Position numbers and translations under genes: made by a program. DNA of 64,000 nt from Shewanella sp. CG12_big_fil_rev_8_21_14_0_65_47_15 (GTDB taxonomy: Bacteria > Pseudomonadota > Gammaproteobacteria > Enterobacterales > Shewanellaceae), in the NCBI RefSeq assembly GCF_002783505.1, contig NZ_PFGL01000067.1:46532-110531 (forward strand), in the 5' to 3' direction. The notes beneath the pieces are model-generated. The model was not told where the DNA came from and did no database searches. It worked only from the letters and a program-made list of their open reading frames with translations. This document shows, piece by piece, positions 1-64,000 of this stretch (within the stretch, counting starts at the first letter, position 1; every line of letters begins with the position of its first letter).

Positions 1-219
1 GATTAACTCGCCATCTATCACCTAACTTTTAAATCAAAGTTAAGCGAACATATTGATATCAGTCCGAAACAGGTATTGAGCACCAGCAAGCTAAGCTTGT
101 TAGGCTCAAGTATCACAGCGAATGCAGCCGCGATAAAAGTTTCGGTGAGAACAAAAATGCAATGGCATGCACGTTCAACGGGAGCGAACTCCAGTCGATA
201 GCACGCCTAAATAAGCGGG

Positions 220-933
220 TTAAGCGGCTTGTTGGCTAAATCGATATTGAAGATTTGAGACTTTCCACCCCGAAATTAGGGCGGGGGAAGATACGGCTGA
301 AAGCGTCCAGTCCGATATGATATCAAGCTTGGGCGGTTCAACGACATTGAGCCTGGGCTCGGCAGTAAAATCCAATGCCAGCAAATATTCTGGCTTAACC
401 TCACGCACATCGTGCTGGGCAAGGCTGATAAAGCGCGACGAATTTATTGGGGCAAAATTTAAGTCGTCCGAATGACTCACGTAATCTGAGCTTGGACAAG
501 GTGTTGGCTGGGATGCTGAGTCTGAACTGACACTATGGACATCATGGCTACTCAACGAGCCGCAGCTTTCAACGGTTTGCGCATCAGAATGTGAATTCGA
601 TTGAGCAATAGCATCGGGCAAACTTTGAGATTCGGCGTTTGCCTCTGCATCGGGAGTTGAACTATCAAGACTCACAGTGTGCATCTGAGCCGTTTGTTTC
701 AGAGCCGCTTTCTTAAGATCTGTATGTGTCTGAATATAATGGTGACTTGCAACACTGCGTTGTATTGAGGTTTTTGGCGTATAGCTAGCCGAGTGCGCAA
801 TCAGCATGATCGCCACGCAAACTAACATCAATCCCGTACGCCAGTGTTTTACCAAAGCGTGCCCTCTTATCAAATCAACAATAAAAACCATCAATACAGT
901 GAGTTCGGTGACGGATAAACGGCACTGGAACAT
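220..933 (-). CDS. Hypothetical protein, one N-terminal hydrophobic segment and a Ser-rich middle
   Basis: 237-aa ORF; hydrophobic stretch TGLMLVCVAIMLIAHSA; no family recognised. Confidence 0.55.
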   Translation of the reverse strand: MFQCRLSVTELTVLMVFIVDLIRGHALVKHWRTGLMLVCVAIMLIAHSASYTPKTSIQRSVASHHYIQTHTDLKKAALKQTAQMHTVSLDSSTPDAEANAESQSLPDAIAQSNSHSDAQTVESCGSLSSHDVHSVSSDSASQPTPCPSSDYVSHSDDLNFAPINSSRFISLAQHDVREVKPEYLLALDFTAEPRLNVVEPPKLDIISDWTLSAVSSPALISGWKVSNLQYRFSQQAA

Positions 934-1099
934 TCACTTAACCTGCAGCTTAGGTAAAGCAGCATTAAGAGACAAATTAATCTTTATCCATCTTGCCCAA
1001 GGTTTGACTCTGCGCTGTCTCCATCCTTGACTAAAAACCTAAATTTAAACCTTAAGCGCGAGCACTAAACACCATACAAACTCAATCGACGGATAACAA

Positions 1100-1121
1100 A
1101 AAACCGCCCTAGGGCGGTTTT
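1100..1121 (-). terminator. Rho-independent terminator of greA
   Basis: Palindrome aaaaccgccctagggcggtttt just downstream of the greA stop, A/T flanks. Confidence 0.8.
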
Positions 1122-1160
1122 AGAACCATCACGAGTCACACTCACGGCACGATAAGCCGA

Positions 1161-1637
1161 TTATAAATACTGTACCGAGATGACTTCGTAGTCAGTTAAG
1201 CCGCCTGGCGTCGTGATAGACACTTCATCGCCTTCGTTTTTACCCACTAAGCCGCGGGCAATAGGTGAGTTTACTGAAATCAGGTTTTCTTTAATATTGG
1301 CTTCATCGTCACCTACGATACGGTAGGTCACTTCGGCATCGGTATCGAGGTTCAAAATGGTGACTGTGGTACCAAAAATGATACGACCATTGTTTGCCAT
1401 TTTAGTCACATCGATAATTTGCGCGTTAGATAACTTACCCTCAATATCGCGGATGCGCGCTTCGCAAATACCTTGTTCCTCGCGGGCTGCGTGGTATTCC
1501 GCATTTTCTTTTAGGTCGCCTAATTCCCTTGCTGAGGCAATCGCTTCAGTAATTTTAGGGCGACGTTCAAACTTGAGAATGTCTAATTCTTTACGCAGCT
1601 GCTCTGCACCGACAACGGTCATAGGAACCTTAGTCAT
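1161..1637 (-). CDS. greA: Transcription elongation factor GreA
   Basis: 158 aa; [51 protein letters not shown] is GreA. Confidence 0.97.
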
Positions 1638-2129
1638 AACTTATTTCGTCTCCTTTAAAACAAAAGCAACCCGTGCCAACGCTAAGGTCAGCACAGTCAA
1701 ATGAGGGTGGAATTGCGCTATTCTAACCTTATACCCAAGCTACCTCAAGATACGAGTTTCAGGGCGCATAACGTGCTTCAATTCAAGGCATGACAATGAC
1801 AGAATGTCGTTCACCTTTTATATTGTCGCATCAAAAACTGTAGATTGATGCAGCTTACCCAACCTGAAGCAGAGTTACCAGCAATGAAACCTAAATCCAC
1901 TAGTTCAGTAGTAGTGATACCTGCTGCGCCGATAAATAGTCCACAGACAAAGGTAACTCAATACAAAGACTCACTCGCCGAACAGGCGGTGGCATTTTGC
2001 ACTTAAAATGGAGGTATTTATGTAAAACTTCCACTTTAAAATTAACTTTTTACCCCCCTCGTTTACAGCATCGCGATCGGCTACAATCCGCCGCCGGCGA
2101 CTTGCTGGTACTTCGAAGGAAATATCATC

Positions 2130-2687
2130 TTGAGTACATCTCTGCTCAAAAAAATGCGTTGCCTGCATATCCTGTGGCTCGCGTTAATGCTCAACGCCTG
2201 TGTTGCTCCACTTTTATTAATGTCACCCCAAGGCCAACTGATGTGGGCCTTGCTCAAACCCCTCGTCGGCTTAAATCCAAATGATGTTGGATTATTTGAG
2301 CAACCCTTAATCAAAGATCGTATGCAAGCCTTATTAGGGGATAACTACGACACGACCATGTCATTGCTTAAAACTGCCGACAAAATTCAACAGGAAGGCC
2401 CCTTATTTTATATGGTGTCGACTTACACTCCAGTGCCTGAAATGGCTGAAAAAGCTGGATTTGTATGGAACTCGGATACCAACCAAATGGCAGTAATGTT
2501 GCTAACGGGTGGCTCGCCCCAAATTATCTCTGAGCAGTTTACGGATCAGGCTGAGAAACTCGTTCCTAGTTGGCCAAAAGAACTCGCCGACTATACCGAT
2601 CCGCAAAAACTGCAGCAAAAGGCGAATACTGAAATCACACCACTAAAAGAAGCGACACCAATCAAAGAAATCAAGCCTGTACAATAA
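2130..2687 (+). CDS. Hypothetical lipoprotein
   Basis: N-terminal LHILWLALMLNAC lipobox-like signal; start may be 2154. Confidence 0.6.
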   Translation: MSTSLLKKMRCLHILWLALMLNACVAPLLLMSPQGQLMWALLKPLVGLNPNDVGLFEQPLIKDRMQALLGDNYDTTMSLLKTADKIQQEGPLFYMVSTYTPVPEMAEKAGFVWNSDTNQMAVMLLTGGSPQIISEQFTDQAEKLVPSWPKELADYTDPQKLQQKANTEITPLKEATPIKEIKPVQ

Positions 2688-2773
2688 TGACGGGACAATT
2701 CTCGGGCGACCTATTATTGTGCGAGAGTATTTCCGCCAAGTTGCGATAATGCTTTAAAGCATAATGCCGACTC

Positions 2774-2805
2774 AAGCCACAGTGTTTATTCAAGCACTGT
2801 GGCTT
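2774..2805 (+). terminator. Rho-independent terminator
   Basis: aagccacagtg-tttattcaag-cactgtggctt followed by TTT. Confidence 0.75.
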
Positions 2806-2976
2806 TTTATCTCGATTGAACACTTATCTCACCGCCGTTATATCGTTCCCTCTCGCTTTTATCACAAACCTTAACCCTGTTCAGCTTTCCCAGGCTGACG
2901 CGATAAAAAGGTATGTTGAAAAATAACAGGGAAATAAAAGGACAACTGACGAAGTACAAGACAAAAGACAAAAAGC

Positions 2977-3004
2977 AAAAAGCCCGTCATTGACGGGCTT
3001 TTTA
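2977..3004 (-). terminator. Terminator of the tRNA operon
   Basis: aaaaagcccgtcattgacgggcttttt palindrome downstream (minus) of the last tRNA. Confidence 0.8.
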
Positions 3005-3008
3005 ACTA

Positions 3009-3083
3009 TGGCTGGGGTACTAGGATTCGAACCTAGGTATGCCGAGATCAAAACCCGGTGCCTTACCGCTTGGCGATACCCCA
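3009..3083 (-). tRNA. tRNA-Gln (TTG)
   Basis: TGGGGTATCGCCAAGCGGTAAGGCACCGGGTTTTGATCTCGGCATACCTAGGTTCGAATCCTAGTACCCCAGCCA; encoded CCA. Confidence 0.96.
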
Positions 3084-3119
3084 ATTAACTTGTCATCAAC
3101 CTTAGCGGTTGCATTTTGA

Positions 3120-3204
<85 letters not shown>

Positions 3205-3285
3205 ATCAAAATGTACCAGACTTACTCATACAAGTAGTTCTGAATTTTTCCAGGTAAATCAGATGATTTAGCGTGGATTTAAATA

Positions 3286-3362
3286 TGGTAGCAATGGCGG
3301 GACTTGAACCTGCGACCCCAGCATTATGAGTGCTGTGCTCTAACCAGCTGAGCTACATTGCC
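3286..3362 (-). tRNA. tRNA-Met (CAT, elongator type)
   Basis: GGCAATGTAGCTCAGCTGGTTAGAGCACAGCACTCATAATGCTGGGGTCGCAGGTTCAAGTCCCGCCATTGCTACCA. Confidence 0.95.
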
Positions 3363-3364
3363 AA

Positions 3365-3439
3365 TGGCTGGGGTACTAGGATTCGAACCTAGGTATGCCG
3401 AGATCAAAACCCGGTGCCTTACCGCTTGGCGATACCCCA
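3365..3439 (-). tRNA. tRNA-Gln (TTG)
   Basis: Identical in sequence to the copy at 3009-3083. Confidence 0.96.
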
Positions 3440-3460
3440 AACAACTTGGAAACTGAAAAA

Positions 3461-3535
3461 TGGCTGGGGTACTAGGATTCGAACCTAGGTATGCCGAGAT
3501 CAAAACCCGGTGCCTTACCGCTTGGCGATACCCCA
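3461..3535 (-). tRNA. tRNA-Gln (TTG)
   Basis: Third identical Gln copy. Confidence 0.96.
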
Positions 3536-3610
3536 ACTAAACTCTGTTTCAAACATCCGCTATTGCCGATGCTTCTAAATTCTTATTTCAAAACTTAAAC
3601 TTTAAAATAA

Positions 3611-3695
<85 letters not shown>

Positions 3696-3781
3696 ACTGT
3701 TTCAAGTTAACATCCTGAAGTGATGCTAGCTTATTGCTAGAACAATAACGTCATCTTTAAAAGAATCTTTTCTTTAAAAAA

Positions 3782-3858
3782 TGGTAGCAATGGCGGGACT
3801 TGAACCTGCGACCCCAGCATTATGAGTGCTGTGCTCTAACCAGCTGAGCTACATTGCC
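3782..3858 (-). tRNA. tRNA-Met (CAT, elongator type)
   Basis: Identical to 3286-3362. Confidence 0.95.
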
Positions 3859-4066
3859 ACTACAGTATTGCGCGCCCCTCTCAGCGAGGAACGGGGCGTA
3901 TTATGCTTATTCGATGTATCGAGGTCAACAGCTTTTTTTCGCTATTTCCCTCAGCTTAAGCTGTTCGGCTATTACTTCACCAAACTGAGCAACAGATGCG
4001 CTAAATTAGCCTCTGTTGCCCATCCCAAGCTTAAAATTCTAAAGCTTACGCCTTGAATAACAGTGC

Positions 4067-5158
4067 TTATACGTTAAATAGGAAATGCATTACATCGCCA
4101 TCTTTAACGATGTAAGTCTTACCTTCAACGCGTAATTTACCCGCTTCTTTCGCGCCCGCTTCACCTTTATAGGTGATGAAGTCTTCAAAGGCCATCACTT
4201 GGGCACGAATAAAGCCACGCTCGAAGTCGGTGTGAATAACACCCGCAGCTTGCGGTGCACTGGCACCCACTGGCACAGTCCAAGCACGCACTTCTTTTAC
4301 ACCTGCGGTAAAGTAAGTTTGCAGACTCAGCAACTGATAACCGGCGCGGATCACGCGGTCCAGACCGGGTTCTTCTAACCCTAGATCGGCCATAAACTCA
4401 TCGCGTTCTTCAATATCCATTTCGGCTAATTCAGATTCGATCGCCGCACACACCGACACGACAATTGCGTTTTCCTTTTCTGCAATCGCACGAACGGCAT
4501 CTAAATGCGGGTTATTCTCAAAACCATCTTCCGCCACGTTAGCAATATACATGGTTGGTTTTAAGGTTAAGAAGTTCAGGTAAGCTACCGCTTCCAACTC
4601 TTCCTTAGAGAGATCCATAGAGCGCAGCATTTTGGCTTCATCTAGCACTGGACGCATTTTCTCTAAGACTTCAACCTCAAACTTAGCGTCTTTATCGCCA
4701 CCCTTAGCGCGTTTTTGCTGACGAATAACCGCACGCTCTAAGCTGTCTAGGTCGGCTAGGGCTAATTCAGTGTTGATGACTTCAATATCACCAGCAGGAT
4801 CAACCTTGTTAGCGACGTGAACAATGTTATCATCATCAAAACAACGGACTACGTGACCGATCGCATCGGTTTCACGGATGTTGGCAAGGAACTTGTTACC
4901 TAAACCTTCACCTTTAGAGGCGCCCGCGACTAAGCCTGCAATATCCACAAACTCCATAGTCGTTGGTAACACACGTTGTGGGTTTACAATCGCCGCTAGG
5001 GCATCTAAACGTGGATCCGGTACAGGTACCACGCCCGTGTTAGGTTCAATGGTACAAAACGGGAAGTTAGCCGCTTCGATGCCTGCCTTAGTTAACGCAT
5101 TAAAAAGCGTTGATTTACCTACGTTAGGAAGACCAACAATGCCGCATTTAAAACCCAT
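4067..5158 (-). CDS. ychF: Redox-regulated ATPase / Obg-family GTPase YchF
   Basis: [40 protein letters not shown]; start set at MGFKCG (the supplied ORF has an N-terminal extension). Confidence 0.96.
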
Positions 5159-5288
5159 ATGCTTACCTTTCTCTCGATTATTGGCTGACAAGTCACACTC
5201 ACCAGCGAGGTTTAGTCGTCCTGCCCTATGGCAGCACATTACTGAATGATTAAATCACTTAATACCGATGTTTCGCCGCAGGCAAAAC

Positions 5289-5885
5289 CTACTCCGCTTT
5301 AAAGGAGTGTAATCTGTTCATGGCTTTTACCATGTCTTCTTTAAACAGGACCTCAGTGGAACGCACCGCTTCGTCGATTGCGGCTTCGATCAGTTCCTGC
5401 TCTTTGGCTGGGGCTTTACCTAAAACATAACCACTGACTTGGTTTTTATCCCCAGGATGACCAATACCTATGCGTAGACGATAAAAATTCTTATCATTCG
5501 CGAGTTTGGCAATGATATCTTTCAAACCATTGTGACCACCATGGCCGCCACCCAACTTAAATTTAGCCACCCCGGGTGGCATATCAAGCTCATCGTGGGC
5601 GACTAAAATTTCTTCAGGCGTAATTCGGAAAAAATTCGCCAATGCGCCTACGGCTTTACCACTTAAATTCATATACGTCGTCGGGATCAGCAAACGCACA
5701 TCTTTGCCATGCAATACCGCCCTCGCCGTTAGACCAAAACACTTGCTATCCGGCACTAAGGTCACGCCGCAAACCCTTGCTAACTCATGCACATACCAAG
5801 CACCAGCATTATGGCGCGTCTGTGCATATTCGGCCCCAGGATTAGCAAGACCAACGATTAATTTAATTTCGCTCATGACACTCAA
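5289..5885 (-). CDS. pth: Peptidyl-tRNA hydrolase
   Basis: [26 protein letters not shown] ... [13 protein letters not shown]. Confidence 0.97.
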
Positions 5886-6030
5886 TATCCTGATGTTGTC
5901 CTATTTAGGTCATGGGAAATACGACTGAAATGGACCATACTCGCTAAAAACGCGGCATTTTAGCACTCAAAGCCAAAGTCAACAAATGCCGCATCAATTT
6001 ACCGCTTCAGAATCCCGGAAAGCTCAAGCT

Positions 6031-7254
6031 TCAGTTTAAACCCATAGCGTATTTGAGAACGGTTTGCTTGATAGGTGAATTGATATTGGCCAATTTGAGT
6101 GCGCCATTTCGCAGCAGTTTCAGCGGCAAAATATCATTACTAAAACCCGCATAAAAGACATCCATAGTCGTCATCATCAATTGATTATCCCGGTATCGCC
6201 TATCTTGATACCGAGCCAAAACCGCTTTAGACCACCAAGCTTCCTGCTGTGTTAATGCCTCTTTGATGACCGCAAGCAGCGCTTCAACATCCTTAAACCC
6301 TAGGTTCACCCCTTGGCCTGCAAGCGGGTTTATCGTATGGGCGGCATCCCCTAAGATCACCACGTTCTGCCGATAGTAACGCTGTGCATGGCGGCGAGTG
6401 AGGCCGAAACTGCCTTTACTCTCAACGGTAAAATCGGCGTCTAAACGCGCAGGGAAATGCACTCTTATCTGCTCTGCAAGCTGCTTATTATTAAGCTGCA
6501 TCAATTGCTTAATGCGATTAGCATCGTCGTACCACACCAGCGAAGCATTGTTACCGGGCAGAGGCAATAGGGAACGCGGCCCCTTAGGGGTAAACTGCTG
6601 CCAAGTGACATCCTGTTGGCCCTGTGCCGTTTTTATATTGATCAGCATCGCCGATTGGGCGTAATCCCAACCCGTGGTCCCAATCCCCGTCCACTGGCGT
6701 ACTTGGGAATTTGCGCCATCGGCCCCCACTAATAACTTAGCGGTCAGTTTAATGTTGGACTGTAAGTGCACACTGACGCTATCGCTATCACGGGCAAATG
6801 CCGCGACCTTATCTGGGCAATATAAGGTGATGCCATCCAATTGCGCCATCCGTTGCCACAGCGCAAGTTGAATTAAACGGTTTTCAACAATATGCCCTAA
6901 ATGGCTGACGCCAATTTGACTGCAGTGAAATTGAGTAATGCAGCCCTCGAGTTCCCAAGTTTCTAGGCCAAGGTAAGGCACATTGCGCATTTGTAGCAAC
7001 ATATCCATCGCCCCTAAGCGATCGAGTAGCATTTCAGAGGCGACACTAATGGCAGACACTCGGACATCTAACGGCTGCTCGGGCTCATAGGCCTTAGGTA
7101 CAAAAGATTCGACTACCGCCACCTTAAGACCTTGCTCTGCAAGCCCAATAGCGGTCGCCGCGCCAACCATACCGCCGCCCACTAAAATCACGTCAAATGT
7201 CAGTTCATCGGGTGCAACCTGTGTTACAGGTTTATTTTGGCTCATCTCTATCAC
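6031..7254 (-). CDS. ubiF: FAD-dependent ubiquinone biosynthesis hydroxylase (UbiF/UbiH/UbiI family)
   Basis: VILVGGGMVGAATAIGLAEQG and GDAAHTINPLAGQGVNLGFKD; adjacent to miaB as in E. coli. Confidence 0.85.
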   Translation of the reverse strand: MIEMSQNKPVTQVAPDELTFDVILVGGGMVGAATAIGLAEQGLKVAVVESFVPKAYEPEQPLDVRVSAISVASEMLLDRLGAMDMLLQMRNVPYLGLETWELEGCITQFHCSQIGVSHLGHIVENRLIQLALWQRMAQLDGITLYCPDKVAAFARDSDSVSVHLQSNIKLTAKLLVGADGANSQVRQWTGIGTTGWDYAQSAMLINIKTAQGQQDVTWQQFTPKGPRSLLPLPGNNASLVWYDDANRIKQLMQLNNKQLAEQIRVHFPARLDADFTVESKGSFGLTRRHAQRYYRQNVVILGDAAHTINPLAGQGVNLGFKDVEALLAVIKEALTQQEAWWSKAVLARYQDRRYRDNQLMMTTMDVFYAGFSNDILPLKLLRNGALKLANINSPIKQTVLKYAMGLN

Positions 7255-7547
7255 TACTTATATTCCCTTTTTAATTGATGCCAACCCCATGGGAAACCGC
7301 CGGCATTGTATCAAAAGCATGTCAACTTAGGCTCAAAGGTGAGCAAATGTTGCTATAGGGGCTTTTGCGCACAGTTGCTTACAAAGGCAACATTCGCCTT
7401 TTTCTATACTCACTACACTCTAAGCGACACCATTGAGAGAAACTTTATGCGAGCGGAGTAAAACAAATTTAACATCTCACTTAACTAGCCCTAGCCGTAT
7501 CTAACGAGTTAACAAGTGAATCCACCTTACACCTTAGCGAGGATGTC

Positions 7548-7880
7548 ATGAAAACACTCACCCATTTACAGATAGCAGGTAGCTTACTGGTTTGCAGCTT
7601 AATTCCATTGAGTCATGCCATGGCGGCAAACCCGAATATGGAAATTATCACTGTGACTTACCGCTCACCGCTCGATTATGCCTTATATCAACATACCACG
7701 GAAATATTGAGCGAATTTCGACTCGAGATCCGTGAGGACATTAGCATTCAAGCACGCAACGGCTTACTGGAAATGGCTAAAGCGCAAGGACTTAACCGCA
7801 TTGAAATCGCACAAGCCACTACCAAGGATAAAAACCTAGCTTCTATGTGGTTATCACAAACGGCGAAAGCCAACAAGTAA
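7548..7880 (+). CDS. Small secreted hypothetical protein
   Basis: 110 aa with signal peptide (LLVCSLIPLSHAMAA). Confidence 0.6.
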   Translation: MKTLTHLQIAGSLLVCSLIPLSHAMAANPNMEIITVTYRSPLDYALYQHTTEILSEFRLEIREDISIQARNGLLEMAKAQGLNRIEIAQATTKDKNLASMWLSQTAKANK

Positions 7881-7965
7881 AAGTGTGGACAAAGCTGGTC
7901 AGCGGCCCTAACTGCAGGTAAAATGTCGCGCTATTTTTACTGGGCATCTTAGGGCGACACAACTG

Positions 7966-9390
7966 ATGAGTAAAAAACTCCATATTAAAACTTGGGGCTG
8001 TCAAATGAATGAGTATGACTCATCCAAGATGGCTGATCTGTTAGGCGAATACCAAGGTTATACCTTGACTGAAGAAGCGTCGGAGGCTGACATCCTCCTG
8101 CTCAACACTTGCTCCATCCGCGAAAAAGCGCAGGAAAAAGTGTTCCATCAGCTCGGGCGCTGGAAGACGCTGAAAGATAAAAACCCCAACCTCATCATAG
8201 GTGTGGGTGGTTGTGTTGCGTCTCAAGAAGGCAAAGCGATTAAAGACAGAGCCCAATGCGTCGACATTATTTTTGGCCCACAAACCTTGCACCGTCTGCC
8301 GGACATGATCGAGCAAGTGCGCCGTGGTGACAAAGCGGTTATCGATATCAGCTTCCCTGAAATCGAAAAATTTGACCGCCTTCCAGAGCCACGCGCCGAA
8401 GGCCCAACGGCGTTTGTGTCTATCATGGAAGGTTGCAGCAAATACTGCTCATTCTGCGTGGTCCCTTATACCCGCGGTGAAGAAGTCAGCCGTCCACTGG
8501 ATGACATCATCCTTGAAATCGCCCAGTTGGCAGAGCAAGGCGTGCGCGAAGTGAACCTGCTCGGTCAAAACGTTAACGCCTATCGCGGTGCAACCCACGA
8601 TGGCGCTATTTGTAGCTTTGCGGAATTATTGCGCTTTGTCGCCGCCATCGACGGCATAGATCGCATTCGCTTTACCACAAGCCACCCAATTGAGTTCACT
8701 CAGGATATTATTGACGTTTACCAAGATACTCCTGAATTAGTCAGCTTCCTGCACTTACCCGTACAATCAGGCTCTGACCGAATTCTCACGGCGATGAAAC
8801 GCGGCCATATGGCGATTGAATATAAGTCGATCATCCGCCGCCTGCGTAAAGCCCGTCCAGATATTCAAATCAGTTCTGACTTTATCATTGGCTTCCCTGG
8901 CGAAACCAAAGATGACTTTAGTGACACCATGAAGTTAATTGAAGAAATCGGTTTCGACCACAGCTTCAGCTTTATCTATAGCGCACGTCCGGGCACGCCA
9001 GCGGCGGATTTACCCGATGACGTCGATATGGAAGAGAAAAAGCAACGTCTGGCCATTCTGCAGGATCGTATCACCCAGCAAGCCATGCGCTACAGCCGCC
9101 ATATGATGGGCACAGTGCAGCGTATTCTGGTTGAAGGTCCTTCGGTGAAAAATCCGATGGAGTTACGTGGTCGCACCGAGAACAACCGAGTCGTGAACTT
9201 CGAGGGTCAGCCTAAGCATATTGGCAGCTTTGTGGATGTGGAAATTGTTGACGTCTATACCAACTCACTGCGCGGCAAGTTTATCCGTGGTGAAGATGAA
9301 ATGGATCTGCGCCGCAGCCTACGCCCAGCGGATATCCTTGCTAAACATAAGCAAGATGATGATCTAGGTGTCACTCAATTTAAGCCGTAA
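7966..9390 (+). CDS. miaB: tRNA-2-methylthio-N6-dimethylallyladenosine synthase
   Basis: [23 protein letters not shown]; radical [24 protein letters not shown] domain at C-terminus. Confidence 0.98.
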
Positions 9391-9424
9391 GCTTTAAATC
9401 GGATGAAACAGAACCTATATAAAG

Positions 9425-9446
9425 AAGGGCGACTTAGTCGCCCTTT
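9425..9446 (+). terminator. Terminator after miaB
   Basis: aagggcgacttagtcgccctttt. Confidence 0.8.
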
Positions 9447-9585
9447 TGCTTTCACACTTTTGTTTAAGTCTACCGAGGCAATTGCTATTTTCCGTTAGCA
9501 ATTATCGGCTATGGCTCGTAAACTGACATTATCTTGCGGTAAAACATATCGCACATAGCTTTTCCCTTGGCAGTAGGAGCACTAT

Positions 9586-10641
9586 TTGTCCAGTAAATTA
9601 ACCACTATGAATCTGTATCTCGAACCCGCCGAAACCCGCCGTCTGGCGTCATTGTGCGGTCCATTCGATGATAATATCAAACAGATTGAGCGTCGTGTAG
9701 GCGTTGAAATTGTTCGCAAAAACAACCATTTTCAAATCACTGGACTGCCACGTAACTGTTTAAGTGCGAATAATCTACTTAAACAGCTTTATATTGAAAC
9801 CCAAACGGTGAAAGGCAGCACACCGGATCTCGAGCCTGAACAAGTGCATATCGCCATTCAAGAGGCCATCGCCCTTGAGCAGGACGATAGCGGTGACGAT
9901 AAAGCCCTGCACATTAAAACCCGCCGCGGCGTCATTAAACCGCGCAATCCGAACCAAAGCACCTATGTGGCCAATATTGTGCGCCATGATATCACCTTCG
10001 GTATTGGCCCTGCGGGAACAGGTAAGACCTACCTCGCCGTCGCTGCGGCTGTGGATGCGTTAGAACGCCAAGAAGTGCGCCGTATTCTGTTAACGCGCCC
10101 CGCAGTAGAAGCCGGTGAAAAACTCGGATTCTTACCCGGCGATTTGAGCCAAAAGGTCGATCCCTATCTGCGGCCACTCTACGATGCCCTGTTTGAGATG
10201 CTCGGTTTTGAGAAGGTCGAGCGCCTGATCGAAAAAAACGTCATCGAAGTGGCGCCACTTGCCTATATGCGCGGTCGCACCTTAAACGATGCCTTTATTA
10301 TTCTCGATGAAAGCCAAAATACGACTATTGAGCAAATGAAGATGTTCTTAACCCGTATTGGTTTTAACTCCCGAGCGGTGATCACCGGTGATATCACCCA
10401 AACCGACTTACCTAAACATATTAAGTCAGGTTTACGCCACGCGATTGAAGTATTAAGCCAAGTTGAAGAGATCAGCTTTAATTTTTTCGTCTCCCAAGAC
10501 GTAGTCCGCCATCCTGTGGTTGCACGTATCGTTGAAGCCTACGACGCCTTCGATCAAAAAGAGCAGGCCCTAAAGGCGCAAAAAGAAAGTCACTATCAAC
10601 AGCTTCAACAACAGCAGGAAGCCCTAAAGCATGAGTCTTGA
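9586..10641 (+). CDS. ybeZ: PhoH-family ATPase YbeZ
   Basis: [47 protein letters not shown]. Confidence 0.96.
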
Positions 10642-11092
10642 TTTAGCCTTAGATGTGCAATACGCCACCACAAGCGACTACCTGCCAACACAGGCACAAT
10701 TGACCCTATGGGCGAAAACAGCCATTGGCAACAGCATGGAACAGGCAGAATTGACGATCCGCATCGTCGATAGTCGTGAAAGCCAAATGCTTAACAGTAC
10801 CTATCGCGGTAAAGATAAACCGACCAATGTGCTGTCTTTTCCCTTTGAAGCCCCAGCAGAAATTGAACTTCCATTGCTTGGGGATCTTGTTATTTGCGCC
10901 GCAGTCGTTGAAAATGAAGCCCGTGAGCAGCAAAAAACCCTAGAGGCCCACTGGGCGCACATGGTTGTACATGGTTGTCTGCATCTGCTAGGGTATGATC
11001 ACATCGAAGATGAAGAAGCCGAAGAGATGGAGTCATTGGAGACTCAACTCATTGTAAGCTTAGGTTTTACTGACCCATATAAGGAAGAATAA
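10631..11092 (+). CDS. ybeY: Endoribonuclease YbeY
   Basis: [25 protein letters not shown] metal site; overlaps ybeZ. Confidence 0.97.
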
Positions 11093-11131
11093 TTAACTGA
11101 GATAAGATTTATCTAAGTTAATGAGAAAACT

Positions 11132-12007
11132 ATGAGTGACGATATCCCCCCGAGTACGAACGCCCATAAGAAAAGCTGGTTAGATAGAGTAAGTCAGTTA
11201 TTTCAGGGCGAGCCTCAAAATCGCGAAGATTTAGTCGATGTGATTGATGGTGCAGAGCAGCGCGATCTGATCACTGAAGACACCCGCGAAATGATCAAGG
11301 GTGTATTAGAAGTATCTGATATGCGTGTTCGGGACATTATGATCCCAAGAGCTCAAATTGTTGCGATTCAAATCGACAATACCGTTGAAGAACTCCTTGC
11401 CACTGTGATTGGCTCGGGCCATTCCCGCTTCCCCGTCGTGAATGAAGACAAAGATCATATCGAAGGCATATTGCTCGCTAAGGATTTGATCCCCTACGGT
11501 TTCTCCAACAGTGATGAGCCCTTTTCCCTCGGTCGCGTGATCCGTCCCGCCGTCGTTGTGCCAGAAAGCAAGCGTGTCGATGTATTGCTCAAAGAATTCC
11601 GTTCACAACGCTACCATATGGCGATTGTTGTCGATGAGTACGGCGGTGTGTCTGGTCTTGTAACCATCGAAGATATTTTGGAAGAAATCGTTGGTGAAAT
11701 TGAAGACGAATTCGACCACGATAGCGCCGAAGAAACCGAAATTCGCAAAGTCGGCAACACGGTTTATATGGTTAAGGCTTTAACGCCAATTGAAGACTTT
11801 AACGAAGAGTTCAATACTGATTTCAGCGATGAAGAGTTTGATACCGTCGGTGGGTTAGTCTCCCACGCCTTCGGCCATCTGCCGGAACGCAATGAAAGTA
11901 TTCTGATTGAAGGCATAGAGTTCAAAGTGATTAGCGCCGATACAAGGCGTTTGATCCAACTCAGGGTTAAACTCCCCGATCCTAATATTGGCGAAGACAT
12001 AGAATAA
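11132..12007 (+). CDS. ybeX: CNNM/CorC-family transporter protein (CBS domains)
   Basis: VRDIMIPRAQIVAIQ, VVDEYGGVSGLVTIEDILEEIVGEIEDE. Confidence 0.95.
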   Translation: MSDDIPPSTNAHKKSWLDRVSQLFQGEPQNREDLVDVIDGAEQRDLITEDTREMIKGVLEVSDMRVRDIMIPRAQIVAIQIDNTVEELLATVIGSGHSRFPVVNEDKDHIEGILLAKDLIPYGFSNSDEPFSLGRVIRPAVVVPESKRVDVLLKEFRSQRYHMAIVVDEYGGVSGLVTIEDILEEIVGEIEDEFDHDSAEETEIRKVGNTVYMVKALTPIEDFNEEFNTDFSDEEFDTVGGLVSHAFGHLPERNESILIEGIEFKVISADTRRLIQLRVKLPDPNIGEDIE

Positions 12008-12013
12008 TCACTC

Positions 12014-13588
12014 GTGCTAAATAACATTCGGGCTTTTGCCCAACAAAAGTCCCGCTCTCGCGCTTTGAGGCTCGTACTGGCACTGGCTCTTGGCGCCAGT
12101 ACAGCACTTTCATTCGCCCCTTATTCCATCTGGATTATCTATCCTATCGCTATGGCGCTGGCCCTTTGGCAGAGCCATCCCCTCTCGACTAAGGCGAGCT
12201 TTTACTATTGGTTAAGCTTTGGTTTTGGTTGTTTTGCCGTCGGGATCAGTTGGGTACACGTGAGTATGGACACCTTTGGTGGCCTGCCCCTTGCCGCCTC
12301 GATTGGCTTGATGGCCTTATTAGCCCTGTATTTAGCCTTATATCCCGCACTGGCTGGTTTAGTGCTGGCTTGGCTAACGAACACCCGCCGCTGTGATGGT
12401 GAAACTAAGGTCGGTCTTTGGCGTAATCTCGCCCTATTCCCCGCCCTGTGGACCTTAACCGAATGGGCTCGTGGTTGGGTGATGACGGGCTTCCCCTGGT
12501 TATGGGCCGGTTATTCGCAAACCCAAGGACCGCTAAAATCCCTTGCCAGTATCATAGGTGCCTTAGGATTAAGTTTCTTAATCGCGATGATCGCGGGTGC
12601 CTTAGCGCTCTGTTTTGCTAAACGCTATAAAAGCTTGCTGATTTTGCTGCCAATCACGGTGCTGAGTGCCTGGGTTGTACCTAAATTTTCCGATATTCAT
12701 CCAACGGGTGAAAGCGTCAAAGTGGCACTGGTGCAGGGCAATATTCCCCAAAGCATGAAGTGGGAGCCCGAAGCTCTGTGGCCAACACTCTTAAAATACA
12801 TGGACTTATCCCGCGAACACTTAGATGCCGACATCATTATTTGGCCAGAGGCCGCCGTCCCAGCACCCGAGTCTATGGTGCAGGACTTTTTAGATAATGC
12901 CAATAAAGTCGCCAATCTAAACCATACCTCAATCATTACTGGCATTATTAGCCATCAAAACAATGATTTTTATAATTCATTGATTGTGTTGGGTAATCAC
13001 AACCAGAAACAGCAGGAAGCGCCTGACTATGAGGGCGATGGCAGCAACCAGTTTAAGAAACATCACCTGTTGCCGATTGGTGAGTTTGTGCCCTTCGAGG
13101 CGCTACTGCGCCCGATTGCGCCGTTCTTCAATCTGCCCATGTCATCCTTTGCCAGAGGCGAATACCAACAGCCGAATTTGAGCGCGCTTGGACATAAAAT
13201 CGCGCCGGCAATTTGCTATGAAATAGCGTTCCCAGAGCAACTCAGGGACAGTGTCGACCTAGATACCGATATGCTGCTCACAGTGTCAAACGATGCCTGG
13301 TTTGGCACCTCAAATGGGCCATTGCAACATATGGAAATGGCCCAAATGCGCTCCATTGAATTGGGCCGTCCTTTAGTGCGCGCGACCAACAACGGTGTTA
13401 CCGCCGTAGTAGATGAAAAGGGCAATATCACCGCATCATTACCGCAGTTTGAAACGGGCGTCCTAAGCGCAACCATTCCGCTGGTGACAGGCCAAACATG
13501 GTTCGCAAAATTAGGCCAAACACCCCTGCTACTGCTCTGTGGTTTACTGGTATTACTCGGCTTTGGCAGACGTGTTAAAGCGCAATAG
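12014..13588 (+). CDS. lnt: Apolipoprotein N-acyltransferase
   Basis: Multi-TM N-terminus plus nitrilase-like domain (WPEAAVPAP, HHLLPIGEFVPFE, NDAWFG). Confidence 0.96.
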   Translation: MLNNIRAFAQQKSRSRALRLVLALALGASTALSFAPYSIWIIYPIAMALALWQSHPLSTKASFYYWLSFGFGCFAVGISWVHVSMDTFGGLPLAASIGLMALLALYLALYPALAGLVLAWLTNTRRCDGETKVGLWRNLALFPALWTLTEWARGWVMTGFPWLWAGYSQTQGPLKSLASIIGALGLSFLIAMIAGALALCFAKRYKSLLILLPITVLSAWVVPKFSDIHPTGESVKVALVQGNIPQSMKWEPEALWPTLLKYMDLSREHLDADIIIWPEAAVPAPESMVQDFLDNANKVANLNHTSIITGIISHQNNDFYNSLIVLGNHNQKQQEAPDYEGDGSNQFKKHHLLPIGEFVPFEALLRPIAPFFNLPMSSFARGEYQQPNLSALGHKIAPAICYEIAFPEQLRDSVDLDTDMLLTVSNDAWFGTSNGPLQHMEMAQMRSIELGRPLVRATNNGVTAVVDEKGNITASLPQFETGVLSATIPLVTGQTWFAKLGQTPLLLLCGLLVLLGFGRRVKAQ

Positions 13589-13598
13589 GATTTAGACT

Positions 13599-14102
13599 AT
13601 GCATTACCCATTCAATAAACAAGATATGGCTGGCTTTACCTTGATTGAACTGGTCGTGGTGATGATTGTGCTTGGGATCTTGGCTGTGATTGCCGCGCCT
13701 AAATTTATCGGCTTAAGCAAAGAAGCTCGGGAGAAAACCCTACAGCAATTACAAGCCAGTGTGAAAACCGCTAATACGCTCACCTACTCAAAAACCCAAA
13801 TGCCCAGCCTGCAAAGCCAAGTGGTCGCTGGGCGTGATGATATTATCGACATCGATCTTGACGGCGATGGCACAGTCGACACCCGCCTAAAATGGGGATA
13901 CCTCGATAATACCGATGTGGAAAAGTGGATCACATCGGACGAAAAATTAGTGATCCAATATCAAGGTATTGATATCACTTACATTGGATATGATCTTAAT
14001 AGCAACACCTTAGTCAATGACGATCAATGTTATTTCCGTTATACCCAGGCAACGGATGCCAACACACCACCACAGTATGATCTCACTCTCCAAGGCTGTT
14101 GA
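13599..14102 (+). CDS. Type IV pilin-like protein (prepilin N-methylation motif)
   Basis: [35 protein letters not shown]. Confidence 0.85.
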
Positions 14103-14227
14103 CGCGGCCAATGCCTACAAAATGAATACCGACAAAATAGATTAGGCCCTGTACTCATTTCACGGTAAAGTGCTCCATTAGACGTGGCCTTGCTTGACTG
14201 CCTCGTATTTCATACCAAGGCAAACCT

Positions 14228-14881
14228 ATGGCTCCCCTGCGTATCCGCTATCAAACCCACGAGTTTGGGGCGATTGACATCCATGTTCGCACCCTTAGAG
14301 ATAATCAAGAATTTCAAGATATTAACGGCGAGGCGGAAAAGCTCGGTATTTCCTCTGCCACTTGGCCATTATTTGGCATAGTCTGGCCATCCGGGCAGGT
14401 GCTCTCCCACCATATGCTTGACTACGATATTAACAATAAACGTATTTTAGAGGTTGGCTGTGGAATTGGTCTTGCCAGCCTAGTGCTTAATCACAGATGT
14501 GCTGATATTACGGCAACTGACTATCACCCTGAAACCGGTGGCTTTCTTGCGCAAAATGTGGCGCTCAATAAAGGCCGTGCCATCCCCTTTGTACGAACGG
14601 GTTGGGCGGATGCGGCATCGGAATTAGGTATGTTCGATTTGATTATCGGTAGCGATCTGCTCTATGAACAAGAACATGCCGACTTGCTTTCTCAATTCAT
14701 TGAGCAACATGCCAATCCAAGTTGCGATGTTGTGCTGGTCGATCCTGGCCGCGGAAATCACGCCAAATTTAGTAAAAAAATGGTCTCGCTTGGTTTTGAC
14801 CATTCCCAACATAAACCCATCAATACGGCATTTTTAGCCGCGCCTTTTCATGGTCAAATTCTGAATTATTGTCGCAACTAG
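14228..14881 (+). CDS. Class I SAM-dependent (protein lysine-type) methyltransferase
   Basis: RILEVGCGIGLASLVLNHRCADITATDYHPE; FDLIIGSDLLYE. Confidence 0.85.
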   Translation: MAPLRIRYQTHEFGAIDIHVRTLRDNQEFQDINGEAEKLGISSATWPLFGIVWPSGQVLSHHMLDYDINNKRILEVGCGIGLASLVLNHRCADITATDYHPETGGFLAQNVALNKGRAIPFVRTGWADAASELGMFDLIIGSDLLYEQEHADLLSQFIEQHANPSCDVVLVDPGRGNHAKFSKKMVSLGFDHSQHKPINTAFLAAPFHGQILNYCRN

Positions 14882-14924
14882 CCCATAATGACCAACGCCC
14901 TTCCCTCTATTTTCGCCCCTAAAA

Positions 14925-14948
14925 CAAACGACGCCTAGGCGTCGTTTG
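14925..14948. terminator. Bidirectional terminator between convergent genes
   Basis: Perfect 24-bp palindrome caaacgacgcctaggcgtcgtttg between convergent ORFs. Confidence 0.7.
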
Positions 14949-14966
14949 GGGGTTCAAAGTTCACGC

Positions 14967-15473
14967 TTAGGGCGTCAGCGGTTCACGGGTAAACTCTTCG
15001 TGATCGCACTCAGGACAATCGGGAACAATCCCAGGAAACTCAATACTCATTTCATGGCCACAATTGGTGCAAACCATAATGCCCTGGCTGACAATATCAC
15101 CACTCTGGTAATAGCCATGATGTTTAAAGTCTTGAGTCAACTCATGCCACTCCACTTGGCTACGGTCGGTTATTTCACTCAGCCAGTGCCACAGGGTATT
15201 TTCCATGGCAATAACACTAGGGCTATGACTTAAACTATCGGCATTTTGCTCACGCAAAAAACTCGCTATATCACGCTTTAAAAATTGTTCCACTAACGCG
15301 AGTTCATCTTCTTTGGCCTGTTCTTTAAGACGCAAATACTCCTTACCTTGAGTGACTGACTTAAATAAATTCTTTGCAGTCATAGTGTTATCTTCTGCAA
15401 ATTGGGATTTCACCTCGGTAATTAAGGCTTGATACAGTCCTAGTAGCGCGTTACTTCTCTCATTCATAACCAA
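14967..15473 (-). CDS. Zinc-ribbon protein, DUF1451/YbeL-like
   Basis: C-terminal CTNCGHEMSIEFPGIVPDCPECDHEEF zinc ribbon. Confidence 0.8.
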   Translation of the reverse strand: MVMNERSNALLGLYQALITEVKSQFAEDNTMTAKNLFKSVTQGKEYLRLKEQAKEDELALVEQFLKRDIASFLREQNADSLSHSPSVIAMENTLWHWLSEITDRSQVEWHELTQDFKHHGYYQSGDIVSQGIMVCTNCGHEMSIEFPGIVPDCPECDHEEFTREPLTP

Positions 15474-15591
15474 TACTCCTTCATAGGAACCTTTTTAATG
15501 CATCGCTTCTAGTTTATTCTATGCAGATCTTATTCGCGCCGATATGGCGTTAGATCAAATAATAGGCGGCACTGCCGGAAATAGCGTGATG

Positions 15592-18168
15592 CAAGAGCAA
15601 TATAATCCCTCAGAAATTGAAGCCTTAGTGCAAAAGCACTGGCATGACAACAAAACCTTTGAAGTCACTGAAGATGCAAACAAAGAAAAGTTTTATTGCC
15701 TTTCAATGTTTCCGTACCCTTCGGGCCGACTCCATATGGGACACGTCCGCAACTATACCATAGGTGATGTAGTTGCACGCTTCCAGCGTCTTCAGGGCAA
15801 AAACGTGCTGCAACCCATAGGTTGGGACTCATTTGGTCTACCCGCTGAAAATGCCGCGATTAACAACAAAACCGCGCCTGCACCATGGACCTATGAAAAC
15901 ATAGAGTACATGAAGAACCAGCTGAAATTGCTGGGTTTTGGTTACGATTGGAGCCGTGAAATCGCCACTTGCACCCCAGAATATTATCGCTGGGAACAAT
16001 GGTTCTTCACTAAGTTGTACGAGAAAGGCCTAGTCTACAAGAAGACGGCCTCGGTCAACTGGTGTCCAAACGATGAAACCGTACTGGCGAACGAGCAAGT
16101 TCAAGACGGTTGCTGCTGGCGCTGTGATACCCCTGTGGAACAAAAAGAAATCCCACAGTGGTTTATTAAAATCACCGCCTATGCAGAAGAATTATTAAAC
16201 GATATCGATACCTTAGATGGCTGGCCTGAGCAGGTTAAGACCATGCAGCGCAACTGGATTGGTCGCAGCGAAGGTGTAGAAATGACCTTCGGCGTCGCAG
16301 GTAGCGATAAAACCTTCGATATCTATACCACCCGTCCAGATACCTTAATGGGCGTGACCTATGTGGCGATTGCCGCGGGTCATCCCTTGGCTGAAATCGC
16401 CGCGCAATCTAATCCTGAGCTTGCCGCCTTTATCGATGAGTGCAAAAACAGCACCACCTCGGAAGCCGAACTTGCGACCATGGAAAAACGCGGCGTGGCC
16501 ACTGGGCTTTTCGCTATTCATCCTATCACTGGCAAGCAAGTGCCTATTTGGGCCGCTAACTTTGTACTGATGAACTATGGCACCGGCGCTGTGATGTCGG
16601 TTCCTGGCCACGATCAACGTGACTTCGAATTTGCCAAGAAATACGGTCTAGCGATTGAAGCTGTGATCAAGCCAGTTGATGGCGAAGTCGACATCAGTGA
16701 AGCCGCTTATACCGAGAAAGGCATACTATTTAACTCCGGTGAGTTCGACGGTTTAGACTTTGACGCCGCCTTCAATGCCATCGCTAACAAGTTAGTCGCC
16801 GAAGGTAAAGGCAAGCGCCAAGTCAACTACCGTCTGCGCGATTGGGGTGTTTCACGTCAGCGTTACTGGGGCGCGCCAATTCCTATGGTGACCTTAGCCG
16901 ACGGCTCTGTGATCCCAACGCCTGAAGACCAACTGCCCGTATTACTGCCAGAAGATGTAGTGATGGACGGGATTCAAAGCCCCATCAAGGCCGATAAAGA
17001 ATGGGCGAAAACCCAAGTCAACGGTCAAGATGCACTGCGTGAAACCGATACCTTCGATACCTTTATGGAATCCTCTTGGTATTACGCCCGTTACTGCAGC
17101 CCGCAGGCCGATGAAATGTTAGATCCCGCTAAAGCCAACTACTGGCTACCCGTGGATCAGTATATTGGCGGTATCGAACACGCCTGTATGCATTTGTTAT
17201 ATTTCCGCTTCTTCCACAAATTGCTGCGTGATGCGGGTCTAGTCAACACCAATGAGCCAGCAAAACAGTTACTGACTCAGGGCATGGTTTTAGCCGATGC
17301 CTTCTACTACACCAACGATAAAGGTGCCCGCGTATGGGTGTCGCCGTTAGATGTAGCAACCACAGAAAAAGACGACAAGGGCCGCATAACTAAGGCTATC
17401 GACAAAGACGGCAACGAGCTGGTTTATACCGGCATGAGCAAGATGTCTAAGTCGAAAAACAACGGTATCGACCCTCAAGTCATGGTTGAGAAATACGGCG
17501 CCGACACAGTTCGCCTATTTATGATGTTCGCATCCCCACCAGAATTAACCCTGGAATGGCAGGAGTCTGGCGTTGAAGGCGCGCACCGCTTTATCAAACG
17601 TCTGTGGAAGCTTGCAAGCGAGTATATCGCCCAAGACAATAGCGAAGCCTTAGATGTCAGCAAGTTAACTGGCGATCAAAAAGCGCTGCGCCGTGAAGTC
17701 CACAAGACTATTGCTAAGGTGACCGATGATATCGGCCGTCGTCAGATGTTCAACACAGCCGTTGCCGCCGTGATGGAACTGATGAACCATCTGCAAAAAG
17801 CGCCACAAACCACAGGCCAAGACAGAGCCATTATCGGCGAAGCCTTATCTGCGGTGGTGCGTTTACTGTACCCAATCATTCCACATGTGAGCTTTAGTCT
17901 GTGGAATGAGTTAGGTAATGCGAGCAGCATCGAAGATAGCCAATGGCCCGTTGTCGATGACTCAGCCCTAGTGGAAGACAGCAAACTGATTGTGGTACAA
18001 GTGAACGGTAAAGTCCGTGCCAAAATCACAGTGGCAGCCAATGCGGATCAAGCCTCCGTCGAAGCGCTGGGTATGGCGGATGAGCAAGTCATCAAGTACT
18101 TAGATGGCGTGACAGTGCGTAAAGTTATCTATGTCCCAGGTAAACTGCTCAGCATAGTTGCCAACTAA
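15592..18168 (+). CDS. leuS: Leucyl-tRNA synthetase
   Basis: [40 protein letters not shown]; start placed at [11 protein letters not shown]. Confidence 0.98.
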
Positions 18169-18181
18169 TGCTGGTCATTAG

Positions 18182-18700
18182 ATGAATAGGAAACCGCGAA
18201 AACTTATGCTAATTAAACGCTTAGCTTTCGCAATCATGGCGCTGGTCATTATGACCAGCGCCGGTTGCGGTTTTAAGCTCCAACGTAGCTATCAAATCCC
18301 CGCTGCGCTTAACCAGTTAAGCTTGAGCAGTTCGGATGAATATAGCGAACTCACTCGCCTAGTGCGTGAGCGGTTACGTTTGAACAATGTCAAGATTGTC
18401 GATGCGGCCAATGACGTACCTGTGCTAAGGCTAATCACCGACTCACTAGAGCGTTCGACCTTGTCTTTGTATCCCACGGGTAACGTCGCCGAGTATGAAC
18501 TGATTTATTTAGTCGAATTCGCCGTGGCACTACCGGGCAAAGAGGCGCAGCCTTTCAAGGTTGAAATCCGCCGCGACTACTTAGACGATCCCCGTACCGC
18601 GCTGGCAAAGAGTCGTGAAATGGAATTGCTCACTAAGGAAATGCGTATCCAGGCTGCCGATCGTATTCTGCAGGCGATGGCCAGCACTGAGGTGAATTAA
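18182..18700 (+). CDS. lptE: LPS assembly lipoprotein LptE
   Basis: Lipobox MTSAGCGFKLQRSYQIP; leuS-lptE-holA order. Confidence 0.95.
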   Translation: MNRKPRKLMLIKRLAFAIMALVIMTSAGCGFKLQRSYQIPAALNQLSLSSSDEYSELTRLVRERLRLNNVKIVDAANDVPVLRLITDSLERSTLSLYPTGNVAEYELIYLVEFAVALPGKEAQPFKVEIRRDYLDDPRTALAKSREMELLTKEMRIQAADRILQAMASTEVN

Positions 18701-18733
18701 TGTGGGGCAACGATTAATGCCGGACATCATTCA

Positions 18734-19765
18734 ATGAGAGTCTATCCCGATCAACTCTCCCGCCACCTTAACCAGCTATTGCCCTGTTATCTGATTTTTG
18801 GTGATGATCCTTGGTTAATCGAAACGACTAAGGATCAGATCCGCCAATTTGCTAAACACCATGGCTTCGATGAACGCATCCAGCTTATCCAAGAAACGGG
18901 CTTTAACTGGAGCGACTTAACCCAGGAATGGCAGGCCATGAGCCTGTTTTCCAGCAAGCGTATCATAGAGCTAAACCTACCTAACGCTAAACCCGGTGCG
19001 GACGGTTCAACTACGCTGCAAGCACTATTGCAAACACCCAATCCCGATATGCTGTTGATTATCGAGGGCCCAAAGCTTGCTAGCGAGCAAACCAACAGCA
19101 AATGGTTTAAGACCTTAGATGCCCATGGCATGTATCTGCCCTGCACCACCCCCGAGGGCGATCAGTTTATGCGCTGGCTCGACTCACGTATCAAGCATTT
19201 TAAGCTCAATCTGCAAAGTGATGCCCGCGCTATGCTGTATTCCCTCTATGAAGGGAATTTATTGGCCGCCGATCAAGCCATGCAGCTATTGCAACTCCTC
19301 AGCCCAACTCGCCCCGTCAGTGCCGATGAGTTAAGCCATTACTTTGAAGATCAGTCCCGCTTTACCGTATATCAACTCACCGATGCCCTACTGACCAATC
19401 ACCAACAAAGTGCCCAACATATGCTGGGGCAACTTAATGGCGAAGGCACTGCACTGCCCATCCTGCTTTGGGCGCTCTTTAAGGAGCTGCACCTCCTGCT
19501 CATGTTAAAGAGTGAACAGGCACAAGGCGCGGCGTTAAATGCTCTTTGGAGTAAACACCGTATTTGGGATAAGCGTAAACCCCTCTACCAAGCGGCACTG
19601 CAGCGACTGACACTCGAACAGATTGAGCATATGTTAGCCTTTGCCTCCAAGCTTGAACTGAATTTAAAACAGCACGGCAGGGAAGATTGGACAGGACTAA
19701 GCCATCTATGCCTGTTATTCGATCCCAAAGCCCATCGGCAGTTGGCCCATATAACCTTAGAGTAA
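18734..19765 (+). CDS. holA: DNA polymerase III subunit delta
   Basis: [22 protein letters not shown]; operon position. Confidence 0.95.
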
Positions 19766-19778
19766 TCGAAGAGTAGCT

Positions 19779-20426
19779 ATGCGCATTGGTATTTTAGGCG
19801 GTACCTTCGACCCCATACATTACGGTCATATTCGTCCTGCAATGGAAGTGAAACAGACGCTGGGTTTAGATAAAATCCTGCTGATGCCTAACCATATTCC
19901 GCCCCATAAACAGCAACCACACTCCACCACGGCGCAACGTCTAAATATGGTGGCGGATGTCTGTACTAAACTCGATGGCTTTGAGCTTTGTGATATCGAA
20001 GCGAAGCGAAATACGCCTTCCTATACCGTCGTGACCCTAAAACAACTGCGTAAACACTATCCCCATGATGAACTGTTTTTTATTATGGGCATGGACTCTT
20101 TTATGCATCTGCAAAGCTGGCATAAATGGCAGCAACTATTTGAATACTCAAACCTTGTAGTCTGTCAGCGCCCCGGTTGGCAATTAGCCAGCGGACATCC
20201 AATGCAGCAGGTGCTTAGCGAACGCCACGAAGCCATCGATACCTTTAAAAAGACAGCACTACCGCAAACACCTATCCTTGGGCGTATTTTTACCGTCGAT
20301 ATCACCGCGCAGGATATCTCTTCAACCCAGATACGTTCACAGTTAACTCAGGGGGAAATCCCCCAGGACGCTCTTATGCCGATAACATTAAATTACATTA
20401 AAAAACAACAACTTTACTTATCTTGA
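19779..20426 (+). CDS. nadD: Nicotinate-nucleotide adenylyltransferase
   Basis: [29 protein letters not shown]. Confidence 0.97.
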
Positions 20427-20517
20427 TTCAATATTAGCCCAGATATAGTAAACTCGATCGTCGATCCAATGTATTCCATGGCCCAACACTGATATACTAC
20501 CGCGCTATTTAAAATTA

Positions 20518-20862
20518 TTGAGGTACATCAGCGTGCAGAGCGCCGAATTAAAGCAGTTCGTAGTCGACAAGATCGACGACTTAAAAGCCAGAGATGTGGT
20601 AGTTATCGATGTTAGCAAGCAGTCTAACATTACTGACTATATGGTGATTTGTTCAGGCACATCAAAGACTCATGTTAAAGCTATCGCCGAAAACCTAGTC
20701 GTTGAAGCTAAAGCCGCGGGCATCCCACCTATAGGGGTAGAAGGCCGTGATAGCAGCGAGTGGGTGCTGGTAGATATGGGCAACGTGATCCTGCACGTTA
20801 TGCAAGATCAAACCCGCGACTTCTACCAGCTTGAAAAGCTCTGGTCAGAAAAACAAGCCTGA
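20518..20862 (+). CDS. rsfS: Ribosome silencing factor RsfS
   Basis: [35 protein letters not shown]; likely GTG start slightly downstream. Confidence 0.95.
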
Positions 20863-21332
20863 TGAAGTTGCAACTCATCGCAGTAGGAACACGGATGCCC
20901 GATTGGGTTACCCGTGGTTTCGAAGAATACCAGCGCCGCTTTCCCCGTGATATGGCGCTGGAGCTTATCGAAATACCCGCAGGAAAGCGGGGGAAAAATG
21001 CCGACATAGTCCGGATCCTGCAAAAGGAAGGCGAGCAAATGTTGGCGGCCATTCCCAAAGGCAATCATATTGTTAGCTTAGATCTTCCCGGTAAAAACTG
21101 GACAACCCCAGAGTTAGCAACAGCCCTAAGCAAGTGGCAACTCGATGGCCGAGATGTGAGTCTATTGGTTGGTGGCCCAGAGGGTTTAGCACCCGCCTGT
21201 AAAGAAGCGGCACGCCAAAGTTGGTGCCTATCGGCATTGACCCTGCCCCATCCTCTGGTGCGGATCGTAGTTGCCGAAAGCTTATACCGCGCGTGGAGTG
21301 TGAACACCAATCACCCTTATCACAGAGAATAG
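20862..21332 (+). CDS. rlmH: 23S rRNA pseudouridine1915 N3-methyltransferase
   Basis: [52 protein letters not shown]. Confidence 0.97.
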
Positions 21333-21392
21333 CGGGATCTTGATGTTAACGAGTGTCAACCACCCGGATGGGATCAGCTGGAGATAGCCTAA

Positions 21393-23249
21393 GTGTCGCC
21401 AAAAAAGCGGATAACAATGCATGATCACGCCGCCGAGGCGTCACTGTTTAAGCGCCGTGCGCTGTTCACTTTTTTTTGTGTTGTCGCCCTCCTGAGCGTG
21501 TTGGTGACCAACCTTTATCACCTACAGGTTGAATCCTATAAAGATTATGCAACTCGCTCTAATGAAAACCGCATTCGCGTCGTTCCTATCGCCCCTAGTC
21601 GTGGTCTCATTTACGACAGAAACGGTGTACTCTTAGCTGAAAATCAACCTTTTTATTCCCTCGAGCTGATCCCTGAAAAAATAACCAACATGTCCGAGAC
21701 CTTGGACGAACTCGGTCAGTTAATTGAGATAAGTGTTGATGAACGTGAAACCTTCACCGAAGCGCTCAAATTTCATCGCCGCTTTAAGCCGCTCACCCTG
21801 AAGAATCAACTGACCGAAGAGCAGGTCGCCATTTTCAGCGTGAACCAACATCGTTTTCCGGGGATTAGCGTCGAGGCGGGTCTTAAGCGTAATTATCCCT
21901 ACGAGAGCCAGCTCACCCATGTACTAGGCTATGTCGGAAAAATTAATACTCGAGATCGCGCCCAACTAGAGCGCAGCGATCAGTGGAAAAACTATGCCGC
22001 GACTAAAGATATCGGTAAGCAAGGCATTGAAAAGTTTTATGAATCTTTACTACATGGCACGCCGGGTCACCTCGAAGAGGAAGTGAACAACCGCGGCCGT
22101 ACAATCCGCACCTTACGCATTGTTCCGCCCGAACCCGGACAGGATATTTACTTAACGCTCGATCTCCAATTACAACAAAAGGCCGTGGAGTTGCTCCAAG
22201 GTCATAAAGGTTCAATCGTCGCCATAGATCCAAGGGATGGCGGCATTTTAGCTTTAGTGTCTAGCCCAAGTTATGATCCAAACCAATTCGTTCAAGGAAT
22301 TAATAGTAAAGATTACAGCAATTTACTTAATGATAAATCACGCCCGTTGATCAACAGGGCCACCCAAGGCCAATACGCCCCCGCATCGACGGTCAAACCC
22401 ATTATGGCCCTGCTTGGTCTGGATGAAAAAGCCGTGACCGAACATACTCGCGTTTGGGACCCCGGTTTTTGGCAGATCCCAGGAGTGGAGCGAAAGTACC
22501 GTGACTGGAGGCGTTGGGGACACGGCTGGGTCAACGTCTACAGTGCGATTGTCGAGTCCTGTGATACCTATTTCTATGAATTAGCTTATAAGATAGGTGT
22601 TGACCCTATAGCCCGTTTTATGGAGCAGTTTGGTTTTGGGCAAAATACCGGCATAGATATCTTTGAGGAATCGGCGGGCAACATGCCCTCTAAAGACTGG
22701 AAACGCTTAAAGTACAATCAGGCTTGGTATATTGGCGATACGATTTCTGTGGGTATCGGTCAGGGTTACTGGACGGCGACCCCACTGCAATTGGCTAATG
22801 CCACCGCGATTTTAGCGAATAAGGGACACCGCTTTCCGCCGCATCTGCTTAAGTCAATCAAGGACAATACGGCTAAGATTGACTCGCCAATTAACGAGTT
22901 ACCCCCTATTGAGCTTAAAAATTCGCGCAATTGGAATATTATCAACGAAGCCATGCGCCAGACTGCGCATAAATCCCGCTTCACCGACGCCAGTTACACC
23001 GCCGCGATGAAAACCGGTACGGCGCAGGTCATTGGCGTAGCAGAAAATACTAAGTACGATGCCAATAAAATTGCCGAACATTTCCGTGACAACGCCCTAG
23101 TGGTGGCCTACGCCCCCTTCGAAGAACCTAAGATTGTCCTCGCCGTCGTCATGGAAAACGCCGGCTGGGGTGGCGCTAACGCTGGCCCTGTCGCCCGCGC
23201 TATGCTCGATGAATATATGCTTAGAGACACTTGGAAACCTATGCCATGA
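21393..23249 (+). CDS. mrdA: Penicillin-binding protein 2
   Basis: Transpeptidase motifs ASTVKP, SCD, KTGTAQ. Confidence 0.97.
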
Positions 23250-24349
23250 GTGCCCATCAACGTCAAAATATCTGGCAGCGCCTGCACATAGATCTGCCGC
23301 TCTTACTCGGCCTCTTCGCCGTAATGGGTTTTGGACTCTTTGTGATCTATTCCGCCAGTGGTGAAGATCTTGGCATGATGGAGCGCCAGCTGTTTCGTAT
23401 GCTGTTGTCACTGGGCATCATGTTTACCATGGCGCAAATCAATCCCGAAGCGCTAAAACGCTGGGCCCTACCGATTTACCTTGCTGGGATTGTCTTGCTG
23501 CTTGGGGTACACTTTTTCGGTGAAATCAATAAAGGCGCGCAGCGTTGGTTGAATTTAGGCTTTATGGAGTTTCAACCTTCGGAGCTGATTAAACTCGCCT
23601 TCCCGATCACTATGGCCTGGTATATCAGTAAGTTCCCTCTGCCGCCTAAGAAACGCTATTTAGCGGGTGCTGCGGTGATCTTGCTGGTGCCGACTCTTCT
23701 TATCGCCAAACAACCCGATCTTGGCACATCGATTCTGGTCGCCGCATCGGGAATATTCGTGCTGTTTTTATCGGGGATGAGCTGGGCCATTGTTGGCGGA
23801 TTTGTTGCCGCGGTATTGGCGTTTTTGCCTATCCTTTGGTACTTCTTGATGCACGATTACCAAAGAACGCGCGTATTAACCTTACTCGATCCTGAGCAAG
23901 ATCCCCTAGGTGCGGGTTATCATATTATTCAGTCAAAAATTGCCATCGGCTCGGGTGGGCTTTGGGGCAAAGGCTGGCTCGATGGTACTCAGTCACAGCT
24001 TGAATTTATCCCCGAGCGTCACACAGATTTTATCTTTGCGGTGATCGGGGAAGAATTTGGCTTGATCGGTAGTATTTTGCTACTCATCATGTACCTCTAT
24101 ATTATTGGCCGTGGCTTAGTCATTGCCTCGCGGGCACAAACCAGCTTTGCTCGGTTATTAGCCGGTAGCATCACATTGACTTTCTTCGTGTATGTTTTTG
24201 TGAATATAGGCATGGTTTCAGGTATTCTGCCCGTAGTGGGCGTACCTTTGCCCCTAGTGAGCTATGGCGGCACTTCCATGCTGACATTGATGACAGGGTT
24301 TGGCATTCTAATGAGCATTCATACCCATAGACGTTTTGTAGATAGATAA
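23246..24349 (+). CDS. mrdB: Rod shape-determining protein RodA
   Basis: SEDS protein; [22 protein letters not shown]; overlaps mrdA (ATGA). Confidence 0.96.
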
Positions 24350-24366
24350 TTTTTAGGGACTTTTTA

Positions 24367-25431
24367 ATGCCTATTCTTCGAGCTTATTTGGCTCCATTGG
24401 CAGTGCTTTGCCTCAGTTCATACCTGGTTGCCTGCTCTACGGCAAACGAGCCCGTAAAGGCTACACCACCCACCAGTGCGGCTGTGGTAGCAGAGACTCC
24501 AACGCCCGTATTACCCGAAGCCTTGAAGGCTGAGTTTATTAAAACTCAGTTAGCACAAGGCTTTACCAGATCTGAAATCGATACCTTCCTCGCAAAAGCG
24601 AAATACAATCAAGCGGTAATAGATGCCATCACCCGCCCTTGGGAAGCCAAACCTTGGCATGTGTATTACCCGATTTTCTTAACCGAGAAACGCCTCGCAG
24701 CCGGGCTCGCCTTCTGGAACAAACACGAGGCCACCATCGCCAAGGCGGCGGCTAAATACCAAGTCGACCCACAGATTATTGTCGCCATTATTGGGATTGA
24801 AACCTTCTACGGCCAATACACAGGCAATTATCCTGTGATTGATGCGCTCTATACCTTAGGGTTTTATTACGAACCGAGAGCCACCTTTTTCCGCAAGGAA
24901 TTTGGCGAGTTGATGACATTAGTCAAAGAAGAACACTTAGACATTGATAGCCTCAAGGGTTCCTATGCTGGCGCTATGGGCTATGGGCAGTTTATCCCCT
25001 CAAGTTACCGCCACTACGCCGTCGATTTCGATAACAGCGGCAATCGCGATCTATTACAAAGCCCAGAAGATGCCATTGGCAGTGTCGCCAACTATTTCCA
25101 CAAACACGGTTGGCAAGCCAATACGCCGGTCGCCCTGCCTTTAGCCAATAACAGCCAAACCACCCCCAAAGCCAAAGTGTGGGCGGGTGAAAAACTCAAC
25201 TATCGAGTGGCCGATATTTTATCGCCGAGCCTATCTCTGGCCGATGCGGGGGATTTAGATGTATCGCAAAAGGCGATGCTCATTGAGCTTGAACAAGCGG
25301 ATCACAGTGATTACTGGCTTGGCTTAAATAACTTTTATGTGATCACCCGTTATAATCGTAGCCCTTTGTATTCAATGGCCGTTTATCAATTTAGCCAACA
25401 ACTAAAAGAACAGCATGCCACTAAAAAATAA
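24367..25431 (+). CDS. mltB: Lytic murein transglycosylase B
   Basis: IVAIIGIETFYGQYTGNYPVIDALYTLGF; SYAGAMGYGQFIPSSYR. Confidence 0.96.
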   Translation: MPILRAYLAPLAVLCLSSYLVACSTANEPVKATPPTSAAVVAETPTPVLPEALKAEFIKTQLAQGFTRSEIDTFLAKAKYNQAVIDAITRPWEAKPWHVYYPIFLTEKRLAAGLAFWNKHEATIAKAAAKYQVDPQIIVAIIGIETFYGQYTGNYPVIDALYTLGFYYEPRATFFRKEFGELMTLVKEEHLDIDSLKGSYAGAMGYGQFIPSSYRHYAVDFDNSGNRDLLQSPEDAIGSVANYFHKHGWQANTPVALPLANNSQTTPKAKVWAGEKLNYRVADILSPSLSLADAGDLDVSQKAMLIELEQADHSDYWLGLNNFYVITRYNRSPLYSMAVYQFSQQLKEQHATKK

Positions 25432-26251
25432 TATTTTACTACTGGCTATTATTGCGCTCAGTTTCACACTAGCAGCCTGTTCGAGTAGCAATAACACTGC
25501 CGCCAGCAAAAAGAATATGGATCCAAACAAGGGTCGGTATTCGCTTAGAAACGATAAGATGCCACTCAATCCACCCAATGTGGAACATGTGCCAAACGCG
25601 ACCCCTAAATATGAGCCCTACAGTCGTCGCGGCAATAAACCCTATACGGTTTATGGAGAGTCTTACAGTGTGATGAATACCGATCAAGGTTTTACCGAAA
25701 CGGGCCGCGCCTCATGGTATGGCGAAAAGTTTCACGGCTATGAGACCTCCAACGGTGAGCCCTATGATATGTATTCGATGTCAGGGGCACACAAAACTTT
25801 GCCCTTACCTAGCTATGCCAAAATCACCAACTTAGATAATAACAAGCAGGTGATCATTCGCATCAATGATCGTGGCCCATTCCACTCGGACCGCATTCTC
25901 GATGTCTCCTACGCCGCCGCCTATAAACTGGGTATGTTAGGCACGGGGACGGCACGCATAAAGCTCGATGTGATCTATGTCGGCAGCCTTGCCGCCACCA
26001 ATAGCGCCGTGGCTAGTGCCCAAGATTCTGGCAACCATTATATTCAGTTAGTGGCATCAAAAGATCAGCTAAAGCTGAAGAAAATGGCAAAGGAACTTGA
26101 GCAGAAATACCAAGTTCAGAGCCGTGTACAAGCGGCAAACAATATGTATAGGCTGCAACTCGGCCCCATAGGTCAACCTGAACTTGCCGATAGATTGCTT
26201 AACAAAGTCAAGCAAGACGGCTATCCTGAGGGCTATATGGTGTTAGAGTAG
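25415..26251 (+). CDS. rlpA: Septal ring lytic transglycosylase RlpA
   Basis: GRASWYGEKFHGYETSNGEPYDMYSMSGAHKTLPLPSYAKI; C-terminal SPOR-like. Confidence 0.95.
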   Translation: MPLKNNILLLAIIALSFTLAACSSSNNTAASKKNMDPNKGRYSLRNDKMPLNPPNVEHVPNATPKYEPYSRRGNKPYTVYGESYSVMNTDQGFTETGRASWYGEKFHGYETSNGEPYDMYSMSGAHKTLPLPSYAKITNLDNNKQVIIRINDRGPFHSDRILDVSYAAAYKLGMLGTGTARIKLDVIYVGSLAATNSAVASAQDSGNHYIQLVASKDQLKLKKMAKELEQKYQVQSRVQAANNMYRLQLGPIGQPELADRLLNKVKQDGYPEGYMVLE

Positions 26252-26399
26252 TGAGCACTCACAACCCTAATATATCGATTTAGCTGAAAAATACCGCGGA
26301 TGAAGGAACCTTCACTGAAATCCCCTGTCGAAGGGTGGTATACTTTCGAAGCTATTTAGCCCTTTCCATTCAATACAACCAAAAAGACGTGCCAAGTTA

Positions 26400-27575
26400 A
26401 TGATGAATTTTGTCAAAAGTCCCATTAAAACATTGCTGCTAATCTCTAGTGCCTCTCTCCCTGTTTATGCTGCGCAGCCGATTGTTACCCCCGATGCACC
26501 GACAGTTGCCGCCAAGGCTTACGTCTTGATGGATTATAATTCAGGCCAAATTATTGCCGAAAGCAATGCCTATGAAAGCCTAAATCCCGCGAGCTTGACT
26601 AAAATGATGACCAGTTATGTTATCGGTCAAGAAATTAAAGCTGGCAATGTTTCCCCCGATGATGATGTCACCATCAGTAAAAACGCTTGGTCTAAGAACT
26701 TCTCTGACTCTTCTAAGATGTTTATCGAAGTGGGCAAAACCGTTAAGGTGTCCGACCTAAACCGCGGCATTATCATTCAATCGGGCAACGATGCCTGTGT
26801 GGCTATGGCCGAACATATTGCTGGTACTGAAGATGCCTTCGTTGACATGATGAACTCATGGTCTAAGCAATTGGGCATGCGTGACAGCTACTTCGAAAAC
26901 TCCCACGGTCTAGATTCTGAAAACCACAAATCTACCGCCTATGATATGGCATTATTAGGCGCCGCGTTAATTCGCGACGTCCCAGAAGAATACCGAGTCT
27001 ACAGCGAAAAATTCTATACCTTCAATGGCATCAAACAATATAACCGCAACGGTTTATTGTGGGATAACAGCATGAATGTCGACGGTATTAAAACCGGTCA
27101 CACCTCAGGTGCAGGTTACAACTTAGTCGCATCGGCCACCAAAGATGGCATGCGTTTAATTTCAGTGGTGATGGGCACTCAAAGTGAATCCGCCCGTAAG
27201 GCCGAAAGTAAAAAACTGCTGACCTATGGTTTCCGTTTCTTTGAAACGGTTACGCCCTACAAGGCGGGTGATAGCTTCGTCACCCAGCAAATTTGGTACG
27301 GTGACAAGAGCACAGTCGATTTAGGCGTGGCAACCGACACACCTATTACCATCAGCCGCGGCCGTGCTAAGGACCTAAAAGCTAACTTTGAACTGACTAA
27401 GCCATTAGATGCGCCTTTGAAGAAAGGTGAAACTGTCGGGCGTTTATTCTTCCAACTCGACGGTAAAGATATTGCCCAATATCCCCTAGTGACCCTACAA
27501 GAAGTTAACGAAGGAAGTTGGTTTAGCAAATTAGTGGACTACTTTAAACAACTGTTTGCGGGTTGGTTTAGCTAA
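26400..27575 (+). CDS. dacA: D-alanyl-D-alanine carboxypeptidase (PBP5/6 family)
   Basis: LNPASLTKMMTSYVI; SGNDACVAMAEHI; KTGHTSGAGYNLVASA. Confidence 0.96.
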   Translation: MMNFVKSPIKTLLLISSASLPVYAAQPIVTPDAPTVAAKAYVLMDYNSGQIIAESNAYESLNPASLTKMMTSYVIGQEIKAGNVSPDDDVTISKNAWSKNFSDSSKMFIEVGKTVKVSDLNRGIIIQSGNDACVAMAEHIAGTEDAFVDMMNSWSKQLGMRDSYFENSHGLDSENHKSTAYDMALLGAALIRDVPEEYRVYSEKFYTFNGIKQYNRNGLLWDNSMNVDGIKTGHTSGAGYNLVASATKDGMRLISVVMGTQSESARKAESKKLLTYGFRFFETVTPYKAGDSFVTQQIWYGDKSTVDLGVATDTPITISRGRAKDLKANFELTKPLDAPLKKGETVGRLFFQLDGKDIAQYPLVTLQEVNEGSWFSKLVDYFKQLFAGWFS

Positions 27576-27590
27576 CGATATTAAACAAAA

Positions 27591-27625
27591 ACATTAAGGC
27601 CACCGACAGGTGGCCTTAATGTTTT
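27591..27625 (+). terminator. Terminator after dacA
   Basis: acattaaggccacc-gaca-ggtggccttaatgtttt. Confidence 0.8.
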
Positions 27626-27740
27626 GAGGGCACAGCTAAAGATGCGAGTGTTGCCTCTTTAGGCGGTTTGGGTATATCCCTTGATATCGGGTATAATTGC
27701 CACCATATAGATCCCATTAAGATAGTTACGAGCACTGATT

Positions 27741-28007
27741 ATGTTGAACACTAAATTTGATGAACTGATGGATTTCCCCTGTGCATTCCCCTTTAAAGTC
27801 GTCGGAGATGCCCATGAAGCCCTAACCGATAGAGTGGTTGCCGTCGTTCAAAAGCACGCACCGGGTGACTATTCCCCCACCACAAAGACCTCTAGCAAAG
27901 GGAGCTACTACTCGATCACGATTCGCGTCACTGTGACCAGTAAAGACCATATCGAAATCCTGTACACAGAACTTGCCGCCGTCGAAGGAGTACGTCGCGT
28001 ACTATAA
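27741..28007 (+). CDS. ybeD: DUF493 family protein YbeD
   Basis: [38 protein letters not shown]; dacA-ybeD-lipB order. Confidence 0.95.
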
Positions 28008-28085
28008 GTATTCTTCGAGATCATCAAATGTGATCTGTCTTACATTTATGGTTATAATGCCGCCACTCAATTTTAAGGGGAGAGG

Positions 28086-28745
28086 TTGCCCTTGCAAGAA
28101 ACGACTTTGCATATTCGGCATCTAGGTCAGCAAGATTACGAGTCAGTTTGGCATGCGATGCAACAATACACTGACACCCGTAACGGCGACAGCCCAGATG
28201 AGCTGTGGATCGTAGAACACCCTCCCGTGTTTACCCAAGGCCAAGCAGGCAAGAGCGAACATATCTTGAATGCCGGTGACATTCCCGTTATCCAAGTGGA
28301 TCGTGGTGGACAAGTCACCTACCACGGTCCAGGACAACTGGTGGTTTATCCTCTTCTCGATATCAAACGTAGTAAACTCGGTGTACGCCAGCTTGTGACG
28401 CATATAGAGCAAAGCATTATCGATATGCTCGCTAAATATGATATCCAAGCATACGCTAAGGCCGATGCACCGGGCGTATATGTCAATGAACGCAAAATCG
28501 CCTCACTAGGATTACGTATTCGAAAAGGCTGTTCATTCCACGGCTTAGCGCTTAATGTCGATATGGATCTCGCCCCTTTCCGCCGCATTAACCCCTGCGG
28601 TTATGCTGGCCTTGAAATGGTGCAATGTAAGGAGCTTAGCGGCCCACAAACCGTGATGGAAGCTGGCGAGCAACTCACTATTACCTTTAGCCAACTATTG
28701 GGCTACCAACATCTAGTTCATCATCAAGGATTAGCAGCGTCATGA
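28086..28745 (+). CDS. lipB: Octanoyltransferase
   Basis: [47 protein letters not shown]. Confidence 0.97.
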
Positions 28746-29707
28746 ATAGGCCTGAACGTTTACAACCCGGAGTAAAATTAAGAGATGCCGATAAGGTGTC
28801 GCGTATTCCGGTCAAGATAGTGCCCTCCGAGCGCGATACTATGCTGCGCAAACCCGATTGGTTACGGGTAAAGTTGCCCGCATCGAATCAACGCATTTTA
28901 GAGATTAAACAGGCGCTGCGCTCTAATGGTCTGCATTCTGTATGCGAAGAAGCCTCCTGCCCTAACCTCGCCGAATGCTTTAACCACGGTACGGCAACCT
29001 TTATGATTTTGGGTGCAATTTGTACCCGTCGTTGCCCATTCTGTGATGTCGCCCATGGTCGTCCGCTTAAGCCCGACGCCGAAGAGCCGGTTAAATTGGC
29101 GCAAACGATCCGCGATATGAAGCTGAAATACGTGGTCATTACTTCGGTAGATCGTGACGATTTACGTGATGGTGGCGCCCAGCATTTTGCCGATTGTATC
29201 CGCGAAATTCGTAAACTTAATCCAGATATCAAGATCGAAACCTTAGTGCCTGATTTCCGTGGTCGTATCGATGCTGCCTTAGATATTTTATCGACTGAGC
29301 CGCCCGATGTGTTCAACCACAACTTAGAAACGGCGCCAATGCATTATCGTAAGGCGCGTCCAGGTGCGAATTACCAATGGTCGCTCGATCTGCTCAAACG
29401 CTTTAAAGAACGTCATCCCAATGTGCCCACTAAATCTGGCCTGATGATGGGCTTAGGTGAAACCAACGAAGAAATCGCCCAAGTGCTGCGGGATCTACGT
29501 GAGCACAAGGTTGAAATGCTGACCTTAGGCCAATACCTACAACCGTCTAAGTTCCACTTGCCGGTTGAACGTTATGTGCCACCCGCCGAGTTTGCCGAAC
29601 TTAAAGCCTTAGCCGATGAGTTAGGTTTTACCCATGCAGCCTGTGGCCCATTAGTGCGCTCAAGCTACCATGCGGATCTGCAAGCCCAAGGTAAAGAAGT
29701 TAAATAA
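28742..29707 (+). CDS. lipA: Lipoyl synthase
   Basis: [39 protein letters not shown]. Confidence 0.98.
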
Positions 29708-29729
29708 GTCATTATTGGCTTTTAAAATA

Positions 29730-29756
29730 AAAACAGCGCATTAGCGCTGTTTTTTT
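29730..29756 (+). terminator. Terminator after lipA
   Basis: aaaacagcgc-atta-gcgctgttttttt. Confidence 0.85.
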
Positions 29757-29800
29757 ATGGCTGAAATAGATAAACCATCAAGCTGCTAGGTTTACACCCA

Positions 29801-30262
29801 TCAAACGAGGGGTAAATCCATTAAGAGTGCATCTTCCTTACCCTTACCCTCACCCAAAGAATAGTATCCCCTACGGCGACCGGATTCCGTAAACCCAGCC
29901 TGTTGGTATAGATGACGCGCCGTGGCATTTGATTCCCGCACTTCGAGCATGACCACCACAGCGCCCGAAGATTTTGCAACATCAATCACCTCTTTTAACA
30001 ATAACCGCCCATAGCCATGGCCCTGCTGCGCAGGATCGATACAGATATCAATCAGGGTCACCTCATCGACAATCTGCTGAATGATCGCAAATCCCAGCAG
30101 AGTATTAGCCTCAGTCTTTAATCCGAGTACCCGATATAAGCGACCGAAACAATCGGCAAGATTGCCCTCGCTCATAGGGTGGGAGTGTGCCTTGCCTTCA
30201 ATGCTGACCATTTGGCTAAGATCACTGGGCTCGAGACAAACTAACTGTAATTGCTCTGTCAT
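29801..30262 (-). CDS. rimI: Ribosomal protein S18 alanine N-acetyltransferase
   Basis: GNAT: DICIDPAQQGHGYGRLLLKEVID; VRESNATARHLYQQAGFTESGRRRGYY; start placed at MTEQLQLV. Confidence 0.92.
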   Translation of the reverse strand: MTEQLQLVCLEPSDLSQMVSIEGKAHSHPMSEGNLADCFGRLYRVLGLKTEANTLLGFAIIQQIVDEVTLIDICIDPAQQGHGYGRLLLKEVIDVAKSSGAVVVMLEVRESNATARHLYQQAGFTESGRRRGYYSLGEGKGKEDALLMDLPLV

Positions 30263-30308
30263 ATTTTTAGGGTATTGAGTATTCACACGGGGTTTCCAGA
30301 TCCAGTTT

Positions 30309-30671
30309 TTAAAGGTCGTTTGATGCTTGGGGCTGCTGCTCACGCCACTGCCAAATCTGCGCCCACAGGGCGCGTTTTGCCCCACTGTCCGCGAGTAAAG
30401 CGGCAAGCGGCTCCGACACTAACCAAGCGGTGCGTGGCCTGACTTTATGGCGGCGTAAATCCCAAACAATTTGCTTACCCTTATGGGGTTCACAATCGAA
30501 ATCGCATTCTTCACGTTTTACGTCGATAAGCGTTAGCACAGCGTCAATAAGTGGCTCAGCCTCGGGTAACTCACCGTTTTCATCCCAAATCACTAAATAA
30601 GGTTTCACCTTAGTGTCGCGCACTCGCCAAGTTGTCACATTCATGGCGGTTAAATAGGCTAATTTATTCAT
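30309..30671 (-). CDS. holD: DNA polymerase III subunit psi
   Basis: 120 aa, pairs with rimI; MNKLAYLTAMNVTTWRVRD ... KGKQIVWDLRRHK. Confidence 0.8.
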   Translation of the reverse strand: MNKLAYLTAMNVTTWRVRDTKVKPYLVIWDENGELPEAEPLIDAVLTLIDVKREECDFDCEPHKGKQIVWDLRRHKVRPRTAWLVSEPLAALLADSGAKRALWAQIWQWREQQPQASNDL

Positions 30672-30924
30672 TAGGGTCAGTTTTATTCAATTCAAGTATC
30701 GACTCACAATATGTCGCTAGGATAGCAGTTCTACCTAGGCATTGTTACTGCAACGCGGCTAATGCAGTTGAGAAGAAGCCGATTAATAGCAGCGCCATTA
30801 CGACGTTTAACGCAGGAAAGTTCAATCGAATTTATAGATGTATAAAATCTAATTTACTCATTTTACATTTAATATCAGAAGATTAGACTGAACACATTCA
30901 ATGAGACAATAGCAGGAGAACGCC

Positions 30925-31392
30925 ATGATAAACATAGGTATCAATCAAGCCAACAGAGAAGAAATCGCCGCAGGCCTCAACCAACTCTTGGCCGACAGCT
31001 ACAGTCTGTATCTTAAGACCCACAGCTTTCACTGGAACGTTACCGGCCCCATGTTTACTAGCCTACATTTGCTATTTGAACAACAGTATACCGAACTTGC
31101 CCTTGCGGTAGACCTTATCGCAGAGCGAGTACGTGCATTAGGCGCCAGAGCGCTAGGGTCATATTCGGCCTATGCCGCACTGACCGAGATTAAAGAAGAT
31201 CAGGGCGTCACCAAAGCCGAAACCATGATCCGTGAATTGTTAAACGATCAAGAGTTAGTGATCCGTAATGCCAGAGCCCTGTATCCACTGGTGGGTCAAG
31301 CTAATGATGAAGCAACAGCGGATCTGCTCACCCAACGCATTCAAATCCATGAGAAAAATGCCTGGATGTTGCGTAGCTTATTAACGGAATAA
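30925..31392 (+). CDS. dps: Dps-family ferritin-like protein
   Basis: LADSYSLYLKTHSFHWNVTGPMFTSLHLLFEQQYTELALAVDLIAERVRALG. Confidence 0.95.
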   Translation: MINIGINQANREEIAAGLNQLLADSYSLYLKTHSFHWNVTGPMFTSLHLLFEQQYTELALAVDLIAERVRALGARALGSYSAYAALTEIKEDQGVTKAETMIRELLNDQELVIRNARALYPLVGQANDEATADLLTQRIQIHEKNAWMLRSLLTE

Positions 31393-31423
31393 TTCACTAA
31401 CCGTATTGCTGCACAAGCCAAAC

Positions 31424-31459
31424 AAAAAGTCGCCAAGCATAACCGCTTGGCGACTTTTT
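31424..31459. terminator. Terminator between dps and the convergent remnant
   Basis: aaaaagtcgccaagc...gcttggcgacttttt. Confidence 0.85.
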
Positions 31460-31461
31460 CT

Positions 31462-31911
31462 TTAAAGCGACATCACTAGGGTTAACATGCAAAGTCCAAT
31501 CACCCAAATCACCTGCAGCCAGAGGGTGTGATAACTCCCCATCCAAGAGACGTTAATCACTAAGATTTCCAGCGCGATTAAAAACACACCACATTTAAGC
31601 AAAAATGCGCGGGCAGAACGGGGTTTCCCCTGACGAGGGTGAGCATAAAGCCATGCAGAAATGCCCGTTAAAAACACAAATACTGGCGCACAAAAATGCG
31701 CGGCAAAACGGCTTAAAAACAGCGCCCAAGAGGTCGAACTTAAATCCATAGGATCGCTCACCTGCATATGCAGGAAAAAGCGTTCCCGCACATGGTCGAG
31801 CAGCATAATGAGCATCACCAGACCGCGCATCATATCGATACTTTGAATGCGCGCACTGCGAATACTCGGTGCTAGGGTTTTCCCTTGGTAATTCATAGGG
31901 CTAGAACTCAT
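31462..31911 (-). pseudogene. N-terminal fragment of a DUF1624-type membrane acyltransferase
   Basis: RIQSIDMMRGLVMLIMLLDHVRERFF ... LTGISAWLYAH; stops after 149 aa although the family is normally a several-hundred-aa multi-TM protein. Confidence 0.7.
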
Positions 31912-32376
31912 AACTTAGGCCCACTTTAATGCTTCTAGGCTCACCGGGCACAGCCCAAAGCGCCGAATAACTGCTGGCGATATAGTGCTCATCCAATAAG
32001 TTATCCAAATTTATCCCAAGGATGAAGTTGTCGCTCAAGTGAGTATTCATAAACAGCCCAAGCAACTGATACGACGGTAATTGGAAACTCGGATCGGCAG
32101 AATCACCGAGGCGCGAATCCACATACCGCCAGCTCAGTCCTAAATGTCCATCGATAGAAAATGCATTCAAATCCCGCTTCAAAATCATACTCGCGGTATG
32201 TTTGGGCACATTCACCAGTGGACTTCCCGCAGGGATAAGCATGCCCCAGTCGGGGTTTAAGCTGTCGTTGGCGGTACGGGTATTCAGATAGGCATAGGAT
32301 AATTTTGCTTGTAAAGCTTCCGTCAACTCGGCGGCTACATCGAGTTCAACACCGCTATTTTTGGCTTTACCTAAGC
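31901..32376 (-). pseudogene. C-terminal fragment of a TonB-dependent receptor
   Basis: Beta-barrel end ...FILGINLDNLLDEHYIASSYSALWAVPGEPRSIKVGLSYEF; frame opens to about 32376 (SGVELDVAAEL), no plug domain. Confidence 0.8.
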
Positions 32377-32487
32377 CGCAGAGCTTAAATGTTACAAGGG
32401 GTATACGACAGTTTGTAAGAGAAAATGATAACCGCGAATGGATATTAAGAGCGTGCAGAATATATTGAGGCTAAATGGCAGAAAATA

Positions 32488-32519
32488 AAACGGCTCGCAT
32501 ATTTCTATGCAAGCCGTTG
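32488..32519 (-). terminator. Terminator of tRNA-Trp transcript
   Basis: aacggctcgcat-atttct-atgcaagccgtt (one mismatch), T-run on minus strand. Confidence 0.7.
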
Positions 32520-32526
32520 TTTTATT

Positions 32527-32603
32527 TGGCAGGGGTGGCAGGACTCGAACCCGCAACCATCGGTTTTGGAGACCGCTGTTCTACCAATTGGAACTACACC
32601 CCT
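32527..32603 (-). tRNA. tRNA-Trp (CCA)
   Basis: AGGGGTGTAGTTCCAATTGGTAGAACAGCGGTCTCCAAAACCGATGGTTGCGGGTTCGAGTCCTGCCACCCCTGCCA. Confidence 0.95.
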
Positions 32604-32801
32604 GTTGACGTGGGGCATTATGCTAAAAGCACTCCCAAAGGTAAAGGACTTTTTATGACAAACTCTATTAACTGAGGATTTTTCAAACAAGTTTTACTAT
32701 GCATGTTGATTTTGAAAGCATAATGCTGAAAAACGCGCCACTAAAATCCATCAAGAACCCATCAAGTTGTAGAGCCTTCGGGGAATAAAGCTTTTCCACT
32801 A

Positions 32802-32833
32802 CCTTCAAGCCTTCAAGCCTTCAAGCCTTCAAG
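32802..32833. repeat. Octanucleotide tandem repeat, CCTTCAAG x4
   Basis: Four perfect consecutive ccttcaag units. Confidence 0.95.
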
Positions 32834-32972
32834 AGTGTTATCGCCAATTACCTAGCCCAAAAGAACCGCTCTATAAACGCAGTTATCGAAAAAATATCTG
32901 AGTTCGATTTATAAAATCGGCGTTTTATAGTATAAGCATCGTCAATTTCATACACTGCTCGACGGAACCAAA

Positions 32973-33311
32973 ATGTCAGACAAATTTTTCTTTAAAGGCC
33001 GCCGCACGCCTAAGCCAAAACATGAAAGTTATGGTTACAACACTAAGCGCGTGACTAAGCCGGGCACCGAAGCCTCACCGCTGGAACTCGTAGTGAATAG
33101 CGAAGCGCGTAAACTCGAAGTAGAGGCGATTGTTGCCGAGCATCAACTGTTCGCTAATATCGAAGTCAATGCCGACGTTGCTGAAGATATCCTTGAATTA
33201 GAAGGTTTATTGAATAAACCTAAAACTACAACGTTCGAGAAAAAACCAAATCGTAACGAGCCTTGTGCCTGTGGTAGCGGTCAAAAATTCAAGAAGTGCT
33301 GCGGCAAGTAA
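32973..33311 (+). CDS. SEC-C metal-binding motif protein (PBPRA1643-like)
   Basis: C-terminal NRNEPCACGSGQKFKKCCGK. Confidence 0.88.
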   Translation: MSDKFFFKGRRTPKPKHESYGYNTKRVTKPGTEASPLELVVNSEARKLEVEAIVAEHQLFANIEVNADVAEDILELEGLLNKPKTTTFEKKPNRNEPCACGSGQKFKKCCGK

Positions 33312-33422
33312 GCGCGTTAATCAGCGTTATAAGTAATAAAATAGATAGGGACTTTTGCTGAGACGCTTTTGTGCGTCGGGAATCGCCCCTTTTCTCCCCC
33401 ATTTTAGTTTCTTTCCCCAAAG

Positions 33423-34364
33423 CTAATCCTCTAGCTTTGAGATAAAAATCCGCTGTAAATCGTTATTCCATAGCTGAATAATTTTGCGGGTCCTTTCTTT
33501 ATTCCAAAAACATTTACCAAATAAAATCAATCCCGCACCTTCAAGATCCCGTTTATCTTCTATTTCAAATTGCGCCAATAATGGCTGTTTTATCCCATCG
33601 ATAGGAATGCCGATATCTTTACTGTCGGCGGGATTAAGCCAGCTCATCGTCGAGTCTGTGTGGGAGATAGTGCCCCAATACATATGGGGTTTGTTATCGA
33701 GCGGGTCGGCATCGGCGAAGTTGACGAACAAATTCTTCGCCCGCCAACGGTATTTGCGCTCACTGTCTGTGTATACCCAGAGATCTGATTTCGCCAGATC
33801 GGTTCCACGCAATAAACTGTGCAGTAACTTTTCGAGCCCCTGGCTTGGCACCCGTTTATCGGTTGTGTGCGTAGCAGTGCTAACTTGATAGTCTGTTTTC
33901 GACTCTTGCACTTGACCATCCATTGACGGTGCAACAGGTACTGGTGACGACTGAGATATAGCAGATGACTTAAGCGTTGGCGCTGTTTTATTTGCAGATG
34001 GCGCGCTTGACGCTTTGTTTGCGGGAGAATGGCGGCGGGGTTTGCGGCTAAAATCAATCATTAACGCATCGGCATCCACCAGCTGTTGCTGCACTTCGAT
34101 GGCATCTTGTTCTTCACGGGATTTCTGCGCCGAAGGTTTAAATTCAATGCAATCGGCTTGGTGATATCTGGAGCCGAAACAAGCGGCTTTGCCATCCTTT
34201 GAAGCTTTACGGAAATACGCTTTACCGCCGCACGCGGGGCAAATTAACCATTGCCGCAAACGCTCGATATCTTCATCTGGCAACTGTTGAAACTTAAAAA
34301 CACTATAAGTCGTTCTCGCAGTTAAATGATCCTCGGTGTCGAGTTCACAAATAGCATCTAACAT
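33423..34364 (-). CDS. Hypothetical protein with N-terminal Cys-based zinc-binding region
   Basis: LICPACGGKAYFRKASKDGKAACFGSRYHQADC; 313 aa. Confidence 0.6.
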   Translation of the reverse strand: MLDAICELDTEDHLTARTTYSVFKFQQLPDEDIERLRQWLICPACGGKAYFRKASKDGKAACFGSRYHQADCIEFKPSAQKSREEQDAIEVQQQLVDADALMIDFSRKPRRHSPANKASSAPSANKTAPTLKSSAISQSSPVPVAPSMDGQVQESKTDYQVSTATHTTDKRVPSQGLEKLLHSLLRGTDLAKSDLWVYTDSERKYRWRAKNLFVNFADADPLDNKPHMYWGTISHTDSTMSWLNPADSKDIGIPIDGIKQPLLAQFEIEDKRDLEGAGLILFGKCFWNKERTRKIIQLWNNDLQRIFISKLED

Positions 34365-34572
34365 AGTGTTCTCCTTTATTTTCGACTACTGGCAATACCG
34401 CTGTCTATGCCCAAGCATTAACCCCAAGAGTGACAACACTTAACAGAAGCAAGATGCCAAGCACAGGGTAAATCAAGCCTAAAGTGCTAGTGCCCTGCAC
34501 GTTCGCATCTGACACTCGCATCTAAGTATAAGGGCGCGATTTTAGCTGCTACGTCATCTTGGGTTCTGCACT

Positions 34573-35505
34573 TCATTCGACATCCTTAAAATATTCAGCC
34601 AATGGCACCATGAGACTCAAAGGGATTAACGGCGCGGCTTTTGTGGCACTCGATGCATGATAAAAGGGGGTCAGCTTGCTGATTAACGCATTGAAACACT
34701 TGAGTGCCGCCAAGGCATCGGCGGCGGCATAATGGATTTGAGCATCAGATAAAGGCACCTGCTGCCAATTCGATAGGGTGAGTTTCTGAGATTTGTCGAT
34801 ACGAACACCCAAAAGCGCCGCAACTAACTGGCGCGTCCCCATCTCCTTATCGGCCCCAAGTTGTGCCAGTGCCCAGTTTAAATCTAATGTTGAGGCCACA
34901 TGAATATCCCATTGCCGCTTAAGCGCCCGCATATCACCGCGTAAGCCGACTCCGACTTTGAGTATGCTTTCATCTTCTAACAAGGTTTTTACCTGCGCAA
35001 ATTGCTCACCTAGAATGGCATGTTGAAATAGATAGCAAGCGTCCGCCGTAGCGATTTGGATAAGGCTCAAGGGATGATGCACACCGCGCTCAAAGCTAGC
35101 ACGGGTTTCAGTATCAAAACCTAAGACTCGCTCAGTCTGTAATCGCGCCAAAACAGAATATAATTCAGATGGTTGAACCACCTCGATGTGAAGCGGTTGC
35201 AATTCAAAGGCTGTCAATGCCGCCAGTTCAGTCTCATCGGTACGGGTCGCTAAGGCAATCCGCTGTTGTAACCACAAATACGCCAACTGACGCTGCGCTG
35301 GCTGCAGAGTCTTAGTCTTGCAAGTGCTTTCAACATCGGCTACGACCACATCTTCCACTTGTAGCTCGGTCACGGCATTGAGGTTATCGAGATAAGCCGT
35401 ACCCGCAGCATCCATTGCCGCGATCAGTCAGTTGGCATCTGTTCCCAACTCTTTGCGTAACCAAGCCAACTTACTCGGGGAGATACAGTACTTCATTAAC
35501 TTCAT
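34573..35505 (-). CDS. RNase D-like 3'-5' exonuclease; the frame from 35505 contains an in-frame TGA at 35428-35430, leaving 34573-35415 as the intact ORF
   Basis: VLGFDTETRASFERGVHHPLSLIQIATADACYLF (DEDD exo I), HYAAADALAALKCF (exo III). Confidence 0.8.
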
Positions 35506-35551
35506 ATCGCCCTTCCTTGTTCAGTCAATCCTCGATTGTCGATATGTCCGG

Positions 35552-36478
35552 CTAACTGCGCAGTTTCTGTATTCCTGTCATCACGGCAAGGGCAACGGCG
35601 CCAGCAATAATGCCAAATAGGCCATTGAGCACACTGGGTGTCAGCACGGCAAGCACAGGTCCAACAAAACTCATCGCCTCAACGGCTTGTTCCGCATGGT
35701 GAATTTGCTCGCTAACTATATGCAGGCCATGGGTTAAAATCCCGCCGCCCACCATAAACATGGCCGCGGTGCCGATAATGGTTAAGCTTCTCATCAATAG
35801 GGGCGCGGCGCTTAATAGGCCAAATCCGAGTTTACGGTTAAATTGCGTTAGGGCTGATTGACCTTGGCGCTGGCTTAAATACAACCCAGCATCGTCCATC
35901 TTCACAATGGCGGCGACTAAACCATACACGCCTATGGTCATCACTATGCCGATAGCGGCTAAGGTGAGAAACTGTGTCGACAGGGATTTGTCCGCCACTA
36001 TCCCTAAGGTAATCGCAATAATTTCCGCCGATAATACAAAATCGGTGCGGATCGCCCCCTTGATTTTTTCGGCCTCAAAGGCAACCCAGTCGGTGATTTC
36101 TGGCTGCTGAATTTGGTGACTCTCATGTGGTTGATCTTTTCTATGGCGATAGCTGTGGTGCAGTTTTTCAAACCCTTCGTAACATAAAAACAGACCACCA
36201 AACATTAATAGTGGCGTCACGGCCCAGGGAATAAACGCACTGATCAACATCGCCGCTGGCACTAAAATGCATTTATTACGGAATGAACCTAAGGCCACGG
36301 CCCAAATGACGGGTAATTCACGGTCAGCATTCACCCCCGTCACTTGCTGAGCATTGAGGGCTAAATCGTCACCTAACACCCCAGCAGTCTTCTTCGCCGC
36401 CACCTTACTCATTACCGCAACATCATCCAAAATGGATGCAATATCATCGAGTAAAGTCAATAAACTTGCGCCAGCCAT
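35552..36478 (-). CDS. DUF808 family inner-membrane protein (YedI-like)
   Basis: MAGASLLTLLDDIASILDDVAVMSKVAAKKTAGVLGDDLALNAQQVTG. Confidence 0.92.
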   Translation of the reverse strand: MAGASLLTLLDDIASILDDVAVMSKVAAKKTAGVLGDDLALNAQQVTGVNADRELPVIWAVALGSFRNKCILVPAAMLISAFIPWAVTPLLMFGGLFLCYEGFEKLHHSYRHRKDQPHESHQIQQPEITDWVAFEAEKIKGAIRTDFVLSAEIIAITLGIVADKSLSTQFLTLAAIGIVMTIGVYGLVAAIVKMDDAGLYLSQRQGQSALTQFNRKLGFGLLSAAPLLMRSLTIIGTAAMFMVGGGILTHGLHIVSEQIHHAEQAVEAMSFVGPVLAVLTPSVLNGLFGIIAGAVALAVMTGIQKLRS

Positions 36479-36729
36479 GCTAAATCCCTCTACAAATCAT
36501 CTATAAACCATTCTGCTTTTGCCATAGTAACTTAGTTAGATTGAATGCGTACAGTGAAATGCTTTCCAACTTAACTACTTCAGTTGCTTAGGTTATTGGA
36601 GCCGCTGACTGATATTGACCAGCCTGCAATCTAGATCACAGCTAAGACGGAATTGCGCCACATTATTTATCGGAAAAGAGTATACTAAGCCCAGAATTTT
36701 TTACTCATTTGCCTTAACAGGATATCAAC

Positions 36730-37392
36730 ATGACTCAAGATGAAATGAAAAAAGCCGCCGGCTGGGCCGCACTTAAGTACGTTGAAAGAGACAGTATTGT
36801 CGGTGTCGGTACAGGTTCGACTGTGAATCACTTTATTGATGCACTGGCGACCATGAAAGCCGATATCGAAGGCGCCGTCTCTAGCTCTGAGGCATCAACT
36901 CAGAAAATGAAGGCGCTGGGTATTCCCGTTTATGACTTAAACAGCGTCGATCGTTTATCTGTCTATGTGGACGGTGCCGATGAAATCAACGGCCATATGG
37001 ACATGATCAAAGGCGGCGGCGCAGCACTAACCCGTGAGAAAATTGTCGCGGCTGTGGCTGAAAAGTTTGTTTGCATCGTCGACAACACTAAGCAAGTCGA
37101 CATCCTAGGGGAATTTCCACTGCCCGTTGAAGTCATTCCTATGGCGCGCTCCTATGTGGCGCGTCAACTCGTTAAGCTGGGTGGCGATCCCGTGTACCGT
37201 GAAGGCGTAGTGACAGATAACGGCAACGTGATCCTCGATGTGTACAATCTTAAGATCCTTAATCCAAAAGAATTAGAAAGTCAGATCAATGAGATAGTCG
37301 GCGTTGTCACTAACGGTCTGTTCGCTAAACGCGGCGCAGATGTGTTACTCGTTGGCACCCCTGATGGCGTGAAAACCTTTAAAGCCGAATAA
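36730..37392 (+). CDS. rpiA: Ribose-5-phosphate isomerase A
   Basis: [45 protein letters not shown]. Confidence 0.98.
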
Positions 37393-37466
37393 GTTAAGCG
37401 TTAACACTCCCATCGCAGTCACAAGGCTGCAGATGTAAAAACACGGTAAAAATACGCGATAAAAAT

Positions 37467-37500
37467 GCCAGCCACTTTATTCAAGGGCTGGCATTTTTTA
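37467..37500 (+). terminator. Terminator after rpiA
   Basis: gccagcc...ggctggcattttt. Confidence 0.75.
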
Positions 37501-37568
37501 TGGTGCAATTCTTTTGAGACTAAAGCGGACTAAAGCAGAACCAAGCGAATAAAAACAACTCGCTTGGC

Positions 37569-38801
<1,233 letters not shown>

Positions 38802-39266
38802 TTAAAAGGCGGCAGTCTAAAAATGGGAAACGGATGATATACCCAATGTCACTCGAGTGCGAGTACCGAACGCACCGCAGCACTTATTCGTCATCATCCA
38901 CGGGTTACCGATCATACCTTATTTACGCCACTAAACCTGCGCAAGAGACGCCATTTTTCCATCAATTAGGCAATTCCCCGGCTCGCTACATCGCGCTGGC
39001 CTCGATTTTTACAACATCATTTTAACTTAAGTTGAAAGATATTGGCCTGAGTGCGGGTCTCATTAACGCAACAGGAAAAAGCACAGCGCATTCGAAGGGC
39101 TCGTTTAGCCAGCGCACAAGATATTCAAGCGAATTGCTCGATAACAACTAGGCTTATTCCTGTGTTTATTAGTCAATGCTTTATAAGTCGTCGATTTATA
39201 GCAGTCGTTATCAAAGCAACCAAATCAAGATTACTCATTAGCAGTCACACTCAAAAGGAATAGATC

Positions 39267-39719
39267 ATGAATAAGAAAACACAAACTGCACTGACTGGCG
39301 CCGCACTCGCGATGGCGATGGCAAGCATGGCGGGTTATGCCAATGCCGCCGAACCTATGGCTGGTGCCGACAGTACCGATCTCGTGCATTGTTATGGTGT
39401 GAATACCTGTAAAGGCCATAACGATTGCAAAACCGCCGATAACGCCTGCGCCGGACACGCCAGCTGCAAAGGCAGTGGTTTTGTGGCTATGCCATCAAAA
39501 AGCTGTGGTGATGTCGGCGGTAAAGTCGCCGATGATTGGGTGGGCAAAATTGCTAACGCCGAGCTAGTTCACTGCTATGGCGTTAACACCTGCAAAGGCC
39601 ATAACGATTGTAAAACCGCCGACAACGCTTGTGCGGGCCACGCCAGCTGTAAAGGCAGTGGTTTTGTCGCAGCACCGGCAAAATCCTGCGGTGATATCGG
39701 CGGCAAAACAGGCGCTTAA
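39267..39719 (+). CDS. bufA2: BufA2-like bufferin-type secreted Cys-rich precursor peptide with two tandem core modules
   Basis: Signal peptide [27 protein letters not shown]; two copies of [48 protein letters not shown]; followed by DUF692 and DUF2063 genes. Confidence 0.85.
39381..39524 (+). repeat. Core module 1 of precursor (48 codons)
   Basis: [48 protein letters not shown]. Confidence 0.97.
39564..39707 (+). repeat. Core module 2 of precursor (48 codons)
   Basis: [48 protein letters not shown]; 45/48 aa identical to module 1. Confidence 0.97.
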
Positions 39720-39742
39720 ACCCCAATATGCCGATTAAAAAT

Positions 39743-39770
39743 CGTGACCAGTTTAATGCTGGTCACGTTT
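39743..39770 (+). terminator. Stem-loop between precursor gene and biosynthetic genes (possible partial terminator)
   Basis: cgtgaccag-tttaatg-ctggtcacg-ttt, perfect 9-bp stem. Confidence 0.75.
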
Positions 39771-39819
39771 ATCACCCTTTTCCCCCAGACAATAGAAAAC
39801 TTAAGGATAAGGAGTCATT

Positions 39820-40719
39820 GTGGCGCAAGATGTCATCACCCAAGCACCATTAGGTTTTGGCTTAGGTCTTAGGACGCAGCATTTCGATGCCGTGCTCAAT
39901 ACCGAGCCCGATATCGATTGGTTTGAAGTGCTCTCGGAAAATTACATGGTCGCCGGCGGTAAACCCCGCTATTACCTCAAGGAAATTGGCGAGCGTTATC
40001 CCTTAGTCATGCACGGCGTTTCCCTGTCGATTGGCAGTACCGATCCGCTCAATATGGATTACCTTAAAGCCTTAAAACAGCTCGCCAACGATGTGCAGCC
40101 CCAATGGATTTCTGACCATATCTGCTGGACCTCAATTCACGGGGTGAACAGCCACGATCTCCTGCCTCTACCCTATACCGAAGAAACCGTTAAACATGTA
40201 GCGCAACGGATTAAAACCGTCCAAGACTTTTTAGGTCGCCGCATTTTGATGGAAAACGTGTCTAGCTATTTGTCATACCAAGATTCCAGCATGGACGAAT
40301 GGGAGTTCGTTAATGCCGTTGCCGAGACCGCTGACTGTTTAATCTTGTTAGATATCAATAATATTTACGTCAGTGCCCGCAATCATAATTTCAATCCGTT
40401 GGACTACTTGAATAAAATCAATCCCAAACGGGTGCAGCAATTCCACCTCGCCGGACACAGCGACTATGGCGACTATGTGATAGACACCCACGACCATGAT
40501 GTACCGAGCAGCGTGTGGGATCTCTACCGCGCTGCACTGAAACGTTTTGGCGGCATCAGCACTATGATAGAACGCGACGCCAATATCCCCGCGTTTTCCG
40601 CCCTCGAAGCCGAACTTGCCATTGCCAGAAATATCGCCCGCGATACCTTAGGTGAGACACATCCACTCAACGCCGCCAAAGGTAGAAAGAACATGCAGGA
40701 AGGAAAGGTTATCGTATGA
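39820..40719 (+). CDS. bufB: DUF692 multinuclear non-heme iron oxidative enzyme (MNIO), BufB-like
   Basis: GFGLGLRTQHFDAVL, DWFEVLSENYMVAGG, MHGVSLSIGS, WISDHICW, MENVSSYL, LLDINNIYVSA, HLAGHSD, DTHDHDVP. Confidence 0.93.
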   Translation: MAQDVITQAPLGFGLGLRTQHFDAVLNTEPDIDWFEVLSENYMVAGGKPRYYLKEIGERYPLVMHGVSLSIGSTDPLNMDYLKALKQLANDVQPQWISDHICWTSIHGVNSHDLLPLPYTEETVKHVAQRIKTVQDFLGRRILMENVSSYLSYQDSSMDEWEFVNAVAETADCLILLDINNIYVSARNHNFNPLDYLNKINPKRVQQFHLAGHSDYGDYVIDTHDHDVPSSVWDLYRAALKRFGGISTMIERDANIPAFSALEAELAIARNIARDTLGETHPLNAAKGRKNMQEGKVIV

Positions 40720-41528
40720 GCCAACTTCAGCAACTGCAACACGCATTTATGGATTATCTGCTGGCGAGTGCGGCGGTCGATACGCCGCCCACACTTGCGC
40801 AAACCACGCAAACCTTCAAAGATAAGATTGCCGAGCAAGGCGGCATCAATGCCGATATCCGGATGCAGATTTATGCCAATGCCTATCGCATTCGTTTAAC
40901 CGAAACCCTCGAAACCGACCACGAAATGCTGGGCATCTATCTGGGTGATGAACTCTTTGAACGCATGGCCAAAGGTTATATTGCCAGTCAGCCATCGGCG
41001 TTTACCTCACTGCGCAGTTTTGCCGATGCCCTGCCCGACTATTTAACCCAAGATGCATTTTTTAGTCAGTATCCGATCATTGCCGATATTGCCCGCTTCG
41101 AGCGGAGTTTATTAAATGCCTTCGATGCTTTTGATACCGAACGCGCCACTTTTGCGCGCCTGCAAGCACTGCCTGCCGAGCAATGGCCGGGTTGTCAACT
41201 GCGCTTTCATCCCAGCGTACAGCTATTTCAATGCAACAGTAATGCAGTGGAAACTTGGCAAGCATTAAAACAGCAAGCATCACCGCCCAGTCCCGATTAT
41301 CAAGGTAAACGAGCTTGGTTACTTTGGCGCGGCGAAAGCCGATTAACTGAGTTTATTTCCCTGTCAGAATATCAACTCGCCTTGCTGCTAGGATTTATCG
41401 GCGGTGCCACCTTTGCCGAGCAATGCGAAATGATGTTGGCATTTTTTAGCGACGCGCAGGCGCCGATGCAAGTGCTGCAGGCACTGCAAGCTTGGTTTCA
41501 AATGGGGCTTATCCGCGATATCGCTTAA
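40716..41528 (+). CDS. bufC: DUF2063 putative DNA-binding/RiPP recognition partner, BufC-like
   Basis: ANAYRIRLTETLETDHEMLGIYLGDELFERMAKGYIASQPS; ATGA overlap with the DUF692 gene. Confidence 0.9.
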   Translation: MSQLQQLQHAFMDYLLASAAVDTPPTLAQTTQTFKDKIAEQGGINADIRMQIYANAYRIRLTETLETDHEMLGIYLGDELFERMAKGYIASQPSAFTSLRSFADALPDYLTQDAFFSQYPIIADIARFERSLLNAFDAFDTERATFARLQALPAEQWPGCQLRFHPSVQLFQCNSNAVETWQALKQQASPPSPDYQGKRAWLLWRGESRLTEFISLSEYQLALLLGFIGGATFAEQCEMMLAFFSDAQAPMQVLQALQAWFQMGLIRDIA

Positions 41529-41637
41529 TCTCAACGGGGTTTATGTGAGTGAACGCTAATGTGATTTAAAGTACGATCGAGTCCGCTTGAGTGAGTTTAT
41601 GTTGCTTGATTTAGCTCGCTTAACTGAAGCATAAAAC

Positions 41638-42843
41638 TTAGCTACGTAGCGCTAGCTCAACAATCACAGGCGCATGGTCAGTGCTGTAGGCATCGCGCTC
41701 ATATTCGGGTCTGACCAAGTGCCTGTCGCAGGTTTGATAATCCACCACTTGGGCTAAGCTGCGGCCATGGCTCGCATCGAACTCACTCGAAAGCAAAATA
41801 TAATCCAGCACAGAACCTTTAGGGCCATAGTAATGGGTCGCCGCTCTGTGCTCCCTATGGTAAGCGGTATTGCCCGTCAAACTGTCCCTCAAGTTCGCTT
41901 CCATAAATAACTCATAGGCATCCTTAAGCTGATACTGAGCAAACACCGCAGCTAACGCCACATCCGATAAATGCCCAAGGCCCGCGGCTTTAATGTCATT
42001 ACTGTGAAGGCTCTCACCCTGAATCGTTAGCGCATCTAAGGCGCCCATCGTCAGGCTGTCATTAAAGTCACCCATCACAATAACGGGATGTTTAGATGCT
42101 TGCCTGCGCACCAATATGCCATTGAATAATAACGCTGCTTCTGCGCCGCGCTGCATGGTGGATGCCCAGCGCCCCAAAGCTTGCTCTGTGAGTAATTGGG
42201 TTTCTGAATGCAGTTTTATGCTCGCTGCGGGCGCCGAGTTATCTAAAGCAAGGGGCTGATTTTCAAATGGCTGATGTTCAAATAGTTTAGGTTCAGATAG
42301 CTTAGGCTCGATGGCTAATCCCGCGCGTTTTGATTTAAAGTGCACCACATAGTGATCGCACAAACCTATTTGCGGCACCTCAATGGTTGCGCGCAGCACC
42401 TTACGGCTAAAGGCAAATTCACTCGATAATCCCATCGCCGCCACTAAGCGCGCATCAGGTTCGACACTGCTGATTTCTACTATGGGATAACGGGAAGCCA
42501 GTGCGACCACAGGGCTACGATAAATGTAATCACTGATAAGGGTAGGCGCATCGACGATAGCAAAATGTACTAACCCTTGCTCGCTGACGATACGTTTCAG
42601 CGGCTCAGGACTAAACACTTCTTGAAATCCGACAATATCGGGCTGACGATGGCCGAGAAACTCACTCAGCCATTGGCACTTTTTCTGCCACTGACCATGG
42701 CTATAGATGTTTTCAAAATCGTAGTAGGCCAAAGGCGGCTCAATAAAGTTAAATAGATTGATACTGGCGATCTTAATATTGCCCACCCTAGTATGGGGAA
42801 CAGTTGTCGTCATTGGCCCTAGGGCATTGATATCATATGTCAC
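41638..42843 (-). CDS. Endonuclease/exonuclease/phosphatase family protein
   Basis: KIASINLFNF, DIVGFQEVFS, VMGDFNDS, STDHAPVIVEL. Confidence 0.9.
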   Translation of the reverse strand: MTYDINALGPMTTTVPHTRVGNIKIASINLFNFIEPPLAYYDFENIYSHGQWQKKCQWLSEFLGHRQPDIVGFQEVFSPEPLKRIVSEQGLVHFAIVDAPTLISDYIYRSPVVALASRYPIVEISSVEPDARLVAAMGLSSEFAFSRKVLRATIEVPQIGLCDHYVVHFKSKRAGLAIEPKLSEPKLFEHQPFENQPLALDNSAPAASIKLHSETQLLTEQALGRWASTMQRGAEAALLFNGILVRRQASKHPVIVMGDFNDSLTMGALDALTIQGESLHSNDIKAAGLGHLSDVALAAVFAQYQLKDAYELFMEANLRDSLTGNTAYHREHRAATHYYGPKGSVLDYILLSSEFDASHGRSLAQVVDYQTCDRHLVRPEYERDAYSTDHAPVIVELALRS

Positions 42844-43058
42844 AGCTTAATACCTCCAAATCTGAATGCGGCGGTGGATGTTTATGCTCCCTATGGCTTA
42901 TCAGCAAAGCTCAGTTTAAAAAACATACCGACAACCTTTGCGTGCACAAAAACTCATCAACAGTCGTAATAAATTCACACTAACTCCAACATAACTCAAG
43001 AGCTAACTTTTATTTAAAATATAAATCCAAACAAAAACATAGGTAACGACTTGTGCGG

Positions 43059-43086
43059 TTGACTTTCACTTTTTGCCCATTAAAAT
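43059..43086 (+). promoter_or_regulatory. Putative sigma70 promoter for the OMP-like/mgtE operon
   Basis: TTGACT-16 bp-TAAAAT. Confidence 0.5.
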
Positions 43087-43110
43087 GATGGCGACTTTTA
43101 ATCATTGCGG

Positions 43111-43242
43111 AGACCCACTGTGGGCACACACATAAGCGACAGTAGACGCCCTGTCCAAAAGACAGGATTTAACGCCTAGCACTAGCCCGCAATTTTTTGC
43201 TGCTACCTGCTAAGCAGGGTAGTAGCGTGAACCATTCTTCAC
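43111..43242 (+). promoter_or_regulatory. Structured 5' leader with four consecutive hairpins
   Basis: cccac-t-gtggg; cctgtc-caaaa-gacagg; gctgctacctgc-taa-gcagggtagtagc; gtgaa-ccattc-ttcac. Confidence 0.5.
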
Positions 43243-43431
43243 TCCGCCTCCCCCAAATATCAAATACAAACCATAAAGCCTGAGCCTATGGCTGCGCTTT
43301 CGCCATTCCAGCATATTCGCTGGGGTTCAGTTATGGGTATTTTTTGCATCTCAAAGCACGTTTTTTGCCTCAGTGGACTTCGTTTTCCCTATGGATTAAC
43401 ACCTAAGGGTTTACATCTGAGGAGCCTAAAT

Positions 43432-44148
43432 ATGGCTTACATAAACAACACAGCAATTTTGCGGTCTCTATCCTGTGCAAGTATCAGCTTGTACTACAGC
43501 ATGAGTGCGGCGGCATCCCATCTCGAAGTGGATGATCCCGCCCTCGCGGATCGCTGTGAATTAGAAATGGGCTGGCAACAACCTAGATCGGATCATGCTC
43601 GCCCACAATTAAACGCGGCCACCACTTGCAGCCGCAATCAATGGGAATGGCATTTAGGATTAGTGTCTAATGCCAATAACGATATTCGTGAAGAGCAGGC
43701 TGAAGTCGGTATCAAGCTACCGCTCAACTTAAACTCCCACTCGGGTTCAGGTTCGGATTCAGAGCAGCAGGATGATTGGCACAGCGCAGTGGTGATCAAT
43801 GTGCAGAAAAACCTCGAGATAAGCAACGGGTTTGCCACCGAAGCCTTCGGCATTGTGGGCAAAACCTTAGGCGATTCCGATGTCAGCCTGTATGCCAACC
43901 TAGGTTTCACCCATGGGTTTACTCAATCGACCCAATTACTTGCGGGTATCGCGGCGGCCTATGAACTCAGTAGTCAGCATCGCCTGATAGCCGAGCTTTA
44001 TCAAAAAGAGTTGAGCGAGACTGCCTATCAGTTCGCCTATCAACACACGCCGCAACGACAGCTACAGCTCGAATTGAACCTAGGCAATGCCCTTCGTGGC
44101 AACGCGCTGCAACTTGGCGCAGACATCACCTTTTACTTTGGTCACTAG
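43432..44148 (+). CDS. Putative secreted/outer-membrane protein upstream of mgtE
   Basis: RBS gagg upstream of ATG 43432; C-terminal alternating beta-like segments ending ADITFYFGH; the supplied ORF begins earlier at 43288. Confidence 0.65.
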   Translation: MAYINNTAILRSLSCASISLYYSMSAAASHLEVDDPALADRCELEMGWQQPRSDHARPQLNAATTCSRNQWEWHLGLVSNANNDIREEQAEVGIKLPLNLNSHSGSGSDSEQQDDWHSAVVINVQKNLEISNGFATEAFGIVGKTLGDSDVSLYANLGFTHGFTQSTQLLAGIAAAYELSSQHRLIAELYQKELSETAYQFAYQHTPQRQLQLELNLGNALRGNALQLGADITFYFGH

Positions 44149-44167
44149 ATCGTTGAGAGAATGAGCT

Positions 44168-45541
44168 ATGAACATGAATAACAGCACAAACAACACCAAA
44201 AAAATCATCCATAACCTGCGAATGATTATCGAGCAACGCAGTGCCAGCGCCATGGCTGAATTAGCCGAAAAGCGCCATCCTGCCGATATTGCAGCCGTAT
44301 TTAACGTCTTTAACCAAGCTCAGCAAGTCCTATTGTTGCAACTGGCCTCGCCTAAGGTTTGCGCCAATCTGTTCCGCTACCTGACCGACGAATTGCAGGC
44401 GAGCTTAGTTCAGCAGCTAGATAAAACCACGCTTTCAGCGCTACTGGTGCATATGGCGGCCGATGAACGTGCCGACCTTTATAATCTGCTCGATGAAACC
44501 CAGCAAGCGGCCATTTTACCTGCGCTCGCCTTGGCCAAACGGGAAGATATGCGCACCCTCGCCGCCTATGATAAGGCGAAGGTTGGCGCTGTCATGACCT
44601 CGGATTACACCTTGCTCAATAGCCGCCATACTGCGGCAGAAGCCATCGATACCCTACGCACAGAGGCCGCCGATAAGGAAACCATTTATCAAACCTATGT
44701 GGTGGACATGTTAGGCCGCTTAATAGGAACTGTGTCTTTAAGGCAGCTATTACTGGCGCAGCCCCACGAGCGAGTGGTCGATTTTATGAAACCCGATCCC
44801 GTCGCCCTCGATGCCAATGCCTTTCGCGAAGAGGCGGTGCAGATGATCGCCCATTACGACTTGATGGCGCTGCCCGTAGTCAATGGCAAAGGCCAGCTTG
44901 TCGGTATCGTCACCTATGATGATGCTATGGATATCGCCAGCTCACAGGCGGATCTTGAGTTCACAAAAACCGCGGCCATAGGCAATATCGACCATAACCT
45001 TAAGACCGCCAGCATAGGCTTACTCTACCGTAAGCGCGTGGTCTGGCTGGTGATTTTAGTCTTTGGCAATATCTTCTCTGGAGCGGGTATCGCGTTTTTC
45101 GAAGATACCATCGCCAGTTATGTGTCCTTGGTCTTCTTCCTACCGCTACTTATTGATAGCGGCGGTAATGCGGGCTCACAATCGGCGACCTTAATGGTAC
45201 GCGGTTTGGCCACCGGAGAAGTGGTACTCAAGGACTGGTTATCTATGCTAGGGCGAGAGTTATTTGTCGCCGGATTATTAGGTGCCAGCATGGCGGCGGC
45301 AGTGTCCTTGCTAGGATTTTGGCGTGGCGGCCCTGAAATCGCACTGGTTGTCGCGCTCACTATGCAAATCGTGGTGATCATTGGCAGCTTGATTGGTATG
45401 TCTCTGCCCTTCCTGCTGAGCAAGTTAAAGATGGATCCTGCGGCGGCGAGTGCACCACTCATCACCTCCATCGCCGATATCATAGGTGTGCTGGTTTACT
45501 TTAGCATTGCAACACTGGTGCTCGATTTACCTATGCCTTAG
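44168..45541 (+). CDS. mgtE: Magnesium transporter MgtE
   Basis: CBS domains (VGAVMTSDYTLLNSRHTAAEAIDTLR; VMVVNGKGQLVGIVTYDDA-like) plus TM region with PLLIDSGGNAGSQSATLMVRGLATGEV. Confidence 0.95.
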   Translation: MNMNNSTNNTKKIIHNLRMIIEQRSASAMAELAEKRHPADIAAVFNVFNQAQQVLLLQLASPKVCANLFRYLTDELQASLVQQLDKTTLSALLVHMAADERADLYNLLDETQQAAILPALALAKREDMRTLAAYDKAKVGAVMTSDYTLLNSRHTAAEAIDTLRTEAADKETIYQTYVVDMLGRLIGTVSLRQLLLAQPHERVVDFMKPDPVALDANAFREEAVQMIAHYDLMALPVVNGKGQLVGIVTYDDAMDIASSQADLEFTKTAAIGNIDHNLKTASIGLLYRKRVVWLVILVFGNIFSGAGIAFFEDTIASYVSLVFFLPLLIDSGGNAGSQSATLMVRGLATGEVVLKDWLSMLGRELFVAGLLGASMAAAVSLLGFWRGGPEIALVVALTMQIVVIIGSLIGMSLPFLLSKLKMDPAAASAPLITSIADIIGVLVYFSIATLVLDLPMP

Positions 45542-45748
45542 ATATCAAAATGGGGAGCACGGCCTAATGCCTTAGCTGTGCTTCCCACTCAATCGGCTAA
45601 TAACCACAAAATATATAAGAATAAACCCCAGGGATAGGGTAATATTTCAGTAGCAAGATTAATTTTTACCTATCCTTAACATTCGTAAATCCACAGCCAT
45701 TCAACAAGCAGTAGCCATAACGATACTAACAAAGGTTTAGAGGTTTTT

Positions 45749-46837
45749 ATGTGGTTTAATTCCAAGCTCAAAACGGAAAATAACATACTCAAGCAGCAAC
45801 TCGCCGAGCAGCAGCGTAGATATCAAATCGAAATTGATGAACTTAAAGCTATGGTGCGTGAAAACGAAACCATGCAGCAGCAATCGCGCCAAAATACCGA
45901 TCTTTTTAATGAAGTGATTGCCTGCCAAAACCAAGGTGGAGAGATGTTACATGCGGTGCGCGATGGTCTAGCTAACAGTGCCGAATTGCTCACCGCCGAA
46001 CAAGATTCACTGTCCGAACTCGATAAAATTTTCGATCAGACCCGTGTCGCCATCGTGAGCTTAGGCAATAGGGCGACCTATATTAATGAACAGGCCATGA
46101 GCAGCATGAAGGCCGTGACCGAACTAGATACGACAACCTCATCGATCAACCAGTTTGTCGCGGCAATTCAAGGCATTTCAGAGCAAACGAACCTTCTAGC
46201 ACTGAATGCCGCCATCGAAGCCGCCCGTGCGGGCGAAGCGGGACGGGGCTTTGCCGTGGTCGCCGATGAAGTGCGCCAACTGGCGAGTAAAGCCCATGAA
46301 GCCAGCAGTCAAATTGAAAAATTGGTAAAGCAAATCGTCGCTCAAGCAACCAGTATTAAAGAGATTGTTCATAATAATCAGAGCAGTGCCATGGATGTCG
46401 CCTCATCATCCACCCAAATCGGCCAAGTGGTTGAAGATGTATTACAGCGCTCAAAGCAAATGCAGCAGGTTATCCATAACGCTGCCACCGCCTCTTTCTT
46501 AAATACCACTAAACTCGACCATGCGGTTTGGAAGAGCAACGTATATCAACTGATTGAAAAACCGAAACATAACCACGATGTAAACTCACATACAGAGTGC
46601 CGCTTAGGGCATTGGTATTTCAACGGATTTGGGGCTGAGCATTATCAGCATTTGAGTAACTTCAAGGCCTTAGATACACCACATAAGGCGGTACACGAAG
46701 CGGGTAAAGCGGCGCTCAATGCAAGGCAAAAAGGTCATCTGCCTGAGATGGTGAAACAACTGCACCTCATGGAAGACGCCAGTATGCGCGTTGTCCATTG
46801 CCTAGATAATCTTATGCGTGATGTGTATCGGGTATAA
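45749..46837 (+). CDS. Cytoplasmic methyl-accepting chemotaxis protein with C-terminal CZB zinc-binding domain
   Basis: [49 protein letters not shown]...[12 protein letters not shown]...H; no TM segment. Confidence 0.9.
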
Positions 46838-47059
46838 AGTCCACAGTGTTCAAATTCTAAACCACTGCTGTATCTAAACCACGGTTCCCCACCGAAGAAC
46901 ACAATACCCGTGCTCTTTGCTGGGGACAAACCCAATCCATAATTTCAATTTACAAAAATAAACCGAAGTTCTACTTGATAGCCGAAGGCATCTCATCTTT
47001 AATAGCATGAGAGCAAGCTGTGAGACTCAATTGTAACATTCTAATTTTTAGGGTTATTA

Positions 47060-47833
47060 ATGAAATTTGTCACAGATACTTTGCTCGCTATTTTTCTCTG
47101 CAGCGCATTTCCCCTAGGCGCACAGCCGCTAAACATCTATACCGAAGAATGGTCACCGATCAGTTTTTCCATCGATGGTAAACCCGCTGGTTTAGCTGTG
47201 CAGGTCGTAGAAGAAATTCAACAGCGCATCAAAAATCAAGATCCTATCAGGGTCGTACCTTGGGCTAGGGGCTGGAAAATGCTGACCGAGCAACCTAGTA
47301 CTGTGTTGTTTACTATGACGCGCACGGCAGAAAGGGAGCAGATGTTTACTATGATAGGACCCGTTGCCGTCGGCACGACTAATTTCTATGCCTTAAAAAA
47401 TAGCGGCATCAAAATCACTACCCTAGATGATGCTAAAAGGGCGAAGGCCATTGGCGTCTATCGTGCCTCAGTGGAGGAACAATTACTCATTGAACATGGC
47501 TTTAGCAATATTGCCGCCTCATCGACTCCGCTATTGAGTGCAAAACAGCTGATGAAACACCGCATAGACCTCTGGTGTAATGCCAATCTCACCGCGCCGA
47601 GTATTTTGTCGGGTGCGGGCGCCAGTATTGATGAGGTCGAGTCCCTGTTCACGATCAGCGCTAATCATCTGTACATTGCCTTCTCGCAAGGCACGCCCAA
47701 TGAAGTGATCGAGCAGTGGAAAAGTGCCCTAGAAGCGATAAAAGCGGATGGTACTTTCAAAGCGATTTACCATACTTGGCTCCCCAACGATGCGCCGCCA
47801 ATGCAGACCGAACGTATCGGTCGAACCAACTAA
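47060..47833 (+). CDS. Periplasmic solute-binding protein, SBP_bac_3 family
   Basis: Signal peptide; LNIYTEEWSPISFSIDGKPAGLAVQVVEEI; FTMTRTAEREQMF. Confidence 0.85.
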   Translation: MKFVTDTLLAIFLCSAFPLGAQPLNIYTEEWSPISFSIDGKPAGLAVQVVEEIQQRIKNQDPIRVVPWARGWKMLTEQPSTVLFTMTRTAEREQMFTMIGPVAVGTTNFYALKNSGIKITTLDDAKRAKAIGVYRASVEEQLLIEHGFSNIAASSTPLLSAKQLMKHRIDLWCNANLTAPSILSGAGASIDEVESLFTISANHLYIAFSQGTPNEVIEQWKSALEAIKADGTFKAIYHTWLPNDAPPMQTERIGRTN

Positions 47834-47852
47834 GGGTAAAGACTGACCGCAC

Positions 47853-48587
47853 TTAGAAAGGACAGTCGCAAATCCAATCGATACGCTCACCCGTGATCGG
47901 ATGCTCGAAGGCTAGACGGGTCGCATGTAGCATTAATCTGCGGTTACTCACTCTCTTAGTCATGTCTGGATCAGCTGCATCAGCTTTATCAGCCGTGCTC
48001 TCACCCACGCCACCATAGAGATCGCATCCCAGAATCGAGTGGCCCAATTGCTGGCTGTGGATCCGCAGTTGATGGGTGCGGCCAGAAACCGGAGTAAACT
48101 CGACCCGCGTGGCAAAAGGTTCAGTTAACCGCTCCAACACTCGATATTCGCTGATCGCAGGTTTACCTGTTGTATGGCAAATCTTCTGCAATGGAAAATG
48201 GTCGATATCCTTAGCGATCGACAAATTAATCACCCCGCTGTCAGCGGCGACATGCCCGTGGAGCAAGGCGGTATAACGCTTCTCGACCGTGCGTGCCTGA
48301 AACTGCTTGGTCAGCAAGCCATTCACGCTTTTATTCAGCGCCACCAGCATGATACCCGAAGTGCCCAAATCGAGCCTATGCAGCAAAGTGGCCGTCGGGA
48401 AATCCTGCACTAACCGATAATGCACTGAGTCGAGATTCAGCGGATTCTTCCCCGACAAACTCAATAATCCGCTCGGCTTATCAATCAGCAGAATGTCGCT
48501 ATCTTGATAAAGCACGCGTATCTGCCCCAAGCAAGGCGGCGCAATAAAAGTATCAACTTTGGCAAGGCTATCGGTTAGAGCAGACAT
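47853..48587 (-). CDS. RluA-family RNA pseudouridine synthase
   Basis: LLHRLDLGTSGIMLVALNK; VSGRTHQLRIHSQQLGHSILGCDLYG. Confidence 0.92.
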   Translation of the reverse strand: MSALTDSLAKVDTFIAPPCLGQIRVLYQDSDILLIDKPSGLLSLSGKNPLNLDSVHYRLVQDFPTATLLHRLDLGTSGIMLVALNKSVNGLLTKQFQARTVEKRYTALLHGHVAADSGVINLSIAKDIDHFPLQKICHTTGKPAISEYRVLERLTEPFATRVEFTPVSGRTHQLRIHSQQLGHSILGCDLYGGVGESTADKADAADPDMTKRVSNRRLMLHATRLAFEHPITGERIDWICDCPF

Positions 48588-48679
48588 AGTTTTTCAAGCA
48601 ACCTAAATGGGAAATAAAATGAGCTAAGTCATACTCAAAACAAGCTGAAAAACTCAATAAAACAAACACCAGCCTAAAT

Positions 48680-48715
48680 AATAAAGCCGTATAACCTAGG
48701 TTATACGGCTTTATT
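48680..48715 (-). terminator. Terminator of carAB: perfect 36-bp palindrome
   Basis: aataaagccgtataacctaggttatacggctttatt, 18-bp perfect arms, directly after the carB stop. Confidence 0.8.
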
Positions 48716-48736
48716 GACATGCATTAACAGTAAAAC

Positions 48737-51700
48737 TTATTTAGCCAGCACGCGCTGATGTAGCTCTTGTACCGACGTCACGTTAGTACGGTCATCGGCG
48801 GCATGGGCCATACAGGTGGCGAATGCGGCGTTCATGGTCGTGGTGTAGTTAACCTTGTAACGCAGTGCACCGCGGCGCAATTGACGAGAATCTTCAATCG
48901 CTTGGCGACCTTCGGTGGTGTTGACGATATAAGTGTATTCACCATTCTTGATGCGATCGAGAATGTGTGGACGACCTTCGTGCACCTTGTTCACTAAACG
49001 TGGGTTGATACCCGCTTCACCGAGGATAACCGCAGTGCCGTGGGTCGCATCGATTTGGTAACCCAGCTCGATGAGCTTAGCGGCTAAATCGGCAACGCGT
49101 TTCTTATCGCTGTTACGCACAGACAATAACGCACGACCCGATTTAGGCACCTCAGAAGTGGCACCTAACTGCGCCTTGGCATAGGCTTCGGCGAAGGTAT
49201 CGCCCACGCCCATGACTTCACCGGTAGAGCGCATTTCTGGGCCCAACAGTGGGTCAACACCGGGGAACTTGTTAAAGGGCAATACCACTTCTTTCACTGA
49301 GTAGAAAGGTGGGATCACTTCTTTGGTGAAGTTTTGCGACTTCAAGCTTTGACCCGCCATCACACGCGCGGCAATCTTAGCTAAAGGCACACCGGTCGCT
49401 TTCGACACGAATGGCACGGTACGGGCGGCGCGTGGGTTAACTTCAATCATGTAGATTTCGTTATCTTTCACGGCAAATTGTACGTTCATCAGACCGATAA
49501 CACCCAGTTCCATCGCCAATTTGCCGACTTGAACGCGCATGCGATCTTGGATTTCTTGGCTTAAGGTGTACGGTGGCAGTGAGCAACCTGAGTCACCCGA
49601 GTGCACACCCGCCTGCTCGATATGCTCCATAATGGCACCGATAACCACAGTTTCACCATCACAGACTGCGTCTATATCCACTTCGATAGCATCATCTAAG
49701 AAGCGATCGAGCAGTACTGGCGAAGCGTTCGATACACTCACGGCTTCGTTAAAGTAACGCAGTAAGTCCTGTTGGTCGTACACGATTTCCATCGCGCGGC
49801 CACCCAATACGTAGGATGGACGCACCACTAACGGATAACCGATACGCTCGGCGGCAATTACTGCACCTTCTACGGTCGTAACTGTATCGTTTTCGGGCTG
49901 TTTCATCTCTAAGCGTTGAATCGCCTGTTGGAAACGTTCACGGTCTTCGGCGCGGTCAATCGCATCCGGACTAGTACCAATAATTGGCACACCCGCCGCC
50001 TCAAGGGCACGGGCCAGTTTCAGCGGAGTTTGACCACCGTACTGCACGATAACACCCTTTGGCTTTTCGATACGGACAATTTCTAGTACATCTTCCAGTG
50101 TGACTGGCTCGAAGTACAGACGGTCTGAAGTGTCGTAGTCGGTTGAAACGGTTTCAGGGTTACAGTTCACCATGATGGTTTCATAGCCGTCTTCACGTAG
50201 CGCTAACGCCGCGTGCACGCAGCAATAATCGAACTCAATACCTTGACCGATACGGTTTGGACCACCACCTAACACCATGATTTTGTCACGGTTTGAAGGG
50301 TTGGCTTCGCACTCTTCCTCATAGGTTGAGTACATATAAGCCGTATCAGTCGCAAACTCGGCCGCGCAGGTATCCACACGTTTGTAGACAGGGTGCAGGT
50401 CAAACTTATCACGCAGCTTACGCACTTCGGCTTCGCTCACGCCTAATACATCGGCCAGACGCGCATCGGCAAAGCCTTTACGCTTGAGCTTACGCAGTAA
50501 ATCTTCGTTTAAGCCCGCCAAACCCACTTCGGCCACTTGGCCTTCGAGCTGGATAAGTTCTTCAATTTGTACCAGGAACCAAGGGTCAATATTGGTCAGA
50601 CGGAAGATCTCATCTAGGCTTAGTCCAGCACGCATCGCATCGGCAATGTACCAAATGCGGTCACAGCCTGGCTCTTTCAGCTCGAGGCGAATACGTGACA
50701 TAGCCTCAGGCTTAGTCATGTCAGTGATAGGGTCTAAACCATGGCGGCTTACTTCTAAACCACGCAAGGCTTTTTGCAGTGACTCTTGGAAAGTACGTCC
50801 AATCGCCATCACTTCGCCCACGGATTTCATCTGTGTGGTTAAACGATCGTTAGAACCGGCGAACTTTTCAAAGTTAAAACGCGGTACTTTAGTCACAACG
50901 TAATCGATAGCAGGCTCGAATGACGCTGGCGTGCGGCCGCCAGTGATGTCGTTCATCAACTCATCGAGGGTAAAACCGACCGCTAACTTAGCGGCGATTT
51001 TCGCAATCGGGAACCCCGTTGCCTTCGATGCCAATGCCGATGAGCGCGATACCCTTGGGTTCATCTCGATGATCACCATACGGCCATCTTGCGGATTAAT
51101 ACCAAACTGTACGTTTGAACCGCCCGTTTCAACGCCAATCTCACGCAGTACCGCCATAGAGGCGTTGCGCATCAATTGGTATTCTTTGTCGGTCAGGGTT
51201 TGTGCTGGCGCAACGGTAATAGAGTCGCCGGTGTGCACGCCCATGGGATCGAAGTTTTCGATAGAACAGACTATGATGCAGTTGTCGTTGCGGTCACGGA
51301 CCACTTCCATCTCGTACTCTTTCCAACCGATTAAGCTCTCATCGATTAGCAGTTCTTTGGTTGGCGATAAATCGAGACCTTGGGAACAGATTTCTTCAAA
51401 CTCTTCCTTGTTATAGGCGATACCGCCACCCGTTCCACCCATAGTGAATGATGGACGGATAATACAAGGGAAACCGACTTGGTCGAGTACGCCATAGGCT
51501 TCTTCCATGCTGTGGGCGATGCCCGCGCGTGGACACTCTAAGCCAATGCTCTTCATGGCTTTGTCGAAACGGCTACGGTCTTCTGCTTTATCAATCGCGT
51601 CAGCGGTCGCACCGATCATTTCAACGTTAAATTCCGCCAGCACGCCCTTAGCTTCAAGCTCTAGGGCACAGTTCAGTGCGGTTTGGCCGCCCATGGTTGG

Positions 51701-51961
51701 CAGAATCGCGTCTGGGCGTTCCTTAGCGATAATGTTACGCACCACTTCCCAGTGAATCGGCTCGATATAAGTCGCATCGGCCATTTCAGGGTCGGTCATA
51801 ATAGTGGCAGGGTTAGAGTTCACTAGAATGACGCGGTAGCCTTCTTCACGCAGCGCTTTACACGCCTGTGCGCCTGAATAATCAAACTCACATGCCTGAC
51901 CAATAACAATCGGACCGGCGCCTAGGATAAGAATACTCTTTATATCTGTACGTTTTGGCAT
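48737..51961 (-). CDS. carB: Carbamoyl-phosphate synthase large subunit
   Basis: 1074 aa; [44 protein letters not shown]. Confidence 0.99.
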
Positions 51962-51988
51962 TGCTCTTCTCTTCTCCTAGCTAGCGTA

Positions 51989-53179
51989 TTACTTGGCGTT
52001 CTGACTTTTCGTTACAAGACGATAGTTTTCGATAAGCTCGATAAAGTGATCGAACAGCGGGGCTGCATCGGTCGGTCCAGGGCTCGCTTCGGGGTGTCCC
52101 TGGAAGCTAAACGCAGGCTTATCCGTACGATGGATACCTTGCAGTGAACCATCGAACAGCGACTTATGGGTCACCTTAATATTGGCGGGTAAGGTCGCTT
52201 CATCGGCAGCAAAACCGTGGTTTTGACTGGTGATCATCACATTACCTTGCTCGATATTGCTCACTGGGTGGTTGGCACCGTGGTGACCAAATTTCATCTT
52301 TAAGGTTTTTGCACCCGAGGCCAGCGCCAGTAACTGGTGACCTAAACAGATACCGAAAATCGGTGTGTCGGTTTTCAGAATTTGTTGAATCGCTTCAATC
52401 GCATAATCGCATGGCTCTGGGTCGCCTGGGCCGTTCGACAGGAACACGCCATCGGGATTCATCGATAACACTTCTGATGCAGGGGTTTTAGCTGGCACAA
52501 CTGTGACATCACAACCACGGTCCACTAGCATACGCAGGATGTTTTGCTTAACGCCGTAGTCGTAGGCAACCACTTTGTATTTAAGCGCTTCTGCTGGCGT
52601 ATCCGCGGGCAAACCGCCGACTAAACGCCAGCTACCTTGACGCCATTGATAAGCTTTATCTGTGGTGACTTCCTTTGCTAAATCCATGCCTTTCAAACCG
52701 GGGAAGGCTTTGGCGGCGGCGAGCGCTTTGGCTGCATCTAAGTCAGTACCCGCCATAATACAACCGGCTTGGGCACCTTTTTCACGGAGAATACGTGTTA
52801 ACTTACGGGTATCGATATCTGCTATGCCAACGACATTGTTTGCTTTGAGATAATCGCTTAAGCTTTGTTGATTACGGAAGCTACTCGCTATGAGTGGAAG
52901 ATCGCGAATGATAAGACCACAGGCGTGAACCCCATTGGATTCAATATCTTCATTATTAGTGCCAGTGTTGCCTATGTGTGGGTAGGTTAAAGTTACAATC
53001 TGGCGAGAGTAGGATGGATCAGTTAAAATTTCTTGGTAACCTGTCATAGAAGTGTTAAAAACAACTTCACCAACAGAGAGTCCATCGGCACCAATTGCTG
53101 TGCCAGTGAATACGGTTCCATCTTCGAGTACGAGTAAGGCAGACTTTGTCAACGCGACCTCCATAAAGAGCCAAGCCAC
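51989..53179 (-). CDS. carA: Carbamoyl-phosphate synthase small subunit
   Basis: [33 protein letters not shown]; start may be the internal [11 protein letters not shown]. Confidence 0.98.
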
Positions 53180-53305
53180 TGAAATATAATGTTTTTATGT
53201 TATGTTAAGATACCAATTTCCGCTAATTTACGAAATTTTGACAAATTCCAGCGAGTTTACAGGAAAAACGTGAAATCGTCCACCCATTGGTATCTGGGTG
53301 CAAAA

Positions 53306-53328
53306 AAAAACGCCAACCTGGCGTTTTT
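53306..53328 (-). terminator. Terminator after dapB
   Basis: aaaaacgcca-acc-tggcgttttt. Confidence 0.75.
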
Positions 53329-53332
53329 AATA

Positions 53333-54208
<876 letters not shown>

Positions 54209-54216
54209 CAATCACA

Positions 54217-54834
54217 TTAGACTATGTCTAACAACTCAACTTCAAATACCAAAGTTGAGTATGGAGGAATAGAAGCCCCCGCGCCACGCTCACCGTAAGC
54301 TAAATGATGTGGCACAAATAATTTCAACTTAGTGCCTACTGGCATCAGTTGCAGTGCTTCGGTCCAGCCAGCGATAACGCCAGATACTGGGAACTCAGCG
54401 GGTTGACCACGAACTACAGAGCTATCGAACACATCACCATTGATGAAAGAACCATGGTAGTGAGTACGCACTGTATCTTCGTAAGTTGGTTTAGCACCGT
54501 CACCTTGGACTAATACTTCGAACTGCAGACCAGAGTCAGTCACAGTCACGCCATCACGCTTAGCATTTTCTGCTAAAAACGCATCGCCTTCAGCAGACGC
54601 AGCGGCAGCAGCTTGCTCTTGAGCAGCTTGAATACGACCGCTAATTTCAGTGAACGCAACTTGCAGATCTTGCATAGACACAGCACTTTCTAAACCGGCA
54701 AACGCATCGGCTAAACCCGCTTGGACGGCTGGAATATCCACACCATCAAAAGAATTAGCGGCCAGTTGCTCACCCATTTGACGGCCTACACCGTAGCTTG
54801 CTTGCTGTTCAACAGTACTGAATTTATCAGACAT
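54217..54834 (-). CDS. fklB: FKBP-type peptidyl-prolyl isomerase (FklB-like)
   Basis: N-terminal dimerisation region plus YEDTVRTHYHGSFINGDVFDSSVVRGQPAEFPVSGVIAGWTEALQLM. Confidence 0.93.
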   Translation of the reverse strand: MSDKFSTVEQQASYGVGRQMGEQLAANSFDGVDIPAVQAGLADAFAGLESAVSMQDLQVAFTEISGRIQAAQEQAAAAASAEGDAFLAENAKRDGVTVTDSGLQFEVLVQGDGAKPTYEDTVRTHYHGSFINGDVFDSSVVRGQPAEFPVSGVIAGWTEALQLMPVGTKLKLFVPHHLAYGERGAGASIPPYSTLVFEVELLDIV

Positions 54835-55051
54835 AATTAACGACTCTCAATTTATCAGTGGAATTTTGCGCGCCAGTTTACCATAGTTCCACGGCCTATG
54901 CTGATAAACTGACTGCTTATTTAACTCAGGCGGCTTTTTTACACACTTATTGCGTATTTATCCAAAAGCGTAAATATGCTAAGGACGCATATCGGCCAGA
55001 AAACAACCGCTAACACTCAACCAAGTGGCACTTCACTAAGCAGCGTGCAGC

Positions 55052-55861
55052 TTATTTCGGCGCCACACATTGGTTCTTCACTTGGGTTTTAGCGTTGGCA
55101 TAGAGTGGCTGCATCTGCCCTTGCAGTTGTTGCAACTGAGCGATGCGATTACTGTTCGATGGATGGGTCGATAATAATTCCGGCCCCTGACTGCCGCCCA
55201 CCTTCGACATGTTCTGCCATAAGGTCACACTTTGCGCCGGATCGAAACCGGCTCTCGCCATCAGCTCTAAGCCCATCACATCGGCTTCGCTCTCTTGAGC
55301 GCGGCCAAAGGGCAGAATCACCCCAACCTGAGCACCGAGTCCCAAGGCCGACATATATAAGTCGCGATTCGACACACCACTCGCCCCCAACGCCGCATCG
55401 GCTATTTGCATACCAACGCCCGTTAGCTGCCCGCGGGAAACCTGCTCATTACCATGTTGCGCCAACACGTGCGCCACTTCATGACCGAGCACAGTGGCAA
55501 GCTGATCAGGGCCCTTAGCGATCTTAAGTAAGCCGCTATAGACACCAATGTGGCCACCCGGGAGTGCAAAGGCATTCACTTGTTCTGAGTCAAATAACAC
55601 CACATCCCAGCGCTGGGTTTGATCCGGCAGCACTGCGGTAATACGATTGGCGACACAATTGACGTATTGCGTCAGCTTTTTATCGCTACTCACCTTTTGC
55701 TGCTTTTTCATCTCTTCAAAGGAAGCATCGCCCATCTGCTGCATCTGCGCCGCTGAAAAGAGCAAGGTCTGGCCCCGCCCCGTTGGCGATTGCGTGGTCG
55801 CGCAGGCCGATAATCCGAGCACGACTGCCATCCCCACTAAGCCTAAACGCATTGATTTCAT
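55052..55861 (-). CDS. M48-family metalloprotease lipoprotein
   Basis: Lipobox LGLSACA; VLGHEVAHVLAQHGNEQ (HExxH). Confidence 0.93.
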   Translation of the reverse strand: MKSMRLGLVGMAVVLGLSACATTQSPTGRGQTLLFSAAQMQQMGDASFEEMKKQQKVSSDKKLTQYVNCVANRITAVLPDQTQRWDVVLFDSEQVNAFALPGGHIGVYSGLLKIAKGPDQLATVLGHEVAHVLAQHGNEQVSRGQLTGVGMQIADAALGASGVSNRDLYMSALGLGAQVGVILPFGRAQESEADVMGLELMARAGFDPAQSVTLWQNMSKVGGSQGPELLSTHPSNSNRIAQLQQLQGQMQPLYANAKTQVKNQCVAPK

Positions 55862-56076
55862 CTGACACTCCTTAAATCCCCTGACGGGCGTGAAGATCCT
55901 TGAGCCAACACGGGCTCAGCTAATGAAGAGATTTTACTGGGATAGGGCCGATAAGCCAAACGTAAGTCGATGCAACACCATTAAAGTGACTCAATCCCCC
56001 TTTACGCTCGCTATGACGGGCAAAACCATTTGTTGAAACAGAAATTAACAAATGTAAATAACCTGCAAAATCATTC

Positions 56077-56095
56077 GAGAATAATTATCATTCGT
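56077..56095 (+). promoter_or_regulatory. Fur box
   Basis: gagaataattatcattcgt versus consensus GATAATGATAATCATTATC (13/19), upstream of a TonB receptor. Confidence 0.7.
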
Positions 56096-56125
56096 CCGTC
56101 TTATGCTCGGCATCCCCGTCTTTAG

Positions 56126-58330
56126 TTGGACTCAATGCTAGGTTTTACCTCCGCTTTTACTTATATAGGATTTGCTATGCGACTCGCGCTCACCCCCTGT
56201 GCAGCTTCAATACGTTATGCCTTAATTGGTTCGGCATTATTTTCAGGTATGGCCTTTGCCACCACGGCAGTGAAGGCTGTTACGCCACCAGCACCCATTG
56301 AGCGCCTGATTATTTCGGGAAGTCGCGTCGTAGAACGTATTGATGAGGTCCCCTCCTCTGTCACCTTAATTGATAACGCCACGCTCGACCAAGACCTCAA
56401 GGTCAGCTCCGAGCTACAGAATATTCTAGCAATGCGCGTTCCAGGCTTAGCGCCATCTTCGGGTACCTCAAGTAATGCAGGGCAAACGCTACGTGGCCGT
56501 AAGGCACTCATACTGATTGATGGTGTACCGCAATCGACACCATTGCGTAATGGCTCGCTGGATATGCGCTCAGTGGATGTGAACGCCATAGAGCGTATCG
56601 AAGTGATTAAAGGCGCAACCTCGATTTACGGTAATGGTGCAGCAGGCGGCATTATCAACTACATCACCAAGAAACCTGGCGACAGTAAAGCACATGTGGA
56701 TCTTGGTGCCTCGAGCAAATTCAGCACAGTGAAATTTGAAGACAGCGCTGGCTATCGCTTTAATGCGGGAGTGGATGGCTCACTTGACAAGTTCAGTTAT
56801 GTCTTAAATGCCGTGACCGAAGAAACGGGTCTGCAGCGTGATGCAGAAGGTGATGTACCTGGCCTAGTTTATGGATTATCCGAAACGAAAACCCAAAACC
56901 TATTTACCAAATTGCAATATCAGTTTACCGATGCCAGATCACTGCAATTCACCTACAACTACTATGAAGCACAACAGGATGCAGACTTAGTCGATGTCAC
57001 TGGCAGTATTAATTCGGGCGTTAAAACCTACGCCATTAAAGATACCTCGGGCAAACCAAAACTCGGCGAACCACAGGGACCTAAGGGCAACCATAACCTG
57101 ACCTTAAAGTATGTTGACGACGCATTATTAGATAACACACAAATGGTGTTAGACGCCTACGGCCAAAAAATTGATAACATGTTTTTCTTCTCTTCCTCAC
57201 TCGCGAATCCCTCGGAAGGATACAGTGGTGGGCAATCGATTATTCTGTCTGAAAAAATTGGCTTACGCGCCAACTTTAATACCGAGGTCGATTGGGACAA
57301 GATAGTCACCAATTTTATTTATGGGGTCGATGCTTTGCAGGATATCAGCAGTCAGCCTCTTGAGGATGGCCGTATTTGGGTACCTGAAATGGACATGACC
57401 AACCTTGCTTTCTATCTGCAGACTAAATGGGTGATATTTGATGATTGGGTCATTAAGGCGGGAGTTCGTCAGGATAGTGTGGATTTAAGTGTTAACGATT
57501 ACAGCACATTAAAACTGTGTGCGAGTGCGACTCAGTGTACCGAATCGATTGATGTTAAAGGAGGCGAGCTTGGCTTTAACGCCACCACTTATAACTTAGG
57601 GCTACGTTATACAGGTAGCAGCTTTGCTAGCCCGTTTATCAGTTATTCCCAAGGGGCCGACATTTCTGATCTTGGTCTGTTATTACGCACTGCGGCAGTC
57701 AATGACATCGCCTTAATCAAAACACAGGCAGCCATTATTGATAACTATGAGATAGGTATTTCAGGCTATGTTGATGCTTTTTCCTATGAACTCGCCGCCT
57801 TTTTCAGCGAATCAGAACTCGGCACCAGCAGCAAATACGACCCAGTATCAGGTGCCTATGTTCCAGTTCGCGCCCCGCAAGAAATTTGGGGCTACGAAGC
57901 ACAAGTCAGTTATTCTTGGTTAGACAATCTCAGCACCGGTATGAGCTATAGCTTTGTCGAAGGTAAAGATACCGAAAAAGATGAGTATTTAGACGGGCAA
58001 ATCATCTCTCCACCTAAATTTACCGCTACCTTAGATTGGCAACCCACAGATAACAGCAATATAAGTTTGGCCTATTTATATGTCGGCGATCGCGACCGAT
58101 TCGAGCCCATTGATGGCGCATATGTTGGCAGCCAAGGCCCCGTTGAACATTACAACCTAGTCAATTTGAGCAGTAGCTACCAAATCAATGATTGGACTTT
58201 ATCCCTTGGTGTGGAAAACCTGTTCAATGAAGATTACTACTCCGCTCGCTCGCAATCTTTTACCTTTAAAGGCTACAACACTAAAGGCTTAGGGACGACA
58301 ATGAATGTCGGCGTGAGCTACCAGTTTTAA
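56126..58330 (+). CDS. TonB-dependent iron/siderophore receptor
   Basis: Plug domain (VPSSVTLIDNATL...RGRKALILIDGVPQ...IERIEVIKGATSIYGNGAAGGIINYITKKP); C-terminal VGVSYQF; likely start at 56177. Confidence 0.93.
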   Translation: MDSMLGFTSAFTYIGFAMRLALTPCAASIRYALIGSALFSGMAFATTAVKAVTPPAPIERLIISGSRVVERIDEVPSSVTLIDNATLDQDLKVSSELQNILAMRVPGLAPSSGTSSNAGQTLRGRKALILIDGVPQSTPLRNGSLDMRSVDVNAIERIEVIKGATSIYGNGAAGGIINYITKKPGDSKAHVDLGASSKFSTVKFEDSAGYRFNAGVDGSLDKFSYVLNAVTEETGLQRDAEGDVPGLVYGLSETKTQNLFTKLQYQFTDARSLQFTYNYYEAQQDADLVDVTGSINSGVKTYAIKDTSGKPKLGEPQGPKGNHNLTLKYVDDALLDNTQMVLDAYGQKIDNMFFFSSSLANPSEGYSGGQSIILSEKIGLRANFNTEVDWDKIVTNFIYGVDALQDISSQPLEDGRIWVPEMDMTNLAFYLQTKWVIFDDWVIKAGVRQDSVDLSVNDYSTLKLCASATQCTESIDVKGGELGFNATTYNLGLRYTGSSFASPFISYSQGADISDLGLLLRTAAVNDIALIKTQAAIIDNYEIGISGYVDAFSYELAAFFSESELGTSSKYDPVSGAYVPVRAPQEIWGYEAQVSYSWLDNLSTGMSYSFVEGKDTEKDEYLDGQIISPPKFTATLDWQPTDNSNISLAYLYVGDRDRFEPIDGAYVGSQGPVEHYNLVNLSSSYQINDWTLSLGVENLFNEDYYSARSQSFTFKGYNTKGLGTTMNVGVSYQF

Positions 58331-58379
58331 GGTGCGCTCGAAAAAGAGTTAATCAAAGAGTAAATGAAGCCAAATGGGA

Positions 58380-58982
58380 TTACGCGTCCTGCTTGGCTTT
58401 ATACTCCTCCTTTAACAAGGCGTAGAGATACTCATCGCCCCACGCGCCCTTAAAGAAGATGTTTTTCACATAATGGGCTTCGCGCCTAAAGTGGAGTTTT
58501 TCGAGTAAGCGGCAGGATGCTAGATTTTGTGCATCGGTGATAGCAATGACTCTATGCTGATGTAATTCAATAAAGAGGTAATCCAGCAATGCACTGACCG
58601 CCTCAAAAGCGACATTCTTGCCTTGATGCTCAGGCGCAATCGTAAAACCGATTTCTACCTGCTGCTCATCGATAAAATGCAGCGCCAGATCGCCAACTAA
58701 CATGGCAGGCGCCGCTCCCAACGCGGCAGTGACAATCGCCAGTTGAAACCACGTATCTGTCGCACCAAATTGTGCATAATCCATCTTCTCGAACAGCGCG
58801 ACTGCATCGCTATAGCGGTAATCCGTCCAGCTTTGATATTTGGCGACCTTAGAGTCGGCTCGATAGGCGGTAAAAGCCTCAAGATCCGCTCGCTGGAATG
58901 GCCTAAGCACAAAGTGCTCGGTCGTTAAACCGTTATTCACCACTTTATGAAGTGCTTTGCTCAACGCCAATGTCGATGCCAT
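58380..58982 (-). CDS. GNAT N-acetyltransferase (RimJ/RimL-like)
   Basis: TEHFVLRPFQRADLEAFTAYRAD; GFTIAPEHQGKNVAFEAVSALLDYLF. Confidence 0.87.
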   Translation of the reverse strand: MASTLALSKALHKVVNNGLTTEHFVLRPFQRADLEAFTAYRADSKVAKYQSWTDYRYSDAVALFEKMDYAQFGATDTWFQLAIVTAALGAAPAMLVGDLALHFIDEQQVEIGFTIAPEHQGKNVAFEAVSALLDYLFIELHQHRVIAITDAQNLASCRLLEKLHFRREAHYVKNIFFKGAWGDEYLYALLKEEYKAKQDA

Positions 58983-59117
58983 AACTGAAACCCTTAATGT
59001 AAATAAGTCACTAAGTTACACCCAGAGCGAAAGCGTTAATAGCAGCCAATGGACTTTATTCAGTGATTAGTTTGGTGATAGCTGTACTTCAGTCTAAAGG
59101 CTTAAATAACTCCAAGC

Positions 59118-60458
59118 TCAGCGCTTACCTTTAAATGCTTTGGCGCTGTGCTTATTGATGCTACGGCGGTTCGCCTGTTTATCCCGCGGTGGCCGCTTAC
59201 GCTCAACCTTATTATCCGCACCGCCATCAGTGATTTTTTCACGCGGCTTATCCGTTACCGGAAAGTCAGCCAATAATGCCAGCGGTAACTCCCGCGCAGT
59301 TAAGTTTTTGATCGCCGTTAAAGTGGCCATTTCACCGTGACACACGAGGGAAATCGCCAGCCCTTTTTCGCCTGCGCGGGCGGTGCGGCCAATGCGGTGC
59401 ACATACACAGGCGCGCTCATAGGCAAATCCAAATTGATGACCACAGGCAAGGCATCGACATGAATGCCGCGCGCCATCAAATCTGTCGCCACTAATACTT
59501 GAATGCGATTGGCTTTAAAGTCGGCCAAGGTTTGACTGCGCACGGTTTGATCTTTTTCGCCGTGCAGCGCGGCAGCTTTTATCCCCGTCTTAGCAAGTCG
59601 TTTAGCGATGGCATCGGCATCATCACGGGCGCTGATAAACACCAGCACCTGCGGCCACTGATATTGTTTTAATAGCGTAATCAGTGCCTGCGCTTTACTG
59701 CCCTTGTTGACTAAATAGAGCTGCTCTTCGATTTCGGCGGCTACTGAATTCACCTTGTGAGCTTCGACCCGTAGCGGATCATTGACCAATAGTTTACCCG
59801 CCAATGCAGCCAAAGCCTCGGGCAAAGTGGCAGAAAACAACGAGGTTTGCTTAAGCTTAGGCATAAACGCCAGCAGCTTTTGCACATCGGGCCAAAACCC
59901 CATTTCCAGCAGGCGGTCAGCTTCATCCAGCACAAGATGTTTTATCGAATCGAGGCTGATATGGGACTGCTTGCATAAATCCAGCAAACGCCCAGGGGTT
60001 GCCACTAACAGCTGCGGCTTGGCTACGAGTTCGGCTAATTGATCTTCCAAGGGGATGCCACCACACAGAAGCTGAATGTTCAACGGAGCCGATAACTGGC
60101 TCGCTACCGCTTGCAGCGCCTCGGTCACCTGCAGCGCTAATTCCCGCGTGGGCACCAGCACTAACGCCAGCGCATTTGTGGCCGACACAGACTTAGCGCC
60201 CTGCAACTGTGTTTGTTGCTGAATTTGTTGATAGATTGCTTGCAGCAAGGGCAAACCAAAGGCCAAGGTTTTACCGCTACCGGTTTGTGCTAAGGCTAAC
60301 AAATCCCGCCCCGCAAGAATGGCCGGAATTGCCAATTGCTGTACCCGAGTCGGATGTTTAAGCCTTGTGGGCAAGGCCTTAAGTAACGCCGAATTTAACC
60401 CAAGCTCGGCAAAGGTTAACGACTCAGGGAAAGAAGAAGGCTCGGCAAAGGTCATCAC
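59118..60458 (-). CDS. DEAD-box RNA helicase
   Basis: ALAQTGSGKTLAFGLPLL, VPTRELALQV, LDEADRLLEMGF, HRIGRTARAG. Confidence 0.95.
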   Translation of the reverse strand: MMTFAEPSSFPESLTFAELGLNSALLKALPTRLKHPTRVQQLAIPAILAGRDLLALAQTGSGKTLAFGLPLLQAIYQQIQQQTQLQGAKSVSATNALALVLVPTRELALQVTEALQAVASQLSAPLNIQLLCGGIPLEDQLAELVAKPQLLVATPGRLLDLCKQSHISLDSIKHLVLDEADRLLEMGFWPDVQKLLAFMPKLKQTSLFSATLPEALAALAGKLLVNDPLRVEAHKVNSVAAEIEEQLYLVNKGSKAQALITLLKQYQWPQVLVFISARDDADAIAKRLAKTGIKAAALHGEKDQTVRSQTLADFKANRIQVLVATDLMARGIHVDALPVVINLDLPMSAPVYVHRIGRTARAGEKGLAISLVCHGEMATLTAIKNLTARELPLALLADFPVTDKPREKITDGGADNKVERKRPPRDKQANRRSINKHSAKAFKGKR

Positions 60459-60648
60459 AGCACCAGATTAAGAAGTGGGAGCGAAAGTTTACTGAGAGTG
60501 GAATCGTATTACCAATCTTGCTTACACTATTGTGTAAATAGTGCGGTTTAAGCCAAGCCCCATGCTGACACAAAATAGTGCCGTGACGGTTTGGACATGA
60601 TCAGTTCCCACCCGCTCCCCCCCTCCAGCGCTAGCAGCCCGACGCTCG

Positions 60649-61197
60649 CTACACTAATAACCGAGTCCGAAAACCCCGCGCGGCATAATAAGAGTCGGCA
60701 CCATTGTGATAGGTAAAAATCTGCCCATAACGTCTATCGCCGAAAATTGCGCCACCCAAGGTTCTGATCTCTAATGGTGTTTGCAGCCAACTGGAAGTCT
60801 TAGTATCAAACTCTCCTAAGGTTTGTAACTCACGATATTGCGCCTCGGTCAGCATTTGTGCACCCATTTGCGTCGCAAGCTCCATTGCACTGCCAACGGG
60901 CTTATTGTTCTTACGGGCATCGAGCGCCGCTCCGTCGTAGCAAAGACTCCGACGACCCAAAGGGCTTTGCGCTGCACAATCGACAAAAATAAATTTGCCC
61001 GTATGTGGATCAACCCCCACCACATCAGGCTCACCGCCAGTAAGTTCCATCTCATGCAGCGTATTTTGATTCTGCGTGCCGCTTTGGCGAATTTTGGCTT
61101 CAACCTCGGCCCAATGGATCCCCTGATGACGCGGCGTATTCGCCGCAAACCTTAGTGCTAGCTTTGCGAGTAATTCGTTTAATAGTGAGTCATTCAC
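60649..61197 (-). CDS. DUF4256 family protein
   Basis: LHEMELTGGEPDVVGVDPHTGKFIFVDCAAQSPLGRRSLCYDGAALDARKNNKP. Confidence 0.85.
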   Translation of the reverse strand: MNDSLLNELLAKLALRFAANTPRHQGIHWAEVEAKIRQSGTQNQNTLHEMELTGGEPDVVGVDPHTGKFIFVDCAAQSPLGRRSLCYDGAALDARKNNKPVGSAMELATQMGAQMLTEAQYRELQTLGEFDTKTSSWLQTPLEIRTLGGAIFGDRRYGQIFTYHNGADSYYAARGFRTRLLV

Positions 61198-61651
61198 AGT
61201 TATCTCCTTTAGTGATTATTGAAAATCATCGCTTTGGGCTGTTAAGCATTAACCGTTTTACCGTGACTGAGGATAACGGCTATATCATAAAGATGCATGT
61301 TTTTCATCTAGCAGGCTAACCTAATTCCAAGCTCATCTAAACATCTCAATTCAACATTCAATGCGCCGTTTTAGACTAGATCTTTTTACCTCACGGGCTT
61401 AAAGCGAGCTTATGGTAGCACCCCGAGCAATCAGCTTTATGAATGTGCAACACAACTCATTTGTTTAACTGAGCGTAGTGGAACACTAGCGTGATTCTGA
61501 CTAAACCCGAGAAACACAGCTTTAAAGAAAGACAGCCGCGCTTGAAGAAGAAGCCAAACTTAAAAAGCAGCAAGCGTTTCAGCTTAAAACCGAGCAAGAG
61601 TTAGAGAAAGTCGAAGTCGCATTTACTGAATGATACAAGATTGTATCAACT

Positions 61652-62719
61652 TTAAACCTGTGGGTGTAAAGCTTGGCTAAAAGCTTTGCCTTTACACCAT
61701 TTGCCGCTGTTGTGCTGCTTTTTAAACTCGCACATGCTATCCCATCGACCGCTTATGCCACTGTATTGACGGCGAAACTCTTTGGCTGAAGTGAGCCACG
61801 CATCGGAAGCAATGCCTAATTCATTAAGGAGTTTAGGCCGCTGATTATCAATATAACCTTTTTTATCAAGGCGAATGGCGCGGCCTGTCCAATCAATGAG
61901 TTCGAGATAATCGGCAAAATGGAAGGGAATGCCCGCTTGTTCATTCAGGTGTGCTGCACCATCGAATTGGACTAGGAATTTGTGGAGAATGTGAGTTTGA
62001 TTGGTTGAGGAGTCAGTTTGTATCGCTGAGATTGTTAATGCGCTATTGGGCGAATTTAGCGAGTTAATTCGCTCCTGAATCGATGTAAAATCAGAGGATT
62101 GCAAAGAGTCGGCAATACCCGCTCGAATAGGATTTAAATCGACATACATCATGCATGCGAGCAATGCTTGCTCATCTAACAGCGCTTGCGACTTAAAACG
62201 ACCTTCCCAGAAGGCGCCTTTGCATTCATCTTCACGATTGGCCTTGCGGGCGATGTCTTCATTCAGGCAGCGCATAAACCAGCTGATACTACTTAATCGT
62301 TCATGCCACTCGGCAAGTAAGCCATCGAGTAACATGACTTCACCGTCGATTAAAGCATCACCATTCATATACTTAGTTGCGACAGCATGGCCCTTAGTGA
62401 CTTGACACCAGCGGTTGATAATATCTTTTTGACTTAAGGATTTGGCCTTATCGACATTAATTTTGAGTATTAGATGATAGTGATTATTCCCTGTCTATTT
62501 CGCAAAGAGGGCATAGGCACAGATATCAATACAGAAAATCGCAGATAATGCCTTGATTTTATCTACAATCCAGCCGCGTCTATGTTCATAGCTTCGCCCC
62601 GTGAGTTTATCCTCTCCACATAAAAAAGCCCTTCTGACACAGCGATTTATCACATGATAGAAAGGTGTGGCGTTAGCATCAATTAACTGTCTTCTGGCCG
62701 AGGTCATAGCAAACTCCAC
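61652..62719 (-). pseudogene. RAYT / IS200-like Y1 transposase gene interrupted by an in-frame amber codon
   Basis: N-part ...PFYHVINRCVRRAFLCGEDKLTGRSYEHRRGWIVDKIKALSAIFCIDICAYALFAK*; same frame continues TGNNHYHLILKINVDKAKSLSQKDIINRWCQVTKGHAVATKYMNGDALIDGE... Confidence 0.88.
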
Positions 62720-62770
62720 ACAGACAAAATCAGGATAATTTAAAGCCTAGTCAAAGAAGCTAAAAAACAC

Positions 62771-62824
62771 AAAAAGATGTGGCTGTCCCCGCTTTCTCAA
62801 AAAGATGTGGCTGTCCCCGCTTTC
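62771..62824. repeat. Two direct copies of a 26-bp repeat upstream of the RAYT gene
   Basis: aaaaagatgtggctgtccccgctttc at 62771-62796 and 62799-62824. Confidence 0.95.
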
Positions 62825-62827
62825 CCT

Positions 62828-62855
62828 CCCCGCTTTCCCGCTTTCCCGCTTTCTG
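62828..62855. repeat. Short (c)ccgctttc repeats
   Basis: ccccgctttcccgctttcccgctttc following the two 26-bp copies. Confidence 0.85.
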
Positions 62856-62887
62856 AGGTTGCAGTGTTGGCTGTTAATCCCAAATGA

Positions 62888-63130
62888 GTTCAGCCTGTCC
62901 TATTTTTCTCCAGGCAAAAATACCTAAAGCCTGAGTATTCACCCCAAGCTGCAAGTGTGGGCTTTACTGGGTTTATTTCCCGCGTAGCGACCGAGCATCA
63001 GTACGGACTAAGAGGGCGAATAAACGAGCGGATATCGGTTCAATATCCGCAGCGGGAACTGTTGGGGTTCACGGTCGATGAACAGGACATGATAGAAGAG
63101 GCTATCGTTAGGCATTTAGCGATGAGATAA
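62888..63130 (+). pseudogene. Open frame with no ATG start, possible C-terminal remnant of an unrecognised gene
   Basis: VQPVLFFSRQKYLKPEYSPQAASVGFTGFISRVATEHQYGLRGRINERISVQYPQRELLGFTVDEQDMIEEAIVRHLAMR*. Confidence 0.35.
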
Positions 63131-63205
63131 CCGTTCGCTATATTATTGCAAATCGAGATTAACGCTTATCGCAAGGGTTGCCGCGCGTGGCGGCAGTTCT
63201 ACTGA

Positions 63206-63379
63206 CTATGCTTGATAAATGGATTTTTGGGTTACTGGTTTCATCTCATTCAACTGATGCTGCTTGATTTCCGGCGCCATTGAACTTACTTCGGCGCTTT
63301 TTTCGGCAGTTTTGAGATAGTGCCAGTTTGTATTTCCTCTCAGTGACTGGATGTCTTCCAGTTTGACTTTCTTAGTCAT
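63206..63379 (-). CDS. Small protein with N-terminus resembling the adjacent antitoxin
   Basis: MTKKVKLEDIQSLRGNTNWHYLKTAEKSAEV...; ATGACTAA overlap with the upstream ORF. Confidence 0.6.
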   Translation of the reverse strand: MTKKVKLEDIQSLRGNTNWHYLKTAEKSAEVSSMAPEIKQHQLNEMKPVTQKSIYQA

Positions 63380-63557
63380 GTTTCCTCTCCTTGGGTTTAC
63401 CAAACTCTTCTAGTTCTTTTTCAGTTGGGACAACTGAATCAGGGTCACTAAGTACAGCTTCGTTGATGTCTTTGTCAGTCAGAGCGTCGACTTCAGACAT
63501 TTTGGTCTTCCCTTTCAGAAACTTAATTTGATCAAGTGAAACTTTCCGTACAGTCAT
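63372..63557 (-). CDS. BrnA-like antitoxin (short)
   Basis: MTVRKVSLDQIKFLKGKTKMSEVDALTDKDINEAVLSDPDSVVPTEKELEEF; directly downstream of a brnT-like gene. Confidence 0.7.
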   Translation of the reverse strand: MTVRKVSLDQIKFLKGKTKMSEVDALTDKDINEAVLSDPDSVVPTEKELEEFGKPKERKHD

Positions 63558-63560
63558 AAC

Positions 63561-63863
63561 TTACACCACTTTTGAATAGGGTTTCATTAAACCTCGCTCG
63601 TAAGATTTCTTCTCACGAGAGTTGGCTTTACGTGCGGATATTAAGCGAATCGTACCCTTTGGGTCTCGCTCTGTATAGATTACAAACAGAATTCCATGCT
63701 TTGTCGTGCCGATAGTTTGATATCGAGATTCTTGGTAGTCTTGGCGAATATCTTCACGTTCAATCCTCTTCTCATCCAAAAACACGTGAAGAGCATCCGC
63801 AAAGTCAATTTTATGTTTTGCCATATTGATGGCATTTTTGGTTTCATCCCACTCAAATTCCAT
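63561..63863 (-). CDS. brnT: BrnT-family toxin
   Basis: MEFEWDETKNAINMAKHKIDFADALHVFLDEKRI...ISARKANSREKKSYERG. Confidence 0.93.
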   Translation of the reverse strand: MEFEWDETKNAINMAKHKIDFADALHVFLDEKRIEREDIRQDYQESRYQTIGTTKHGILFVIYTERDPKGTIRLISARKANSREKKSYERGLMKPYSKVV

Positions 63864-64000
63864 TTTTTCTCCTTGTGTTGATGTGTAAAAATATTACTGT
63901 ATAGCTTTCCTGTTTCGGCTGCTATTGGGGAAAAGGTTGAAAACAGGACATATATGGTCACCTCGGGGTTAGCAAGGCCAATGTCCTATTTTATTCGAAC

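Follow-up and report, generated by a model that had tools for sequence, protein, structure and literature searches.

What does the long leader of the OMP-mgtE operon of Shewanella do, and which signal might it read? To our knowledge, the regulation of MgtE outside M-box-bearing bacteria has been poorly described. The leader analyzed here lies on the forward strand of a stretch of 64,000 nucleotides from a Shewanella genome (hereafter the window), as do its parts and the two operon genes described below, and a sequence-only reading had put it forward as a candidate cis-regulatory RNA. The sigma-70-type promoter noted in that reading, TTGACT-N16-TAAAAT, was found at 43059–43086 and is kept at 19/19 homologous loci; conservation across Shewanella extends to both hexamers and to the distance that separates them from the RNA core, with a spacing of 47–50 nt between the -35 hexamer and a downstream GGAG in the seven loci compared. 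Judging from the position of the promoter, transcription probably starts near 43093, and the leader extends over ~340 nt from the promoter to the ATG at 43432. The first gene of the operon (43432–44148) encodes a putative outer-membrane beta-barrel protein (OMP) of 238 amino acids that matches no entry in Pfam or NCBIfam and has a strand-rich structure model of low confidence (mean pLDDT 51, too poor for a structure search). It is followed by mgtE (44168–45541), with MgtE_N, CBS and MgtE domains and a TIGR00400 score of 345 bits (cutoff 233). An alternative in-frame ATG upstream of the OMP start, at 43288 (286-aa ORF), was rejected, as it sits in non-conserved sequence.

When 130 Shewanella genomes were searched at the DNA level, the leader element was matched in 20, and 19 were kept after dropping G082, whose match is weak, lacks the core and was rejected as a leader copy. 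The named genomes carrying the element all belong to Shewanella species. At the homologous loci of these 19 genomes the leader is followed by OMP and then mgtE in strict synteny, and among the sampled genomes OMP is present only where the leader is present, leader-less genomes being devoid of it. In one of the carriers, S. indica (G030; L006/L071), the OMP gene lies in two overlapping frames and is apparently frameshifted; the leader and mgtE are retained. An order-wide model search and a pattern search of GTDB representatives yielded no copies outside Shewanella, with the proviso that strongly diverged copies would escape them; a match in Anaerospora lies antisense within a sigma-54-type regulator gene and was taken as chance. 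IMG/VR contains matches to a 15-mer of the leader.

Across the 19 genomes, conservation is confined to the promoter and to ~120 nt (43109–43228). Identity reaches 98–100% at 43110–43129, ranges from ~78 to 97% at 43130–43229 and drops towards background from 43230, so that the remaining ~200 nt of the leader (43230–43431) are not conserved. The leader core of the window is ~80% identical to that of the most divergent clade, against amino-acid identities of ~25% for OMP and ~58–68% for MgtE. The first third of the leader is under strong selection, and we take the leader to be functional because it is conserved. One could read the same conservation without regulation, as the trace of a small peptide with a function of its own or of a recent spread of the operon, the distribution of which in Shewanella is indeed patchy (19/130 genomes); we regard this as very improbable, given that conservation of the core exceeds that of the OMP gene downstream, third codon positions included, and that the 200 nt adjacent to the core have diverged.

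The conserved segment coincides with a structured RNA. The first ~150 nt of the leader are more stable than dinucleotide shuffles (z -3.9, 0/200), and so is the leader as a whole (z -3.6). The alignment defines a stem, P1, that joins TGTGGGC (43119–43125) to GCCCGCA (43185–43191); its consensus, TGTGGRC/GYCYGCA, contains one pair that changes from G-C to A-U and another that changes from G-C to G-U, with 100% of cells paired. Within P1 lies P2, formed by GCG (43136–43138) and CGC (43173–43175), in which the central pair alternates among C-G, U-A and U-G in the homologs; a possible extension by two pairs is often broken. P2 in turn encloses P3, a 6-bp hairpin (CCTGTC-N5-GACAGG, 43150–43166) supported by folding and alignment, with a loop that is variable in sequence and constant in length; the P3 stem is invariant and therefore provides no covariation evidence. 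Downstream, P4 (43199–43226) forms a hairpin of 12 bp with one bulge that folds in every clade. In the most divergent clade its predicted length is 9 bp and, read by eye, the pairing survives sequence changes. Four successive hairpins had been claimed for the first 150 nt of the leader: two of them, P3 and P4, are conserved local hairpins and stand, while the other two do not. CCCAC/GTGGG is more readily accounted for by the longer-range P1, to which it would belong, and GTGAA/TTCAC is absent from the most divergent clade.

The covariation evidence for P1 and P2 is modest. No shuffle reached the observed number of paired cells or the covariation score, and the pairing is lost when the partners are slid against each other; only two pairs, in P1 and P2, are double-changed, a count that is not above that of shuffled columns (233/500). 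The alignment across Shewanella does not show the lack of hairpin conservation by which the sequence-only reading would have been refuted: P1 and P2 covary modestly, and P3 and P4 are intact. Taken together, conservation, strict synteny, the conserved promoter and this modest covariation make a conserved cis-regulatory leader before OMP-mgtE a well-supported conclusion, in agreement with the original proposal.

The assertion that the leader holds no convincing early ORF proved to be wrong. The motif GGAG-N7-GTG (43109–43122) opens an ORF of 19 codons followed by TAG (43177–43179), spanning 43120–43179 and encoding VGTHISDSRRPVQKTGFNA, with homologs VGTHISDSRCPVQVTGLNT and VDTHIGDSRCPVSQTGLFARH. 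Its candidate Shine-Dalgarno (SD) sequence, GGAG (43109–43112), is invariant at the 19 loci, in contrast to the variable bases on its 5′ side, and the GTG start codon of the ORF falls within P1, which encloses the ORF. No other short ORF in the leader bears an SD, and a comparable ORF that begins within ~45 nt is expected in ~3% of leader-like random sequences, a statistic computed post hoc. The ORF is intact in 19/19 copies and the 85 nt of the core contain no indel, though none of the five P3 loop positions is constant; in clade C the ORF stops two codons later, at a TAG common to all copies. On this basis the leader probably contains a tiny gene of 19 codons. Parsimony changes by codon position amount to 7/4/8, with no excess at third positions, and therefore conservation bears chiefly on the nucleotide sequence and less on the peptide. 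With one proline and a single acidic residue (a second one in one clade), the case for the peptide as a ribosome-destabilising motif is weak.

An alternative reading is an orphan riboswitch, in which the 85-nt core would be an aptamer that senses a divalent ion or another ligand directly and the ORF would be coincidental. The aptamer would consist of P1-P2-P3 and of two internal loops that are conserved, ACACACAU/AGCACUA and ACAGUAGAYG/AUUwnn. Internal-loop bases are near-invariant at every codon position, substitutions cluster in the P3 loop and the J2/3 strand, and affected pairs mostly stay paired; the covariation of P1 and P2 and the proximity of an ion transporter operon also speak for this reading, and the Thioalkalivibrio mgtE motif sets a precedent for orphan candidates before mgtE (PMC11109978). 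Against it count the scarcity of double-changed pairs, at the level of shuffles, and the finding that in clades A and B the predicted minimum free energy favors folds other than P1/P2, with a competing stem, AUUGCGG/CCGCAAU, that is present only in some clades. Moreover, an aptamer leaves the invariant GGAGACCCAC 5′ of P1 unexplained, the GGAG therein fitting an SD, and the leader is known from one genus only. We consider direct sensing a serious rival, though less likely than not.

A scan of the leader against Rfam returned no family at the gathering cut-off; relaxing it to E ≤ 10 added no more than two matches below threshold, both to unrelated families. Neither at gathering nor at E ≤ 10 was there a match to the M-box/ykoK leader, to the yybP-ykoY (Mn2+) or NiCo riboswitches, or to the mgtA leader with mgtL, which is the Rfam family Mg_sensor. 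The scan suggested by the sequence-only reading thus bears out its surmise that the leader belongs to a class other than M-box and yybP-ykoY. Searches of the open-access literature, with its incomplete coverage, turned up neither this leader nor any ORF described in the leader of a gammaproteobacterial mgtE gene, which we regard as weak evidence of novelty. A comparable published orphan, the Thioalkalivibrio mgtE motif (SRC-65-1), is likewise a candidate that precedes mgtE and is restricted to one genus; as described, it carries the gene's own SD and AUG inside its P4 stem, whereas the core in the window lies ~240 nt upstream of the OMP start, and the published description sets the two apart (PMC11109978).

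Several leaders in which a short ORF takes part offer further comparisons. In the mgtA leader of E. coli and Salmonella, the short ORF mgtL and alternative RNA structures couple translation to Rho-dependent termination (PMC11282234, PMC11552253). The leader in the window shares with it a short ORF ahead of a (putative) Mg2+ transporter operon; it differs in a peptide without EPDP, a different transporter family, an OMP gene in first position and the lack of an Rfam match. In corA, stem A contains corL, pyrimidine-rich rut sequence flanks stem B, and corA expression falls as translation of the ORF rises (PMC11552253); similarly, the ORF in the window lies within P1 and is followed by a second hairpin and then by a C-rich, G-poor stretch, the bias of which is weak in clade C. 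Both ORFs begin with a non-AUG codon (UUG in corL, GTG in the window) and encode few acidic or proline residues (PMC11552253). Unlike in corA, the alternative stems of the ON state were not found in the window leader, and no Rfam match to Mg2+ leaders was obtained. The 8-codon ORF mgtQ, intergenic in the Salmonella mgtCBRU operon, resembles our proposal in that it controls a Mg2+ transporter by way of local stem-loops; it exposes the ribosome-binding site (RBS) directly (PMC8092293), whereas RBS sequestration is unsupported in the window leader. Finally, the M. tuberculosis M-box combines a Mg2+-related RNA, a uORF and Rho (PMC12810186), and the window leader differs from M-boxes (ykoK leaders), that of M. 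tuberculosis included, in matching the family at no threshold.

The plausibility of a leader ORF was gauged further by comparing the upstream sequences of other mgtE genes, where no Rfam Mg2+ leaders were found before the related genes. In a second gammaproteobacterial family (f39; L139/L140, L150–L157, L167–L191), a conserved ORF of 18 amino acids with an SD, M[SP]SDS[HRK]xR..., lies ~60 nt before mgtE; every SD-bearing instance of the 18-aa M[SP]SDS... ORF precedes mgtE, and other matches to the same 15-mer lack the ORF. Several f39 loci display an inverted repeat, GGTTCGCC...GGCGAACC, between this ORF and the mgtE start, and at a further locus (L137, 550–899) two matches to the TwoAYGGAY RNA lie on opposite strands near mgtE. 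Another mgtE paralog of Shewanella (L215–L224) is preceded by a conserved SD-bearing leader ORF, ME[ISNT][DE]IPPSREN..., in eight genomes and, in divergent form, in a ninth, with R-E-N varying in one copy; downstream of the ORF come a TCCCACCTCGCTGT-like stretch, likewise conserved, and then GGGAGGAC, an SD before the gene. The clear acidic and proline-rich N-terminus of this ORF (MExDIPPSREN...) is similar to EPDP, the acidic/proline motif of MgtL (PMC11282234). In both the f39 and the paralog ORFs, the core codons vary little or not at all, third positions included, and therefore the lack of third-position freedom in the window ORF does not exclude translation. The window ORF and the f39 ORF have SDS(R) in common, a suggestive likeness that could be due to chance. 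Tentatively, and with somewhat less than even confidence, we propose that gammaproteobacterial transporters of the MgtE family are generally controlled through short ORFs in their leaders, with at least three dissimilar leader families each coupling ribosome behavior on a tiny ORF to RNA folding. If true, such a device would extend translation-based ion sensing beyond mgtA, corA and mgtCB.

It is because of the early ORF and of the leader ORFs before other mgtE genes that we deem an attenuator at least as likely as an ion-binding riboswitch. With moderate confidence, we put forward that the leader is a cis-acting attenuator of OMP-mgtE composed of a leader ORF and a structured RNA, akin to mgtL or corL, with Mg2+ as its presumed signal. 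The short ORF would act from within the conserved P1-P3 fold, followed by the P4 hairpin and a C-rich stretch. The input would be ribosome start and elongation on the 19-codon ORF, dependent on Mg2+ or a related divalent ion; translation of the ORF would decide the folding of P1-P3 and thereby whether transcription proceeds into OMP and mgtE. Our best guess for the output is Rho-dependent termination via the C-rich stretch. Ion-dependent ORF translation as the input and Rho termination as the likeliest output are proposed on account of the corA-like layout in the window; translation of the ORF, Mg2+ as the signal and the nature of the output step are all points that we infer. The attenuator and aptamer readings are not mutually exclusive, and the former is favored over a riboswitch.

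The output is the weakly supported part of the attenuator model. The one feature that points to Rho is C-richness: a C-rich, G-poor stretch at 43230–43285 may be a Rho loading (rut) region. When 60-mers are ranked by C minus G, it falls in the top 0.1–0.8% in clades A and B and only in the top 5–11% in clade C. As regards intrinsic termination, P4 is followed by no T run, and no terminator is listed on the forward strand. SD sequestration by the C/U-rich stretch, computed with the L010 row excluded, did not exceed shuffles in clades A and C and was marginal in clade B, where 4–17% of shuffles were as good. Two other candidate switches, a mutually exclusive pairing of the uORF with the 5′ arm of P4 and an alternative pairing of the P4 3′ arm with downstream sequence, performed no better than shuffles.

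That these pairing tests yielded no output step, in an RNA conserved in sequence and structure without a known ligand, would also suit a leader bound by a protein or a 5′ element protecting the mRNA, with no ion sensing involved. We judge this unlikely: a near-invariant, continuous stretch of ~75 nt exceeds what is usual for a simple protein site, and the association is with a single transporter operon only. As it stands, the leader is a good candidate for an RNA or ribosome switch that tunes the transport of magnesium or another divalent ion. If it is coupled to translation, leader-ORF ion sensing would have arisen repeatedly and would cover another transporter family; if it is not, the leader would constitute a new orphan riboswitch candidate.

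The surroundings of the operon in the window include, immediately 3′ of mgtE, a methyl-accepting chemoreceptor with a zinc-binding CZB domain (45749–46837). Further upstream, a BufA2-type bufferin precursor (39267–39719), whose cysteine-rich unit occurs as two near-identical tandem repeats, is followed by bufB and then by a bufC-like gene.
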